A DNA stretch of 64,000 nt, from assembly GCF_039839785.1 (NCBI RefSeq), contig NZ_JBDOQT010000001.1:1240001-1304000 (forward strand), read 5' to 3'. A model generated the notes under the pieces. The model was not told the DNA's origin and ran no database searches. It worked only from the letters and a program-made list of their open reading frames with translations. Each line of letters begins with the position of its first letter. Position 1 is the stretch's first letter. The translations under genes and the position numbers were made by a program. Source of the DNA: Pelagibius sp. CAU 1746 (GTDB lineage Bacteria > Pseudomonadota > Alphaproteobacteria > Kiloniellales > Kiloniellaceae). Below, one piece after another: positions 1 to 64,000 of the stretch.

Positions 1-57
1 CTCGGCCTGCGCCGGCTGCGCCGTCACGTGGAGCGGGAAGACCGCGCCAAGGATTGA
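1..57 (+). CDS. C-terminal end of an unidentified protein (cut by window edge)
   Basis: The first frame is open from the window edge to a TGA at 55-57 and gives 18 residues rich in arginine, ending EREDRAKD. It points the same way as the cox operon and ends about 300 bases before coxB. The fragment is too short to identify, and it could also be chance open frame in GC-rich DNA. Confidence 0.35.
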   Translation, partial: LGLRRLRRHVEREDRAKD

Positions 58-357
58 AGCCCCCGGTTTCGCCGCGTTTTTCCCCGGGGGGCGCGCCGGG
101 CCCTATTTCAAGGCGGGCCCAGTTGCGTCATTCGGTCGCACCCGCGGTCTCGCCGCCCCAAAGGCCGGCGGCCTTGAGCTATCATGGCCGCGCCCGGGAG
201 CAGCGAAACCCTTGGCCAGCCGCCGCTTTGCGCGGCCTTGTGAAGGCAAGGGGCTTGGTATAGTTTTCGCTCGCCTTGGTGCCGACTCGCCTCCGTGGGG
301 ACTGATTTCGCGGCTACGCGTAACGAGGGGCGGCGGCCGACAGGATTTGCAGGAAAG
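58..357. other. Leader region upstream of the cox operon, no gene seen
   Basis: About 300 bases of very GC-rich sequence lie between the partial frame at the window start and coxB. The short open frames on either strand have no recognisable protein character. The cox operon promoter should lie here, but no convincing -35/-10 pair or operator palindrome stands out. A ribosome-binding-like AGGAAAG sits at about 351-357. Confidence 0.4.
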
Positions 358-2915
<2,558 letters not shown>

Positions 2916-2980
2916 GCCCCGCAACCGCGCGTTGGGGGCTCCATGGTGCCGCTTCCGGGCAAGCACGAAGGACGACTTGA

Positions 2981-3964
2981 GTGAGTGATCTTTCACTTCG
3001 ACTGGGTGCCGAGGGCACGGCTCTTGCCGGCGATGCCGGGGGGCTGCGCCGCGGCAGCGCTCAGGTCTCCGACTATCTGGCACTGCTGAAGCCGCGGGTG
3101 ATGAGTCTGGTGGTCTTCAGCGGCTTCGCCGGGCTCTACGCGGCGCCGGGGGAAATCCATCCCTTCCTGGCGGCGGTGGCCGTGCTCTGCATCGCGGTCA
3201 ACGCCGGGGCGGCCGGCGCCATCAATATGTGGTACGAGCGCGATATCGACGCGATAATGGACCGCACCCGCGGGCGCCCGCTGCCGCGCGGCAAGATGGC
3301 CCCGCAGGAGGCCCTGGCCTTCGGCGTCGTGCTCAGCCTCTTTTCGGTCATGCTGATGGGCGTGGCGGTGAACTGGGTGGCGGCGGGGCTGCTCGCTCTG
3401 GCCAACGCCTTCTACGTCTTCATCTATACCATCTGGCTGAAGCGCCGCACGCCGCAGAACATCGTCATCGGCGGCGCCGCTGGTGCTTTTCCGCCGATGA
3501 TCGGCTGGGCGGCGGTGACCGGCGGCGTGGATCTGCACTCCTTCGTGCTCTTCGCTCTGATCTTCTTCTGGACGCCGCCGCACTTCTGGGCCTTGGCGCT
3601 CTATCGCCAGGGCGACTACGCGAAAGCCAAGGTGCCGATGCTGCCGGTGGTCGCCGGGCGCGCGGCGACCAAGCGCCAGATCATGGCCTACAGCCTGCTG
3701 CTGGCGCCGCTGGGCGTCGTGCCGGCGGTGCTGGGAACGGCGGGGATCGTCTACGGCGCGGTGGCGGCGGCGATGGGCGCGCTCTTCGTGCTGCTGGCCG
3801 CCGCCGTGCTGCGCAGCGCCGACGACCAGAAGGGCGACCGTGTCGCCCGCCAGCTCTTCGGCTATTCCATCCTCTATCTCTTCGTACTCTTCACCCTGCT
3901 GATCATCGACCGGGCGCCGGGCCTCGCGGCCTATGCCGGCGGCTTCTTCGGGCTCGCGGGGTGA
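2981..3964 (+). CDS. ctaB: Protoheme IX farnesyltransferase (heme O synthase)
   Basis: UbiA-family membrane prenyltransferase that adds a farnesyl group to protoheme, giving heme O, the precursor of the heme a used by the adjacent oxidase. The protein has 327 residues and about nine hydrophobic helices. The aspartate-rich prenyl-diphosphate site is [21 protein letters not shown] near residues 82-102, with further signature elements at [16 protein letters not shown] and [14 protein letters not shown]. The start is GTG 2981, 65 bases after ctaD. Its stop overlaps the start of the next small gene by one base (TGATG), which suggests translational coupling. Confidence 0.97.
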
Positions 3965-4098
3965 TGGTGATGGCGGGCAACGACGACAAGGATCGCCAGA
4001 GGCGGCAGCGCAAGAAGAACTGGGCGCTGCTGGCCGCGCTCATGGCCTTCGTCGTGGTGGTCTACATCGTCTCGATCATTCGCATGGGCGGAGGCTGA
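3964..4098 (+). CDS. Small CoxF-like membrane protein of the cox operon
   Basis: A 44-residue protein (ATG 3964; ATG 3970 is an alternative start). A strongly basic N-terminal segment (DKDRQRRQRKK) is followed by one transmembrane helix (about residues 20-40, ending YIVSIIRMGGG). Its start overlaps the ctaB stop and its own stop lies 5 bases before ctaG. Short single-helix proteins called CoxF or cytochrome oxidase assembly protein occupy this slot in many alphaproteobacterial cox operons. The position, size and helix support the assignment, but no catalytic motif exists to confirm it. A role in oxidase assembly is inferred from context. Confidence 0.75.
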   Translation: MVMAGNDDKDRQRRQRKKNWALLAALMAFVVVVYIVSIIRMGGG

Positions 4099-4103
4099 GG
4101 AGC

Positions 4104-4748
4104 ATGACGCGGCGCGACAAGAGTGGGAAGGCGAACAAGCGGCTGGGGCTGAGCCTGGTCGCTGTGGTCGCCGGCATGATCGGGGTGGCCTACGCCTCCG
4201 TGCCGCTCTACCAGCTCTTCTGCCAAGTCACCGGCTTCGGCGGCACGACCCGCGTCGCAGACGCGGTGCCGGAGCGGACCGGCGAGCGGGTAATCACCGT
4301 GCGCTTCAACAGCGACCGCGACCCGAAGCTGCCCTGGGCCTTCCAGCCGGTGCAGCGCGAGATGACCCTGAAGGTCGGCGAATCCGGCTTGGCGTTCTTC
4401 CACGCCCGCAACCTTTCGGCGCGCACCACCGTCGGTACGGCGACCTTCAACGTGACGCCGCTGAAGGCTGGGCCCTACTTCAACAAGGTGGAGTGTTTCT
4501 GCTTCACCGAGCAGCAGCTGGCCGGCGGCGCGGAAGCCGATATGCCGGTCACCTTCTTCGTCGATCCGGCGATCGAGGAAGACCCGAACCTGGCCGAAGT
4601 GGATACCATCACCCTGTCCTACACCATGTTCGTCGACGAGGACGCGCAGAAGGAGCTGGATGCCGAACGGCAGCTCGGCAACCTGCAGGCGCCCGCCGGC
4701 GCGGCGCGGGGCGAGGGCGCGCCGGCCAGGGAAACGGCGGTGAACTGA
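4104..4748 (+). CDS. ctaG: Cytochrome c oxidase assembly protein CtaG/Cox11 (CuB copper chaperone)
   Basis: Inserts copper into the CuB site of subunit I. The protein has 214 residues: a short cytoplasmic N-terminus, one signal-anchor helix (about 13-35), and a periplasmic immunoglobulin-like domain. The copper-binding CFCF motif is present with Cys131 and Cys133 (VECFCFTEQ), and a further Cys lies just after the membrane anchor (YQLFCQVTGFGG). The phrases YFNKVECFC and MPVTFFVDP are family signatures. The tail after about residue 190 is Ala/Gly-rich and probably disordered. The gene starts 5 bases after the coxF-like gene and belongs to the same operon. Confidence 0.96.
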   Translation: MTRRDKSGKANKRLGLSLVAVVAGMIGVAYASVPLYQLFCQVTGFGGTTRVADAVPERTGERVITVRFNSDRDPKLPWAFQPVQREMTLKVGESGLAFFHARNLSARTTVGTATFNVTPLKAGPYFNKVECFCFTEQQLAGGAEADMPVTFFVDPAIEEDPNLAEVDTITLSYTMFVDEDAQKELDAERQLGNLQAPAGAARGEGAPARETAVN

Positions 4749-4910
4749 GGTTTGAGTTTCTTGCCGGGCCCGGGAAGCGGGCGCGGCGCGAGCGAGTGCC
4801 CGCCGGCGGTTTCGGCCGTCGCGGGCAGAGGGATTTGACAAAAGGTCTCCCGAGAGAACGTCAAGGGGACCGGCCGGAGCCAAAACGGCGATTTAGAGCG
4901 GGGAATGACC

Positions 4911-5735
4911 ATGAGTGCTGGCCACGACCAACCGAACCATCCTTACCACCTGGTGGATCCGAGCCCCTGGCCTTTCATGGGCGCGGTCTCCGGCGGCGTG
5001 CTTGCCGTCGGCATGGTGCTGTTCATGCACGACGTCACCGGCTGGTTGCTGCCGGCCGGCGTCCTGCTGGTGCTGGCGACCATGTTCCTGTGGTGGCGCG
5101 ACGTCATCAAGGAAGCGGTGCACCAGGGTCATCACACCAGGGTGGTGCAGCTCGGCCTGCGCTACGGCATGATCCTCTTCATCGCTTCGGAGGTGATGTT
5201 CTTCGCCGCCTTCTTCTGGGCCTTCTTCGACGCCAGCCTGTTTCCGGGCGAGCTCAAGCAGGTGGCCCGGACCGAGGCCACCGGCGGTGTCTGGCCGCCG
5301 GTCGGCGTCGAAGTCTTCGACGCCTTCCACCTGCCTCTCCTCAACACCATGATCCTGCTGCTGTCCGGCTGCACCGTGACCTGGGCGCACCACGCCCTGC
5401 TTCACGGCGACCGTAACGGCCTGCTGCAGGGCTTGGCGCTGACCATCCTGCTGGGCATGCTGTTCACCGGCGTTCAGGCCTACGAGTACGGCCACGCGGC
5501 CTTCGGTTTCACCGATGGGATCTACGCCTCGACCTTCTTCATGGCGACGGGCTTCCACGGCTTCCACGTCATCGTCGGCACGATCTTCCTGATCGTCTGC
5601 TTCTTCCGGGCCTATGCCGGCCACTTCAAGCCGGACCATCACTTCGGCTTCGAGGCGGCGGCCTGGTACTGGCACTTCGTCGACGTGGTGTGGCTCTTCC
5701 TCTTCGTCTGCGTCTACTGGTGGGGAGGCAACTGA
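4911..5735 (+). CDS. ctaE: Cytochrome c oxidase subunit III
   Basis: Membrane subunit that stabilises the aa3 complex and its proton uptake. It has 274 residues and about seven transmembrane helices, with family signatures HPYHLVDPSPWPFMGA at the N-terminus, FASEVMFFAAFFWAFFDASLFP-like text near 85-110, and FMATGFHGFHVIVGTIFL and WYWHFVDVVWLFLF toward the C-terminus. A GGGGA sequence at 4900-4904 sits 6 bases before ATG 4911, which favours this start over the in-frame ATG at 4905. The gap of about 160 bases from ctaG contains no gene. Confidence 0.97.
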   Translation: MSAGHDQPNHPYHLVDPSPWPFMGAVSGGVLAVGMVLFMHDVTGWLLPAGVLLVLATMFLWWRDVIKEAVHQGHHTRVVQLGLRYGMILFIASEVMFFAAFFWAFFDASLFPGELKQVARTEATGGVWPPVGVEVFDAFHLPLLNTMILLLSGCTVTWAHHALLHGDRNGLLQGLALTILLGMLFTGVQAYEYGHAAFGFTDGIYASTFFMATGFHGFHVIVGTIFLIVCFFRAYAGHFKPDHHFGFEAAAWYWHFVDVVWLFLFVCVYWWGGN

Positions 5736-5805
5736 TCGCCCCGCAAACCACCAGCCGCAGCCGCGGGGCCACGCGCCCCGGCAGGGAAGTCGAAGGGGCG
5801 CCGTC

Positions 5806-6231
5806 GTGACGGCGCCCCATTCCCATCCGGACCTGCCGCCGGAACCGCCCTCGGTGGTCCTCACCGGCCTCTTGTGCCGCTGCCCGCGCTGCGGCAAGGG
5901 ACGGCTCTTCTCCGGCGTCCTCAGCATCGCCGAGCGCTGCAACGTCTGCGGTCTGGACCTGCGCAAGCAGGACGCCGGCGACGGCCCCGCGGTCTTCGTC
6001 ATCTTCTTCCTCGGGCTGATCTTCATGCCCCTGGTGTTCTGGGTGGAGTTCTCCTTCGAGCCGCCCTGGTGGGTCCATATCGTTCTCTGGCCGCTGCCGG
6101 TGGTGATCGTCGCCCTGGCCCTGCTGCGCCCCATGAAGGGTTTCCTGGTGGCTCAGCAGTTCCGTCACCACGCCAGCGACAGCGGCACCCTCGACTACTC
6201 CGAGGGCGACCACAGCGAAGACGACAAATGA
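5806..6231 (+). CDS. DUF983 family membrane protein
   Basis: A 141-residue protein with two CxxC pairs near the N-terminus (LLCRCPRCGKGRLF and ERCNVCGLDL), which resemble a zinc-ribbon. Two transmembrane helices follow (about 62-84 and 88-110), then a charged tail. This is the DUF983 arrangement, commonly found in alphaproteobacterial cox operons beside subunit III and Surf1. The biochemical role is unknown; a part in oxidase biogenesis is inferred from position only. The start is GTG 5806 behind AAGGGG at 5793-5798. The stop overlaps the surf1 start as ATGA. Confidence 0.85.
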   Translation: MTAPHSHPDLPPEPPSVVLTGLLCRCPRCGKGRLFSGVLSIAERCNVCGLDLRKQDAGDGPAVFVIFFLGLIFMPLVFWVEFSFEPPWWVHIVLWPLPVVIVALALLRPMKGFLVAQQFRHHASDSGTLDYSEGDHSEDDK

Positions 6232-6989
6232 GCGCACCTGAAAGTTTCAACGGCGGCGGGGGGAAGCGGCATTTCCGGCCGACCCTCTGGGCCACCGTCT
6301 TCACCGTTCTGGCCCTCGCCATCCTGCTGGGCCTCGGCACCTGGCAGATGCAGCGTCTGTTCTGGAAGGAAGGCGAGATCGCCAAGCGCCACGAGCGCTC
6401 GCAGCCGCCGGGCATCCAGCTTCCGGACGATTTTTCCGATATCGAGGCCCTGGAATTCACCCGCGTCAACCTGAAGGGCCGTTTCCTCCACGGCCAGGAG
6501 TTCTACCTGGGCGCCCGCACCGAGAACGGGCGGGTCGGCCTCAACGTGGTGACGCCCTTCGCGCTGGACGACGGCCGCGCCATCCTGATCAACCGAGGCT
6601 GGGTGCCGGAGGACAAGCGCGATCCGGCGGCCCGGGCCGAAGGTCAGCTTCAGGGCGAGGTCGAAATCTCGGCCCTGCTGCGAAGCGACGGCTGGAAAGG
6701 CCTGGAGTTCGCCAAGCCGCCCAACGATCCTGAAGAGCGCTTCTACTTCTGGCCCGACCTGCCGGTCATGGCGGACTACGTGGACCGGCCGATCATCACC
6801 GCGGTCTATGCCGACGCCGTGGCCTCCGATATCCCCGGCGGCCTGCCGATCGGCGGCCAGACCCGCATCCGGCTGAAGAACGACCACCTGGAATACGCCA
6901 TCACCTGGTATTCCTTCGCCGTCATCCTGGCGGTGATCTACGTCCTCTTCCACTACCGCCGCGAGGACGAGACTTCCCCCGAGGCCTGA
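6228..6989 (+). CDS. SURF1 family cytochrome oxidase biogenesis protein
   Basis: Surf1 proteins help insert heme a during maturation of subunit I. The product has 253 residues, with one helix near the N-terminus (TLWATVFTVLALAILLGLGTWQMQRL region) and one near the C-terminus (about 222-242, YAITWYSFAVILAVIYVLFHY). These enclose a periplasmic domain with the family elements LGTWQ, GRFLHGQEFYLGAR and ILINRGWVP. ATG 6228 overlaps the preceding stop (ATGA). It is the last gene of the cox operon; the next gene, 80 bases on, is unrelated. Confidence 0.94.
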   Translation: MSAPESFNGGGGKRHFRPTLWATVFTVLALAILLGLGTWQMQRLFWKEGEIAKRHERSQPPGIQLPDDFSDIEALEFTRVNLKGRFLHGQEFYLGARTENGRVGLNVVTPFALDDGRAILINRGWVPEDKRDPAARAEGQLQGEVEISALLRSDGWKGLEFAKPPNDPEERFYFWPDLPVMADYVDRPIITAVYADAVASDIPGGLPIGGQTRIRLKNDHLEYAITWYSFAVILAVIYVLFHYRREDETSPEA

Positions 6990-7069
6990 GCGCGGCGGTA
7001 TCTTGATGTGGACCTGCCGGCGTGCCACCTAGAATGCGTGGCTTTGTCTGAAGCTAGGAACGATCTCGC

Positions 7070-8560
7070 ATGACCGCTTACGACGAACTGTCCAAGAAAT
7101 TCAAGCGCCTGCACGCCCTGCAGGAGGCGGCGGGCGTGCTGGGCTGGGACATGTCGGCGATGATGCCGGCCGGCGGCGCCGAGGCGCGCACCGAGCAGCT
7201 GGCGACCCTCAGCGTCGTCTGCCACGAGATCCTGACCGACCCCAACCTGGACGAGCTCTTCGACAAGGCCTCGGCGGAGGCCAAGGGCCTGGATAGCTGG
7301 ACCCAGGCGAACCTGGCGGAGATGCGGCGGCGCTGGCTGCACGCCACCGCCCTGGAGAGCGACCTGGTGGAAGCGCTCTCCAAGGCCTGCAAGCGCTGCG
7401 AGATGATCTGGCGGAAGGCGAGGCCCAAGTCCGACTTCGCCACCGTGCTGCCGGCCCTGAAGGAGGTGCTGAACCTGACCCGCCAGGCCGCGGCGGCCAA
7501 GGCCGAGCGCCTCGGTTGCTCGCTCTACGACGCCCTGCTGGACGAATACGAGCCCGGCGGCAAGTCGGCGCGCATCGACGCGGTCTTCGCCGACCTGGCG
7601 GCCTTCCTGCCGGGCTTCCTCTCCGACGTGCTGGACCGCCAGGCCGCGCAGCCGGCGGCCTTGCCCCTGGAAGGGCCCTTCCCGGTCGCAAAGCAGGAGG
7701 CGCTGGCCCGCAAGCTCATGGCCGCCGTCGGCTTCGACTTCGAGCACGGGCGCCTCGACGTCTCCCTGCACCCCTTCTGCGGCGGCGTGCCCGACGACGT
7801 GCGCATCACCACCCGCTACAACGAGGACGACTTCATGACCGCCCTCATGGGCGTGCTGCACGAAACCGGCCATGCCATGTACGAGCGCGGGCTGCCCGCC
7901 GAGTGGCGCCTGCAGCCGGTGGGCGAGGCGCGCGGCATGGCCATGCACGAGAGCCAGTCCCTCATGGTCGAGATGCAGGCCTGCCGCAGCCGGGAGTTCG
8001 TGGAATTCCTGGCGCCGCTGGCGCGCGAGGCCTTCGGCGGCTCGGGCCCGGCCTGGGAGGCCGACAACCTGCTGCGCCACTACAACAATGTGAAGCCGGA
8101 CTTCATCCGCGTCGACGCCGACGAGGTCACCTACCCGGCCCACGTCATCCTGCGCTACCGCCTGGAAAAGGCGCTGATCGCCGGGGAGATGGAGCTGGAG
8201 GCCCTGCCCGGCGAGTGGAACAAGGGCATGCAGGAACTCCTCGGCGTGACCCCGCCGGAGGACCGCCTGGGCTGCCTGCAGGACATCCACTGGTACGACG
8301 GCGCCTGGGGCTACTTCCCGACCTACACCCTGGGGGCCATGACCGCGGCCCAGCTCTTCGCCGCCGCCAGGAAGGCCCGCCCGGAGATCCCCGAGGCCCT
8401 CGGCAGGGGCGACTTCGCGCCGCTGATGGGCTGGCTGGCCGAGCACGTCCACGCCCAGGCCTCCTCGGCCGGCTTCGAGCAGATCCTCGAGAAGGCCACC
8501 GGCGCGCCCTTGAACCCGAAGATCTTCGAGGCCCATCTGAAGGCGCGTTATCTGCCGTAA
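7070..8560 (+). CDS. M32 family zinc carboxypeptidase (Taq-type)
   Basis: Cytosolic metallocarboxypeptidase of 496 residues, the usual M32 length, which removes C-terminal residues from peptides. The HExxH zinc site is His264-Glu265-x-x-His268 (VLHETGHAMYERG). The third zinc ligand is Glu294 in GMAMHESQSL. Other family stretches are visible, such as LGWDM near the N-terminus, RITTRYNEDDF, and DIHWYDGAWGYFPTYTLG near residue 410. There is no signal peptide. Start ATG 7070 lies 80 bases after surf1 and the gene is probably transcribed separately. Confidence 0.94.
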   Translation: MTAYDELSKKFKRLHALQEAAGVLGWDMSAMMPAGGAEARTEQLATLSVVCHEILTDPNLDELFDKASAEAKGLDSWTQANLAEMRRRWLHATALESDLVEALSKACKRCEMIWRKARPKSDFATVLPALKEVLNLTRQAAAAKAERLGCSLYDALLDEYEPGGKSARIDAVFADLAAFLPGFLSDVLDRQAAQPAALPLEGPFPVAKQEALARKLMAAVGFDFEHGRLDVSLHPFCGGVPDDVRITTRYNEDDFMTALMGVLHETGHAMYERGLPAEWRLQPVGEARGMAMHESQSLMVEMQACRSREFVEFLAPLAREAFGGSGPAWEADNLLRHYNNVKPDFIRVDADEVTYPAHVILRYRLEKALIAGEMELEALPGEWNKGMQELLGVTPPEDRLGCLQDIHWYDGAWGYFPTYTLGAMTAAQLFAAARKARPEIPEALGRGDFAPLMGWLAEHVHAQASSAGFEQILEKATGAPLNPKIFEAHLKARYLP

Positions 8561-8638
8561 TGAGCTGAATTTGTGGATTTTTTCCACGGCGTTTACGATT
8601 CATTGACCCTGTTTGAACCGGCACCGGGCTTTCCGCGA

Positions 8639-8661
8639 CCTATGGGCAACAAACCCATAGG
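8639..8661 (+). promoter_or_regulatory. Perfect 8-bp hairpin next to the ribosome-binding site of the gene at 8679
   Basis: CCTATGGG (8639-8646) pairs perfectly with CCCATAGG (8654-8661) around the loop CAACAAA. The 3' arm runs directly into the purine-rich GGGGAAGTGGAGAG that precedes ATG 8679, so the hairpin could influence translation. A weaker stem with a T-only loop (GTGGA/TCCAC) lies upstream at 8573-8587, just after the carboxypeptidase gene. No known riboswitch or RNA thermometer class is recognised. Confidence 0.45.
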
Positions 8662-8678
8662 GGAAGTGGAGAGAACCG

Positions 8679-9488
8679 ATGACCGATATCCGAAATTCGA
8701 TGGGCGCCTTCGGGGGGCTCAGGGCCTCCGTTCTGGCCCTCGGCGTGGCCGGGGCGCTCAGCGGCTCCATGGCCGGCACCGCCCAGGCGGACCATCAGGC
8801 GCCCCAGCAGGGCCTCGTCGACCAGATGGCCGCCCAGCTCGCCGCGCGCAGCGACGCCTTCGCCGCCACCACCGCCGGCATCAATGTGATGCCGATCAAG
8901 ATGGCCGGCTCCTGCCCGCGCGCCTTCATGCTGCAGGTCGATTTCGGCGCCCGGTCGCCGGGGACCCTGTCCTACCGGATCGAAACCCTGGACGGCCGCA
9001 CCTCGCAGGTCTTCGAGACCCGCGCCGGTGCGCGGGAAGACGGCCTCTTCGGCGCCCGCGTGGGCCACATGGTGGCCCTGGCGAAGCTCGAGGACGGCGA
9101 AACCGATCCCTCGCTGGTGAAGTTCGATAATCCGGCGCGCCTGGCCGCCGAGGCCGAGTCCGAACCCGGATTCTTCGAACGCCTGTTCGGCGCCGCGCCG
9201 GCCGAAGACCCCTCCAGGGGCCTGCTGGAGCAGAGCTTCCGGGTCAAGGTCGTGGCGCCCAACGAGGTGATCTCCGCCTTCGATCAGGTCAGCGTCAGCT
9301 GCGGGGACGATGTGCTGCGTCCCTCCTCGGCGGCCAGCCTCGCCGAGAGCCAGCAGGACGACCGTGAACGCGATACGCCGGACCGTGGACGCGACACCCC
9401 GGACGGCGGCCGCGATACGCCCGACCGTGGCACCCCGGACCGCGACAGCGGTCGAGGGACCGACGCCGCCGGCGGCCCGGTCGACTGA
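8679..9488 (+). CDS. Secreted protein of unknown function with a C-terminal DTPDRGR repeat tail
   Basis: A 269-residue product with a clear Sec signal peptide (about residues 1-37: ASVLALGVAGALSGSMAGTAQA, cleavage near AQA-DH). The mature domain (about 40-215) contains two cysteines, one in SCPRAF and one in SVSCGDD, and matches no family I recognise. From about residue 228 the protein changes to a low-complexity tail of imperfect heptads around RDTPDRG and RDTPDGG. The codons vary between repeat units, so the tail is not a very recent slippage product. An envelope location is inferred from the signal. The unusual leader hairpin lies directly upstream. Confidence 0.8.
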   Translation: MTDIRNSMGAFGGLRASVLALGVAGALSGSMAGTAQADHQAPQQGLVDQMAAQLAARSDAFAATTAGINVMPIKMAGSCPRAFMLQVDFGARSPGTLSYRIETLDGRTSQVFETRAGAREDGLFGARVGHMVALAKLEDGETDPSLVKFDNPARLAAEAESEPGFFERLFGAAPAEDPSRGLLEQSFRVKVVAPNEVISAFDQVSVSCGDDVLRPSSAASLAESQQDDRERDTPDRGRDTPDGGRDTPDRGTPDRDSGRGTDAAGGPVD

Positions 9489-9626
9489 CCGCCGCGCTGC
9501 GGGCAGGCCCGGGCAGGCCGAGGCGCAGGCCAAGCCGCGGGAGAGAGCCGGCCGCCTGCGTGCGATGCAAAGGTTAACCTGGTTTCTCCCGGGCGCTTTC
9601 CGGGGGCCGGTCCAAGGACGGGAGGC

Positions 9627-9649
9627 GGGTGCCGCGGGTTGCGGCACCC
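9627..9649 (+). terminator. Strong stem-loop between the secreted-protein gene and thrC
   Basis: GGGTGCCGC (9627-9635) and GCGGCACCC (9641-9649) form a perfect 9-bp stem with a GGGTT loop. No U-tract follows, so factor-independent termination is doubtful. The stem could end transcription of the upstream gene with Rho, or form part of the thrC leader, 56 bases before its start. Confidence 0.4.
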
Positions 9650-9704
9650 CCTTCGCCGTGTCTAGATTAGCCTTTCCGCGAAGGGAATCCATGGACCGCT
9701 GGCG

Positions 9705-11126
9705 ATGAAGTACGTTTCCACCCGGGGCGAGGCCCCGGAGCTCTCCTTTGACGAGGTCCTGCTGACCGGGCTGGCCCGCGACGGAGGGCTTTACCTGCCC
9801 GCAAGCTGGCCGGAGTTCTCCGCTCAGGAGATCCGCGGCTTTGCCGGCCGGCCCTACGCCGAGGTCGCTTTCGCGGTGATCAAGCCCTTCGTCGACGGCG
9901 TCATCTCCGACGGCGACCTGAAGGGCATCCTGCAGCAGACCTACGCCGGTTTCGACCACGCCGCCGTCGCTCCCTTGAAGCAGCTCGACGAGCGCACTTG
10001 GCTCATGGAGCTGTTCCACGGACCGACGCTGGCCTTCAAGGATTACGCCCTGCAGCTCTTGGGCCGTCTCTTCGATCACGTGCTGGCCGAGCGCGGCGAG
10101 CGCGTCACCATCGTCGGCGCCACCTCCGGCGACACCGGCTCGGCGGCCATCGAGGCCTGCCGCGACCGCGACCAGATCGACGTCTTCATGCTGCACCCCA
10201 AGGGCCGCGTGTCCGAGGTGCAGCGCCGTCAGATGACCACGGTGCTGGCGCCCAACGTCTACAACATCGCCCTGGAAGGCACCTTCGACGACTGCCAGGA
10301 CCAGGTGAAGGCCATGTTCAACGACCTCGCCTTCCGCGACGACATGAACCTCTCGGCGGTGAACTCGATCAACTGGGCGCGCATCATGGCCCAGATCGTC
10401 TACTACTTCGTCGCCGGGGTCGCCCTGGGTGCGCCCGATCGCGCCGTGGCCTTCGCGGTGCCGAGCGGCAATTTCGGCAACGTCTTCGCCGCCTACGCAG
10501 CCGGGCGCATGGGCCTGCCGGTGGCCCAGCTCATCGTCGGCTCCAACAAGAACGACATCCTGACCCGCTTCTTCGAAAGCGGCAGCATGAAGATCACGGG
10601 CGTGAGCCCGACCATCTCGCCGTCAATGGACATCCAGGTCTCCTCCAACTTCGAGCGCCTGCTGTACGACGTGCTGGACGGCGACGGCGCCCAGGTGCGC
10701 CGCGTCATGCAGAGCTTCCGCCAGTCCGGCGAGTTCGCCGTCAGTCCTGCGCAGCTTCAGCGCCTGCGCCGTCTCTTCGACGCCCAGCGCTTCGATGACG
10801 ACCAGACCTCGGCGGAGATCGCCGCGCGGCTCGAAACCTGCGGCGAGCTGCTGGACCCGCACACGGCCATCGCCACGGCGGCCGCACGCGCCGAGGCACG
10901 GCCGGAAATCGCCGCCGTGGTCGCCCTGGCGACCGCCCATCCGGCGAAGTTCCCCGACGCGGTGGAGGCGGCCTCGGGCCTGCGTCCGGCACTGCCGCCG
11001 CGCCTGACCGATCTCTACGGCCGCGAGGAACGCTGCGTGGCCCTGCCGAACGATCTCGTCGCTCTGCAGGACTACATCCGCAGCCAGCGGCAGGATCCTC
11101 CCCAACGACAGAAAGGCGCCGCATGA
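9705..11126 (+). CDS. thrC: Threonine synthase
   Basis: PLP enzyme of 473 residues that converts O-phosphohomoserine to threonine, the last step of the pathway (homoserine kinase is encoded at 17.5-18.5 kb). The N-terminal MKYVSTRGEAPELSFDEVLLTGLARDGGLY-like region is typical of the fungal/proteobacterial long form. The PLP lysine is Lys112 in TLAFKDYALQLLG, and the phosphate-binding loop is GATSGDTGSAA. SINWARIMAQIVYYF and PSGNFGN are further signatures. The stop overlaps the start of the peptidase gene as ATGA, indicating a translationally coupled pair. Confidence 0.97.
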   Translation: MKYVSTRGEAPELSFDEVLLTGLARDGGLYLPASWPEFSAQEIRGFAGRPYAEVAFAVIKPFVDGVISDGDLKGILQQTYAGFDHAAVAPLKQLDERTWLMELFHGPTLAFKDYALQLLGRLFDHVLAERGERVTIVGATSGDTGSAAIEACRDRDQIDVFMLHPKGRVSEVQRRQMTTVLAPNVYNIALEGTFDDCQDQVKAMFNDLAFRDDMNLSAVNSINWARIMAQIVYYFVAGVALGAPDRAVAFAVPSGNFGNVFAAYAAGRMGLPVAQLIVGSNKNDILTRFFESGSMKITGVSPTISPSMDIQVSSNFERLLYDVLDGDGAQVRRVMQSFRQSGEFAVSPAQLQRLRRLFDAQRFDDDQTSAEIAARLETCGELLDPHTAIATAAARAEARPEIAAVVALATAHPAKFPDAVEAASGLRPALPPRLTDLYGREERCVALPNDLVALQDYIRSQRQDPPQRQKGAA

Positions 11127-12379
11127 GCGTTCAGGTCACGCGGCTGCCCTCCGGCCTCACGGTCGCCACCGACTCCATGCCGGGCGCGGCGACGGTTTCG
11201 CTGGGCGCCTGGGTCGGCGCCGGCACGCGCCACGAGACCGCGGAGCTGAACGGCATCGCCCATCTGCTGGAGCACATGGTGTTCAAGGGCACCGCGCGCC
11301 GCTCGGCCCAGGACATCGCAGTGGAGATCGAGGCCGTGGGCGGCCACCTCAACGCCTACACCAGCCGCGAGAACACCGCCTTCTACGCCAAGGTGCTGTC
11401 CGAGGATGCGCCCCTGGCCCTCGACATCATCGCCGACATCCTGCAGCACTCCACCTTTCTGGAGGAGGAACTGGAGCGCGAGCGCGCGGTGGTGCTGCAG
11501 GAGATCGGTCAGGCCTACGACACGCCCGACGACATCGTCTTCGACCACTTCCAGGAAACCGCCTATCCGGACCAGGCGGTCGGCCGCCCGGTGCTGGGCG
11601 AAAGCCGCACGGTCAGCGCCCTCAAGCGCGATTCTCTCTGGGACTATCTGCGCGGCCACTACGGCCCGCAGCAGACGGTGGTGGCCGCCGCCGGCCGGGT
11701 CGAGCACGACCGCTTCGTCGACCTGGTGGCCGGGGCCTTCACCCACGAGGGCTTCCAGAGCAACGGCGCGACCGATCCCGCCGACTACCGCGGCGGCGAC
11801 CGCCGCGAGGAGCGCGACCTGGAGCAGGTCCACCTGCTGCTCGGCTTCGACGGCGTCGGCTACCTGGACGACGATTACTACGCCATGAACCTGCTCTCCA
11901 TGCTGTTCGGCGGCGGCATGTCCTCGCGGCTGTTCCAGGAGGTGCGCGAGAAGCGCGGCCTGGTTTACTCGATCTATTCCTTCCATTCCGCTTTCGTCGA
12001 CGGCGGCATCTTCGGTCTCTACGCCGGCACCGGCGGCCGCGAGGTCGCGGAGCTGGTTCCCGTGGTCTGCGGCGAGCTGGCGAAGCTGACCGAGGGCGTA
12101 TCCCAGGAAGAGGTGGAGCGCGCCCGCGCCCAGGTGCGCGCGTCCCTGCTGATGAGCCGCGAGCGTTCCAGCTCGCGCGCCGAGCAGTTGGCGCAGCAGA
12201 TCCTGATCTACGGCCGCCCGCAGCCGCTGGACGAGGTGTTGGAGAAGATCGCCGCGGTCGGGCGCGATGATATGGCGCGCGTCGCCGGGCGCCTGCTGAC
12301 CAGCCGCCCCACCGTCACCGCCATCGGCCCCCTGGCGCACCTGGAAAGCGCCGAGGGGATTGCCGCGCGCTTCGGCTGA
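11123..12379 (+). CDS. M16 family metallopeptidase (mitochondrial processing peptidase-like)
   Basis: A 418-residue zinc peptidase of the pitrilysin/MPP-beta type. The inverted zinc motif HxxEH is His47-x-x-Glu50-His51 (NGIAHLLEHMVFKGT). The distal zinc glutamate region ERERAVVLQEIGQAYDTPDD follows near residues 115-137. The C-terminal half has the second M16 fold with LLSMLFGGGMSSRLFQEVREKRGLVYSIYS, a hallmark of this subgroup. There is no signal peptide, so it is probably cytosolic. The thrC-M16 peptidase-acetyltransferase order is common in alphaproteobacteria. Its physiological substrate is not known. Confidence 0.94.
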   Translation: MSVQVTRLPSGLTVATDSMPGAATVSLGAWVGAGTRHETAELNGIAHLLEHMVFKGTARRSAQDIAVEIEAVGGHLNAYTSRENTAFYAKVLSEDAPLALDIIADILQHSTFLEEELERERAVVLQEIGQAYDTPDDIVFDHFQETAYPDQAVGRPVLGESRTVSALKRDSLWDYLRGHYGPQQTVVAAAGRVEHDRFVDLVAGAFTHEGFQSNGATDPADYRGGDRREERDLEQVHLLLGFDGVGYLDDDYYAMNLLSMLFGGGMSSRLFQEVREKRGLVYSIYSFHSAFVDGGIFGLYAGTGGREVAELVPVVCGELAKLTEGVSQEEVERARAQVRASLLMSRERSSSRAEQLAQQILIYGRPQPLDEVLEKIAAVGRDDMARVAGRLLTSRPTVTAIGPLAHLESAEGIAARFG

Positions 12380-12395
12380 GGGACGGGGGCGGGCC

Positions 12396-12983
12396 ATGCT
12401 GTTCACCGTCTTCCGGGGTGAAAGTCCGCAGGCCATCCGTCTCGAAGGGACGCGCGTCTACCTGGTGCCGCCGCGCATGAGCGATTGGAAGGCCTGGGCG
12501 GCTCTGCGCGAGCAGAGCCGCGATTTCCTGACGCCCTGGGAGCCGACCTGGCCGCACGACGCCCTGGGCCGTCATGCCTTCCGCCGCCGCCTGCGCGCCT
12601 ATAACCAGGAATGGCGCCAGGGCACCGGCTTCAGTTTTCTGGTCCACCGCCTTTCCGACAACGTCCTCATGGGCGGCATCACCCTCTCCAACGTACGCCG
12701 CGGCGTCGCCCAGGCGGCCAGCCTGGGCTACTGGATCGGCGAGCGTTTCGCCCGGCAGGGCTTCATGACCGAGGCGGTCTGCGCCGTCATCGAGTTCTCT
12801 TTCGAGGAACTGGCCCTGCACCGGGTGGAGGCCGCCTGCCTGCCGCAGAACGACGCCAGCCGCAGCCTGCTGCTGAAGGTCGGCTTCCGGCAGGAGGGCT
12901 ACGCCCGCCAGTACCTGCGCATCAACGGCAAGTGGCAGGACCACCTGCTGTTTGAAATGCTGCGCGACGACCCCAGGTTATAG
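12396..12983 (+). CDS. GNAT acetyltransferase, RimJ-like
   Basis: A 195-residue GCN5-related N-acetyltransferase resembling RimJ, which acetylates the N-terminal alanine of ribosomal protein S5. Visible elements are an N-terminal substrate region (LTPWEPTWPHD), the strand LMGGITLSNVRRG, an acetyl-CoA loop region around IGERFARQGFMTEAV, and the C-terminal LHRVEAACLPQNDASRSLLLKVGFRQEGYARQYL, which is highly typical of RimJ/RimL. ATG 12396 is 16 bases downstream of the M16 stop. The substrate is inferred from subfamily similarity only. Confidence 0.88.
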   Translation: MLFTVFRGESPQAIRLEGTRVYLVPPRMSDWKAWAALREQSRDFLTPWEPTWPHDALGRHAFRRRLRAYNQEWRQGTGFSFLVHRLSDNVLMGGITLSNVRRGVAQAASLGYWIGERFARQGFMTEAVCAVIEFSFEELALHRVEAACLPQNDASRSLLLKVGFRQEGYARQYLRINGKWQDHLLFEMLRDDPRL

Positions 12984-13045
12984 GCTCTGGCTAACAAACG
13001 CCGCCCTCTCGGTCGGGCGGGTTGGCGAAGAAGGAAGGTGTCCCC

Positions 13046-13396
13046 ATGGCCGCACGCGAGCCCGAGGCGTTCAAGGACGCCAGCCACCTCTACGAGGTCG
13101 AGCGCCGGCAATACCACCTGCAACGACCGGGCTTCAGGATCAGCGAGCTGCAGTTGGCGCCGGCGCAGAGCGTGCCTTGGCACAGACACACGAACATCAG
13201 CGACACCTTCTACGTCGTCGAGGGAACGCTTCGGCTGTTTCTCCAGGATCCCAAGGAAGCGGTCGTGCTGGGGCCCGGAGAGAGCTACGTCGTGCCGCCG
13301 AAGCGGCCCCATCTGGTCACCAATGCCGGGTCCGGCTCCATGACGATCCTCATCCTTCAAGGCGTCGGAGAGTACGACTACGTGCCGCTGGTGTGA
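13046..13396 (+). CDS. Small single-domain cupin protein
   Basis: A 116-residue cupin. Motif 1 has PWHRHTNISDTFYVVEGTLRLFL, with metal-ligand histidines and glutamate in the HxH...E pattern. Motif 2 is GPGESYVVPPKRPHLVTNAG. The protein is a lone beta-barrel without a DNA-binding domain, so it is probably a small metal-dependent enzyme or sugar/acid-binding protein; the ligand cannot be told. AAGGAAGG at 13031-13038 sits 7 bases before ATG 13046, which is preferred over the in-frame TTG at 13022. It converges on yqgE with 28 bases between stop codons. Confidence 0.85.
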   Translation: MAAREPEAFKDASHLYEVERRQYHLQRPGFRISELQLAPAQSVPWHRHTNISDTFYVVEGTLRLFLQDPKEAVVLGPGESYVVPPKRPHLVTNAGSGSMTILILQGVGEYDYVPLV

Positions 13397-13424
13397 CCGC
13401 GGGCAGGGGAAGCCGCGACGGTCT

Positions 13425-13988
13425 TCAGGCGTGGCCGGCGTCGCCGGAGAGCATGGAGACGTCGACGCCCAGCTTGGCGATGGCGCGTTCCCACTTGTTG
13501 TCCAGGGACTCGTCGAAGACCAAGTCCTCGTCGGGGGCGACGTGCAGCCAGCCGTTGGCCTGGATCTCGGAATCGAGCTGCCCCGGCCCCCAGCCGGCAT
13601 AACCCAGCGCCAGCAGGCTGCGGCGCGGGCCCTGGCCGTTGGCAATGTCGCGCAGGATGTCCACCGTCGCCGTCAGGGCCACGGCGTCGTCCACCTGCAG
13701 GGTGCTGTCCTGGCGGTACTCGCCGGAATGCAGCACGAAGCCGCGCCCCGATTCCACCGGGCCGCCGAAGTGCACGCGGATTTCCTCGTCGATGGTCGGC
13801 GGGCCGATGCCGAGCTGGGCCAGCAGGTCGGGGAAGGTGATGGCCCCAACCAGGCGGTTGATGACCAGCCCCATGGCGCCTTCGGGGTGGTGGGCGCAGA
13901 CGTAGATGACGCTGCGCGCAAAGCGGGAATCGCGCATCCCGGGCATGGCGATCAGCAGCTTGCCGGTCAGATATTCTTCGTCCTGCAT
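13425..13988 (-). CDS. yqgE: YqgE/AlgH family protein (UPF0301)
   Basis: A 187-residue protein of the YqgE/AlgH family. Signatures are GKLLIAMPGMRDSRFARSVIYVCAHHPEGAMGLVINR at the N-terminus, FGGPVESGRGFVLHS in the middle, and LGYAGWGPGQLDSEIQANGWL near residues 129-149. The domain is compact and soluble, with no signal peptide. The family is widespread and has been linked to alginate regulation in pseudomonads, but its molecular function is unclear. It is divergent from the DsbD-like gene. Confidence 0.94.
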   Translation of the reverse strand: MQDEEYLTGKLLIAMPGMRDSRFARSVIYVCAHHPEGAMGLVINRLVGAITFPDLLAQLGIGPPTIDEEIRVHFGGPVESGRGFVLHSGEYRQDSTLQVDDAVALTATVDILRDIANGQGPRRSLLALGYAGWGPGQLDSEIQANGWLHVAPDEDLVFDESLDNKWERAIAKLGVDVSMLSGDAGHA

Positions 13989-14181
13989 GATCTAGGAATC
14001 TAGCGGTCCGGCGCGGTCCCCACAATGGCTGCGGCGGTGTTTTTTCGGATGCCCGGCAGCCGGCGGCATCGTGCCGCGGGAGACCGGGGCTTTCCGGCGG
14101 GCGACAGGGGGTATAGTGGCCTCACACGATGTCGTGAAACCGCGGGGGGCGGGGCTGGATATTCCTGCCGCAGCCGTCTAT

Positions 14182-16380
14182 ATGCCGGAGGTCGGGTCCT
14201 TTCTTCCATGGAAGCGATTTTTGCTTAAGCGCTTGAAACATAATGTCTTTGCTGCCGGCTTCCTCGCCCTGGCGGCGCTGCCCCTGGTGCCCCAGAGCGG
14301 CTTCGGCGCGGCCAGCGGCTGGGCCGAGGAGGAGCAGGGCCGCCTGCGCCTGATCAGCGCCCAGCAGTCGCTGGCCGGCGCGGCCGTCGATCTGGGCCTG
14401 GAGTTCGACCTGCAGCCGGGCTGGAAGATCTACTGGCGCACGCCGGGCGACGCCGGGCTGCCGCCGCGGGCCGACTGGAGCGGTTCCGAGAACCTGAAAC
14501 AGGCGGAGATCGCCTGGCCGGTGCCGCACCGCTTCTCCCTCTTCGGACTGGAGACCTTCGGCTATGGCGACCAGATCGTGCTGCCGGTCCGGGCTGTCGC
14601 CGAGCGCCCGGGCGAGGCGCTGAAGCTGCGCGCCAAGGTCGACTACCTGCTCTGCGAAGACATCTGCATTCCCTATACGGCCGACCTCAGCCTCGATCTG
14701 CCGGCCGGCGACGGCGCGCGCGCGCCGCAGGCCTTCCTCATCGAGAGCTTCCGCGGCCAGGTGCCGGGCCTGGGCGCCGAGCGCGGGCTGGGCATCACCA
14801 ACGTGGCGCTGCGCGGGTCGCTGGAACGGCCGCTGCTGCAGGTGACCGTGCGCTCGGAGCAGCCCTTCCAGGCGCCGGACCTGCTGGTCGAGGGCCCGCC
14901 GGGCTTCGTCTTCGGCGTGCCGGAGGTGAGCCTCAGCGACGGCGGCAGGCAGGCGACGCTGAACGTCGCGGCCACCACCGTGCTGCCCGACAGGGTGCTG
15001 GAGGGCAAGTCCGTCACCGTGACCGTGACCGACGGGCTGCGCGGCATCGAAAAAGAGGCCGTGGCCCGGTTTCAGACGCCGCCCGTGCCTCCGGCGCCCG
15101 ATTTCGCGACCCTGGCCGGCCTCCTGGGTCTGGCCCTGCTCGGCGGCCTGATCCTCAACTTGATGCCCTGCGTGCTGCCGGTGCTCTCCATCAAGCTGCT
15201 CTCGGTGGTGCAGCAGGGCGGGCGCGAAGGCGGCGCCGTACGCCTCAGCTTCCTGGCCTCGGCGGCGGGCGTCGTCTTCTCCTTCCTGGTGCTGGCCAGC
15301 CTGCTGGTCGGGCTGAAGGCGGCCGGCCTGGCGGTCGGCTGGGGTATCCAGTTCCAGCAGCCGCTGTTCCTCAGCGCCCTGGCCCTCGTCATGACGCTCT
15401 TCGCCTGCAATCTGCTGGGCTTCTTCGAGGTGCCGCTCCCCGGCTTCGTCGGCCGCCTGGCCGCGAAAGGGACGGGTGAGGGCGCGGACCGCAGCCTTTT
15501 GGGCAACTTCGCCACCGGTGTTCTGGCAACCCTGCTGGCGACGCCCTGCTCGGCGCCCTTCCTCGGCACTTCCGTCGGCTTCGCCCTGTCGCGCGGGGCG
15601 CTGGAGATCTACCTCATCTTCACCGCCCTCGGCCTCGGCCTGGCGCTGCCTTACCTGCTGGTCGCCGCCGCGCCGCGGCTGGTGTCCTGGCTGCCGCGCC
15701 CGGGTCACTGGATGGTGACCCTGCGCCGCATCCTGGGGCTGCTGCTGGCGGCCACCGCGGTGTGGCTGCTCAGCGTGCTGGCCGCCCAGGTCGGCCTGCC
15801 GGCGGCGGCGCTGACCGGCGGGCTGCTGCTCGGCCTGGGCCTGGTGCTGTGGCAGGGCCGGAAGCTGTCGCCGCGCAACGGTCTCGCGACCTCGGCACTG
15901 GCGGCCGTGCTGGCCTTGGCCGCCTTCGCGCTGCCGGCGGGACTCGGCGGCGGTCTTCCGGACGGGCCCGCGCCGCGGCAGGCGACTGCCGGCGACCCTG
16001 CCTGGCGGGCGCTGGATGCGGCCGCCATCCCGGGGCTGGTGGCCGAGGGGCGGGTGGTTTTCGTCGACGTTACCGCCGACTGGTGCATCACCTGTCAGGT
16101 GAACAAGAAGCTGGTGCTGGACAGCGACGGCATCACCGCCCTGCTGACCGACCCCTCCGTGGTGCGGATGCGCGGCGATTGGACCCTGCCGAGCGAGGCC
16201 ATTTCGGACTACCTGGCCGGGTTCGGGCGCTACGGCATTCCCTTCAATGCCGTCTACGGTCCCGGCGCGCCGGAAGGGTTGGCTCTGCCGGAACTGCTGA
16301 GCCAGGAGGCGGTCGCGGCGGCCTTCAGGCAGGTTCGCAGCGCCGAAACCGCCGCCCGCGCCCCGCAAGCCTTGGAATAG
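14182..16380 (+). CDS. DsbD/ScsB-like transmembrane thiol:disulfide reductase
   Basis: A 732-residue protein that carries reducing equivalents from cytoplasmic thioredoxin across the membrane to periplasmic disulfides. A signal-like segment at about 15-40 precedes a periplasmic N-terminal domain with the pair Cys158/Cys162 (LLCEDICIP). The central DsbD membrane domain (about 310-580, eight or more helices) has its redox cysteines at Cys330 (NLMPCVLPVLS) and Cys456 (ATPCSAPFLG). A C-terminal periplasmic thioredoxin domain has the active site Cys635-Ile-Thr-Cys638 (ADWCITCQVNKK). All three cysteine pairs are intact. The long N-terminal domain is closer to ScsB (suppressor of copper sensitivity) than to E. 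coli DsbD. ATG 14182 has no strong Shine-Dalgarno sequence, so the start is uncertain by up to about 20 codons. Confidence 0.92.
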   Translation: MPEVGSFLPWKRFLLKRLKHNVFAAGFLALAALPLVPQSGFGAASGWAEEEQGRLRLISAQQSLAGAAVDLGLEFDLQPGWKIYWRTPGDAGLPPRADWSGSENLKQAEIAWPVPHRFSLFGLETFGYGDQIVLPVRAVAERPGEALKLRAKVDYLLCEDICIPYTADLSLDLPAGDGARAPQAFLIESFRGQVPGLGAERGLGITNVALRGSLERPLLQVTVRSEQPFQAPDLLVEGPPGFVFGVPEVSLSDGGRQATLNVAATTVLPDRVLEGKSVTVTVTDGLRGIEKEAVARFQTPPVPPAPDFATLAGLLGLALLGGLILNLMPCVLPVLSIKLLSVVQQGGREGGAVRLSFLASAAGVVFSFLVLASLLVGLKAAGLAVGWGIQFQQPLFLSALALVMTLFACNLLGFFEVPLPGFVGRLAAKGTGEGADRSLLGNFATGVLATLLATPCSAPFLGTSVGFALSRGALEIYLIFTALGLGLALPYLLVAAAPRLVSWLPRPGHWMVTLRRILGLLLAATAVWLLSVLAAQVGLPAAALTGGLLLGLGLVLWQGRKLSPRNGLATSALAAVLALAAFALPAGLGGGLPDGPAPRQATAGDPAWRALDAAAIPGLVAEGRVVFVDVTADWCITCQVNKKLVLDSDGITALLTDPSVVRMRGDWTLPSEAISDYLAGFGRYGIPFNAVYGPGAPEGLALPELLSQEAVAAAFRQVRSAETAARAPQALE

Positions 16381-16404
16381 CACCGGTGCCGCTCTATGTT
16401 TCTG

Positions 16405-16431
16405 ACCGGTGCCGGAGGCTCCGGCGCCGGT
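16405..16431 (+). terminator. Long GC-rich stem-loop downstream of the DsbD-like gene
   Basis: A 12-bp stem (16405-16416 with 16420-16431, one G-T wobble) closes a GGC loop 24 bases after the stop codon. It is followed by AGTCTAAAG rather than a U-run, so it may be a weak or Rho-assisted terminator. A second small hairpin (GGGGCC-TCC-GGCCCC, 16442-16456) follows in the leader of the peroxiredoxin gene. Confidence 0.45.
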
Positions 16432-16520
16432 AGTCTAAAGAGGGGCCTCCGGCCCCGCTATCCGAGAGACAGAGCTCCCCCGACTGGGTAGGGGGCGGAA
16501 ATTTCAGGGGACATCTCACC

Positions 16521-17003
16521 ATGACGATTCAGGTTGGCGACCGCATTCCCAGCGCGACCCTGCGCTACAAGACCGACGACGGCATCCAGACGATCACCAC
16601 CGACGAGATTTTCAACGGCAAGAAGGTGGTGCTTTTCTCCCTGCCGGGCGCTTTCACCCCGACCTGCTCGGCCAAGCACCTGCCGGGGTTTGTCGACAAG
16701 GCAGGCGACTTCAAGGGCAAGGGCGTCGACAGCATCGTCTGCATGTCGGTGAACGATGCCTTCGTCATGGACGCCTGGGGCAAGGATCAGAATGTCGGCG
16801 ACAAGGTTCAGTTGCTGGCCGACGGCAACGGCGACTTCGCCAAGGCCCTGGGGCTGGAGCTGGACGCCACCGGCGTCGGCCTGGGCATTCGCGCCCAGCG
16901 CTTTGCCATGGTCGTCGATGACGGTGTGGTGAAGACGCTGAATGTCGAAGAGCCCGGCGCTTTCGAGGTCTCCAGCGCCGAGGCCGTCCTGGCCGCGCTG
17001 TAA
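16521..17003 (+). CDS. Peroxiredoxin, Prx5-type
   Basis: A 160-residue thiol peroxidase that reduces hydrogen peroxide and organic peroxides. The peroxidatic cysteine is Cys49 in PGAFTPTCSAKHLPG, the signature of the Prx5/PMP20 group. A second cysteine, Cys74 (IVCMSVND), is also typical of this branch. No glutaredoxin domain is fused, so an external glutathione or glutaredoxin donor is likely. ATG 16521 follows a CAGGGGA Shine-Dalgarno. The gene converges on rnhA and is separated from it by a clear terminator. Confidence 0.95.
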   Translation: MTIQVGDRIPSATLRYKTDDGIQTITTDEIFNGKKVVLFSLPGAFTPTCSAKHLPGFVDKAGDFKGKGVDSIVCMSVNDAFVMDAWGKDQNVGDKVQLLADGNGDFAKALGLELDATGVGLGIRAQRFAMVVDDGVVKTLNVEEPGAFEVSSAEAVLAAL

Positions 17004-17026
17004 CGCGCGCTTCCGGCGAAAGGTCG

Positions 17027-17064
17027 AACGGCCGCTTCCCTACCATCCGGGGAGCGGCCGTTTT
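17027..17064 (+). terminator. Rho-independent terminator after the peroxiredoxin gene
   Basis: AACGGCCGCTTCCC (17027-17040) pairs with GGGGAGCGGCCGTT (about 17049-17062) with one mismatch around a loop of about 8 bases, followed by TTTT on the plus strand. It lies between the convergent peroxiredoxin and rnhA stops and could serve both, though the T-run favours the plus strand. Confidence 0.75.
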
Positions 17065-17068
17065 CCGT

Positions 17069-17518
17069 TCAGCGCACGCTGTCCACGCCGGCGCGGGCCA
17101 GGGCGTCGGCGCGTTCGTTCTCGGGATGGCCGGCGTGGCCCTTGACCCAGTGCCAAGCCACGTCGTGGCGTTCCAGCGCCTTTTCCAGGCGCTGCCAGAG
17201 ATCGACGTTCTTCACCGGCTTCTTCGCCGCCGTCTTCCAGCCGTTGCGCTTCCAGCCGTGGATCCACTTGGTGATGCCGTCGCGCAGGTAGGTGCTGTCG
17301 GTGTGCAAGTCGACCGCCGAGGGGCGCTTCAGGGCTTCCAGGGCCTGGATCGCCGCCATCATCTCCATGCGGTTGTTGGTGGTCGACTTGTCGCCGCCGC
17401 TCAACTCCTTCTCCACGCTGTCGTAGCGCAGAACGGCGCCCCAGCCGCCGGGGCCGGGGTTGCCCGAGCAGGCGCCGTCGGTGAAGATTTCCACCCGCTT
17501 TGCCGAAGCGCCGGGCAT
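17069..17518 (-). CDS. rnhA: Ribonuclease HI
   Basis: Degrades the RNA strand of RNA-DNA hybrids. The 149-residue length is normal. The four catalytic acids are all present: Asp14 ([17 protein letters not shown]), Glu52 (NNRMEMMAA), Asp74 ([11 protein letters not shown]) and Asp138 (NERADALA), along with the conserved His128 (VKGHAGH). The basic handle region [17 protein letters not shown] is intact. Its ATG overlaps the thrB stop (TGATG), so the two are translationally coupled. RNase HII (rnhB) is encoded at 45.3-46.0 kb. Confidence 0.97.
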
Positions 17519-18483
17519 CAAAGATCCAGTCCGTAGGCGCCGGGGCCGCGGACTTCCTGATGGAATTTCAACTTGTGCCAGTACTCCATGGGGTCCTTGG
17601 GTTTCACGAAGGCACCCTCGGGGTGGTTCAGCCAGTCGTAGAGCCGGGTCAGCAGGAAGCGCAGGGCCGAGCCGCGCGCCAGCAGCGGCAAGGCCGCCAG
17701 CTCTTCCCCGGAGAAGGGCCGTTCGCGGCTGTAGTTCTGCAGCATCAGGCGCGCCTTGGTGACGTTGAAGGCCTTGTCCTGCTCGAAACACCACGCATTG
17801 AGGCAGATCGCCAGGTCATAGGCGAAGAAGTCGTTGCAGGCGAAGTAGAAGTCGATGAGCCCGGTCAGCTTCTCGTGGCGGAAGAAGACGTTGTCGGGAA
17901 AGAGGTCGGCGTGGATGACGCCGGCGGGAAGGTCGCCGGGCCAGTTGGTCTCCAGGTGGTCCAGTTCCCGCCCCAGCGCCTCGGCGAGGCCGGGCCGCAC
18001 CTCGTCGGCGCGGTCCTGGCAGGCCTCCAGAAGCGGGCGCCAGCCGGTCACGGAAAGCGCGTTCTCGCGCCGCAGCCCGAAGTCGGCGCCGGCCAGGTGC
18101 ATCCGCGCCATGGCTCCGCCCAAGGCGGCGCAGTGAAAGGTTTGGATGCGCCGCGGCCACAGCCCCTCCAGGAAGGAGATCAGGGCCGCCGGCCGTCCGC
18201 AGAGCTGGCGCAGGGCCTTGCCGTCGCGGCCATGCAGCGGCACCGGACAGTCGATGCCGCGCCCGGCCAGGTGTTCCATCAGGCCCAGGAAGAACGGCAG
18301 GTCGGCCGCGTCCACGCGCTTCTCGTAGAGCGTCAGGATGTAGTTGCCGCTTTCGGTCTGCAGCAGGTAGTTGGAATTCTCCACCCCTTCGGCGATGCCC
18401 TTGAACGACAGCACTTCGCCCAGGCCGTAGTCGGCGGCGAAGCTCTCGATCTCTTCGGCGGAAACTTCGGTATAGACGGCCAT
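17518..18483 (-). CDS. thrB: Homoserine kinase (ThrB, aminoglycoside-kinase fold)
   Basis: A 321-residue kinase that phosphorylates homoserine, providing the substrate of the threonine synthase encoded at 9.7 kb. It belongs to the choline/aminoglycoside phosphotransferase-like form found in alphaproteobacteria, not the GHMP form of enterobacteria. Evidence is the N-terminal [23 protein letters not shown], the nucleotide region [11 protein letters not shown], the Brenner-type catalytic motif [14 protein letters not shown], and [29 protein letters not shown]. It lies between ispH and rnhA on the same strand, an order common in alphaproteobacteria. Confidence 0.95.
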
Positions 18484-18540
18484 GTCTTTGCGGAGGAAGG
18501 GTCGGGAAAGAGGGCGTTCCGGGGGCGATTGTACCGGGCG

Positions 18541-19500
18541 TCAGGCGGAGGCGGTCTTGGCGGTCAGTTCCCGGGGCAGCTTGAAGGTGACGTCCTCGAC
18601 CACGCCGCTGACGTTCTGGAGCTGAACGTCGAAGCGGTCGCGGCAAGCCGCGATGACTTCCTCGACCAGAACCTCCGGCGCCGAGGCGCCGGCGGTCAGT
18701 CCCAGCCGCTGAATCTCGCCCAGGGCCTCCCAGTCGATGTCGGCGGCGCGCTGGACCAGCAGCGACTTGGGGCAGCCCTCGCGGCGCGCGACCTCGACCA
18801 GGCGCTGGGAGTTGGAGGAGTTCGGCGCTCCGACGACCATCAGGGCGTCGCAGTTGCGGGCAATGGCCTTCACCGCTTCCTGGCGGTTGGTCGTCGCGTA
18901 GCAGATGTCTTCCTTCTTGGGGCCGTCGATGGCCGGGAAGCGCCGCCGCAGGGCGGCGATGATCTCTATGGTGTCGTCGACCGACAGGGTGGTCTGGGTG
19001 ATGTAGGCCAGGTTCTCCGGGTCGTCGACCTGCACGCTCTCGGCCTCGTCCACGTTCTCCACCAGCAGGATCGCGCCTTCCTCGACCTGTCCCATGGTGC
19101 CGATGACCTCCGGGTGGCCGGCATGGCCGATCAGCAGGATCTGGCGCCCGACCCGGGCATGGCGCTCGGCCTCGCGGTGGACTTTGCTGACCAGCGGGCA
19201 GGTGGCGTCCAGATAGAAGAGACGGCGCCGCTCGGCCTCGCTGGGCACCTCCTTGGGCACGCCGTGGGCCGAGAAGATCACCGGCACGCCCTCGGGCACC
19301 TCTTCCAGTTCCTCGACGAAGACGGCGCCCTTGGCCTCCAGCGACTCGACCACGAAGCGGTTATGGACGATTTCGTGCCGCACGTAGACGGGCGCGCCGT
19401 AGCGCTCCAGCGCGCGCTCGACGATTTCGATGGCCCGCTCCACGCCGGCGCAAAAGCCCCGGGGATTGGCCAGAAGAACGGTTAGCGGCTTCTTACTCAT
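18541..19500 (-). CDS. ispH: 4-hydroxy-3-methylbut-2-enyl diphosphate reductase
   Basis: Last enzyme of the MEP isoprenoid pathway, converting HMBPP to IPP and DMAPP with an iron-sulfur cluster. The protein has 319 residues. The three cluster cysteines are Cys17 ([13 protein letters not shown]), Cys101 ([13 protein letters not shown]) and Cys200 ([11 protein letters not shown]). Substrate-binding elements [21 protein letters not shown] and [13 protein letters not shown] are intact. Another MEP enzyme, ispE, is encoded at 58.1 kb. ispH is the first gene of the ispH-thrB-rnhA block, with 57 bases before thrB. Confidence 0.98.
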
Positions 19501-19783
19501 CCAAAGGGGTCCCTGTCCTTGGAACGATCCTGGGCAACGGCCCAGCGGTATGGCCCGGCCGGCCTCGGGTCCGCCGAAGCCGCAGGGCCTAGGGTGAGCG
19601 CCTGCAGCCGGTGCCGCAAGGCCTGTTTCGGGCGCCTGCGCCGGGAGGCTCCCCCGTCAGCGCCCCTTGTCCCGGGCCTAGTGCTTCCGTAAAGTCCGCC
19701 CGGCACGAAAAATGGCGCTTCCCGGCGGCTCTCCGGCGCCGCCCGCGGACACTAATACAGCAGGCCAACAGAAGGAAGGCTTC

Positions 19784-20023
19784 ATGGCAGACCCGATTCC
19801 CGCGCAGAAGGAGCCATATAAGGTTTCCGTCGAGGCCGGAAAGAAGTACTTCTGGTGTGCCTGCGGGCGCAGCAGGAATCAGCCTTTCTGCGACGGCTCC
19901 CATGCCGGAACGGGCCTTTCCCCGGTCCCCTATGAGGCGCCGGCCAGCAAAGTCGTGTTTTTCTGCGGCTGCAAGGCGACCGGCAGGCAGCCGTTCTGCG
20001 ACGGCAGCCACTCCCGGCTCTGA
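19784..20023 (+). CDS. Dual CDGSH iron-sulfur domain protein
   Basis: A 79-residue protein with two CDGSH-type [2Fe-2S] binding motifs: Cys25, Cys27, Cys36 and His40 (CACGRSRNQPFCDGSH), and Cys61, Cys63, Cys72 and His76 (CGCKATGRQPFCDGSH). The 3Cys-1His ligand pattern is complete in both. Bacterial two-motif versions of this length are common, but their redox partners are unknown. GAAGGAAGG at 19771-19779 sits just before ATG 19784. It is divergent from ispH and followed on the same strand by a lipoprotein gene 43 bases on. Confidence 0.92.
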   Translation: MADPIPAQKEPYKVSVEAGKKYFWCACGRSRNQPFCDGSHAGTGLSPVPYEAPASKVVFFCGCKATGRQPFCDGSHSRL

Positions 20024-20066
20024 CCGGCCGACCCGCACCCAGGACCCTGCGATAGAGCGAGCCTCC

Positions 20067-20606
20067 ATGATTGCCTTTTCTTCCCGGTTTAACGTTCTCC
20101 GCCCCTCGCGTCTGTTCCTCGGCCTCGCCGCCGGCCTGGTGCTGGCCGGCTGCGCCAGCGAGCCGGAAACCCGGCCCTGCCCCCAGGCGGTGGTGCTCAG
20201 CGACGCCTCGCGACAGGTGAAATTCAGCGGTCAGGGCCGCGATCTGACCGACGTGCTCTTCGAGGCCTCGATCGAGACCGGGCGGCTGATCTGCGAATAC
20301 GACGAGAACGTGCTGGACGTCGACCTGCAGGTCCAGGTGATCGCCGCGCGCGGCCCGGCCAACAGCGACCGCCTGGCCAACGTCAGCTATTTCGTGGCCG
20401 TCGCCCGCAGCGACCAGTCCGTTCTGGCGCGCCAGAGCTTCGATATCGCCATTCCCTTCCCCGGCAACCGCACGCGGGTCTCGGGCCTGGAGGAAATCGG
20501 CCAGGTCATCACGCTGCAGGGCGACGAGGACGGCGGCGACTACCGCATCTACGTCGGCCTGGATCTGACCCGCGAGGAACTGGAGTACAACCGCGCCAAC
20601 TACTGA
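20067..20606 (+). CDS. Putative lipoprotein of unknown function
   Basis: A 179-residue protein with a lipoprotein signal: a basic N-terminus, a hydrophobic core (LFLGLAAGLVLAGC) and a canonical LAGC lipobox with Cys29 as the lipidated residue. The rest (30-179) is predicted to be mostly beta-strand (VDLQVQVIAARG, VSYFVAVARS, IYVGLDLTREELEYNR). Similar small lipoproteins occur in Rhodospirillales, but I cannot name a family or function. It probably sits at the outer membrane or on the periplasmic face of the inner membrane. Confidence 0.85.
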   Translation: MIAFSSRFNVLRPSRLFLGLAAGLVLAGCASEPETRPCPQAVVLSDASRQVKFSGQGRDLTDVLFEASIETGRLICEYDENVLDVDLQVQVIAARGPANSDRLANVSYFVAVARSDQSVLARQSFDIAIPFPGNRTRVSGLEEIGQVITLQGDEDGGDYRIYVGLDLTREELEYNRANY

Positions 20607-20615
20607 GGTTCCGGC

Positions 20616-21143
20616 ATGGCGGACAGTTCTGAGCAGAAGGCCTGGCGCGAAGGCGGCTGCGCCTGCGGCGCCGTCCGCTACAGGGCCAGGCCGGCGGCGG
20701 CGCTGGCGCTCTACCGCTGCCACTGCCGCGACTGCCAGAAGCAAACCTCCAGCGCCTTCGGTCTTTCGATGTTCATGCCGGCGGAGGCCTTCGAGCTGAC
20801 GCAAGGCACCCCGAGGAAGTTCGCGCGGCAGGCCGACAGCGGCCGCATCATCGACAGCTTCTTCTGCGCCGATTGCGGCAGCCGCATCTACAACACCTCT
20901 GCCGCCCGCCCGGGCCTGGTCAACCTGCGCCCCGGCACCCTGGACGATCCTTCCGGCCTGACGCCCGTGGGCGACGTCTGGGCGGCGCGGCGCCAGGACT
21001 GGGTGGACCTGCTGCCCGGCGGCGTCGCCTATGAAACCCAGCCCGACGACCTGACGGCCCTGATCGAGCGCTACGCGGCCCGCAAGGCCGCGCGCGGGGG
21101 TGCGCCGGACGCTTCGCCGGAGGCCGGCGATGCAGGGAGTTGA
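20616..21143 (+). CDS. GFA/Mss4-fold zinc protein
   Basis: A 175-residue protein of the GFA (glutathione-dependent formaldehyde-activating enzyme-like) family. Its zinc-binding cysteines are Cys15 and Cys17 (GGCACGAVRY), Cys35, Cys37 and Cys40 (YRCHCRDCQKQTSSAF), and Cys84 and Cys87 (FFCADCGSRIYN), the full family pattern. The tail after about 155 is Ala/Gly-rich. Most family members have no proven activity, and no formaldehyde-detoxification genes are adjacent, so the enzymatic role is open. ATG 20616 is 9 bases after the lipoprotein stop. Confidence 0.9.
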   Translation: MADSSEQKAWREGGCACGAVRYRARPAAALALYRCHCRDCQKQTSSAFGLSMFMPAEAFELTQGTPRKFARQADSGRIIDSFFCADCGSRIYNTSAARPGLVNLRPGTLDDPSGLTPVGDVWAARRQDWVDLLPGGVAYETQPDDLTALIERYAARKAARGGAPDASPEAGDAGS

Positions 21144-21198
21144 AATTCCCCCGGGGTCGGGCTAGCTTCTTGACGACAGCGAGACGGCCGGCCGCGAG

Positions 21199-21455
21199 CC
21201 GACCGTCTTCTGCCTTTGATCCCCTGCGGGAGAGACCGGTTTGCGCGAGCGAATCGGCGCCGAAGGAGCAACCGCCCCGGAAACTCTCAGGCAAAAGGAC
21301 CGCAAGGGTGAGGCTCTTCTGGAAAGCGGTCGCGTCCGGCCCCCTGTTTCATGCGGGGGTTTTGGCCGGGCGAGTCTCACCGAAGGAGTAAGTCGGCAGC
21401 CGTTGCCAACGGCAATCCGATGAATCTCTCAGGTATCCACGACAGAAGGGGCCGG
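21199..21455 (+). ncRNA. Tandem glycine riboswitch (gcvT type)
   Basis: Two glycine aptamers precede gcvT. Aptamer 1 (about 21199-21332) has a P1 formed by CGACCG (21200-21205) and CGGTCG (21326-21331), and contains the signatures GCGGGAGAGAC, GCCGAAGGAGCAA, AACTCTCAGGCAAAAGGACCG and TCTGGAAAG. Aptamer 2 (about 21336-21455) has a P1 formed by CCGGCCCC (21336-21343) and GGGGCCGG (21448-21455), with ACCGAAGGAGTAA and ATCTCTCAGGTATCCACGACAG. This is the classical cooperative glycine sensor. Here it should switch on the glycine cleavage operon when glycine is high. Confidence 0.95.
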
Positions 21456-21511
21456 TCTACCCTCGACGAGGGTGGCGCTGGCGGAATGACTTTTGTCGAA
21501 GGAGGCGCGCC
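21456..21511 (+). promoter_or_regulatory. Expression platform and ribosome-binding site of gcvT
   Basis: Downstream of the riboswitch a local hairpin ACCCTC-GAC-GAGGGT (21459-21473) can form. Its 5' part, CCCTCGAC (21460-21467), can alternatively pair with GTCGAAGG (21495-21502, one mismatch), which covers the Shine-Dalgarno AAGGAGG at 21499-21505. The two pairings exclude each other and suggest translational on/off control. No intrinsic terminator with a U-tract is seen here. Confidence 0.5.
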
Positions 21512-22627
21512 TTGGGTGAGCCAGGCACAGCGGGGCAGAAAGAAACAGCCCTCTTCACTTTGCATCAGGAACTGGGCGGCAAGATCGTGCCCTTTGCGGG
21601 CTATGCCCTTCCGGTGCAGTACCCGGCCGGCATCATGGCCGAACACAAGCAGACCCGCGACTCGGCCGGGCTGTTCGACGTTTCCCACATGGGACAGTTG
21701 AAGCTGGCGGGCGCCGACCGCGTCGCCGCGCTGGAGGCCCTGGTGCCGGCGGATCTGGCGGGCCTCGCCGTGGGGCGCCAGCGTTACAGCTTCTTCACCA
21801 ACGACGACGGCGGCATTCTCGACGACCTGATGATCTCCAACCAGGGCGACTGGCTGTTCCTGGTGGTCAACGCCGCCTGCAAGGAAGCGGACATCGCCCA
21901 TCTGAAGGCGAACCTGAAGGGCGATGTAACCCTTACCGAGCTTACCGACCGCGCGCTCATGGCGCTGCAGGGGCCCAAGGCGGCCGCGGTGCTGGCGCGT
22001 CTGGCGCCGGGCGTCGAGGCCATGAAGTTCATGGACTGCAAGCCGGTGGAGATCGACGGGACGGCCTGCATCGTCAGCCGCTCCGGCTACACCGGCGAGG
22101 ACGGCTACGAGATTTCCGTGCCCGCCGAGGCCGCCGACGCCCTGGCGCGTCATCTGCTGGCCGCCGAGGAAGTCATGCCGATCGGCCTGGGCGCGCGCGA
22201 TTCGCTGCGCCTGGAGGCCGGACTTTGCCTCTACGGCCATGACATCGATACCGCCACCACACCGGTCGAGGCCGACCTGACCTGGGCGATCCAGAAGCGC
22301 CGCCGCGAGGGCGGCGGCTTCCCGGGTGCCGCCGTGGTGCAGAAACAACTGGCCGAGGGCGCGCCGCGCCGCCGTGTCGGCCTGCTGCCGGAAGGACGCG
22401 CGCCGATTCGCGAGGGCGCGGTTCTGCAGGACGGCGAGGGCCGGGATGTCGGCAAGGTCACCTCCGGCGGCTTCGGGCCGACGGTCGGCGGACCGGTGGC
22501 CATGGGTTACGTGACGGCAGATCTGGCGGCGGAAGGAACTGCGCTGCAGGCCGTGGTCCGGGGCAAGGCGCTGCCCTGCAAGGTGGCGGCGCTGCCCTTC
22601 GCGAAACACAACTACTTCCGAGGTTGA
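21512..22627 (+). CDS. gcvT: Glycine cleavage system T protein (aminomethyltransferase)
   Basis: Transfers the methylene group of glycine from the lipoylated H protein to tetrahydrofolate. The protein has 371 residues. Family features are [45 protein letters not shown] near residues 51-62, and [13 protein letters not shown] and [19 protein letters not shown] in the folate domain. The C-terminal GcvT_C barrel ends in [12 protein letters not shown]. The start is TTG 21512, chosen because AAGGAGG (21499-21505) is 6 bases upstream and the first in-frame ATG is far inside the conserved domain. It lies directly behind the glycine riboswitch and leads the gcvT-H-P operon. Confidence 0.95.
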
Positions 22628-22661
22628 ACTCCTTTACAGGCTACAGGGGGATTTAAGAGAC

Positions 22662-23033
22662 ATGAGCGAGAAACGTTACACCGAAGACCACGAATGGATG
22701 CAGATCGACGGCGACACCGCGACCGTCGGCATCAGCGACCACGCCCAGCAGCAGCTTGGTGACATCGTCTTCGTCGAGCTGCCGGAAATCGGCAAGGCCC
22801 TGGAGAAGGGCAAGGATGCCGCGGTGGTCGAATCGGTGAAGGCCGCCAGCGAGATCTATGCGCCGGCCGACGGCGAGGTGCTGGAGGTCAACGAGGCGCT
22901 GAACGACGAGCCGGCCAAGGTGAACAGCGATGCCGAGGGCGAGGGCTGGTTCTTCAAGATGAAGCTCAGCGATCCGTCGCAGGTCGCCGCGCTGATGGAC
23001 GAGGCCGCCTACAAGGCTTTCGTCGGGGATTAA
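22662..23033 (+). CDS. gcvH: Glycine cleavage system H protein (lipoyl carrier)
   Basis: Shuttles the aminomethyl intermediate between the P, T and L proteins on a lipoyl arm. It has 123 residues, the standard size. The lipoylated lysine is Lys60 in [19 protein letters not shown]. Other conserved parts are YTEDHEWM at the N-terminus, [21 protein letters not shown], and [11 protein letters not shown]. It follows gcvT by 34 bases. The L protein (lipoamide dehydrogenase) is not in this window. Confidence 0.98.
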
Positions 23034-23097
23034 GGGTTTCCTCGGCGCCTGAGTGCCGCTGGAAGTGTTCCGTGCAGGGTGTAACCGGAGAAGATCC

Positions 23098-26016
<2,919 letters not shown>

Positions 26017-26054
26017 GGGCGGAAGCTTAGTCGGATCATTCCCGGCGTTTGCGG

Positions 26055-26160
26055 CCCCACCCCCCTCCTAACCTCCCCCCATCAAGGGGGGAGGGACGTT
26101 GAATCGAGCCCTTCCTAATATCTCCCTCCCCCTTGATGGGGGAGGGTTGGGGTGGGGGTG
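26055..26160. repeat. Double-hairpin dispersed repeat, copy A
   Basis: About 106 bases consisting of two GC-rich hairpin arms in inverted orientation. The left arm (26055-26097) is built on CTCCCCCCATCAAGGGGGG and the right arm (26122-26160) on CCCTCCCCCTTGATGGGGG; a unique spacer of about 25 bases separates them. Each arm is self-complementary, and the two arms can also pair with each other. Bases 26057-26097 are identical over 41 positions to the reverse complement of part of copy B (47505-47545). It sits between gcvP and the next gene on the same strand and resembles REP/BIME-type elements. It could protect or end the gcv transcript. Confidence 0.9.
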
Positions 26161-26233
26161 ACCGTCGCCGCATTTCCCCTTTGCTGCCTCGGCCGAACGA
26201 TGCTCTCCTTGCACCCAAAGCAGGGAGTATCTC

Positions 26234-27559
26234 ATGACCAATCTGGCCTACCGGCCCTGGGTGCCGGAAGCTTGCGAGAGCTACATCCAGAGCCTCGCCG
26301 GACGGACCGCGCAGTCCGCCTCCGGCGACGTCGCCCGGCGTCTCGACGGCCTGGTGGAGCGCAACCGCGCGATCCATGAGCGCGAGTGCTTCAACCTCAA
26401 CCCGGCGACCAACGTGATGAACCCGCGCGCCGAGGCGGTGCTGGCGGCGGGGCTCGGCGCGCGGCCTTCGCTCGGCTATCCCGGCGACAAGTACGAGATG
26501 GGCCTGGAGGCCATCGAGGAGATCGAGGTAATCGCCGCCGAGCTGGCCGCCGAGGTCTTCCGCGCGAAGTATGCGGAGATCCGTGTCGCCTCGGGCGCGC
26601 TGGCGAACCTCTACGCCTTCATGGCCACCTGCCGGCCCGGCGACGCCATCATCGCGCCGCCGCCGGCCATCGGCGGCCACGTCACCCACCACGCCGCCGG
26701 CTGCGCCGGGCTCTACGGCCTGACCATCCACCCGGCGCCGGTCGATGCCGACGGTTACACCGTCGACCTGGCGGGCCTGAAGAAGCTGGCGCAGGAGGTG
26801 CGCCCCAAGCTCCTCACCCTGGGCGGCAGCCTCAACCTCTTTCCCCATCCGGTGGCCCGGGTGCGCGAGATCGCCGATTCGGTGGGCGCCAAGCTGCTGT
26901 TCGACGCCGCCCACCAGTGCGGCATCATCGCCGGCGGCGCCTGGGACGACCCGCTGGCCGAGGGCGCCCACCTCATGACCATGAGCACCTACAAGAGCCT
27001 GGGCGGGCCCGCCGGGGGCCTCATCGTCACCAACGAGGCCGAGCTGGCGGAGAAGCTCGACGCCATCGCCTTTCCGGGGCTTACCGCCAACTTCGACGCC
27101 GCCAAGTCGGCGGCCCTGGCCTACACGCTGATCGACTGGCGCGAGCAGGGCGCGGCCTATGCGGCGAAGATGATCTCCGTGGCCCGGGCCTTCGCCGCGG
27201 CCCTGGACGCCGAGGGCCTGCCGGTCTTCGCCAAGGACAAGGGCTTCACGCAGTCGCACCAGTTCGCGCTGGCGGCGGCGTCCTGGGGCGGCGGCCAGGC
27301 GACCGCCAAGAAGCTGCGCAAGGCGGGCTTCCTCGCCTGCGGCATCGGTCTGCCCCTCGACCCGGTTGAGGGCGATATGAACGGTCTCAGGATCGGCACG
27401 CCGGAGCTGGTGCGCTGGGGCGTCACCGAGGACGACGTGGCGGCGCTGGCGGGCCTGCTGAAGCGCGCGCTCAACACCGACGCACCGGAATCCCTCGCGC
27501 CCGAGGTGGCGGCCCTACGCGCCCGCTTCGACAAGCTGCACTACGTTCGGGACGCCTGA
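26234..27559 (+). CDS. Divergent serine hydroxymethyltransferase-like PLP enzyme
   Basis: A 441-residue fold-type I PLP enzyme of the SHMT family. Recognisable parts are LNPATNVMNPRAEAVLAAGLGARPSLGYPGDKYEMG near the N-terminus (an SHMT-like substrate region, altered), a central LLFDAAHQCGIIAGGAW with the PLP-binding Asp-x-x-His, and the PLP lysine Lys254 in MTMSTYKSLGGPAGGLIV. Canonical SHMT has T-T-T-H-K-T-L-R-G-P-R-G-G at this point; here Tyr replaces the His before the lysine and Ala replaces the Arg. Its place directly after the glycine cleavage operon suggests a one-carbon or serine/glycine role. Alternatives are a 2-methylserine hydroxymethyltransferase or another aldolase-type reaction. 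Confidence 0.85.
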   Translation: MTNLAYRPWVPEACESYIQSLAGRTAQSASGDVARRLDGLVERNRAIHERECFNLNPATNVMNPRAEAVLAAGLGARPSLGYPGDKYEMGLEAIEEIEVIAAELAAEVFRAKYAEIRVASGALANLYAFMATCRPGDAIIAPPPAIGGHVTHHAAGCAGLYGLTIHPAPVDADGYTVDLAGLKKLAQEVRPKLLTLGGSLNLFPHPVARVREIADSVGAKLLFDAAHQCGIIAGGAWDDPLAEGAHLMTMSTYKSLGGPAGGLIVTNEAELAEKLDAIAFPGLTANFDAAKSAALAYTLIDWREQGAAYAAKMISVARAFAAALDAEGLPVFAKDKGFTQSHQFALAAASWGGGQATAKKLRKAGFLACGIGLPLDPVEGDMNGLRIGTPELVRWGVTEDDVAALAGLLKRALNTDAPESLAPEVAALRARFDKLHYVRDA

Positions 27560-27564
27560 GTTTT

Positions 27565-27598
27565 CTCGTCATGCTCGGGCTTGTCCCGGGCATCCAGG
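27565..27598. repeat. Short REP-like palindrome after the SHMT-like gene
   Basis: ATGCTCGGG (27571-27579) pairs with CCCGGGCAT (27585-27593), with one T-G wobble, around a CTTGT loop. The surrounding text, TCGTCATGCTCGGGCTTGTC onward, is of a type I recall as a common intergenic repeat in alphaproteobacterial genomes. Only this copy occurs in the window. It lies 6 bases after the stop codon and may double as a transcription terminator. Confidence 0.55.
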
Positions 27599-27676
27599 GC
27601 GGGGGCCGATGTGGCGGCCCGCAGCTGCACTGTAGGAACCCTCGGGAAGAGCCCAAGGGTGGCAGGTTGAGAAATG

Positions 27677-27714
27677 AAAAACGCCCGGCTCTCGAGAGAG
27701 AACCGGGCGTTTGT
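27677..27714 (-). terminator. Rho-independent terminator of the atp Fo operon
   Basis: Read on the minus strand, the sequence after atpF has AAACGCCCGG at its 5' side pairing with CCGGGCGTTT at its 3' side. The inner TCTC/GAGA extends the stem, and a T-run (GGGCGTTTTTC) follows. This is a near-ideal intrinsic terminator about 24 bases after the atpF stop. The extended symmetry means it could also stop plus-strand transcription from the SHMT-like gene. Confidence 0.88.
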
Positions 27715-27737
27715 CGTTTCAGGGACTGTCGCGCCGC

Positions 27738-28229
27738 TTAGTGCAGCTTCTGCCCCAGATCCTTGATGGCCTGGTCGACCATGGCCTGGTCGCGCTGCGG
27801 GTCGACGTTCTCGCTCAGCAGCTTGGCCGTCGCCGCGATGGCGATGTCGACGGCCTGGGCGCGCACGTCCTGCACCGCCTGGGCCTCGGCCTGGGCGATT
27901 TTCTCCAGAGCCGTCTTCTCGCGGCGGGCCAGAGTGGCCTTCAGGTCCTCGGCGGCCTGCCTGCTCAGCAGTTCGGCCTCGTGCCTGGCGCTGGCCAGCA
28001 GATCCTCGGCCTCCTTGGCCGCGTCGCGCTGTTTGCGCTTGTACTCGGCCAGGGCCTTCTGCGCTTCCTCGCGCAGGCGCTGGGCCTCGTCGAGTTCCGC
28101 CTTGATGCGCTCGGCGCGGGCGTCGATGCCGTCCAGGATGGCGCCGCGCGCCTTCCAGACGATCAGGCCGACGAAGACGAAGAAGGCAATGGCGACCCAG
28201 AAAGTGGGATCGTTCAGGAGAGCGGACAT
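27738..28229 (-). CDS. atpF: ATP synthase Fo subunit b
   Basis: Peripheral stalk subunit that links the membrane a subunit to F1. It has 163 residues: a single N-terminal membrane helix (WVAIAFFVFVGLIVW, about 11-25) followed by a long charged coiled coil (about 35-150) with RAERIKAELDEAQRLREEA and EAEDLLASARHEAELLSRQA. The ATG shares one base with the stop of the upstream b' gene (TGATG). Two b-type genes in series are the norm for alphaproteobacteria, which assemble a b/b' heterodimer. It is the last gene of the operon, before a strong terminator. Confidence 0.95.
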   Translation of the reverse strand: MSALLNDPTFWVAIAFFVFVGLIVWKARGAILDGIDARAERIKAELDEAQRLREEAQKALAEYKRKQRDAAKEAEDLLASARHEAELLSRQAAEDLKATLARREKTALEKIAQAEAQAVQDVRAQAVDIAIAATAKLLSENVDPQRDQAMVDQAIKDLGQKLH

Positions 28230-28720
28230 CAGCGCTTGCCTCCCATCACTTCGCCGACGGCGCGGGCGATCTCCTGATCGCCGGCTTTGACGCCGATCAG
28301 CTTTTCCGTGGCTGCGGCCACGACCTCGGTGACCGTGCCCTCCAGGCTGGAAAGCGCCGCCGTCTTGGCCTCGGCGATACGCGCCTCTGCTTCCTCGGTC
28401 TGCTTGCTCAGCTTGGCCGCCACTTCGCCGTTCTGGCGTTCCGCCTCGGCCTTCATCTCATTCTGGGCCTTCTGCAGCACGCTGTGCGCCGAGGCCTGGG
28501 CGTCGGCGCGCATTTTCTCGTACTCGGCGAGGATGGTCTCGGCCTCTTCCTTAAGGGCCGTGGCCTTCTTCAGGTCGTCGTCCAGCTTGCGCTGTCTTGC
28601 TTCCAGGACATCGGCGATGCGCGGCAGGGCGATGCGCCAGACGACCAGGTAGAGGGCGATGAAGGTGATCGCCAGCCAGATCAGTTGTGTCGGCCAGACG
28701 GCAGGATCGAGTTGGGGCAT
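28229..28720 (-). CDS. atpG: ATP synthase Fo subunit b'
   Basis: Second peripheral-stalk subunit, 163 residues, with the N-terminal MPQLDPAVWPTQLIWLAITFIALYLVVWRIALPRIADVLEAR pattern that marks b' proteins. One membrane helix (about 12-32) precedes a Glu/Lys/Ala-rich coiled coil to about residue 145. It pairs with atpF to form the stator. It lies 99 bases downstream of atpE; that gap holds a small GC hairpin. The symbol follows the alphaproteobacterial b' usage and should not be confused with the gamma subunit gene. Confidence 0.92.
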   Translation of the reverse strand: MPQLDPAVWPTQLIWLAITFIALYLVVWRIALPRIADVLEARQRKLDDDLKKATALKEEAETILAEYEKMRADAQASAHSVLQKAQNEMKAEAERQNGEVAAKLSKQTEEAEARIAEAKTAALSSLEGTVTEVVAAATEKLIGVKAGDQEIARAVGEVMGGKR

Positions 28721-28819
28721 GGCCCGCGTCCTCTCACTCTGTCAGGGATAATGCCGGCGGGAAAAGCGGGTGCCGGCGGCTTTGCCGCCGCCGGCCGAGA
28801 GCTTCTCCGCGGACGGCGC

Positions 28820-29044
28820 TTAACGGAACAGAATGAGCAGCGCGATGACCAGCGCGAACAGCGCGATGGCTTCCACCAGCGCGAAGCCCAGCATGGTCAT
28901 GGTGAAGACCTCGCCCCGCGCCGCCGGGTTGCGGCCGACCGCGACGATGAAGGACGAGAAGATGCTGCCGATGCCGATACCCGAGCCGATGACGCCGATA
29001 ACGGCCAGGCCCGCGCCGATCACTTTCGCGGCTTCAATTTCCAT
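28820..29044 (-). CDS. atpE: ATP synthase Fo subunit c
   Basis: Proteolipid that forms the rotating c-ring. It has 74 residues and two membrane helices joined by the conserved polar loop RNP (residues 38-40). The proton-carrying carboxylate is Glu58 (MLGFALVEAIALFALV). The glycine-rich first helix (GAGLAVIGVIGSGIGIGSIF) fits tight ring packing, and there is nothing in the sequence that suggests sodium specificity. It is flanked by longer intergenic gaps (69 bases upstream, 99 downstream) than the rest of the operon, which fits its need for higher expression. Confidence 0.98.
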   Translation of the reverse strand: MEIEAAKVIGAGLAVIGVIGSGIGIGSIFSSFIVAVGRNPAARGEVFTMTMLGFALVEAIALFALVIALLILFR

Positions 29045-29113
29045 TGTTAAAGCTCCCTTTGACGTAAAAAGCTGAATGAGGGTTGTCGATGACGCTCCGG
29101 CCCGTCCTGAAGA

Positions 29114-29863
29114 TCAGTGCAGGTGCAGCGCGTCGTTGATGTAGAGGCAGGTCAGGATGGCGAAGACGTAGGCCTGGAGGAAGGCGATGAGGATCTCCAG
29201 GCCGGTCAGGGCCACGATCACCGCGAAGGGCAGAACGCCGAACACGCCGAGCACGCCGACGAAACCGGCGATGACCTTGAGCAGCGTGTGCCCGGCCAGC
29301 ATGTTGGCGAAAAGACGGACGGAAAGGCTGATCGGACGCGAGAGGTAGGAGATCACCTCGATCGGGATCAGCAGCGGCCACATGGCGATCGGCGCGCCCG
29401 GCGGCACGAAGAAGCTGAAGAAGTGCATGCCGTGCTTGGCGATGGCCAGGACGGTCACGCCGATGAAGACCAGCGCCGCCAGGGCGAAGGTCACGATGAT
29501 GTGGCTGGTGAAGGTGAAGCTGTAGGGCAGCATGCCGAGCAGGTTGCCGAACAGGATGAACATGAAGAGCGTGAAGATGATCGGGAAGTAGCGGCGGCCC
29601 TCGGCGCCGACGGTATCCGATATCAATCCCGCGATGAACTCGTAGGACATCTCGGCCAGGCTCTGCATACGCCCGGGAACCAGGGCGCCGCGGCGCATGC
29701 CGAGGATCAGGAAAGCGGAGATCAGCACCAGCGCCGCGACCATCATCAGCGACGAGTTGGTGAAGGCGAAGACCCCGATCTCATCGCCATGGCCCCCGGC
29801 CGGAAAGATGCTTTTGATCTCGAACTGTTCGAGGGGGCTGTGCCCGCCGCCGCCTTCAGCCAT
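29114..29863 (-). CDS. atpB: ATP synthase Fo subunit a
   Basis: Stator membrane subunit that provides the proton half-channels against the c-ring. It has 249 residues and five to six helices. The essential arginine lies in ISLSVRLFANMLAGHTLL near residues 172-189, and the family pattern LGMLPYSFTFTSHIIVTFALA is present around 110-130. The C-terminus LEILIAFLQAYVFAILTCLYINDALHLH is typical of alphaproteobacterial AtpB. It follows atpI by 24 bases. Confidence 0.97.
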   Translation of the reverse strand: MAEGGGGHSPLEQFEIKSIFPAGGHGDEIGVFAFTNSSLMMVAALVLISAFLILGMRRGALVPGRMQSLAEMSYEFIAGLISDTVGAEGRRYFPIIFTLFMFILFGNLLGMLPYSFTFTSHIIVTFALAALVFIGVTVLAIAKHGMHFFSFFVPPGAPIAMWPLLIPIEVISYLSRPISLSVRLFANMLAGHTLLKVIAGFVGVLGVFGVLPFAVIVALTGLEILIAFLQAYVFAILTCLYINDALHLH

Positions 29864-29887
29864 TCTGTTAAACCCTATCCGTCCCGA

Positions 29888-30274
29888 CTAGTCGTCTATG
29901 TCCCGCCCCTGAGGCGCATTCTTGGCATCGGCCCGCCTGGAGGTTTCCTCCTCCGGCTTTTCAACCTGGCGGTAACCGACCTGGCCGCCCAGTCCCCCGA
30001 CAACCCGGAAAACGTTCATAAATCCCGCGGCCGCGCCGAGCACGAAAAACAGCAGCAGGAACCAGGGTTTGGTTCCCAGCCACTGATCGAGGAAGTAACC
30101 GATCGCAACGCCGACTATCAGCGCCGCGACAATCTCAACCCCGATCCGCATGGCGAAGGCCAGTCCTTGGCCCTGGTCCTCAGAGCCCGCCTTCGTCTTG
30201 CGCCGCTTGGCTTCCGCCGCACGGAGTTCTTCGTCCAGCTTTTCGAGGGATGGCAGGGGGCGGTCGTCTTTCAT
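29888..30274 (-). CDS. atpI: AtpI-type ATP synthase accessory protein
   Basis: A 128-residue protein encoded ahead of the Fo subunits. The charged N-terminal half (about 1-38) is followed by two hydrophobic helices (VEIVAALIVGVAIGYFLDQWLG and PWFLLLFFVLGAAAGFMNVFRVV), then a charged tail. It matches the AtpI family of alphaproteobacteria, thought to help c-ring assembly or magnesium supply. Its start probably follows the operon promoter, which should lie in the 239-base gap to smc. The F1 genes are absent here, as is normal for this class. Confidence 0.9.
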   Translation of the reverse strand: MKDDRPLPSLEKLDEELRAAEAKRRKTKAGSEDQGQGLAFAMRIGVEIVAALIVGVAIGYFLDQWLGTKPWFLLLFFVLGAAAGFMNVFRVVGGLGGQVGYRQVEKPEEETSRRADAKNAPQGRDIDD

Positions 30275-30513
30275 GAAGCGCCTCTTCCCCCTGGCCCGAT
30301 GACCGTTCTCCCCAAGGATTACCTGTGGTCTGAGCTGAATTCGCGCGCACAGTATGAAGACTCCCCCCCTCTGTCAAGGCGAAGAAACCCCAGTCAAACG
30401 CGGCGGAAACGCGCGGATTCGGGCGCTTTTGGCAAGCCCCGCGGGGACGCCCGCCGGCCCTGGTGGCGGCCCCGTCGCTGCACTGCGGAAAAGTCCCGGA
30501 AAAATAGACGCCC

Positions 30514-33500
30514 TTAGGCGCTCTCGCGCAGGTCCGCGGCGGCTTCCAGGTCCACCGAAACCAGCTGGCTGATACCGCGCTCGGCCATGGTCACGCCGAA
30601 CAGGCGGTTGACCCGGGCCATGGTCATGCGGTGGTGGGTGATGACCAGGAAGCGGGTGCCGGTGGCCTTGGTCAGCTCGTCGACCAGGGCGCAGAAGCGG
30701 TCCACGTTGGCGTCGTCCAGCGGGGCGTCGACCTCGTCCAGCACGCAGATTGGCGCCGGGTTGGTCATGAAGACGCCGAACAGCAGGGCCAGGGCGGTCA
30801 GCGCCTGTTCGCCGCCGGACAGCAGCGACATGACCTGCAGGCGTTTGCCCGGCGGGCTGGCCATGATCTCCAGGCCGGCGGCCAGGGGGTCTTCCGATTC
30901 GGTGAGCTTCAGGTGGGCCCGTCCGCCGCCGAAGAGGCGCACGAAGAGCTCCTGGAAGTGGGTGTTCACCATCTCGAAGGCCGCCAGCAGGCGTTCGCGC
31001 CCCTCGCGGTTCAGGCTGGCGATGCCCTGGCGCAGGCGGCTGATGGCGTTGATCAGGTCGCTGCGCTCCGATTGCATGCCGACGATCTGTTCGTCCAGCT
31101 CGCGGGCTTCCTGCTCGGCGCGCAGGTTGACCGCGCCCAGGTTGTCGCGCTCGCGCAGCAGCCGGGCCAGCTTGGTCTCCACGTCCCCGCGCGGCGGCAG
31201 CTCCTGGCCTTCCTCGACCTCCGCCACCTGGAGGACAGTGTCCAGCGCGCAGGACAGCTTTTCCCGCACCTTCTGAACGACCGTATCCAGGGTCTGGCGT
31301 GCCTGGGAGACCGCGCCCTCGGCGCGGATGCGGTTCTCGCGGGCGTTGGTCAGCCGGGCTTCCTCGGCCTTCAGCGCCTTGTCGGCCTCGCTGAGGCGCG
31401 TCTCGCCGCTGGCCAGGGCGTCGGCGGCGTCGCGGCGGCGCGTCTCGGCCGCGTCGATCAGCTCGGCCAGGGCCTCGCGCTTCTCCGAGAGCGCCAGCGG
31501 CACGGCGGCGAGCTTCTCGATCTCCGCCTCGGTGGCGGCGCGGCGCTCTTCCAGCTCCGCCAGGTGGGTCTTGGCCTCCTCGCCGCGGCGCGCCCAGGAC
31601 TGGAACTCGTTGGCGATGTCCATGAGCCGGCGGCCGCGGGCCTCGGCCTCGCGGCGCAACTGGTCGAGGCGTGCCTGGCGCTCCACCAGGGCGCTGCGCG
31701 CCGCGGCCAGCTCCTCGCGCAGCTCGTCGGCGCGCTGGTGCTCCAGGTTCAGGTCGGGCAGCCCGGCCTCTTCCTCGCGGGCCTGGGCCAGGGTCGCCTC
31801 GTTCTCCTCCACGTCGCCGCCCAGGCGGGCGAGGGACTCGTCCAGGGCGGCCAGGCGCGAGGCCACGGCATTCGCCCGCTGGGCCAGCCCGCCGTGCTCC
31901 TTGCGGGCGGCGTTCACCGCCTCGAAGGCCTCGCCTTCGGCGGCGCGGGCGGCGCGCTCGGCGCCGGCGGCCTGCTCGACGGCGGCCTCCAACTCGCCGT
32001 GGTCGGCGCTGGCCCGGGCGGTATCGCGTTCCACATCTTCCAGGCTGGCGCGCAGCTCGACCACGCGGTTGCGCTGGGCCATGCGCTGGGCTGCGGCGGT
32101 GGGCGCCTCGGCGCGGGCGGTGAAGCCGTCCCAGCGCCACAGGTCGCCTTCCTTGGTCACCAGGCGCTGGCCGGGCTGCAACTGGGTCTGCAGGCGCTGG
32201 CCGGTTTCGCGGTCCGCCACGACGCCGATCTGCGACAGGCGGCGGTCCAGGGCGGCGGGGCCGCGCACCACGCCGCTCAGCGGCTCGGCGCCGTGGGGCA
32301 GGGCCGGCACGCTGGCCATGGGCGCGAGGCTCTGCCAGTGCACCGGCGCGGCCTCGTCGGCGGAGACCGTCAGGTCGTCGCCCAGGGCGGCGCCGAGCGC
32401 CGCCTCGTAACCCGGCGTCACGGTGACGGCGTCGACCACCGGCGGCCACATATCGGCCTCTTCCGGCTCCAGCAGGGCGGTCAGCGCCGCGATCTCGGCT
32501 TCCAGCTTGGCCTGGGCGGCCTCCTGCTCGCGCAGCTTGCCGCGCGACTCGGCTTCGCGGTTGCGGGCTTCGGCGGTGGCTTCGGAGGCGCCGCTGCTGG
32601 CTTCGCGGGACTGCTCCAGACGCTGTTCGGCGGCGGCAAGCGCGTCGGCGGCGGCCTGTACCTCGCCCTCGGCCACCGTTTCGCGCACCACGGCCTCGCG
32701 CTGGCCCTGGGCCTCCTCGCGCTGACGGCGCAGGCGGGCGAGGCGTTGGGACAGCTCCTCGATGCGGCGGGTCAGCGCATTGGCGCGGGCCTCGTCCTCG
32801 GCGATCTTCTTGGTGACGGCGCTGAGCGCCTGTTCCTGTTCCTCGCTCTTGGCCGCGGCGGTGGCGCGTTCGGCCTCGGCGGCGGCCAGGGCTTCCTGCT
32901 CGCCCTCGGCGGCGACATTCAACTCGCCGCGCTCCTGGTTCAGGCGCTGCTGTGCCGCATCGGCGTCGCCGGCCAGGGCCTCGGCGCGCGACTTGTCGCC
33001 CAGCAACTGAGCCAGGCGCTCCTCGGCGCGGGCCTTGCCCTCGGCGGCCTGGGCTTCCTCGCGGTCCAGGGTGTCGCGGTCGACCTTCAGGCGCTGCAGC
33101 GCGGCGGCGGCTTCGGCCTCGGTCTCGCGCAGCCCGGGCAGGGCGCTGGCCGCCTCGGCCTGCTCGGTGGACTTGGCGGCGGCGGCTTCCGTCGCTTCCG
33201 CCACGGCCTTTTCGGCTTCGCCGAAGGCTTCCTCGGCGCGGGCGAGGGCGGCCTTGGCCTCCTCGCCCTCCAGGTGCAGCACGATGGCCTCGGAGCGGCG
33301 GATCTGGTCGTTGACGTTGCGGTAGCGGGTTGCTTGGCGGGCCTGCTTCTTCAGGCCCTGGAGCTGCGATTCCAGGGTCGAGATGACGTCGTCCAGGCGC
33401 TCCAGGTTGGTTTCCGCGGCGCGCAGGCGCAGCTCGGCCTCGTGGCGGCGCGAGTGCAGGCCGGTGATGCCCGCGGCTTCTTCCAGCAGGTGGCGGCGGT

Positions 33501-33978
33501 CCTGCGGCTTGGAATTGATGATGGTGCCGATGCGGCCCTGGCTGACCAGGGCGGTGGAGTGGGCGCCCGTGGCCGCGTCGGCGAAGAGCAGCTGTACGTC
33601 GCGGGCGCGGACTTCCTTGCCGTTGACCCTGTAGGTGGAGCCGCTGCCGCGCTCGATGCGGCGCACCACCTCGATCTCGTCGAACTCGTTGAACATGGCC
33701 GGCGCCTTGCGCTGGCTGTTGTCCAGCACCAGGGTGACGTCGGCGACGTTGCGCGCCGGGCGGTTGGAGCTGCCGGCGAAGATGACGTCGTCCATCTCCT
33801 TGCCGCGCATGCGCTTGGCCGAGGTCTCGCCCATGGCCCAGCGCAGCGCCTCGACGAGGTTGGACTTGCCGCAGCCGTTCGGGCCGACGACGCCTGTTAT
33901 GCCCGATTGGATGTCCAGTTCGGTGACATCGACAAAGGACTTGAAGCCGCTCAAGCGAAGCTTGGTGAACTGCACCAC
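30514..33978 (-). CDS. smc: Chromosome segregation protein SMC
   Basis: Chromosome-organising ATPase of 1154 residues. The head has the Walker A GPNGCGKSN (residues 32-40), preceded by the family start FTKLRLSGFKSFVD. Two long coiled coils (about 170-500 and 660-980) flank a hinge region around 510-650 (EEADMWPPVVDAVTVTPGYEAALGAALGDDL). The C-terminal head has the ABC signature LLSGGEQALTALALLF and Walker B FMTNPAPICVLDEVDAPLDDANVDRF. The start is GTG 33978; GTG 33975 is an alternative. Partner genes scpA and scpB are not in the window. The dciA-dsbA-smc order on this strand opposite mutY is conserved in alphaproteobacteria. Confidence 0.97.
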   Translation of the reverse strand: MVQFTKLRLSGFKSFVDVTELDIQSGITGVVGPNGCGKSNLVEALRWAMGETSAKRMRGKEMDDVIFAGSSNRPARNVADVTLVLDNSQRKAPAMFNEFDEIEVVRRIERGSGSTYRVNGKEVRARDVQLLFADAATGAHSTALVSQGRIGTIINSKPQDRRHLLEEAAGITGLHSRRHEAELRLRAAETNLERLDDVISTLESQLQGLKKQARQATRYRNVNDQIRRSEAIVLHLEGEEAKAALARAEEAFGEAEKAVAEATEAAAAKSTEQAEAASALPGLRETEAEAAAALQRLKVDRDTLDREEAQAAEGKARAEERLAQLLGDKSRAEALAGDADAAQQRLNQERGELNVAAEGEQEALAAAEAERATAAAKSEEQEQALSAVTKKIAEDEARANALTRRIEELSQRLARLRRQREEAQGQREAVVRETVAEGEVQAAADALAAAEQRLEQSREASSGASEATAEARNREAESRGKLREQEAAQAKLEAEIAALTALLEPEEADMWPPVVDAVTVTPGYEAALGAALGDDLTVSADEAAPVHWQSLAPMASVPALPHGAEPLSGVVRGPAALDRRLSQIGVVADRETGQRLQTQLQPGQRLVTKEGDLWRWDGFTARAEAPTAAAQRMAQRNRVVELRASLEDVERDTARASADHGELEAAVEQAAGAERAARAAEGEAFEAVNAARKEHGGLAQRANAVASRLAALDESLARLGGDVEENEATLAQAREEEAGLPDLNLEHQRADELREELAAARSALVERQARLDQLRREAEARGRRLMDIANEFQSWARRGEEAKTHLAELEERRAATEAEIEKLAAVPLALSEKREALAELIDAAETRRRDAADALASGETRLSEADKALKAEEARLTNARENRIRAEGAVSQARQTLDTVVQKVREKLSCALDTVLQVAEVEEGQELPPRGDVETKLARLLRERDNLGAVNLRAEQEARELDEQIVGMQSERSDLINAISRLRQGIASLNREGRERLLAAFEMVNTHFQELFVRLFGGGRAHLKLTESEDPLAAGLEIMASPPGKRLQVMSLLSGGEQALTALALLFGVFMTNPAPICVLDEVDAPLDDANVDRFCALVDELTKATGTRFLVITHHRMTMARVNRLFGVTMAERGISQLVSVDLEAAADLRESA

Positions 33979-34057
33979 GCCTGGCTATTCCCCCCGTGCC
34001 GTCATAACTGATCTCACTCCAATCCCCATCGCCGCAATTCTCACCGCCGGGCCGGCC

Positions 34058-34744
34058 TTATGACGCCTTGGACGCGGCCTGTTCCAATGCTGCGTTGAAT
34101 TCGTCGTAGGGCAGGGCGCCTTGCACCAGCGTGCCGTTGACCACAAAGCTCGGAGTCGAGGCAATACTGTATCGGTCGCGGCCGTCGGTCTGCAGTTCGA
34201 GGATGCGGGTAATCTGCGCCTCGTCGTTGATGCAGGCTTCGAAGGCGTCGGGACCGAGCCCGGCCAGGGCCGCAAGCTGCTGCAGCGCCTTCAGCGGGTC
34301 GCCGCTGTGGGCCCACTTCTCCTGGTTCTTGAACAGCACGTCGAGGAAGCCGAAGAAGGCGTCGCCCTCAATGCAGTTGGCCGCCGCTGCGGCGCGCAGC
34401 GCCAGTTGGTCCAGCGGGTAGTGGCGGTAGACCATGCGCGCGCGCCCGGCGTCGATCCAGTCCGACTTGACCTGCGGCAGGGTGTTCTTGTGGAAGTTGG
34501 CGCAGTGCGGGCAGGTCAGCGAGGAGTATTCCAGGATGGTGACCGGCGCCTCGGCGCTGCCCAGGACGTGGTCGTCGGCGAAGACCGGCTCGCCGCCGGT
34601 TTTGGCGGCTAGGGTCATCGTCTCCTGCGGCGCGGCCGCGGTGCCCGGCAGCGGGGTCGGCGCGGCGCGCAGCCAGTAGGCGCCGCCCGCCGCGGCACCG
34701 GCGGCGACAACCCCAAGACCGATCAGAATATTCCGTCTATTCAT
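34058..34744 (-). CDS. DsbA-family thioredoxin-like protein (membrane-anchored or exported)
   Basis: A 228-residue protein with an N-terminal RR-containing signal or anchor ([24 protein letters not shown]). It continues as a DsbA-like thioredoxin fold with the redox motif Cys78-Pro-His-Cys81 (YSSLTCPHCANFHK) and a cis-proline region (SIASTPSFVVNG) near residue 190. The CPHC dipeptide is the strongly oxidising DsbA type, so a role in periplasmic disulfide formation is likely. It is encoded between dciA and smc on the same strand. Confidence 0.92.
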   Translation of the reverse strand: MNRRNILIGLGVVAAGAAAGGAYWLRAAPTPLPGTAAAPQETMTLAAKTGGEPVFADDHVLGSAEAPVTILEYSSLTCPHCANFHKNTLPQVKSDWIDAGRARMVYRHYPLDQLALRAAAAANCIEGDAFFGFLDVLFKNQEKWAHSGDPLKALQQLAALAGLGPDAFEACINDEAQITRILELQTDGRDRYSIASTPSFVVNGTLVQGALPYDEFNAALEQAASKAS

Positions 34745-34897
34745 AGCTCTACCTACCAGATGTTGTGCATGCTAGAGGGGCGTTTTCGATTCCACAAGCG
34801 CCCTTTTTGGGCAAAAACCGCCGCCGAAGCGGGCGTTTTCCGGCGCCGCCCGACGTGGTCCCCGACTTGGTCTATGTGGTCTCCCCGGCGGTGTAGT

Positions 34898-35509
34898 CTA
34901 TGGATTTTTTGCGCCGCCGCCGCGCCGGCCCTTGAGCGAGCGTCCGAGGCCTTCCAGGGCCGCGCGCAGCTCCGGGTCCTCGACTGTGGATAATTTGGCG
35001 GCCAGGGCCTCGTCGAGGTCCGCCCGAGGCGTCTCCCGAGGGTCCGCGCGGCGCCCGGCGCGGCTGCCGCGCCCCTCCCTCTCCAGCGGCGGCAGCGGGC
35101 CCTGCTGCAGCACCAGGCGGCTGACCGCACGGTAGCCGAAGTAGCCGTTGATGCGCTCCAGCACCAGGGGCTCCAGATGCTGCACCTCCAGGGCCCAGCC
35201 CGGCGCCACCCGCAGGGTCAGGCGGCCGTCGACGGCCTCCCCCGCCTTGGGAAAGCGCAACTGGCGGGGGCGGCAGTGGACAGCCAGATCGCGCCCGACG
35301 ATGGCCGGCCACTGGCGGGCGATGTCGGCGCCGGTCAGCCCGCGGCGCGCGAAGGCGCGCTTGGTCACGCTGGTCAGGCTGGAGCCGAGCGCGCGCAGGC
35401 CGCGGCCGCCGCGCCGGCGGTCGCCGGCCGTTCCTTTGCGGCGAGAGGTGTAATCGGACACTGGCGTCGTTCCCCGGCCCTTTCCTCTGGGCATCGTCCC
35501 CCTGGGCAT
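34898..35509 (-). CDS. dciA: DUF721 protein, DciA-like replicative helicase loader/operator
   Basis: A 203-residue basic protein of the DUF721 family, whose members (DciA) interact with replicative helicase DnaB in bacteria that lack DnaC. The conserved domain is about 55-140 (LTGADIARQWPAIVGRDLAVHCRPRQLRFP, followed by GRLTLRVAPGWALEVQHLEPLVLERINGYFGYRAVSRLVL). The C-terminal third is Arg/Glu-rich and less conserved. The start is uncertain: ATG 35509 is chosen, and ATG 35494 and a downstream GTG (VSDYTS) are also possible. It is divergent from mutY. The helicase role is family knowledge, not proven for this protein. Confidence 0.85.
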   Translation of the reverse strand: MPRGTMPRGKGRGTTPVSDYTSRRKGTAGDRRRGGRGLRALGSSLTSVTKRAFARRGLTGADIARQWPAIVGRDLAVHCRPRQLRFPKAGEAVDGRLTLRVAPGWALEVQHLEPLVLERINGYFGYRAVSRLVLQQGPLPPLEREGRGSRAGRRADPRETPRADLDEALAAKLSTVEDPELRAALEGLGRSLKGRRGGGAKNP

Positions 35510-35567
35510 TGTCCCAGTGACAAAAGCCTGCTTTGCGGTGGTTTGCGCGGCCATTATAGAGAAGGGC

Positions 35568-36719
35568 ATGGCTCCTGTCGCATCCACAAAGGCCGCTTCG
35601 CAAGAAGACGGCGCGGCCCAGGCCGGTCCCGGGGCGGCGCTGCTGGCCTGGTACGACCGCCATGCGCGCACGCTGCCGTGGCGCCGCCCGCCGGGGACAC
35701 CCCCCGGAGAGAAGGAACCGGACCCCTACCGTGTCTGGCTCAGCGAGATCATGCTGCAGCAGACCACGGTGGCGGCGGTCGGTCCCTACTTCGCCGACTT
35801 TCTGGCGCGCTGGCCCACGGTCGAGGCCCTGGCCGCGGCGCCGCTGGACGACGTGCTCACCGCCTGGGCCGGTCTGGGCTACTACGCCCGGGCGCGCAAT
35901 CTGCACCGCTGCGCCAAGGTGGTGGCGGAGGAACTGGGCGGCGTGATCCCCGATACGGAAACGGAGCTGCGCAAGCTGCCGGGCATCGGCCCCTACACCG
36001 CCGCCGCTATCGCCGCCATCGCCTTTGGGCGGCGTGCCGTGGTGGTCGACGGCAATGTGGAGCGGGTGGTCGCCCGTCTCTTCAAGGTCGAGACGCCGCT
36101 GCCCGCGGCCAAGCCGGAGTTGACCCGCCTGGCCGACGCCCTGACGCCGGACGAGCGCGCAGGCGACTTCGCCCAGGCGATGATGGACCTGGGCGCCACG
36201 GTCTGCCTGCCGCGCGGGCCCAAATGCCTGCTGTGCCCCCTGGAATCCTGCTGTGAAGCCAAGGCCGCGGGCCTGGAGCAGGCGCTGCCGCGCCGCCGGC
36301 CCAAGGCCGCCAAGCCGACCCGCCACGCGGTGGCTTTCTGGCTGCAGGCGCCCGACGGCGCGCTGCTGCTGCGCCGACGCCCGGAGAAGGGCTTGCTGGG
36401 CGGCATGATGGAGGTGCCTTCGACCGACTGGCGCGAGGCGACCTGGGAGCAGAGGTCCGCCCGCGCCGCCGCACCGCTGGAGACCGAGTGGCGGGAACTG
36501 CCGGGCCTGGTGCGCCACACCTTCACTCACTTCCATTTCGAGGTGACGGTCTGGGCCGGGCAGGCGGCGGGGCGCGCCGAAATGGAAGCCGCCCAGGCGC
36601 AGGGCCGCTGGGTGGCCCTGGATGCCTTGGCCGACGAAGCCCTGCCCACGGTGATGCGCAAGGTCATCGACCACGGACTCCTCCACGCCGACGCCGTAAG
36701 AGATGGCCGTAAGAGATGA
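35568..36719 (+). CDS. mutY: A/G-specific adenine glycosylase
   Basis: Base-excision repair enzyme that removes adenine paired with 8-oxoguanine. It has 383 residues. The catalytic Glu60 is in SEIMLQQTTVAAV. The helix-hairpin-helix segment is LPGIGPYTAAAIAAIAFG, with catalytic Asp161 in VVVDGNVERVVARLF. The iron-sulfur cluster cysteines follow the C-x6-C-x2-C-x5-C rule at 213, 220, 223 and 229 (CLPRGPKCLLCPLESCC). A C-terminal NUDIX-like domain (about 245-370) recognises 8-oxoguanine, with the HTFTHFHFEVTVW motif. ATG 35568 is used; an in-frame GTG at 35517 is less likely. The stop overlaps the next gene as ATGA. Confidence 0.97.
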   Translation: MAPVASTKAASQEDGAAQAGPGAALLAWYDRHARTLPWRRPPGTPPGEKEPDPYRVWLSEIMLQQTTVAAVGPYFADFLARWPTVEALAAAPLDDVLTAWAGLGYYARARNLHRCAKVVAEELGGVIPDTETELRKLPGIGPYTAAAIAAIAFGRRAVVVDGNVERVVARLFKVETPLPAAKPELTRLADALTPDERAGDFAQAMMDLGATVCLPRGPKCLLCPLESCCEAKAAGLEQALPRRRPKAAKPTRHAVAFWLQAPDGALLLRRRPEKGLLGGMMEVPSTDWREATWEQRSARAAAPLETEWRELPGLVRHTFTHFHFEVTVWAGQAAGRAEMEAAQAQGRWVALDALADEALPTVMRKVIDHGLLHADAVRDGRKR

Positions 36720-37615
36720 CTGAGTCCGCCGCTTCCGCCAGCGGGTCCCTGGCCGAGACCAGGGGGCTGCTGCTCGGCTTCGTCGGCGTGGCGCTGTTCA
36801 GCCTCACCTTGCCGATGACGCGCCTGGCCATGGCCGACAGCGATCCGGTGGTCTTCGGCCTGGGGCGCTCCCTGCTGGCCGGAGCCGTGGCCGCGGCGAT
36901 CCTGCTGGCGACCCGCCAGCGCCTGCCGCGCGGGCGCGAATGGCGCGGCCTCGCCGTGGTCGCTGCCGGGGTGGTCTTCGGGTTCCCGCTGCTCTCGGCC
37001 TGGGGTATGCAGCGGGTGCCGGCGGCGCATGGCGGCGTGGTGCTGGGCGTCCTGCCGCTGGTGACGGTGGCGGCCGGCGCGGTGCTGCTGCGCGAGCGGC
37101 CCTCCCTCGAATTCTGGCTGGTCTCGCTCCTCGGCGGCGCGGCGGTGGTGGCCTTCTCCCTGCTGCGCGGCGGCGGCAGCCTGGGCGTCGGACACCTGGC
37201 GTTGCTCGCCTCGGTGGTCTGCGCGGCGGTGGGCTATGCCGAGGGAGCGCGTCTCACCCGCAGCCTCGGCGGCTGGCAGGTGATCTGCTGGGCCCTGGTG
37301 ATCTCCTTTCCTCTGCTGCTCGTTACCGTCGCGCCGGCTGCCCTGGCGCAGGGCCTGCCCGGCTCGCCGCAGAGCTGGGGCGCCTTTCTCTATGTGGCAC
37401 TCTTCAGCCAGCTTCTCGGCTTCTTTGCCTGGAACCGGGGCCTTGCCTTGGGCGGCGTGGCGCGGGTCAGCCAAGTGCAGCTTCTTCAGACCTTCCTCAC
37501 CATCGCCGCTTCGGCACTGCTGCTGGGTGAAGCGGTCGACGCCACCACCCTCGGCTTTGCGGTCTTCGTGGTGGCCAGCGTCGCCTTCGGCCGGCTCATG
37601 CCGGTGAAGCGGTGA
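36716..37615 (+). CDS. EamA-family (DMT superfamily) transporter
   Basis: A 299-residue membrane protein with ten predicted helices arranged as two EamA repeats. Examples are LGFVGVALFSLTLPMTRLAM and the GRSLLAGAVAAAILLATRQRLPRG region in repeat 1, and LALLASVVCAAVGYAEGARLT onward in repeat 2, which ends GEAVDATTLGFAVFVVASVAFGRL. Such proteins export or import small metabolites (amino acids, nucleosides, drugs). The substrate cannot be deduced. It overlaps the end of mutY by four bases, so it is probably co-translated with it. Confidence 0.9.
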   Translation: MTESAASASGSLAETRGLLLGFVGVALFSLTLPMTRLAMADSDPVVFGLGRSLLAGAVAAAILLATRQRLPRGREWRGLAVVAAGVVFGFPLLSAWGMQRVPAAHGGVVLGVLPLVTVAAGAVLLRERPSLEFWLVSLLGGAAVVAFSLLRGGGSLGVGHLALLASVVCAAVGYAEGARLTRSLGGWQVICWALVISFPLLLVTVAPAALAQGLPGSPQSWGAFLYVALFSQLLGFFAWNRGLALGGVARVSQVQLLQTFLTIAASALLLGEAVDATTLGFAVFVVASVAFGRLMPVKR

Positions 37616-37774
37616 AGCTGCTGTCGCGGGTTGCTGGGTCCCCGAGCGGGTCCGACGGCAGAAGGAACGGGCAGGAAGGTTCGCGGAAATGCCGCTTTCC
37701 GCACCGCCTGCCCGTATCCTCCCGGGGCCTGCCTGGCTCCTTGTCTCCGGCTGGGTCTCCTGCTGGGTCTCCGG

Positions 37775-40700
37775 CTAGCCGAAATCCAGGTTGATGGCGC
37801 CGTCCAGCTCCGACCAGGTGTCGATGGTGCCGTCGCCGATGCCGGCGAGCGTCAGGATGTCGCCGTTGTCGAAGGTAATGGTGACGTCGGTGCCGTCGTC
37901 GGCGACCATACTGTCGTTCAGGTCGCCGAATTCGTCGACCACGCCGTCGCTGTCGACGAATTCCAGCACGTCGCCGGCATTCAGCGCCACGTCGATGATG
38001 GTGTCGTTGCCTGTGCCGGCGTTGTTGCCGCCGCCGGTATCCGATTCGAAGTTATAGACGAAGCGGTCGTCGCCGCTGCCGCCTTCGATCGTGTCATTGC
38101 CCTGGTCGCCGTCGATGGTGTCGTTGCCGCTGCCGCCGTAGATCAGGTCGTTCCCGCCGACGTCTCCGGCGGTGTCGTCGCCGTCGATCAGGTCGTTGCC
38201 GGCGCCCCCGTAGATGGTGTCGTTGCCGTCCGGTGAGGTGTTGTTGGAGTCACCGAAAATGGTGTCGTCACCGCCCTCGCCGTAGATCAGGTCGTTGTTG
38301 GAGCCGCCGAGGATGCTGTCGGCATCGCCGCCGGCCAGGTCGCCGTCGTCACCATAGATGACGTCGGCGTTGAGGCCACCGTCGAGCACGTCCAGGCCGT
38401 TGCCGCCGTAGATCAGATCCTCGCCGAGGTCACCGGTGATGGAGTCGTTGTTGTCGCCGCCGTCGATGGTGTCGTCGCCGTCGTCGCCGAAGATGGTGTC
38501 GTTGCCGGCCTCGCCGAAGATCAGGTCGTTGCCACCGACATCTGCGGCGGTGTCGTCGCCGTCGATCAGGTCGTTGCCGGCGCCGCCGTAGATGGTGTCG
38601 TTGCCGTCCGGCGAGGTGTTGTCGGAGTCGCCGAAAATGGTGTCATCGCCGCCCTCGCCGTAGAGGACGTCATTGTTGGAGCCGCCGAGGATGAAGTCGG
38701 CATCGCCGCCGACGAGATCGCCGTCGTCGCCGTAGATGATGTCGGGAAGAATGTTGCCGTCGAGGTAGTCCAGGCCATTTCCGCCGTAGAGCACGTCCGC
38801 GCCGTCTTCGCCGAAGATGGAATCGTTGTCGTCGCCGCCGTCGATGGTATCGTCGCCGCTGTCGCCCCGGATGGTGTCGTTGCCGGCCTCGCCGAAGATC
38901 AGGTCGCTGCCGCCGACATCTGCGGCGGTGTCGTCGCCGTCGATGAGGTCGTTGCCGGCGCCGCCGTAGATGGTGTCCTCGCCGTCCGGCGAAGTGTTAT
39001 CGGAGTCGCCGAAGATGGTGTCGTCTCCGCCTTCGCCATAGATCAGGTCGTTGTTGGAGCCGCCGTAAAGCAGGTCGGCGTCGCCGCCGGCGAGGTCGCC
39101 GTCGTCGCCGTAGATGATGTCCGCCAGGATGCCACTGCGGACGATGTCCATGCCATTGCCGCCGTAGATCAGGTCTTCGCCGTCGCCGCCGGTGATGGAG
39201 TCGTTGTCGTCGCCGCCGTCGATGGTGTCGTCGCCGGAATCGCCTTCGATGGTGTCGTTACCCGCCTCGCCGAAGATCAGGTCGCTGCCGCCGACATCTG
39301 CGGCGGTGTCGTCGCCGTCGATGAGATCGTTGCCGGCGCCGCCGTAGATGGTGTCCTCGCCGTCGGGCGAGGTGTTGTCGGAGTCGCCGAAGATGGTGTC
39401 GTCGCCGCCCTCGCCATAGATCAGGTCGTTGTTGGAGCCGCCGTAAAGCAGGTCGGCGTCGCCGCCGGCGAGGTCGCCGTCGTCGCCGTAGATGATGTCC
39501 GCCAGGATGCCACTGCGGACGATGTCCATGCCGTTGCCGCCGTAGATCAGGTCTTCGCCGTCACCGCCGGTGATGGAGTCGTTGTCGTCGCCGCCGTCGA
39601 TGGTGTCGTTGCCGGAATCGCCTTCGATGGTGTCGTTGCCCGCCTCACCGAAGATCAGGTCGGCCTGACCCGCATCCGCAGCCTCGTCGTCGCCGTCGAT
39701 CAGGTCGTTGCCGGCCCCGCCGTAGATGGTGTCCTCGCCGTCGGGCGAAGTGTTGTCGGAATCGCCGAAGATGGTGTCGTCGCCGCCCTCGCCGTAGATC
39801 AGGTCGTTGTTGGAGCCGCCGAGGATGAAGTCGGCATCGCCGCCGGCGAGATCGCCGTCGTCGCCGTAGATGATGTCGGGAAGAATGTTGCCGTCGAGGT
39901 AGTCCAGGCCATTTCCGCCGTAGAGCACGTCCGCGCCGTCTTCGCCGAAGATGGAATCGTTGTCGTCGCCGCCGTCGATGGTGTCGTCGCCGCTGTCGCC
40001 CCGGATTGTGTCGTTACCCGCCTCGCCGTAGATCAGATCGGCCTGATCGGTGTCTCCGGTGGCGATTTCGTCGCCTCCGTAGATCAGGTCGTTGCCGCTG
40101 CCGCCGTAGATGGTGTCCTCACCGTTGGGCGAGGTGTTGGCGGAATCGCCGACGATGGTGTCGTCACCGCCCTCGCCGTAGAGCAGGTCGTTGTTGGAGC
40201 CGCCGAGGATGCTGTCGGCGTCACCGCCAACGAGGTCGCCGTCGTCGCCGTAGACGGTGTCGGCCTGGATGTCGCCGCGCAGGACGTCCAGTCCGTTGCC
40301 GCCGTAGATGAGGTCCTCGCCGACATTGCCGTTGATGGAATCGTCGCCCTCGCCGCCGTCGATGGTGTCGCCGCCGTCCTGGCCCCGGATGGTGTCGTTG
40401 CCTGCGTCGCCGTAGAGCAGGTCGGCAAAGCCCGGGTCCCCGGAGGTCGGGTCATCGCCGTAGATCAGGTCGTTGCCGCTGCCGCCGTAGACGGTGTCGG
40501 CCCCGTTGGGCAGGGAGAAGTCGGCGTCGCCCACCAGGGTGTCGTTGCCGCCCTCGCCCCAGATCACGTCGTCGCCGATGCTGCCGTAGAGCACATCGTC
40601 GTCGCCGCCGATATTGTCTCCGTCGTCGCCGTAGATGGTGTCGGCATCGAAGCTGCCGTCGACGGTGTCGAGGCCGTTGCCGCCATAGATCAGGTCCATG

Positions 40701-42934
40701 CCCATGAACCCGTCGATGGTGTCGTTGCCCTCGCCGCCGTCGATGGTGTCGTCGCCGTCGCCGCCCTCGATGGTGTCATCGCCTGCGTCGCCATAGAGGA
40801 GGTCGTGGCCGTTCTCCCCGAAGATCTTGTCGTTGTCGCCGCCGCCGTAGGCCGTGTCGTCGCCGCTGCCGGCCTCTATGGTGTCGTCGCCTTCGTCGCC
40901 GTAGATCAGGTCGTTGCCGCCGAAATCGACCAGCCCGTCGTCGGCGACGATCGAATCGTTGCCGCTGCCGCCGTAGATCAGGTCGTTGCCGCTGCGGGTG
41001 TTGCCGCCGTCGTCTCCGTAGACCGTGTCGTTGCCGGCCCCGCCGTCCAGGGTATCGTCGCCGTCGGCATCCACGGAAGGTTCGTCGCCGTAGATCAGGT
41101 CGTCGCCGCCCTCGCCATAGGCGCGGTCGTTGCCGAGGCCGCCGTTTAGCGTGTCCGCGGCGCCCAGGCCGTCGCCGTCGTCGCCGTAGAGCAGATCGTT
41201 GCCGTCGTTGCCGAAAACCATATCGCTGTCGGCGCCGCCATAGACGCTGTCCGCGCCTTCGTTGCCGGCGACGCTGTCGTCGCCTTCGTCGCCGTAGGCC
41301 TGGTCGTCGCCGGTGTTGCCTTCGACCGAATCGTTGCCCGTGCCGCCCAGCAGGTAGTCGCCGCCTGCGCCGCCGTAGAGGCCGTCGTCGCCGCCGCCGC
41401 CGTAGAGGAAGTCGTTGTGGTCGTTCAGGTAGGGAATGGGGGCGAGATAGTCCGCCTCCGAGCCGCCGTAGAGCGAGTCGTTGCCGTCACCGCCCAGCAG
41501 GACGTCGGGCCCGCCGTAGCCTTCCAGCTTCTCGCCGCCGTCGCCCGCCTGCAGGAAGTCCTGCCCGGGCAGGGGGTCGGGGTTGTCCTGACCCGGGTTG
41601 AGGTCGTCGGTCACGGGGTCCGAGGGGTTGGGGTCCACCGTCGCCGTGTCGTTGAGAGCGCCGTCGGTGGGCGTGACGTTCGTCGTCCAGTCGGTCTGGT
41701 CGTCGTCGTCGGCCAGGTCGACGCGCGAGAAGATGAGGTGCCCCTCGGTGAACTGGCCGAAGAAGGTCTCGAAGTTGAAGCCCGGCAACTGCGCGCCGAA
41801 TCCGTCGGGCGAGCCTGAGAAGTCGGCATCGGCGAGGACGGCAAGCTCCGCCTGCGTCAGGTTGGCCGCGAAGGTGTCCAGGGTCTGGTCGCCATCGATG
41901 TCCTCGCCCGCGCGGTAGACGAGGTTCACGGCGATGGGCTCCGTCGTGTCGTCGCCCAGGTCCCAGAAGGTGGCGTCGGCGATTGTGAAACCGCCGACGA
42001 CGGTGCCGGCGGCATCGAAGACCCGCACGATGATATCTTCAACCCCCGCCGTACCCTCGTCGTCGGCGAGCTGGTAGAAGACGATGAAACCGCCGGCAGG
42101 AATGGTAATGCCGTCGGGCAGGCCGAAGGTGATCAGCGCGCCGTCGGGATTGAGAATCTGGATCGTCAGGTCTTCTGTTGTTGTGGGGACGCCGGAGTTG
42201 TTGTGCAGCTCGATGAAGCTGTACTCGGGCAGCTTTTGGGCCTGGGCCGTCTCCGGTTCTTCATCCGGCGCGGCGCCGGGCAAGCCCGGAATGTCGATCG
42301 GCACGCGCAGGCCGATCTCGTTGATGATCAACGGCGGCGGCGGGAAGATCGGCAGGATTGGGTCCGGCTCCACGGAGATCAGCCCGAACTCCAGTTCCAC
42401 CGGCGGAATTACCCCCTGGGCGGCCAGCAGGTCGAGGATGTTGCCCAGGTTGTCGTCGTAGGCGGAGACGCCCCCGCTGAGCGCGCCGGGGCCGGCGGCG
42501 ACCTCATTCAGTCCCGCGGTGCCGCCCTCCAGCGCCAGGGCCTGGTCGATCAAGATGTCGGCGCCGACATCGATTCCGGCGATGCGGAATGCCGGGACGT
42601 CGCCGGACTCGGCGGCCTGCACCATGCCCAGAAAGACGACCTGGCTATCGGCCAGGCCGTCGCCGTCGTCGTCGAAGGTGACGGCGAAGTCATCGCCGCG
42701 CACGGCCACCTGGGCGCTGGCCGGCGGGAAATTCAGAATGTAGGTCTGTCCGGGGAGCGATTGGATCTCGACTGTCTGGCCGGGAGCCGGACGCTCGATG
42801 ATGCTCGTGCCGCCTGCCTGACCGGTCAGGGATGCCGCTTCAAGGCCGGCAGTTTCGGCGGGTTCCGTGAGGGCGTCATCCATCGCCACGGTGTCGACAA
42901 GGCCGCTGACACCAAGTTCAAGATCATCGGACAT
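37775..42934 (-). CDS. Large RTX-repeat secreted protein with a lamin-tail-like N-terminal domain
   Basis: A 1719-residue acidic protein of hemolysin-type calcium-binding repeats, expected to leave the cell through a type I secretion system and fold in calcium. The N-terminal part (about 1-190) resembles the start of other large T1SS substrates (SIIERPAPGQTVEIQSLPGQTYILNF). Residues about 200-375 look like a lamin-tail domain (LIINEIG, SFIELHNNSG, ITIPAGGFIVFY). From about 470 to 1620 it is GGxGxDxxx nonapeptides, first irregular, then about seven super-repeats of 126 residues (378 bp). The end (about 1625-1719, DDRFVYNF to NLDFG) is the usual T1SS C-terminal region. No ABC transporter, membrane fusion protein or outer-membrane channel gene is adjacent. 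Function (surface layer, adhesion or other) is unknown. Confidence 0.93.
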   Translation of the reverse strand: MSDDLELGVSGLVDTVAMDDALTEPAETAGLEAASLTGQAGGTSIIERPAPGQTVEIQSLPGQTYILNFPPASAQVAVRGDDFAVTFDDDGDGLADSQVVFLGMVQAAESGDVPAFRIAGIDVGADILIDQALALEGGTAGLNEVAAGPGALSGGVSAYDDNLGNILDLLAAQGVIPPVELEFGLISVEPDPILPIFPPPPLIINEIGLRVPIDIPGLPGAAPDEEPETAQAQKLPEYSFIELHNNSGVPTTTEDLTIQILNPDGALITFGLPDGITIPAGGFIVFYQLADDEGTAGVEDIIVRVFDAAGTVVGGFTIADATFWDLGDDTTEPIAVNLVYRAGEDIDGDQTLDTFAANLTQAELAVLADADFSGSPDGFGAQLPGFNFETFFGQFTEGHLIFSRVDLADDDDQTDWTTNVTPTDGALNDTATVDPNPSDPVTDDLNPGQDNPDPLPGQDFLQAGDGGEKLEGYGGPDVLLGGDGNDSLYGGSEADYLAPIPYLNDHNDFLYGGGGDDGLYGGAGGDYLLGGTGNDSVEGNTGDDQAYGDEGDDSVAGNEGADSVYGGADSDMVFGNDGNDLLYGDDGDGLGAADTLNGGLGNDRAYGEGGDDLIYGDEPSVDADGDDTLDGGAGNDTVYGDDGGNTRSGNDLIYGGSGNDSIVADDGLVDFGGNDLIYGDEGDDTIEAGSGDDTAYGGGDNDKIFGENGHDLLYGDAGDDTIEGGDGDDTIDGGEGNDTIDGFMGMDLIYGGNGLDTVDGSFDADTIYGDDGDNIGGDDDVLYGSIGDDVIWGEGGNDTLVGDADFSLPNGADTVYGGSGNDLIYGDDPTSGDPGFADLLYGDAGNDTIRGQDGGDTIDGGEGDDSINGNVGEDLIYGGNGLDVLRGDIQADTVYGDDGDLVGGDADSILGGSNNDLLYGEGGDDTIVGDSANTSPNGEDTIYGGSGNDLIYGGDEIATGDTDQADLIYGEAGNDTIRGDSGDDTIDGGDDNDSIFGEDGADVLYGGNGLDYLDGNILPDIIYGDDGDLAGGDADFILGGSNNDLIYGEGGDDTIFGDSDNTSPDGEDTIYGGAGNDLIDGDDEAADAGQADLIFGEAGNDTIEGDSGNDTIDGGDDNDSITGGDGEDLIYGGNGMDIVRSGILADIIYGDDGDLAGGDADLLYGGSNNDLIYGEGGDDTIFGDSDNTSPDGEDTIYGGAGNDLIDGDDTAADVGGSDLIFGEAGNDTIEGDSGDDTIDGGDDNDSITGGDGEDLIYGGNGMDIVRSGILADIIYGDDGDLAGGDADLLYGGSNNDLIYGEGGDDTIFGDSDNTSPDGEDTIYGGAGNDLIDGDDTAADVGGSDLIFGEAGNDTIRGDSGDDTIDGGDDNDSIFGEDGADVLYGGNGLDYLDGNILPDIIYGDDGDLVGGDADFILGGSNNDVLYGEGGDDTIFGDSDNTSPDGNDTIYGGAGNDLIDGDDTAADVGGNDLIFGEAGNDTIFGDDGDDTIDGGDNNDSITGDLGEDLIYGGNGLDVLDGGLNADVIYGDDGDLAGGDADSILGGSNNDLIYGEGGDDTIFGDSNNTSPDGNDTIYGGAGNDLIDGDDTAGDVGGNDLIYGGSGNDTIDGDQGNDTIEGGSGDDRFVYNFESDTGGGNNAGTGNDTIIDVALNAGDVLEFVDSDGVVDEFGDLNDSMVADDGTDVTITFDNGDILTLAGIGDGTIDTWSELDGAINLDFG
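38150..40800. repeat. Array of about seven 378-bp tandem super-repeats inside the RTX gene
   Basis: The same landmark (TCTGCGGCGG on the plus strand) occurs at 38541, 38919 and 39297, exactly 378 bp apart; another (CGAGGTAGTCCAGG) occurs at 38761 and 39895, exactly 3 x 378 bp apart. In protein order the modules are marked by LDTVDGSF, LDVLRGDI, LDYLDGNI, MDIVRSGI, MDIVRSGI, LDYLDGNI and LDVLDGGL. Modules 4 and 5 are nearly identical in DNA, as are parts of modules 3 and 6. The boundaries given are approximate. Confidence 0.9.
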
Positions 42935-43239
42935 TCGTGTCTCCCGAACACAGCACAGACCCCCGGGAAACTCTTCACGGAAAAGCAGAACGAATCCTGA
43001 CGTTCCGGAATCAGTCTGGACAAGCCCTGTGGCGATCGCAAGACAACCCTTAGTAAATACAATGTAGTATTGTATGAGTTCGGGATTTATGAAGTATTTT
43101 AATAGAAGTTTCTCGAATACATTTCACCTATTGGTTCATTTCTTCGATTGGTTTCTTTTAAAAAGGAGGAGGGCGGCCTTGGCAAGGGCCGCCCGCAGGT
43201 GCTCGCGGGGAGAGCTTCCGGAGGAAACGCGGGACCTGT
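42935..43239 (-). promoter_or_regulatory. AT-rich intergenic region upstream of the RTX gene, with an inverted repeat
   Basis: This gap of about 305 bases holds no gene. From about 43040 to 43165 it is strikingly AT-rich compared with the rest of the window. It includes the inverted repeat ATACAAT (43057-43063) / ATTGTAT (43069-43075) with a 5-base spacer, 123-141 bases upstream of the RTX start. This is the likely promoter and operator region of the RTX gene. Which regulator acts here cannot be told. The AT-rich block also runs past the end of the CARDB-like gene, so it may serve as a terminator region for that gene. Confidence 0.5.
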
Positions 43240-43899
43240 CTAGTCGGCCGGCCGGCGCAGCAGCGGGCGTTTCGGCGCCTCCGGCTGCTTGGGCGCCAGG
43301 CGCAGCGGGCGCGGCTTCGGCTCCTCGCTGCCGCGCAGCCGGCGCAGTTGGAAAATATTGGCCGAGTCGAGCCTCGAGGGGCGCGCCGCGGCGGGCTGTG
43401 CGGTCAGCGGCAGCGGCGCCGGCGGCGCAACGCCCACGGCAGGCAGTTCGGTGTAGCTGCTCTGGGCGCTGTTGTTGGTTTCGTTGGACTCCGCGACGTC
43501 GCCTCCGGCATCGACCTCGGCGTCGAAGACATAGGTTCCGGGCGTCCAGGGGATGGCGTTCCAGAAGCTGAGATTGTGGCTGAAGGATTCGCCCGGCTCC
43601 AGCGCCGGCACGTCGATCACGGCGCGGTTGGGGAAGGCCGGATCGACATAGGCGCCCATGCCCGGCGCCTCGGGGCAGCCGCCGTCGGCCTTGCCGAATT
43701 TGGTGCAGTTGATGGTCAGGTGGCTGGGGCCGGCGGCCGTGGTGCCGGCGTTCTGGACGCCCACGCTGGCGTTCATGGGAAAGTTCAACTGCGGGACCAG
43801 GTCGGGCTGGGCGAGGGCCTGGCCGGCCCCGGCGGCGAGCGCGGCCGCGGCCGAAAGGCCGGCGACGGCGAGTAAGCTTCGGAACAAGTGCTTGGCCAT
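43240..43899 (-). CDS. Secreted CARDB-like domain protein
   Basis: A 219-residue protein with a clear signal peptide ([25 protein letters not shown], cleavage near residue 30). The mature part begins QPDLVPQLNFPMNASVGVQNAGT and contains the CARDB/adhesion-type immunoglobulin strand pattern: LTINCTKFG..., LEPGESFSHNLSFWNA, TYVFDAEVDAGGDVAESNETNNS. The last phrase (DxVxExNExNN) is the hallmark of CARDB repeats. Two cysteines (in INCTKFG and GGCPEAP) could form a disulfide. The C-terminal 60 residues are Pro/Ala/Arg-rich. It lies upstream of the RTX gene on the same strand, but the 305-base AT-rich gap makes co-transcription doubtful. Confidence 0.82.
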   Translation of the reverse strand: MAKHLFRSLLAVAGLSAAAALAAGAGQALAQPDLVPQLNFPMNASVGVQNAGTTAAGPSHLTINCTKFGKADGGCPEAPGMGAYVDPAFPNRAVIDVPALEPGESFSHNLSFWNAIPWTPGTYVFDAEVDAGGDVAESNETNNSAQSSYTELPAVGVAPPAPLPLTAQPAAARPSRLDSANIFQLRRLRGSEEPKPRPLRLAPKQPEAPKRPLLRRPAD

Positions 43900-44126
43900 G
43901 ATGAGATCCTCCGGTGAGGGGTGTCTGCATCATGGGTCGTGCCCGGCCGCCGCCCGGTTCAAAGCGACTTTTATCCCGCCGCCCCTCCGCAGCGGCGCGC
44001 TCTAGGCGATGGCCGCGGAATGGTTCGAGACGCCCGCCGACGCGGGGCCCCCTCGCCATGAGGGCGGGACTGAAGCCCGATCCCGGGGAGGGCTGAACGC
44101 CCGTCCCGGAGGAAGAGGCGAGCGCG

Positions 44127-45328
<1,202 letters not shown>

Positions 45329-45342
45329 AAGATCTTACGCTC

Positions 45343-45996
45343 TCAAGTTAAAGATTTGCTTTCGAGGGCGTCGCGGATCGGCCGGAAGGAGCGGCGATGC
45401 AGCGGCGTGACGCCCAGCCGCGCGAGGCCGGCGCGGTGCTCGGCGGTGCCGTAGCCCTGGTTGCGTTCCCAGCCGTAGCCGGGGTAGTCGCGGGCCAGCG
45501 CCGCCATGGCGCGGTCGCGGGTCACCTTGGCGACCACCGAGGCGGCGGCGATGGAGAGCGAGCGGCTGTCGCCCTTGATCACCGCGCGCGCCTCGCAGGC
45601 CAGTTGCGGCAGCTTGTTGCCGTCGACCAGGGCCGCTTCGGGCGCGCTGTCCAGCGCCGCCGCCAGCGCCGTGGCGGCGCGCTGCATGGCCAGCAGCGAG
45701 GCCTGGAGAATGTTGAGGCGGTCGATCTCCTCGACGCTGGCCTCGCCCACCGCGATGCGGGCGCAGGCGCAGGCCGGATCGCTGAGGATCGCGAAGAGGT
45801 CGCTGCGCCGCTTGGCCGAGAGCTTCTTGGAATCGTCGAGGCCCTCGGCCAGTGCCGCGTCCAGCGCCGCCGGGTCCAGCCAGGCGGCGGCGGCCACCAC
45901 CGGTCCCGCCCAGGGTCCGCGTCCGGCCTCGTCGAGCCCGATGACGATGCGCCCCTTGTCGTGACCCAGCTCGCGTTCCAACGAGAAGTCGGGCAC
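45343..45996 (-). CDS. rnhB: Ribonuclease HII
   Basis: Removes ribonucleotides embedded in DNA and RNA from hybrids. It has 217 residues. The catalytic pair Asp22-Glu23 is in VIGLDEAGRGPWAGPVVAAA, with further acidic residues in ALVDGNKLP and AKVTRDRAM. The family phrase DDSKKLSAKRR is present. The C-terminal YPGYGWERNQGYGTAEHRAGLARLGVTPLHRRSFRPI is typical. The rnhB-ccrM order is conserved in alphaproteobacteria. The gene starts 34 bases after the antiporter stop. Confidence 0.97.
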   Translation of the reverse strand: MPDFSLERELGHDKGRIVIGLDEAGRGPWAGPVVAAAAWLDPAALDAALAEGLDDSKKLSAKRRSDLFAILSDPACACARIAVGEASVEEIDRLNILQASLLAMQRAATALAAALDSAPEAALVDGNKLPQLACEARAVIKGDSRSLSIAAASVVAKVTRDRAMAALARDYPGYGWERNQGYGTAEHRAGLARLGVTPLHRRSFRPIRDALESKSLT

Positions 45997-46030
45997 TTGG
46001 TCTCCCCCTGCGGCGCCTGTTGCTGTCTGC

Positions 46031-47362
46031 CTACTCGGCCGAGGCGTCGCTGGCGGCGGCGCCGTCGCCCCCCGTTTTGCTCCGGCGGGGCTTCCTGTAG
46101 CGCGCCAGCCAGGCGTTGACCAGCCCGCGCGAGCGGCCCAGCGCCAGGGCCTCCGGCCCCACCGTGAGGCGCAGGGTCTCGCGGCCCGAGGTGATGCCCA
46201 GCAGCGCGATGCGGTGCAGGCGGCGCGCCGCTTCCAGCCACACCGGGCTGACCAGCAGCGAGATCACCGTGACCGCGACCAGCAGGCGGTGGCTTTCCCA
46301 GTCGATGGCGGCCACCGTCAGGCCTTGTGCCGCGAGGATGAAGGAGAATTCGCCGAGCTGGGCCAGCAGCACCGAGGAGAGGAAGGCGCGCGGCCAGGTC
46401 TCGCCCAGGGCGCGGATCAGGCCGATGTTGAGCGCGGTCTTCAGCACCGCGACGAAGAACACCAGCATGACCACGGTGCCCAGGTTGGCCCAGATGTACT
46501 GGATGTCGATCAGCAGGCCGATGGTCAGGAAGAAGACCATCAGCAGCACCGTCTGGATGGGCTCGGTGTAGTGGATCATGGCGCGCCGGCTGGTCGAATT
46601 GCCGATCACCAGGCCGGCCAGGAAGGCGCCGTAGGAGGCGGAGAGGCCCAGCAGGCCGGAGAGCGCCGCGGCGCCGAAGCAGAAGCCGAGGCCGGCCAGC
46701 GGCAGCAGTTCGCGGTTGCGCCCGATCTCGCGGGCGAAGGGCAGGCGCACCCGCTTGCGCTTGCCCAGGTAGGCGATCATCAGGCCCAGGAAGACGACGG
46801 ACAGCAGGATCTTGACGATGGCCAGGGTGCCGATGCCGCCGTCGCCGCGGAAGGCGCCGATAATCAGGATCATGGGGATCACCGCCAGATCCTGGGCGAT
46901 GAGGATGCCGATGGTGACGTTGCCGACGCGGGTGCGCTTCTCGCCGATCTCGTCCAGCATCTTGATGGCCACGGCGGTCGACGACAGCGCCACCACGAAG
47001 CCGACCACCACGGTCAGCGCCAGCGGCCAGTCGAGCAGCAGGCCCAGCAGGTACATGCCCAAGAAGGCGACGGCGATCTGGAAGGCGGTGGTCAGCACCG
47101 CCACCTTCCACACCGCGCGGAAGTCGCGCAGGTTCAGCTCCATGCCGATGAAGAACAGCAGCATGAGCACGCCCAGCTCGGCCAGAAGCTGCACCTGCTC
47201 GCGGCTCTGCACGAAACCGAAGCCCGAGGGCCCGAGGACCGCGCCGGCCAGGATGTAGCCCAGCAGGATGGGTTGGCGGAAATAACGCATCACCAAGCCG
47301 CAGCCGAGCGCGCCGACGACGACGATGGCCAGTTCGGTAATGCTGCTTGTGTGCCCTTCCAT
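46031..47362 (-). CDS. Monovalent cation:proton antiporter, CPA2 (Kef-like) family
   Basis: A 443-residue membrane protein with about 12 helices and no TrkA-N nucleotide domain. Family elements are the N-terminal ITELAIVVVGALGCGLVMRYFRQPILLGYILAGAVLGP, the ELGVLMLLFFIGMELNLRDFR signature at about 62-82, and the ion-site region VVALSSTAVAIKMLDEIGEKRTRVGNVTIGILIAQDLAVIP, with the paired acidic residues of the CPA2 core. It ends in a basic cytoplasmic tail (about 380-443). It is probably a potassium or sodium/proton exchanger used in pH or electrophile stress; the cation is not deducible. Repeat element B lies directly upstream. Confidence 0.92.
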   Translation of the reverse strand: MEGHTSSITELAIVVVGALGCGLVMRYFRQPILLGYILAGAVLGPSGFGFVQSREQVQLLAELGVLMLLFFIGMELNLRDFRAVWKVAVLTTAFQIAVAFLGMYLLGLLLDWPLALTVVVGFVVALSSTAVAIKMLDEIGEKRTRVGNVTIGILIAQDLAVIPMILIIGAFRGDGGIGTLAIVKILLSVVFLGLMIAYLGKRKRVRLPFAREIGRNRELLPLAGLGFCFGAAALSGLLGLSASYGAFLAGLVIGNSTSRRAMIHYTEPIQTVLLMVFFLTIGLLIDIQYIWANLGTVVMLVFFVAVLKTALNIGLIRALGETWPRAFLSSVLLAQLGEFSFILAAQGLTVAAIDWESHRLLVAVTVISLLVSPVWLEAARRLHRIALLGITSGRETLRLTVGPEALALGRSRGLVNAWLARYRKPRRSKTGGDGAAASDASAE

Positions 47363-47438
47363 GTGCCGAAACCTAGCACAAAGAAGCAGTTAAGTGATTA
47401 ACGCGGCGGTGGTGGGTGGCGACCGGCCGGCTTGCGAC

Positions 47439-47545
47439 CCCACCCCCACCCTAGCCCTCCCCCATCAAAGGGGGAGGGGATGTATTGCCGAGGCCCCTCT
47501 TCTTGTCCCTCCCCCCTTGATGGGGGGAGGTTAGGAGGGGGGTGG
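47439..47545. repeat. Double-hairpin dispersed repeat, copy B
   Basis: About 107 bases, the reverse-complement counterpart of the element at 26055-26160. The arm at 47505-47545 matches 26057-26097 at all 41 positions on the opposite strand. The other arm (47439-47480) matches 26122-26160 with a few differences. The inner spacer of about 25 bases is unrelated between the copies. It lies between the radical SAM gene and the antiporter gene, both on the minus strand, so relative to transcription it has the same orientation as copy A. Confidence 0.9.
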
Positions 47546-47568
47546 AACGCCGTGTTCGGGGACAGGGA

Positions 47569-48690
47569 CTAAAGCAGCGACATTTGCCTTTCGTCAGCCC
47601 TCGGCGCCTCGAACTGGGAGGTGTCCAGGCGCGCCCCGCCGCGGTTGAGGCCCAGCCGCCGCTCGGCCTGCTTGAAGCGCTTGGCGAGCAGTTCGGCGTA
47701 GACCCCGCTGCCGCGCTGGCGCAGGCCGAACTCGGACTGATTGAGGCCGCCCTCGCGGGTGTCCCGCACCAGATTCAGCACCTTGGCCTTGCGCTCGGGA
47801 AAATGCGCCTCCAGCCATTCGGCGAAGAGGTTCTTGATCTCCAGCGGCAGGCGCAGCAGCACGTAGCCGCCGTGGCGGGCGCCGGCGCGCACCGCGGCGT
47901 CCAGCAGGGACTCCAGTTCCATGTCGTTGATCGCCGGGATCATCGGCGCCGTCATCACCCCGGCCGGCACGCCGGCGGCATTCAGGGTGCGCAGCGCCTC
48001 CAGGCGGCGCTCCGGCGTCGGCGCGCGCGGCTCCATGACGCGGGAGAGCCGGCGGTCCAGTGTGGTGAGGGAAACCATCACCCGCACCAGCCCCTCGCGG
48101 GCCATGGGCGCCAGGATGTCCAGGTCGCGCAGCACCAGGTTGGACTTGGTGACGATGGTGAAGGGGTGCCGGGTCTCGCGCAGCACCTCCAGGATGGCGC
48201 GGGTGATCTTCAGGCGCCGCTCGATGGGCTGGTAGGGGTCGGTGTTGGTGCCCAGCGCGATGGGCTCCGGCTTGTAGCCCTTGCGCGCCAGTTCCTTCCT
48301 CAGGAGGGCCGCAGCCTCCGGCTTGGCCAGCAGCTTGGTCTCGAAGTCCAGACCGGGGGAATAGCCCAGCCAAGCGTGGCTCGGCCGGGCAAAGCAGTAG
48401 ATGCAGCCGTGCTCGCAGCCCCGATAGGGATTGATCGAGCGGTCGAAGGGGACATCGGGTGAGCTGTTCCGGGTGATGATGGTGCGGCTGGCGTCCCAGG
48501 TGACCTCGGTGGGCGGGCCCGGCGGCTCGGCCAGGTTGTCGGGGGAGCCCATTGCATCGGGAGAAAAGGTCTCCGGGGCCGCGCCCCAGCCGTCGTCGAT
48601 GGCGACCCGGGTGAAGGGCTCGTAGCGGCCGCTGGCGTTGCTGACGGCGCCACGGCCCTTCTTCGGTCGCTGGGGGATCAGATCAACCAT
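47569..48690 (-). CDS. PA0069-family radical SAM protein
   Basis: A 373-residue radical SAM enzyme related to the SplB/PA0069 branch. The cluster motif CxxxCxxC is in YRGCEHGCIYCFARPSHAWLG near residues 100-120. Further family stretches are IALGTNTDPYQPIERRLKITRAILEVL, FTIVTKSNLVLRDLDIL and SLTTLDRRLSRVMEPRAPTPERRLEAL, and MIPAINDMELESLLDAA follows. The N-terminal 60 residues are a polar extension. The reaction is unknown. The start is ATG 48690; the frame stays open up to 48810, but that part is AT-rich non-coding leader plus a tRNA-like segment. It precedes repeat copy B. Confidence 0.9.
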   Translation of the reverse strand: MVDLIPQRPKKGRGAVSNASGRYEPFTRVAIDDGWGAAPETFSPDAMGSPDNLAEPPGPPTEVTWDASRTIITRNSSPDVPFDRSINPYRGCEHGCIYCFARPSHAWLGYSPGLDFETKLLAKPEAAALLRKELARKGYKPEPIALGTNTDPYQPIERRLKITRAILEVLRETRHPFTIVTKSNLVLRDLDILAPMAREGLVRVMVSLTTLDRRLSRVMEPRAPTPERRLEALRTLNAAGVPAGVMTAPMIPAINDMELESLLDAAVRAGARHGGYVLLRLPLEIKNLFAEWLEAHFPERKAKVLNLVRDTREGGLNQSEFGLRQRGSGVYAELLAKRFKQAERRLGLNRGGARLDTSQFEAPRADERQMSLL

Positions 48691-49060
48691 GGGATTGAAG
48701 TTAGCGCTAAAAAGTGAATAAAACAAGAACAAAACAGGAAAATAGAGTTTCAGGAGCGGCGGAATCCCTGGCGCGACTCGGCGGGACTCGAACCGCAGGA
48801 TCCAGTCCACCCCGGTCCTACTTCAACTTGTGATGGCATATCGGAGCGCCCCTATATCTTGATTCGTCGACGGGCATGGGGCGGCCCGCTCCGGGGGGCG
48901 ATTACGACTCCCGGCTGTAGAACATCGCCGGAAACGAGAACAAACGTTCTCTTCGCCACCACGCCTGGCGGGGCCAAGCGCAGGCGCGGCGGTCAGGCGG
49001 AAAGGCTCACGAGGGCAAAAGGGCTCACGAGGGCAAAAGGGGTCAGGGGGGAGAAAGGCC
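48691..49060. other. Intergenic region with AT-rich leader, tRNA-like remnant and 18-bp tandem duplication
   Basis: No gene is seen in these 370 bases. From 48700 to 48750 the sequence is AT-rich and probably holds the radical SAM promoter (minus strand). At 48769-48798, read on the minus strand, GGTTCGAGTCCCGCCGAG followed by CGCGCCA resembles a tRNA T-loop and CCA end, without a matching 5' half. An 18-base unit beginning GGCTCACGAGGGC is duplicated in tandem at 49004-49021 and 49022-49039, just after the nitroreductase stop. Confidence 0.5.
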
Positions 49061-49756
<696 letters not shown>

Positions 49757-49912
49757 GGTATTCGTCCCCAAAAAGGCATGGGCGCCCGCAATGGTTGATT
49801 TGCCCGACGTGGTGGGGCGCCTCGGCGCCCAGTAAAGCGGCTTCGTGCCCGGCATTCAAAGGGGAAAGGAGAATTGCCGCGTGAATTTTGCGGAGCGCAA
49901 CGGCGCCGGCCG

Positions 49913-50458
49913 TCAGCTCGCGGCCTTCAGGTGTTCCTTCAGGCGCGGCATCAGCTCGACCAGATTGCAGGGCCGGTGGCGCGAGTCGAGCTGGAACTTC
50001 AGGATGTCCTCCCAGCCGTCCTTGCAAGCGGAGGGAGAGCCGGGCAGGGCGAAGAGGTAGGTGCCGTCGGCGACGCCGCCGATGGCGCGGCTCTGCATGG
50101 TCGAGGTGCCGACCTTCTGGTAGCTGAGCATGCGGAACAGCTCGCCGAAGCCCTCGATCTCCTTCTCCATCACCTGCTTGAAGGCTTCCGGTGTCACGTC
50201 GCGCCCGGTCACGCCGGTGCCGCCGGTGGTCAGGATGCAGTCGACCTCCGGGTCGGCGATCAGCGCCTTCAGGGCGGCGACGATCTTGTCGGTGTCGTCG
50301 GTGACGATGTCGCGCCTGGCCAGCTTGTGGCCGTCGGCGGCGATCATTTCCTCCAGGCGCTGGCCGGACTTGTCGTCGGCCAGGGTCCGGGTGTCGGAAA
50401 TGGTCAGGACAGCGATGTTAACGGGCAGGAAGGGGAGCGATTCGTCAATTCGAGCCAT
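49913..50458 (-). CDS. moaB: Molybdenum cofactor biosynthesis protein MoaB
   Basis: A 181-residue MogA/MoaB-type protein that binds molybdopterin and may adenylate it. The start FLPVNIAVLTISDTRTLADDKSGQRLEEMI and the glycine-rich loop DCILTTGGTGVTGRDVTPEA (about residues 73-92) are the signatures, followed by GFGELFRMLSYQKVGTSTMQSRAIGG and FALPGSPSACKDGW. It overlaps the 3' end of the lytic transglycosylase gene by 14 bases on the same strand. No other moa or mob genes are in the window. Confidence 0.95.
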   Translation of the reverse strand: MARIDESLPFLPVNIAVLTISDTRTLADDKSGQRLEEMIAADGHKLARRDIVTDDTDKIVAALKALIADPEVDCILTTGGTGVTGRDVTPEAFKQVMEKEIEGFGELFRMLSYQKVGTSTMQSRAIGGVADGTYLFALPGSPSACKDGWEDILKFQLDSRHRPCNLVELMPRLKEHLKAAS

Positions 50459-52421
50459 TGAGCGCGACCTCGGCACGGGTTCCGTCCAAGGCTTCGTAGC
50501 GCGGCCAGTCGCCGCCTGCAAGTCGTTCCAGCGAGGGCGCGGGCTGGCCCAGGCGCTCGCGGTAGATCCACAGGTTGGTCAGCACCCGTTCGATGAACAG
50601 GCGGGTTTCCTTCGAGGGCAGGGCTTCGATGAACAGCAGCGGGTCGTGGTCGGCCTTGATGGCGCGCTCCCACTTGCCCAGGTTGCCCGGTCCGCCGTTG
50701 TAGGCGGTGGTCAGGCGGAAGAGGTCGCCCTGCACCCTTTCGTGCTCCAGCAGATAGGCGATGTAGCGCTGGCCCAGCTCCATGTTCAGGCTCGGCTCGA
50801 ACAGCTCGTTGCGCCGGTTGCCACGGTGATAGTGGCCGCCCTTGTCCATATAGCTGGCGGTGCGCGGCATGAGCTGCATCAGCCCGCGCGCGCCGTCCGG
50901 GCTCTTGGCCCTGGTGTTGAAGGCCGATTCCTGGCGCATGACGGCGTAGATCAACGCCCGGTCCAGGGAGAAGCCGCTCTGCGGCTGCCAGGGCGGGATG
51001 GGATAGAGCGCGGCGTCCAGCGCGCCGCCGGCCTGCTCGCCGGCCTTGGCGCGGGCCAACTGGCTGCCCATGCGGAAGGCCAGCGCCGGCATCTTGGCGT
51101 GCTGCGCCAGTGCCAGCAGTGCCTCGCCCTGCTGCGGGTCGCCCCAGCGCCCGGCGTTGACCAGTTCGTCCTCGGCGGCCTCGCGGTCGCCGACCTGGAG
51201 CAGCGCCAGGGCGCGGCTGCCGACCGGGCTCCGGTTGAGCCGCTCGGTCATTTCCGGACCCAGCCGGTGGGAGCCGAAATCGAACTCGATGCGCATGCCC
51301 AGGGCGCGGCGCGCCAGCAGGCCGTAGAAGGTGCGCTGGTATTCGGCGGCGCGGCGCAGCAGCGGGCTGCTGCGGTCGGGACGCTGCTGCTTCAGGTGCG
51401 CGCGGGCGGCCCAGTAGGCGCCGGCGGCGACGTTCCAGCCGGCCACGTTGTCGGCCCCCGCGAGGGTCTCGAAGAAGACCGCGGCCTCGTCGATGTGGCC
51501 CAGGCGCCAGGCTGCGAGGCCGGCGATCCAGTTGATCATCGGCGCGGCGCGGCCGGAGCGGTGCGCGGCCGGCGCGGCCAGGGCGTAAGCGCGCTGGGTG
51601 TCGCCGTAGTAGAACCAGCCGCTGGCCACCAGGGCGCGGGCCTCGTCCAGCTCGACCTCGTCCAGCAGGTTCCTCACGGAGGCCTGGCCCAGCAGCTTCT
51701 CGGTGACGGTGAAGCGCTGGCGCAGCACGTTGCGGCGCACCTGGCGCTGCACGCGCGACACCTTGCGGCGCATCGCCTTGGAGCGCGGGCGCGGCGAGAC
51801 GTAGTCCGTGCTGGCGCGCGCGGCGGTCCAGGAAACTCCGGTCCTGACCGCGGCCGGCGGCTGCGGGCGGCGGTAGTTGGCCGGGCGCCGCTTCAGGGCC
51901 AGCTTGTAGATGCGCTTGGCCTGGGGGTGGTCGGCGTAGTGGTCCATCCACTCCTTCAGCTCCAGGTACTTGGAGCGATAGGCCGTGGGATGCAGGTAGC
52001 GCTGGGCCAGCACGTGGCCCATGAGCCTGCGGTCGCTCAGGCCGGCGATCAGGCGGTCGGCGTCTTTCCAGCGGCCGCTTTCCTGCAGCGCGAAGATACG
52101 GCGGTAGGCCTCGGCGTCGTGGGCCTGCAGCACGGCCGGCAGGCCGTCGGGGCCGGCGAGCGAATTCGAGGGGCGGTTGGGCGCCATGCCGCCTGGCAGG
52201 GCGGCCGAGGGGGTCAGGTCCCGGGGCTGCAGTACGCCGGAAAGCTGTTGGGGGGCGGGCTGCTGGAGCGTGGAGGTCTGGGCGCCGGCGCTCTGGGGGG
52301 CGGTCCAGGCGATACAGGCCGCCGCGGCCGCAAGAACGACGCCGCGCACGGTCTGGCAAAGGCCTGCGGCCCCTTGCCGGGCACCACTCCTGGATTGCAC
52401 TGTGACCCCCGTAGTTTTCAT
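50445..52421 (-). CDS. slt: Soluble lytic murein transglycosylase (Slt70-like)
   Basis: A 658-residue exported enzyme that cleaves peptidoglycan glycan strands to give 1,6-anhydromuropeptides. A signal peptide (about 20-47, VRGVVLAAAAACIAWTAPQSAGA) precedes an alpha-helical superhelix (about 95-440) built of TPR-like helices. The catalytic domain (about 480-640) has the active glutamate in VMRQESAFNTRAKSPDGARGLMQLMPRTA. The later motif AYNGGPGNLGKW and the typical ending LFIERVLTNLWIYRERLGQ are present. The start is ATG 52421, and a GTG eight codons further in is possible. The stop lies inside moaB. Confidence 0.94.
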   Translation of the reverse strand: MKTTGVTVQSRSGARQGAAGLCQTVRGVVLAAAAACIAWTAPQSAGAQTSTLQQPAPQQLSGVLQPRDLTPSAALPGGMAPNRPSNSLAGPDGLPAVLQAHDAEAYRRIFALQESGRWKDADRLIAGLSDRRLMGHVLAQRYLHPTAYRSKYLELKEWMDHYADHPQAKRIYKLALKRRPANYRRPQPPAAVRTGVSWTAARASTDYVSPRPRSKAMRRKVSRVQRQVRRNVLRQRFTVTEKLLGQASVRNLLDEVELDEARALVASGWFYYGDTQRAYALAAPAAHRSGRAAPMINWIAGLAAWRLGHIDEAAVFFETLAGADNVAGWNVAAGAYWAARAHLKQQRPDRSSPLLRRAAEYQRTFYGLLARRALGMRIEFDFGSHRLGPEMTERLNRSPVGSRALALLQVGDREAAEDELVNAGRWGDPQQGEALLALAQHAKMPALAFRMGSQLARAKAGEQAGGALDAALYPIPPWQPQSGFSLDRALIYAVMRQESAFNTRAKSPDGARGLMQLMPRTASYMDKGGHYHRGNRRNELFEPSLNMELGQRYIAYLLEHERVQGDLFRLTTAYNGGPGNLGKWERAIKADHDPLLFIEALPSKETRLFIERVLTNLWIYRERLGQPAPSLERLAGGDWPRYEALDGTRAEVALNGSN

Positions 52422-52484
52422 CGACCCTAACCAAGTGATCTGAGGGCCGCAACCGCCGCCCTGGGACAAACAAGCGCCAAAGAC

Positions 52485-52505
52485 CGGGCGCCGCTGGGGC
52501 GCCCG
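52485..52505 (-). terminator. Possible terminator between the UDG and slt genes
   Basis: An 8-bp perfect stem (CGGGCGCC at 52485-52492 with GGCGCCCG at 52498-52505, loop GCTGG) lies about 75 bases downstream of the UDG stop on the minus strand, followed there by GGTCTTT. The T-run is short, so the assignment is weak. Confidence 0.35.
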
Positions 52506-52579
52506 CCCCAAGAAAGCCACACCCGGGGTTAAATCCACGTTAAATCAGATATTTGAAGGGGATTTGGCGGGTCAGGCCG

Positions 52580-53491
52580 CTAGTCGGCGGTCGCCGCCGC
52601 GGCCGCGGTCAGGCCCTCGCGCTCCATCGCCTCGGCGAAGGACAGCAGATCGCGCCAGGCCTCGCGCTTCTGGGCCGGCTGGCGCAGCAGATAGGCGGGA
52701 TGCAGGGTCGGCAGGGCCGGGACCGGATGCTCCAGGCGCGGATGGTGATAGTCGGCCCAGCGCCCGCGCAGCTTCAGGATGCCTTCCGTGCGGTGCAGCA
52801 GGGTCTTGGCCGACATGCCGCCGACCAGCAGCAGCAGTTTTGGCTGCAGGATTTCGATCTGCCGCTCCAGGAAGGGCAGGCAGGAGGCGATCTCGCCCGG
52901 CGTCGGGTTACGGTTTCCCGGCGGGCGCCAGTACAGCAGGTTGGTGATGTAGACCTGGGTGCGGTCCAGGCCGATGGCCGCCAGCATGCGGTCCAGCAGT
53001 TGGCCCGCCGGGCCGACGAAGGGCTTGCCCTGGCGGTCCTCCTGGGCGCCCGGGGCCTCGCCGATGATCATGATCCTGGCCTCGGGGTTGCCGTCGAAGA
53101 GGCAGAGATTGGTGGCTGTCGCCTTCAGGGGGCAGCCCTCGAAGCTGTCCAGGGCTTGACGGATCTCCTCGATGGTCTTGGCGGCCGCGGCCAGGCGCTG
53201 GGCCGAAGCCTGGGCCTCGCTGGCCGAGGTCAGGCTGGGGGCCGGGCGGCCCTGCGCCGCCGGCGGGGGCCGGGACGCGTCTGCCAAGCCTTGGGCGGGG
53301 GCAGGCGCGGCCGGGGCCGCCGCCGGGGCGGGCCGGCCGCCGGCGGGTGTCGCGGCGGGGGCTGCGGCAGGCAGCGCGGTCCGGTCGAGCGGCAGCGCTC
53401 CGACCGCTTCGTCGGCGCCGGCTTCGATCTGCCATTTCAGGGCCTCGAGGAGATCCCGTTCGCTGACCTGTTGCTTGGGGGGCGTGCTCAT
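52580..53491 (-). CDS. Uracil-DNA glycosylase, family 4-like
   Basis: A 303-residue DNA repair enzyme that removes uracil. The active site is [23 protein letters not shown] (about residues 144-166). [34 protein letters not shown] and [20 protein letters not shown] follow in family order. The first 100 residues are a long Pro/Ala-rich linker that is probably disordered. The family-4 cluster motif C-x2-C-P-L appears as F-E-G-C120-P-L, so the first cysteine of the pair is missing; Cys130 and Cys204 lie further on. ATG 53491 is used, with a GTG one codon earlier as an alternative. Confidence 0.9.
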
Positions 53492-53568
53492 CACGGCCGC
53501 CAGGATAGCACCGGCGCAGCGGCCTCAGAAAGCGGGGAAGGCGGGAAGGCCGAAAAAGCCGAGGCGGC

Positions 53569-54057
53569 TTAGTGGTAGAGCGGGGAGACGACCAGCACCA
53601 GCAGCACGTTGCCCAGGATGACGCCCATGATCATGAAGACCAGCAGCGTGTAGCGGTGCACGTTGGCCTCGCGCGACGACTTTATGGCGCGGGTGAACTG
53701 GGAAAAGCTGGAGAAGTGTCCGGCGATGTCGCGCAGCTTTTCGCGCTCGGTGTTCTGCCAGACCTGGTACAGCGCCAGGATGTAGATCACCGCGCAGGAG
53801 CACAGGAAACTGAGGGCGATGATCAGGTTGGTGAGCGCGGCGTTGTTGGGAACCAATTGGGCCAGCGCGATCAGGCCGCCGAAGACCAGCAGGGTCGAGC
53901 CGAGCGACTTCCACTGGTGCGCCTTGGCGAAACGGATGGAGTCGGCCGATTCCTTGTACAGCATGCACATTTCGGCATGCGTCAGCTCGTCCAGCTCGCT
54001 GGGCGTGTTCTCTCGGGCCGGCTCCTCGCCGAGATCGCGGATTTCCTGAGCAACCAT
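53569..54057 (-). CDS. Membrane protein of unknown function
   Basis: A 162-residue protein with an acidic, soluble N-terminal segment of about 50 residues (ELDELTHAEMCMLYKESADSIRFAKAHQWKSLG). Three hydrophobic helices follow (about 52-68, 75-98 and 138-160). It ends with VLLVLVVSPLYH. No family is recognised, though small three-helix proteins of this kind occur in Rhodospirillales. It lies 77 bases upstream of the UDG gene on the same strand, and is divergent from ETF-QO. Confidence 0.75.
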   Translation of the reverse strand: MVAQEIRDLGEEPARENTPSELDELTHAEMCMLYKESADSIRFAKAHQWKSLGSTLLVFGGLIALAQLVPNNAALTNLIIALSFLCSCAVIYILALYQVWQNTEREKLRDIAGHFSSFSQFTRAIKSSREANVHRYTLLVFMIMGVILGNVLLVLVVSPLYH

Positions 54058-54388
54058 GGTTTGAGGTCTCCAACGTCGCTATCCTCCGCCGGAAAGGTAA
54101 ATTTTTCGAAAACCCCGCGGCTTTCCCCGCGGAGCGGGCCCCACAGAACGCCGTAGAGGACGCCGGCAGACGAAAGGGCGGCGCGGCGGCGGGCTTTGCC
54201 CCTGACGGCGGGCTGTACTATGTAGGGCGGGGGCGATGCCCGCGGGACCGCCCGCCGGCAGGCGAACGAAGGCCGGGGCCGGTCATTCCCCGGCGAACGA
54301 AAGAGTGAGCGCAAGCGCACCGCTATCAAGGGAGCGGGCCCCGCGGGGGCGGACCCGTGAGGCCGGCGCGCGGCAGGAGAGAGGGATC
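54058..54388. promoter_or_regulatory. Divergent promoter region between the membrane protein gene and ETF-QO
   Basis: About 330 bases without a gene, between divergently transcribed genes. It contains a short AT-rich patch (AGGTAAATTTTTCGAAAACC near 54095-54114) suited to the minus-strand promoter. Next to it are two CCGCGG palindromes at 54115-54120 and 54127-54132. The 10-base direct repeat GGCGAACGAA occurs at 54259-54268 and 54290-54299, 31 bases apart, upstream of ETF-QO. Its spacing of three helical turns would fit a bound dimer or tetramer, but no regulator is known. Confidence 0.4.
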
Positions 54389-56062
54389 TTGGAACGCGAA
54401 TTCATGGAATACGACGTGGTCATCGTCGGCGCCGGCCCGGCGGGCCTCTCGGCGGCCATCCGCCTGCGGCAGCTCTCGGCGGAAAGCGGCCGGGACATCT
54501 CGGTCTGCGTACTCGAGAAGGGCTCCGAGGTCGGCGCCCACATCCTCTCCGGCGCGGTGCTGGAGCCGCGCGCCCTCGACGAGCTGATTCCCGACTGGAA
54601 GGACAAGGGCGCCCCCTTGAACGCCCCGGTCGGCAAGGAGAAGTTCATGCTGCTCTCGGAGAAGGGCGGCATTTCCCTGCCGGTCTGGATGCTGCCCGCG
54701 CAGATGCAGAACCACGGCAACTACGTGGTCTCCCTGGGCAACGTCTGCCGCTGGCTCGCCGAGCAGGCCGAGGCCCTGGGCGCGGAGATCTATCCCGGCT
54801 TCGCCGCGGCCGAGGTGCTCTACCACGACGACGGCCCTTTGAAAGGGCGCGTCAAGGGCGTGGCCACCGGCGACATGGGCGTCGCCCGGGACGGCAGCCA
54901 CAAGGACAGCTACCAGCCGGGTATGGAACTGCACGGCCGCTACACTCTGTTCGGCGAGGGCTGCCGCGGCTCGCTCACCAAGCAATTGGAGGCCAAGTTC
55001 GGCCTGCGCGAGGGGGCCGATCCGCAGACCTACGGCATCGGCATCAAGGAGCTGTGGGAACTGGACCCCGCCAAGCACGAGACCGGCACGGTGATCCACA
55101 CCGCCGGCTGGCCGATGAACAACACCACCTGGGGCGGCTCCTTCATCTACCACTTGGAGAACAACCAGGCCTATGTCGGCTACGTCATCGGCCTGGATTA
55201 CGACAATCCGCATCTCTCGACCTTCGACGAGATGCAGCGCTTCAAGACCCACCCGGCGATCCGTCCGATGCTGGAAGGCGGCAAGCGCATTTCCTACGGC
55301 GCCCGCGCCCTCAACGAAGGCGGTCTGCAGTCGCTGCCGAAACTGGTGTTTCCGGGCGGGGCGCTGATCGGCTGCGGCGCCGGCTTCCTCAACGTGCCGA
55401 AGATCAAGGGCAGCCACAACGCCATGAAGACCGGCATGCTGGCCGCCGAGGCCGCCTTCGAGGCCATCGCCCAGGCAGGCGAGGACGGCGAGGCGCCGGC
55501 GGTCCTGGAGGCTTTCCCGCAGAAGGTCGAAGCCTCCTGGGTCCACGAGGAGCTGCACAAGGCGCGCAACTTCCGGCCCTCTTTCGCCAAGTGGGGACTC
55601 TATGGCGCCATGCTCTACGGCGCTTTCGACATGAAGCTGCTGGGCGGCAGGGCGCCCTGGACCTTCCATCACAAGCACGCCGACAACGAAAGCCTGAAGC
55701 CGGCGGCGGAGATGCCGAAGATCGACTACCCGAAGCCCGACGGCGTCGTCACCTTCGACAAGCCGTCCTCGGTCTTCATCTCCAACACCAACCACGAGGA
55801 GGACCAGCCGGTCCACCTGACGCTGAAGGACGCGTCCGTTCCCGTCGAGCATAACCTGAAGCTCTTCGACGAACCGGCCCAGCGCTACTGCCCGGCGGGC
55901 GTCTACGAGATCGTCCGCGACGACGACGGTGGCAATCCGCGCCTGCAGATCAATGCGCAGAACTGCGTCCACTGCAAGACCTGCGACATCAAGGACCCGA
56001 CGCAGAACATCGTCTGGGTGACGCCGGAAGGCGGCGGCGGCCCCAATTACCCCAATATGTGA
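54389..56062 (+). CDS. Electron transfer flavoprotein-ubiquinone oxidoreductase
   Basis: Inner-membrane flavoprotein of 557 residues that passes electrons from ETF (fatty-acid and amino-acid oxidation, dimethylglycine) to ubiquinone. The FAD-binding dinucleotide fold VVIVGAGPAGLSAAIRLRQL starts at about residue 9. The mid part GCGAGFLNVPKIKGSHNAMKTGMLAAEA is characteristic. The C-terminal [4Fe-4S] domain has RYCPAGVYE and INAQNCVHCKTCDIKDPTQNIVWVTPEGGGGPNYPNM, with the four cluster cysteines intact. The start is TTG 54389, giving MEREFMEYDVV; AGGAGA lies 8 bases upstream, and related proteins begin MERExMEYDVV. The etfA and etfB genes are not in the window. Confidence 0.96.
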   Translation: MEREFMEYDVVIVGAGPAGLSAAIRLRQLSAESGRDISVCVLEKGSEVGAHILSGAVLEPRALDELIPDWKDKGAPLNAPVGKEKFMLLSEKGGISLPVWMLPAQMQNHGNYVVSLGNVCRWLAEQAEALGAEIYPGFAAAEVLYHDDGPLKGRVKGVATGDMGVARDGSHKDSYQPGMELHGRYTLFGEGCRGSLTKQLEAKFGLREGADPQTYGIGIKELWELDPAKHETGTVIHTAGWPMNNTTWGGSFIYHLENNQAYVGYVIGLDYDNPHLSTFDEMQRFKTHPAIRPMLEGGKRISYGARALNEGGLQSLPKLVFPGGALIGCGAGFLNVPKIKGSHNAMKTGMLAAEAAFEAIAQAGEDGEAPAVLEAFPQKVEASWVHEELHKARNFRPSFAKWGLYGAMLYGAFDMKLLGGRAPWTFHHKHADNESLKPAAEMPKIDYPKPDGVVTFDKPSSVFISNTNHEEDQPVHLTLKDASVPVEHNLKLFDEPAQRYCPAGVYEIVRDDDGGNPRLQINAQNCVHCKTCDIKDPTQNIVWVTPEGGGGPNYPNM

Positions 56063-56260
56063 CGATCCCCGACGTGTAAGCCGGCGTCCGCTGGCGCGCG
56101 GTCGCAAAAAGGTGATTTCGCCGGGCGCGGGGCCCCCAAAGCTGGTCATTGTGAGGCCTTGGAGCGGTCGGTTACACTGGCCCCGCCAACTCCGGTGGCG
56201 GCCGGCCTCCTTGCCGGCCCCCTTGCCGGCCGCGTGAAGCGCAACCGCCAGGAGAGTGAT

Positions 56261-58057
56261 TTGTCGAACCTTCGGGTCTTCCTGCGTCGTACCGTCTGGT
56301 CTCAGCGGGCCAAGTGGTCCAGGACGGCGTTCATCGCCCTGGCGGCCGGCTTCGTGCCCGCCGCCTGCGGTGCGGAATCCCCGGTGCAGAGCGCCGGCCT
56401 CGACACCCAGGTCGCCCAGGCCGCGCAGCCGGCCCCGCCGCCGGCGATTTCCTCGCCCTACGGCGCCTACCTGGCCGGCCTGGTGGCGCGCGGCAACGGC
56501 GACCTGGACGCGGCCACCGACTACATGCTGCAGGCGCTGCGCTACGACCCGGACAACCCGGAGGTCCTCTTCCCCGCCCTGCAACTGGCCGCCGCCACCG
56601 GCCGCCAGGAGGATGCCGCCGGCCTGTCGGCGCGGGTCCTGGAGCGCGAACCTCAGCACAGCCTCGCCACGCTGATCCTGGCGGTGGAGGCGGCCAGGAC
56701 CGGCGATATGGACAAGGCGGACGAGCTGCTGGCCGGGTTGCCGCAACGCAATTTCGATCAGGTTCTGGTGCCCATGCTGCGGGCCTGGGTGCAGACCGGC
56801 CAGGGCGACCCGGACGGCGGCCTGGAGACGCTGTCGGTGCTGAAGGGCGACCGCGGCGCCAGCGTGCTCTACGGCCTGCACGCCGCCTTGATCGGCGAGG
56901 TCGCGGGGCGCCCGGAGCAGGCCGCCCAGGAGTACGAGGCCCTGTTGTCGTCGGCGGGCCGGCCGACGCTGCGCCTGACCTGGCTGGCCGGCAGCTTCTT
57001 CGAACGTCACGGCCAGCGCGAGCGGGCCTTGGCGCTGTACCGCGAATTCGTCGGCTCCACCGTCGGTTCCGACATTCTGCTGCCGATGCTGGAGCGCGCC
57101 GAGCGGGGCGATGACAGCCCGGCCGAGGTTTCCGCGGCCACCGACGGCATGGCCGAGGTGCTGTTCAACCTGGCCGGCCTGCTGAGCCAGGAGCAGGCCG
57201 ACGATGCCGCGCTGGTCTATCTGCACCAGGCACTGGTGCTGCGGCCCGACTTCATCATGGCGAAGGTGCTGCTGGGCGAGATCCTGCAGAAGCAGGGCCG
57301 CAGCCGCGCCGCCATCGCCGCCTACCGCCAGGTGCCGCAGGGATCTCCCTTCGGCTGGATCGTGAGCCTGCGCATCGCCGACGAACTGCAGCAGATGGGC
57401 GACAACGAGGCAGCGCTCAGCGAGCTCGACCGCCTTGCCGCCGAGCGCCCCGACGCTTACGAGCCGATGATGCGCAAGGGCAACCTGCTGCGTATCGAGG
57501 AACGTTTCGACGAAGCGGTGGTGGCCTATGACGAGGCCGTGGCGCGCATCGAACGCGGCGGCGAGATCGGCCCGCATCACTGGTCGCTGCTCTACTTCCG
57601 CGGCATCGCCCTGGAGCGCGCCGACCAGTGGGAGCGCGCGGAGGCCGACTTCAAGCACGCCCTCGGCCTGAAGCCGGAGCAGCCCTATGTGATGAACTAT
57701 CTGGCTTACTCCTGGGTCGAGAAGAAGCAGAACCTGGACGAGGCGGAGGCCATGCTGGAACGGGCGGTGAAACTGCGCCCGCGCGACGGCTACATCGTCG
57801 ACAGCCTCGGCTGGGTCTACTACCGCCTCGGGCGCTACGAGGAAGCGGTGACGCAGTTGGAGAGGGCCGTCGAACTGCGGCCCCAGGATCCGACCATCAA
57901 CGACCATCTCGGCGACGCCTTCTGGCAGGTCGGGCGCAAGCACGAGGCGCGCTTCCAGTGGCACCGCGCCTTGAGCCTCGATCCGGAAGAGGACCAGATC
58001 CCGGTGATCGAAAAGAAGATCGAGGACGGCATCACGACTCCGCCCGAGGACATCTGA
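56261..58057 (+). CDS. Exported tetratricopeptide repeat protein
   Basis: A 598-residue protein with an N-terminal hydrophobic segment (about 21-36, FIALAAGFVPAAC) that may be a signal or a weak lipobox (Cys36, with a proline at -3, so atypical). Many TPR units follow from about residue 60 to the C-terminus, for example SPYGAYLAGLVARGNGDLDAATDYMLQALRYDPDNPE and YIVDSLGWVYYRLGRYEEAVTQLERAVELRPQDP. It is probably a periplasmic or outer-membrane scaffold. The start TTG 56261 follows CAGGAGAG (56249-56255); the open frame begins at 56159, but that part looks non-coding. It lies between ETF-QO and ispE. Confidence 0.88.
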   Translation: MSNLRVFLRRTVWSQRAKWSRTAFIALAAGFVPAACGAESPVQSAGLDTQVAQAAQPAPPPAISSPYGAYLAGLVARGNGDLDAATDYMLQALRYDPDNPEVLFPALQLAAATGRQEDAAGLSARVLEREPQHSLATLILAVEAARTGDMDKADELLAGLPQRNFDQVLVPMLRAWVQTGQGDPDGGLETLSVLKGDRGASVLYGLHAALIGEVAGRPEQAAQEYEALLSSAGRPTLRLTWLAGSFFERHGQRERALALYREFVGSTVGSDILLPMLERAERGDDSPAEVSAATDGMAEVLFNLAGLLSQEQADDAALVYLHQALVLRPDFIMAKVLLGEILQKQGRSRAAIAAYRQVPQGSPFGWIVSLRIADELQQMGDNEAALSELDRLAAERPDAYEPMMRKGNLLRIEERFDEAVVAYDEAVARIERGGEIGPHHWSLLYFRGIALERADQWERAEADFKHALGLKPEQPYVMNYLAYSWVEKKQNLDEAEAMLERAVKLRPRDGYIVDSLGWVYYRLGRYEEAVTQLERAVELRPQDPTINDHLGDAFWQVGRKHEARFQWHRALSLDPEEDQIPVIEKKIEDGITTPPEDI

Positions 58058-58127
58058 TCCTGCCAAAGCGAGTTTTGCCCGAGAGGCCGTGTGATCCTTA
58101 TGCCCCGCTTGCTGCCGGCTGCTTCCT

Positions 58128-59009
58128 GTGAGTGACGCTGCTTCCGTTGCCGTCGTCGAAGACGCCTGGGCGAAGATCAACCTGACCCTGCAGATCACCG
58201 GACGCCGCCCCGACGGCTATCACGAACTGAACAGCCTCGTGGTCTTCGCCGAGGTCGGCGACCGGCTCACTTTCGCGCCCCTGGAGGGCGGCGGCCTCGA
58301 TCTGACGGTCGAGGGACCGCAGGCGGGACCTCTCCTGCACCAGCACGACAACCTGGTCCTGGCCGCGGCCCTGGCGCTGGGCAAGCGCGCCGGGATCAGC
58401 GCCGGCGCCGCCATGACCTTGACCAAGAACCTGCCCGTCGCCTCGGGCATCGGCGGCGGCTCCGCCGACGCGGCGGCGGCGCTGCGCGGCCTCGCCCGCC
58501 TCTGGGGCGTCAGCCTGCCGCTGGCGAAAATGGAAGCCCTGGCGCTGGAGCTGGGCGCCGACGTGCCGGTCTGCCTGCGCGGTGCGCCGGTGGTGATGTC
58601 GGGCATCGGCGAAAAACTGGAACCGGTACCGGCACTGCCGCCGCTGTGGCTGGTGCTGGTCAATCCGGGGGTTGCGGTGTCCACTGCCGCGGTCTTCGCC
58701 GGGCGCGAAGGAGACTTCTCGCAAGCGCCCGAGCCCCTGCTGCCGCCGCTCGGCCTGGTCGCGCTCATCGACTGGCTGGCCGCGCGGCCCAACGACCTGC
58801 AGGCCGCGGCCTGCCGCCTGGCGCCGGCCGTGGTGGAGGTCCTGGCTGTCCTGGACGGGCTTCCCGACTGCCTCTTGGCGCGTATGTCGGGCAGCGGGGC
58901 GACCTGCTTCGGGCTGTTCGAGAGCGAGGCGGCGGCGCACGACGCCGCCGAGGCGCTGGTGCGGCAACATCCGGACTGGTGGGTGGCGCCGGCGCTCCTG
59001 CGCGCCTGA
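58128..59009 (+). CDS. ispE: 4-diphosphocytidyl-2-C-methyl-D-erythritol kinase
   Basis: GHMP kinase of the MEP isoprenoid pathway, 293 residues. The start AWAKINLTLQITGRRPDGYHELNSLVVFAEVGD is typical. The ATP-binding glycine loop is LPVASGIGGGSADAAAALRGL near residues 103-123. The C-terminal motif LARMSGSGATCFGLFES holds the third GHMP signature. The start is GTG 58128, 70 bases after the TPR gene. ispH is the other MEP gene in the window (18.5 kb). Confidence 0.96.
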   Translation: MSDAASVAVVEDAWAKINLTLQITGRRPDGYHELNSLVVFAEVGDRLTFAPLEGGGLDLTVEGPQAGPLLHQHDNLVLAAALALGKRAGISAGAAMTLTKNLPVASGIGGGSADAAAALRGLARLWGVSLPLAKMEALALELGADVPVCLRGAPVVMSGIGEKLEPVPALPPLWLVLVNPGVAVSTAAVFAGREGDFSQAPEPLLPPLGLVALIDWLAARPNDLQAAACRLAPAVVEVLAVLDGLPDCLLARMSGSGATCFGLFESEAAAHDAAEALVRQHPDWWVAPALLRA

Positions 59010-59022
59010 CGCGGTAAGACCA

Positions 59023-59291
59023 AGAGCCTTTCACGGTCAGATTGAAGCAATTCTGTTTGTGAGCGGAGTGGTGGTCCGCAAGGAGAATGGCGCAGCGCGA
59101 TGCGGCGCATCGGGCAAGCCTTTCGACGCCGCAGGCGCCCGCCGCTCGCAAACCCGCAGGGCCGGGTGGCTTTGCGTCAATGCCGGCGTGTTTTGCCTTG
59201 GCCATAGCGCCGCTATGGCCGGCGTCAAACCCCTTGGTCTTGCCGCAAATCCACTCCGGCAGAATGGTTCAATCTGACCGTGAAAGGCTCT
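59023..59291. mobile_element. MITE-like element with 24-bp perfect terminal inverted repeats
   Basis: The 24 bases at 59023-59046 (starting AGAGCCTTTCACGG) are the exact reverse complement of 59268-59291. Imperfect similarity continues inward for about 30 bases on each side (for example ATTCTG and CGGAGTGG in both arms). The interior of about 220 bases has no gene and contains the near-palindrome GGCCATAGCG-C-CGCTATGGCC at 59200-59220. It fills the gap between convergent ispE and the PGB-domain gene, and its right end touches the latter's stop codon. No target duplication is evident, and no transposase is present in the window. Without a second copy, calling it mobile is an inference; it could instead be a bidirectional terminator. 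Confidence 0.6.
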
Positions 59292-60588
59292 AACTGCCGT
59301 AGAGTTCGGCGACCGAGCGCAGGTCTTCCAGCAGGGACTTGTCGGCGCCGCCCTCGGCGGGCAGGCCCGCCATCTCGCGGTAGGCGCTGATGGCCGCCTC
59401 TGTCTCGGCGGTCAGGGTACCGTCCTGATTGCCCGGTGCGAGGCCCAGGCGGTCCAGCAGTTGCTGCACCTCGACGATTTCCTCCAGGGAGAGGTCGGTG
59501 ACCTGTCCCGCCGCGGCCGCCGCTTCGGGGCGCGGCGGCGTGGCCGCGGCCAGGGGGCCGGGGGAAACCGGCGCCCGCACGGAGGGGCCGAGCGGGGCCG
59601 GAACGGCTTCCGGAACAGCCGCCGGGGCGGGGGACGGCGCGGGCGCCGCCTCCGGGGCCGTGCGCGCGGCCGGGGCCGTGCCGTCGGGGGCGGGTTGCGC
59701 CGCCGCCAGGGTTTCCTCCGGCGCCGCACGCTGCGTCGGGGCCTGTCCGCCCTGGTTCAGCCAGAAGGCCAGGGCGCCGACCGCCACCACCAGGCCCAGC
59801 ATGGTCAGGGCGAAGCCGCTGGAGGAGCGTTCCTTGTCCAGGCGCCGGCCGCTGGCCTGGGGGGCAATGGCCGGCTTGGTCAGGGCGGGCCCCTTCACCG
59901 GGGCGGCGGACTTGGCGGCAGTCTGGGTGCCGCCGACGGGGGCCTTGGAGGTTTCCGGTTTCTTGGCGGTTGCGGCCTTCGGGACCTCTTTGCCGGGCAG
60001 CGGTTCGCCGGGCGCCGGCTCGGCGCTCTGCGGTTTGCGGGCCGGCGGGTTGCCGACGGGGGTGCCGCTGAAGACCGCGCCGCCGGCAGGACCGCCGGTC
60101 TGTCCGTTGCCGTATGCGCCGCCGTTCTTGGCGCTGGCGGACTTGGTGCTGGCCGACTTGGTGTTGCTGCCCTTGGCGTTGGTAAAGGTAAGGCCGCCGG
60201 CCTTGGCCGAGGTCGGCTGTGGGCCGCTGGCCTTCAGCTCGCCCGCCGAGGGGCCGGCGAAGCGCAGGCCGCTGCCTTCCGGCAGCTTGGCCGGGGCCGC
60301 GACGATCGGCCGGTTGCTGCCGAAGGTGATGGTCGCCGGGTCCGGCGCCAGAGACTTGGAGTCCGCAGGCCCCGGGTTGGCCGGCTTCGAGCCGGGGCTC
60401 TTCAATTCGGGAGGCTGCGAATCAGGGGAGCTGTTCTTGACCGGCTTGTTCGCCGCGGTCTTCGGCTTCGCCGCGCGGCCGCCCGGTCCCTTGGCGCGCT
60501 TGGTCTTGGGCGAGCGCGACTTGCCCGCCCCCTTCTTGGGTGCGGTCTCGTCCGATTTCGGCGATGCCTTGTCCGTATGCTCTGTCAT
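59290..60588 (-). CDS. Single-pass membrane protein with a C-terminal peptidoglycan-binding domain
   Basis: A 432-residue protein. The first 240 residues are low-complexity Lys/Pro/Ala/Ser-rich sequence (SPKTKRAKGPGGRAAKPKT, SNTKSASTKSASAKN) with no hydrophobic part. One membrane helix lies at about 257-278 (SGFALTMLGLVVAVGALAFWL). After a Pro/Ala linker, a PGB_1-type peptidoglycan-binding domain (about 365-432: DLSLEEIVEVQQLLDRLGLAPGNQDGTLTAETEAAISAYREMAGL) forms the periplasmic end. It may tether cytoplasmic partners to the cell wall, but the role is unknown. ATG 60588 is used. Its 3' end touches the MITE-like element. Confidence 0.82.
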   Translation of the reverse strand: MTEHTDKASPKSDETAPKKGAGKSRSPKTKRAKGPGGRAAKPKTAANKPVKNSSPDSQPPELKSPGSKPANPGPADSKSLAPDPATITFGSNRPIVAAPAKLPEGSGLRFAGPSAGELKASGPQPTSAKAGGLTFTNAKGSNTKSASTKSASAKNGGAYGNGQTGGPAGGAVFSGTPVGNPPARKPQSAEPAPGEPLPGKEVPKAATAKKPETSKAPVGGTQTAAKSAAPVKGPALTKPAIAPQASGRRLDKERSSSGFALTMLGLVVAVGALAFWLNQGGQAPTQRAAPEETLAAAQPAPDGTAPAARTAPEAAPAPSPAPAAVPEAVPAPLGPSVRAPVSPGPLAAATPPRPEAAAAAGQVTDLSLEEIVEVQQLLDRLGLAPGNQDGTLTAETEAAISAYREMAGLPAEGGADKSLLEDLRSVAELYGS

Positions 60589-60821
60589 TACTCTTCGGCG
60601 GACCTTCAAGACCCAGCTAACATGCTCAATTCTTCGCCTGCCCGGCGCGCGGTGCTAGGGCGCGGCGAGTTTCAATGAACCGTTATGGGCCAGCCGTGGT
60701 TAACGGAGCCCTAATTCGAAGCCGTTCAAAAACATAAGTTTTTGGCCTTGGCAGGGGTGGTGGGGGCGTTGTCAGGAGCGCGAATCCGAGGCTATAAGCA
60801 ATCCTCGGCCTCGGGGACCAC

Positions 60822-63449
60822 ATGCCTTTGAAAGAAAAAGATTCTTTGAGCGATCTGTCCGCCGCCTGGGTCAACCGGGTCTGCCGGCGTCCGGTTCTCG
60901 TTCTGTTCGCCTGTCTGGCGCTGGCCGGGGGGATGCTGTGGATCGCCGCCACCAGCCTCGCCATCAACACCTCCACCGAGGACATGCTGTCGGCGGAACT
61001 GCCCTGGCGGCAGAACAACCGCGCCGTCGACAGCGCCTTCCCGCAGCTGGTCGACAGCCTGACCATTGCCGTGGAGGGCCCGGACGCCGTGGCCGCGGAA
61101 GACGCCGCCGAGCGTCTGGCCCGGGCCTTGCGCGCAGAGGAAAAGGTCTTCCACTCGGTGCTGCTGCCCGAGGGTGGGGAATTCTTCCGCCGCAACGGCC
61201 TGCTCTACCTCTCGACCGAGGAACTTCAGGCCGAGAGCGACCGCCTCGCCGCGGCCCAGCCCCTGCTGGCGGCCCTGCAGGAGGATCCCAGCTTGCGCGG
61301 CCTCGCCGCGCTGCTGGCGCAGGCGCTGGACAGCGGATCGGAAACGCGCCTCGACGACCTGGCGCCGCTGCTCGAAGGCCTGGCCGCGACCGCCGCGGCC
61401 CTGCCGCGGGACCCGCACGCGCGGCTGTCCTGGCCGGCGCTCTTTTCCGGCGGCCCGGCGTCCGGTGAGGGGGAGAGCGCCGCCGACCGCCGGCGGTTCC
61501 TCATCGCCAAGCCGGTCATCGACTTCGCCTCGCTGGAGCCCATGGCCGCCGGCGTGGCCGCGGTGGAAGAGGCGGCGGAGGACCTGGGGCTGACCGAGGC
61601 CGAAGGCTATCGCCTGCGCCTGACCGGCGAGGCCTTGATGCTGCAGGACGAACTGGTCTCGGTGCAGACGGGTATCGGCGTCGTCGGCCTGATCTCTGGC
61701 CTGCTGGTCGCCTTCGTGCTCTTCGCCGGCCTGCGCTCCTGGCGGCTGGTGCTGCCGATCCTGGTGACCCTGGTGGCGGGGCTGGCCTGGACCGCAGGTT
61801 TCGCCGCCCTGGCGGTGGGCGAGTTGAACCTCATCTCGGTGGCTTTCGCCGTGCTCTTCATCGGCCTCAGCGTCGACTTCGGCATCCACTATACCCTGCG
61901 CGTGCAGGAAAGCGCCGCGGCGGGGCGCGATCAGTCGGCGGCTCTCACCGAGGCCGCCGCGCTGACCGGCCGGCCATTGCTGCTCTGCGCCGTCTCCTCG
62001 GCGCTGGCGTTCTTCGCCTTTTTCCCCACCGCCTACCGCGGCTTGTCGGAACTGGGCCTCATTGCCGGTACCGGCATGTTCATCGCGCTGTTCCTGAACC
62101 TTACCCTGCTGCCGGCGCTGATGCGCCTCCTGCCGGCGCCGGCGGGCGCGGTGCATCTGGGCCCGCTGGCGGCTGCCAGCGCCGCTCTGCAACGCCGCGC
62201 CGGGCGCCACGCGGGGCTGCTGGCCGGCATCGGCGTGGCGCTGGCGCTGGCGGCGGCCTTCGCCGTGCCGCAGGCGCGCTTCGACGACGATCCCTTGAAC
62301 CTGCGCGACCCGGACTCGCCCTCGGTGGCGGCGCTCTTGGAGCTGCTGGACGACCCGCGGGTTTCGCCCTACAGCGCCCAGGTGTTGGCTGACGGCTTGC
62401 AGGCGGCGCGGGCCGAGGCGGCGCGCCTGGAAGCCCTGCCTGAGGTCGCGGCCGCCGTAACCCTGGACGCCTTCGTGCCGGCGGACCAGGCGGTGAAGCT
62501 CGACATCATCGACCAGACCGCGCTGCTGCTCTCGCCGCTCTTCACCGCGCCGCCGCCGCTTCCCGCCCCCGACGGCGCCGAGCGCGCCGCGGCGCTGGAA
62601 CGTTTGAAGGGCGCCCTGCGGTCGCCGCCGGCGGAGATCGCGGAGGAGGCGGCACGCCTTGCCGGCGCTCTCGACGGCCTCGGCTCCGTCACTCCGGCGC
62701 AACTGGAGGCCGCCTGGCTGGGCGGTTTCGAGGCGGCCCTGAACCGCGTGCTGGACGCCCTGGAGGCGCAGCCGGTCACCCTCGGCGACCTGCCTGCGGA
62801 GCTGCGGCGGCGTTACGAGGCCGCGGCGGGCCCCGAGAAAGGCAAGATGCTGATCGAGGTGATCCCGGAGGAAGACCTGCGCGATCCGGCGGCGCGCGAG
62901 CGCTTCGTCGCGGCGGTGCAGGCCGAGGTGCCCAACGTCTCGGGCGTGCCGGTCACCATCGTCGAGGCGGGCTGGGCGGTGGTCACCGCCTTCGTGGAGG
63001 CGACGCTGCTGGCGCTTTGCGCGATTTCCCTGCTGCTGCTGCTGGTGCTGCGCTCGCCGCTCGACACCCTGCTGGTGCTGCTGCCGCTGTCGCTGGCGGC
63101 GCTGCTCACGGTCGCCGCGGGGGTGGTCTTCGACCTGCCCTTCAACTTCGCCAACGTCATCGTCCTGCCGCTGCTGCTCGGCCTCGGCGTCGACAGCGGC
63201 ATCCACTACGTGATGCGGGCGCGCGAGGAGAAGGCCGGAGCGGCCGCGGCGACGAACTCCACGCCGCGGGCGATCTTCCTCTCGGCCCTGACCACCCTGG
63301 CCTCCTTCGGGGCGCTGTCGATCTCGCAGCACCCGGGCACCGCCTCCATGGGCCTGCTGCTGACCGTGGCCATCGTCATCACCCTGATCTGCGTGCTGGC
63401 CTTCCTGCCGGCCCTTCTGGCGCTGGCCGGGCGGATGCCCAGGGGGTGA
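60822..63449 (+). CDS. hpnN: Hopanoid-associated RND transporter HpnN
   Basis: An 875-residue inner-membrane protein of the MMPL/RND type, known to move hopanoids toward the outer membrane. The N-terminal helix (PVLVLFACLALAGGMLWIA) is followed by LAINTSTEDMLSAELPWRQNNRAVDSAFPQL, a strong HpnN signature. Two large periplasmic loops (about 50-270 and 460-720) separate two blocks of about six helices. GLSVDFGIHYTLRVQE and LGLGVDSGIHYVMRAREE are the matched RND motifs of the two halves. No other hopanoid gene (shc, hpnC-H) is within the window. Confidence 0.92.
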   Translation: MPLKEKDSLSDLSAAWVNRVCRRPVLVLFACLALAGGMLWIAATSLAINTSTEDMLSAELPWRQNNRAVDSAFPQLVDSLTIAVEGPDAVAAEDAAERLARALRAEEKVFHSVLLPEGGEFFRRNGLLYLSTEELQAESDRLAAAQPLLAALQEDPSLRGLAALLAQALDSGSETRLDDLAPLLEGLAATAAALPRDPHARLSWPALFSGGPASGEGESAADRRRFLIAKPVIDFASLEPMAAGVAAVEEAAEDLGLTEAEGYRLRLTGEALMLQDELVSVQTGIGVVGLISGLLVAFVLFAGLRSWRLVLPILVTLVAGLAWTAGFAALAVGELNLISVAFAVLFIGLSVDFGIHYTLRVQESAAAGRDQSAALTEAAALTGRPLLLCAVSSALAFFAFFPTAYRGLSELGLIAGTGMFIALFLNLTLLPALMRLLPAPAGAVHLGPLAAASAALQRRAGRHAGLLAGIGVALALAAAFAVPQARFDDDPLNLRDPDSPSVAALLELLDDPRVSPYSAQVLADGLQAARAEAARLEALPEVAAAVTLDAFVPADQAVKLDIIDQTALLLSPLFTAPPPLPAPDGAERAAALERLKGALRSPPAEIAEEAARLAGALDGLGSVTPAQLEAAWLGGFEAALNRVLDALEAQPVTLGDLPAELRRRYEAAAGPEKGKMLIEVIPEEDLRDPAARERFVAAVQAEVPNVSGVPVTIVEAGWAVVTAFVEATLLALCAISLLLLLVLRSPLDTLLVLLPLSLAALLTVAAGVVFDLPFNFANVIVLPLLLGLGVDSGIHYVMRAREEKAGAAAATNSTPRAIFLSALTTLASFGALSISQHPGTASMGLLLTVAIVITLICVLAFLPALLALAGRMPRG

Positions 63450-63464
63450 AGGGGCCGGCCCCCT

Positions 63465-63827
63465 CTAGCCTTTGTTCAGCTTGGCGACGTCGATGTAGCC
63501 GACTTCGATGGCGTGGCGCAGCGCGGTGAAGGCGTCGCGGGCTTCCTCGTAGGTCCGGCGTTTATTCCGCAGCGCCTCGATGTCCTGCGGGTCCGGCTGG
63601 CCGCCCTGGCTGCACAGCTTGAAGGCGGCGTCCAGGTAGTCGGCGCGCAGGCGCGCCACCAGGGTGGCGAAGACGAAGGCCTTCTCGCGGTCCAGGTCGG
63701 GGATGCGCGCATGGATGATTTCCTGGTTGGCGGTGCGGATGCCCAGGTCCAGCTCGTTCATGAAGTGCTTCACCAGCTTCGACGCCTCGATTTCCGAGGC
63801 GAAGTGCGACGTGGCGTTTTGCGGCAT
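63465..63827 (-). CDS. Small protein of unknown function
   Basis: A 120-residue, mainly alpha-helical protein with no signal or membrane segment. It contains one cysteine (FKLCSQGG) and a charged helix EALRNKRRTYEEARDAFTALRHAIEVGYIDVAKLNKG. I do not recognise the family. The start is ATG 63827, and the codon usage looks normal for the window. It converges on hpnN with 15 bases between the stops. Confidence 0.75.
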   Translation of the reverse strand: MPQNATSHFASEIEASKLVKHFMNELDLGIRTANQEIIHARIPDLDREKAFVFATLVARLRADYLDAAFKLCSQGGQPDPQDIEALRNKRRTYEEARDAFTALRHAIEVGYIDVAKLNKG

Positions 63828-64000
63828 GGGACGCGGTTCTCTCTGTGTTGCTGCCGGTCCAGGTATTCGCCCGGCCGCGCGGCAGTATTCGGCGGCCGCG
63901 GGCGAGGCGGCGGTTTAATTCCTGCGCTGCCGAAAATACCTCGTTAGGCTTAATCAGAGATTTAGCGTGGGTTTGGGACGGTTTCGTCTGCCCGAGAATT
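63828..64000. other. Upstream region of the small protein gene to the window edge
   Basis: No gene is seen. The last 70 bases (TCGTTAGGCTTAATCAGAG region) are somewhat less GC-rich and may hold the minus-strand promoter of the small gene or the end of a gene beyond the window. Confidence 0.35.

Follow-up and report, generated by a model that had tools for sequence, protein, structure and literature searches.

The stretch of DNA analyzed here, hereafter the window, comprises 64,000 nucleotides (C1:1240001-1304000) of the 4.66-Mb genome of Pelagibius sp. CAU 1746. It contains two copies of an intergenic element of about 105 bp, in which two arms, A and B, face each other around a 22-23-nt spacer (Table 1). 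Copy 1 lies between the genes of the glycine cleavage P-protein and of an SHMT-like PLP enzyme, whereas copy 2 lies between those of a radical SAM protein and a Na+/H+ exchanger. Judged by the sequence of glycine dehydrogenase, Pelagibius litoralis (78%) is the closest named organism, followed by members of the Kiloniellaceae and Kiloniellales. The original prediction, made from the letters of the window, correctly placed both copies between tandem genes and read them the same way along the mRNA, and in both arm A comes first.

Table 1. Features of the two element copies, their neighboring genes and the predicted triplex motifs (positions are those of the window)
Feature	Position	Strand	Basis or remark
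Copy 1, whole double-hairpin element	26055..26160	+	arm A first; matches MITE-model core
Copy 1 arm A	26057..26097	+	exact reverse complement of 47505-47545
Copy 1 spacer	26098..26119	+	decayed, family-wide homology
Copy 1 arm B, facing arm A	26120..26160	-	arm comparison
Copy 2, whole element	47439..47545	-	arm A first on - strand reading
Copy 2 arm B	47441..47481	+	85% to copy 1 arm B
Copy 2 spacer	47482..47504	-	spacer comparison
Copy 2 arm A	47505..47545	-	same sequence as arm A of copy 1
Upstream neighbor of copy 1: GDC-P gene (glycine cleavage P-protein)	23053..26016	+	stop 38 nt before element
Downstream neighbor of copy 1: gene of an SHMT-like PLP enzyme	26234..27559	+	in tandem with upstream gene
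Gene upstream of copy 2 on mRNA: radical SAM	47569..48810	-	stop 23 nt before element
Gene downstream of copy 2: Na+/H+ exchanger	46031..47362	-	in tandem with upstream gene
Class-II triplex motif, copy 1 arm A: CCTCCCCCC-5-GGGGGGAGG-3-GGAGGGGGG	26060..26094	-	no mismatch
Class-II triplex motif, copy 1 arm B: CCCTCCCCC-5-GGGGGAGGG-3-GGGTGGGGG	26124..26158	+	no mismatch
Class-II triplex motif, copy 2 arm B: CCCTCCCCC-6-GGGGGAGGG-3-GGGTGGGGG	47443..47478	-	no mismatch
Class-II triplex motif, copy 2 arm A: CCTCCCCCC-5-GGGGGGAGG-3-GGAGGGGGG	47508..47542	+	no mismatch

The A arms of the two copies are identical at 41 of 41 positions when one is read as the reverse complement, and the B arms (26120-26160 and 47441-47481) share 85% identity; an exact match of 41 nt within 64 kb is not a matter of chance. 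Within arm A of copy 1, a mirror stem, CCCCCCTCC, precedes the hairpin CTCCCCCC-ATCAA-GGGGGGAG. The two copies, their positions and their structure had been recognized correctly. The accompanying claim that each arm is itself a hairpin holds with one qualification: each arm does contain a G+C hairpin, but the strongest predicted RNA fold pairs arm with arm in one long hairpin (-73 and -78 kcal/mol for copies 1 and 2, respectively) rather than forming separate hairpins.

No terminator-like site, that is, a hairpin with a T-run as in Rho-independent termination, was called at copy 1 or copy 2, and their identity as intrinsic terminators is rejected on this ground. At gathering score, the element matches no Rfam family, and the sole Rfam match in the window is a glycine riboswitch (RF00504, 21217-21312, plus strand, 71.6 bits) upstream of the glycine-cleavage region. 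Elsewhere in the window, a 1719-aa ORF (37775-42934, minus strand) runs across a 378-nt tandem array with a 27-nt period; our guess is that this array encodes RTX-like calcium-binding repeats.

Family, spacer and arms

A scan of the whole genome for the hairpin core CCCCCATCAA(N)GGGGG gave 36 pattern matches, and the reversed control gave 0. The original prediction of a repeat family, to be checked by collecting further copies, is borne out by about 39 element-bearing loci in this genome and by positive results in all seven congeners, so that the core is present throughout the genus (8 of 8 genomes). It is essentially missing from the other genera sampled in this family, while other families of the order contain it, some of them abundantly. 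Across 289 genomes of the class, the strict paired pattern, with the same spacing and unlike arms, has a patchy occurrence and is found in 26, and the control is close to zero. Beside the A/B pairs, there is a second subfamily, in which the arm CCCCCACCCTAACCCTCCCCCGCAAGGGGGGAGGG faces a B-like arm; at L076, L093 and L094, arms of this subfamily point outward (spacing 33-45 nt) or the pairs are widely spaced. A plasmid search with the element (136 bp) returned distant matches only, in Sinorhizobium and Deinococcus, and a literature search by sequence returned no match.

End-to-end alignment of 66 full A/B copies, drawn from all 8 genomes in the genus, reveals spacer homology across all of them, with the consensus GGATTTTTTAAGCCGCTTCAATAACTTCC. 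Judging from this alignment, the spacer is best described as a homologous segment that decays faster than the arms, and not as the free, unrelated filler that had been supposed. The spacers of copies 1 and 2 are no more alike than those of random copy pairs (rank 42 of 62). The better preservation of the arms, which had also been proposed, is confirmed: the mean pairwise difference is 0.11-0.12 in the arms and 0.60 in the spacer in this genome, and 0.05 and 0.16, respectively, among the young copies of the congener G003, with the reservation that the arms served to locate the copies, so that arm conservation is overestimated. Copies listed via their outer ends in G003 and in G018, a genome of another family of the order, keep their arms in nearly all cases, which argues against ascertainment as the full explanation of arm persistence. 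A useful 3'-end structure, homogenization or, in part, arm-based ascertainment may each account for the persistence of the arms.

In the sequence of arm A, CCCCCCTCC-TAA-CCTCCCCCC-ATCAA-GGGGGGAGG, a mirror repeat adjoins a hairpin, and the complement of this sequence is a predicted class-II purine-motif intrastrand triplex with a stem of 9 and loops of 5 and 3. A finder that follows the published rules (Y stem, loop of 1-6, R stem, loop of 1-6 and third stem; triads G.GC, A.AT or T.AT; stems of at least 8; at most 1 mismatch) returns the four arms and nothing else in the window, all with a stem of 9 and 0 mismatches, and returns 0 motifs with a stem of at least 8 in ten random windows. At the level of sequence, the arms conform to the general definition of the class-II BoxC/PIT/TM motif; the triplex itself is predicted. 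The TM_ECO pattern sensu stricto, CCCTCNCCC N3-6 GGGNGAGGG N3 GGGNGAGGG, fails when taken literally, the third stem here being GGGTGGGGG or GGAGGGGGG, and this narrower identity is rejected; TM_ECO-type cores are present elsewhere in the genus.

We know of no route by which BoxC/PIT/TM repeats spread and of no reported link between them and mobile DNA. Knowledge of these repeats goes back to the 1990s. BoxC/PIT/TM_ECO elements (Hoyne and Maher; Holder et al. 2015) form a class-II purine-motif triplex with 9-nt stems, a loop of 3-6 and then a loop of 3 (TTA); they are always intergenic, their facing pairs join two unlike arm types, their occurrence is patchy among close relatives and their sites vary between strains, and neither a link to mobile elements nor a placement rule is reported for them by Holder et al. 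(2015; PMC4666352). The elements described here share the 9-nt stems, the loop topology, the intergenic location, the face-to-face arrangement of unlike arms, the patchy distribution and the unstable sites. Unlike TM_ECO, whose third stem is GGGNGAGGG, they have G-richer stems (CCCTCCCCC/GGGGGAGGG/GGGTGGGGG), and unlike BoxC/PIT/TM_ECO in general, they are mostly paired, at gene 3' ends and inside an IS4-type MITE.

CIRs are reportedly intergenic inverted repeats of about 100 bp in alphaproteobacteria, described by Chen and Shapiro in 2003, and the present elements resemble them to that extent. The defining feature of a CIR is a CcrM site, GANTC, in the middle of a repeat. The arm consensus here, unlike a CIR so defined, contains no GANTC, and copy 1 has a single GAATC, in the spacer, so that identity with CIRs is rejected under this definition. 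The CIR elements of Caulobacter are cited in a review (PMC10969869).

A MITE with IS4-type ends

A MITE with both of its IS4-type ends is present in G003, in G018 and once in this genome, and several copies are bounded by target duplications of 9-10 bp. In G003, conservation runs outward past the arms to terminal inverted repeats, CACTGCTGTCCGGTTTAG...CTAAACCGGACAGCAGTG. The resulting unit is about 290 bp long, has 18-nt terminal repeats that match an IS4-family element and carries the A/B pair as its interior, with flanks of unequal length (57 nt on the A side and about 130 nt on the B side). Two-ended units measure 291-296 bp in G003 and 295 bp in G001. The sole intact MITE of this genome, at C1:3349663-3349946, is 284 bp long, and no other close match to the MITE ends was found in the genome. 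Independently, in the other family, units of G018 with these ends enclose the A/B pair and measure 287-291 bp. Target duplications are exact at L159 (CGGGCGGTC, 9/9) and L275 (GGCGCTTATC, 10/10) and nearly so at L274 (9/10) and at L280, L281 and L284 (8/9 each); several MITEs, mostly those within palindromes, have no clear duplication.

The same ends also flank an annotated complete IS4-family IS in Rhizobium, which encodes a DDE_Tnp_1 + DUF4372 transposase and has a 9-bp target duplication, GCACCATGT; a transposase of the IS4 type is encoded in Rhizobium sp. CIAT894. In G002 and G004, contig breaks coincide with multi-copy IS ends of this kind. A complete gene for an IS4 transposase was not found in any of the eight genome assemblies of the genus; the congener assemblies are fragmented and break inside the IS. 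DUF4372 was not found in the genus either, and the autonomous IS was therefore identified via plasmid records. The element has in common with IS4-family IS (DUF4372 group) and MITEs the terminal repeats CACTGSTGTCCGGTTTAR, the 9-bp duplication and the insertion into palindromic repeats; unlike an IS4-family IS, it is about 290 bp long, lacks a transposase and has an interior hairpin pair unrelated to the IS body. The MITEs at L216, L218 and L170 and the G018 loci L278-L284 are nested in other palindromic repeats (GTCACCCTCGGGCTTGACCC..., CCGGACTTGATC...), which suggests a repeat-in-repeat targeting habit. A separate 269-bp unit at 59023-59291 of the window, with 27-nt terminal inverted repeats (96%; AGAGCCTTTCACGGTCAGATTGAA...), resembles another MITE.

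Aligned to a MITE model of 295 positions, copy 1 matches at 58-166 only and copy 2 at 59-164 only, and IS4-type ends are absent from both, so the window copies appear to be remnants rather than intact MITE members. About 13 of the 18 full A/B copies in this genome extend into MITE sequence beyond the core. Since the window copies have no MITE sequence outside their core, it is from such sister copies that we infer their descent from the MITE rather than from a free core. In our opinion, the window copies are, with a probability of roughly 0.7, eroded cores of a non-autonomous, IS4-ended MITE of about 290 bp that carries facing BoxC/PIT-class hairpins. The original suggestion that copying acts on the structure is supported, in the form of transposition.

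Judging from the shared ends, an IS4-type transposase (DDE, DUF4372) acting on ends that begin 5'-CACTGCTGTCCGGTTTAG... most likely moved the MITE, which would often have inserted into palindromic repeats, such as GTCACCCTCGGGCTTGACCC, already located after genes. Insertions after genes would be tolerated and those elsewhere lost, leading to 3'-end placement. After landing, the ends and the spacer would decay, the self-pairing arms may persist through structural constraint or homogenization, and the facing arms would promote inversion and deletion of the element.

Less probably, the order of events was the reverse: the 105-bp pair would then be an older BoxC-class repeat with its own means of spread, captured at least twice by an IS4-type MITE, with bursts as a result. 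This possibility is in keeping with the patchy occurrence of the pair in the class, at the same spacing and with unlike arms (26 of 289 genomes, near-zero control), with the G013 copies, which have no common flank, and with the few or absent IS4-type ends among the cores of G013, G020, G037 and G039. The core can exist or persist without the MITE vehicle, since G013, G020 and G037, all of another family, have many cores and almost no such ends. Nevertheless, MITE flanks are found on most copies in the genus and on the G018 copies, no core-only target duplication was seen, and old MITEs would likewise end as naked cores.

Placement, turnover and possible roles

Among orientation-confident full elements of the genus, 43 lie between convergent, 20 between tandem and 2 between divergent genes, compared with 39, 195 and 114, respectively, of the element-free gaps of at least 60 bp in the same regions, all counts being approximate because gene calling relied on a simple ORF caller with hexamer scoring. 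Divergent gaps are depleted (p=4.6e-8) and convergent gaps enriched (p=7.6e-20). In other families, the convergent/tandem/divergent counts are 9/9/0 in G013 and 4/12/2 in G018 (pooled divergent depletion, p=0.0012). Elements follow genes or sit between convergent genes, and divergent promoters are avoided.

A fixed orientation along the mRNA, as originally proposed, fails as a rule. Arm A comes first in tandem pairs at a ratio of 7:1 in this genome (p=0.07), at 5:7 in the congeners and in 21 of 33 cases in all genomes examined (p=0.16), and one element is flipped in place. With convergent pairs included, the ratio here becomes 16:1, but this figure is confounded by the unequal MITE flanks: convergent pairs cannot test polarity because the A-side flank is shorter than the B-side flank. 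Outside this genome, the other copies are randomly oriented, the outcome that the original prediction had named as speaking against it.

With one genome for each species, gains and losses at orthologous sites are read from comparisons between species. The window copies are absent from their orthologous sites in 7 of 7 congeners. At the copy-1 site (window 26017-26233), a TM_ECO-type element, the pair CCCTCTCCC..GGGAGAGGG..GGGTGAGGG, follows the same stop codon in G002, G006 and G007 (L106, L108 and L102, respectively), and G007 also has a TM_ECO-like element at its copy-2 locus, as does G003 at the L090 site. Eight orthologous sites were read, and at three of them a congener without an A/B pair has a TM_ECO-type pair instead; unlike triplex-pair families seem to share one 3' site, an impression drawn from these eight sites. 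The copy-2 site of G004 retains only a short C-run/G-run remnant, and where G004 carries one of its elements, this genome has a clean empty site.

When the sister species represented by this genome and G007 are compared at L072/L133, flanks are collinear over 7.5 kb and the whole element is inverted (L072:5944-6051, L133:4076-4183). The spacer finds its best match among 62 copies in the inverted orthologue (score 16; next 8; non-inverted 5), and the exchange must lie in the tips of about 8 nt, TCACCCCC/GGGGGTGA, common to both arms. L082/L136 was considered as a second in-place inversion; its arms read opposite ways, but it is left uncounted because the spacers give no support for orthology. 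In sum, the spacer is homologous across the family, the elements are strongly placed at the 3' ends of genes, orthologous sites are empty or hold something else, and one element is inverted in place.

A role of the elements at 3' ends is possible, although we consider it unlikely that the arms, as a stable hairpin on either strand, are selected for an action on RNA, whether they end transcription in both directions or shield 3' ends. Such a function would explain why the arms are conserved and why convergent genes are preferred; it agrees with the location after genes and the avoidance of promoters in three families, with an arm divergence 3-5 times lower than that of the spacer, with very stable predicted folds and with the T-run directly after hairpin A in young G003 copies. 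Against this, the T-run is lost in most copies here and no terminator-like site was called at the window copies, orientation varies and sites differ between species, arm-based copy finding inflates arm conservation, and a harmless passenger would equally avoid promoters. A further argument against it is that the BoxC/PIT elements of E. coli had neither promoter nor terminator activity (PMC4666352).

The originally proposed spread as a REPIN/BIME-type element by a RAYT (IS200-like Y1 transposase) is very improbable: two inverse hairpins, a variable spacer, high copy number and intergenic location do recall REPINs/BIMEs, and the genome has five Y1_Tnp matches, but the element is bounded by terminal inverted repeats with target duplications, which indicate a DDE transposase, and no core hairpin was found in the examined surroundings of Y1_Tnp genes. 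In addition, a Y1_Tnp gene is missing from G003, which has the second-highest core count in the genus, and from G002 and G005, although all three carry the family, whereas G009 has the best Y1_Tnp match and lacks the repeat; REPIN or RAYT-REP membership is rejected, no RAYT gene flanked by the repeat having been found. Four Y1_Tnp matches, two of them stop-interrupted, lie within about 11 kb at L099 (G000:C1:3506110-3517353), a local amplification unrelated to the repeat.

Under the MITE reading, the triplex pairs may be a working part of the MITE and not mere hitch-hikers, either shielding or ending transcripts both ways or aiding DNA recognition or repair, and gene 3' ends may serve as shared landing pads, an extension that we hold to be doubtful. 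If true, the facing hairpins would make insertions after genes harmless, gene 3' ends would therefore become shared landing pads, and unlike triplex-pair families would replace one another there. The location of the pair inside an IS4-ended MITE in two families of one order provides a concrete vehicle for BoxC-class repeats, and the pile-up at 3' ends, the in-place flipping and the turnover of sites make it answerable whether such a repeat is a passenger or a 3'-end device.
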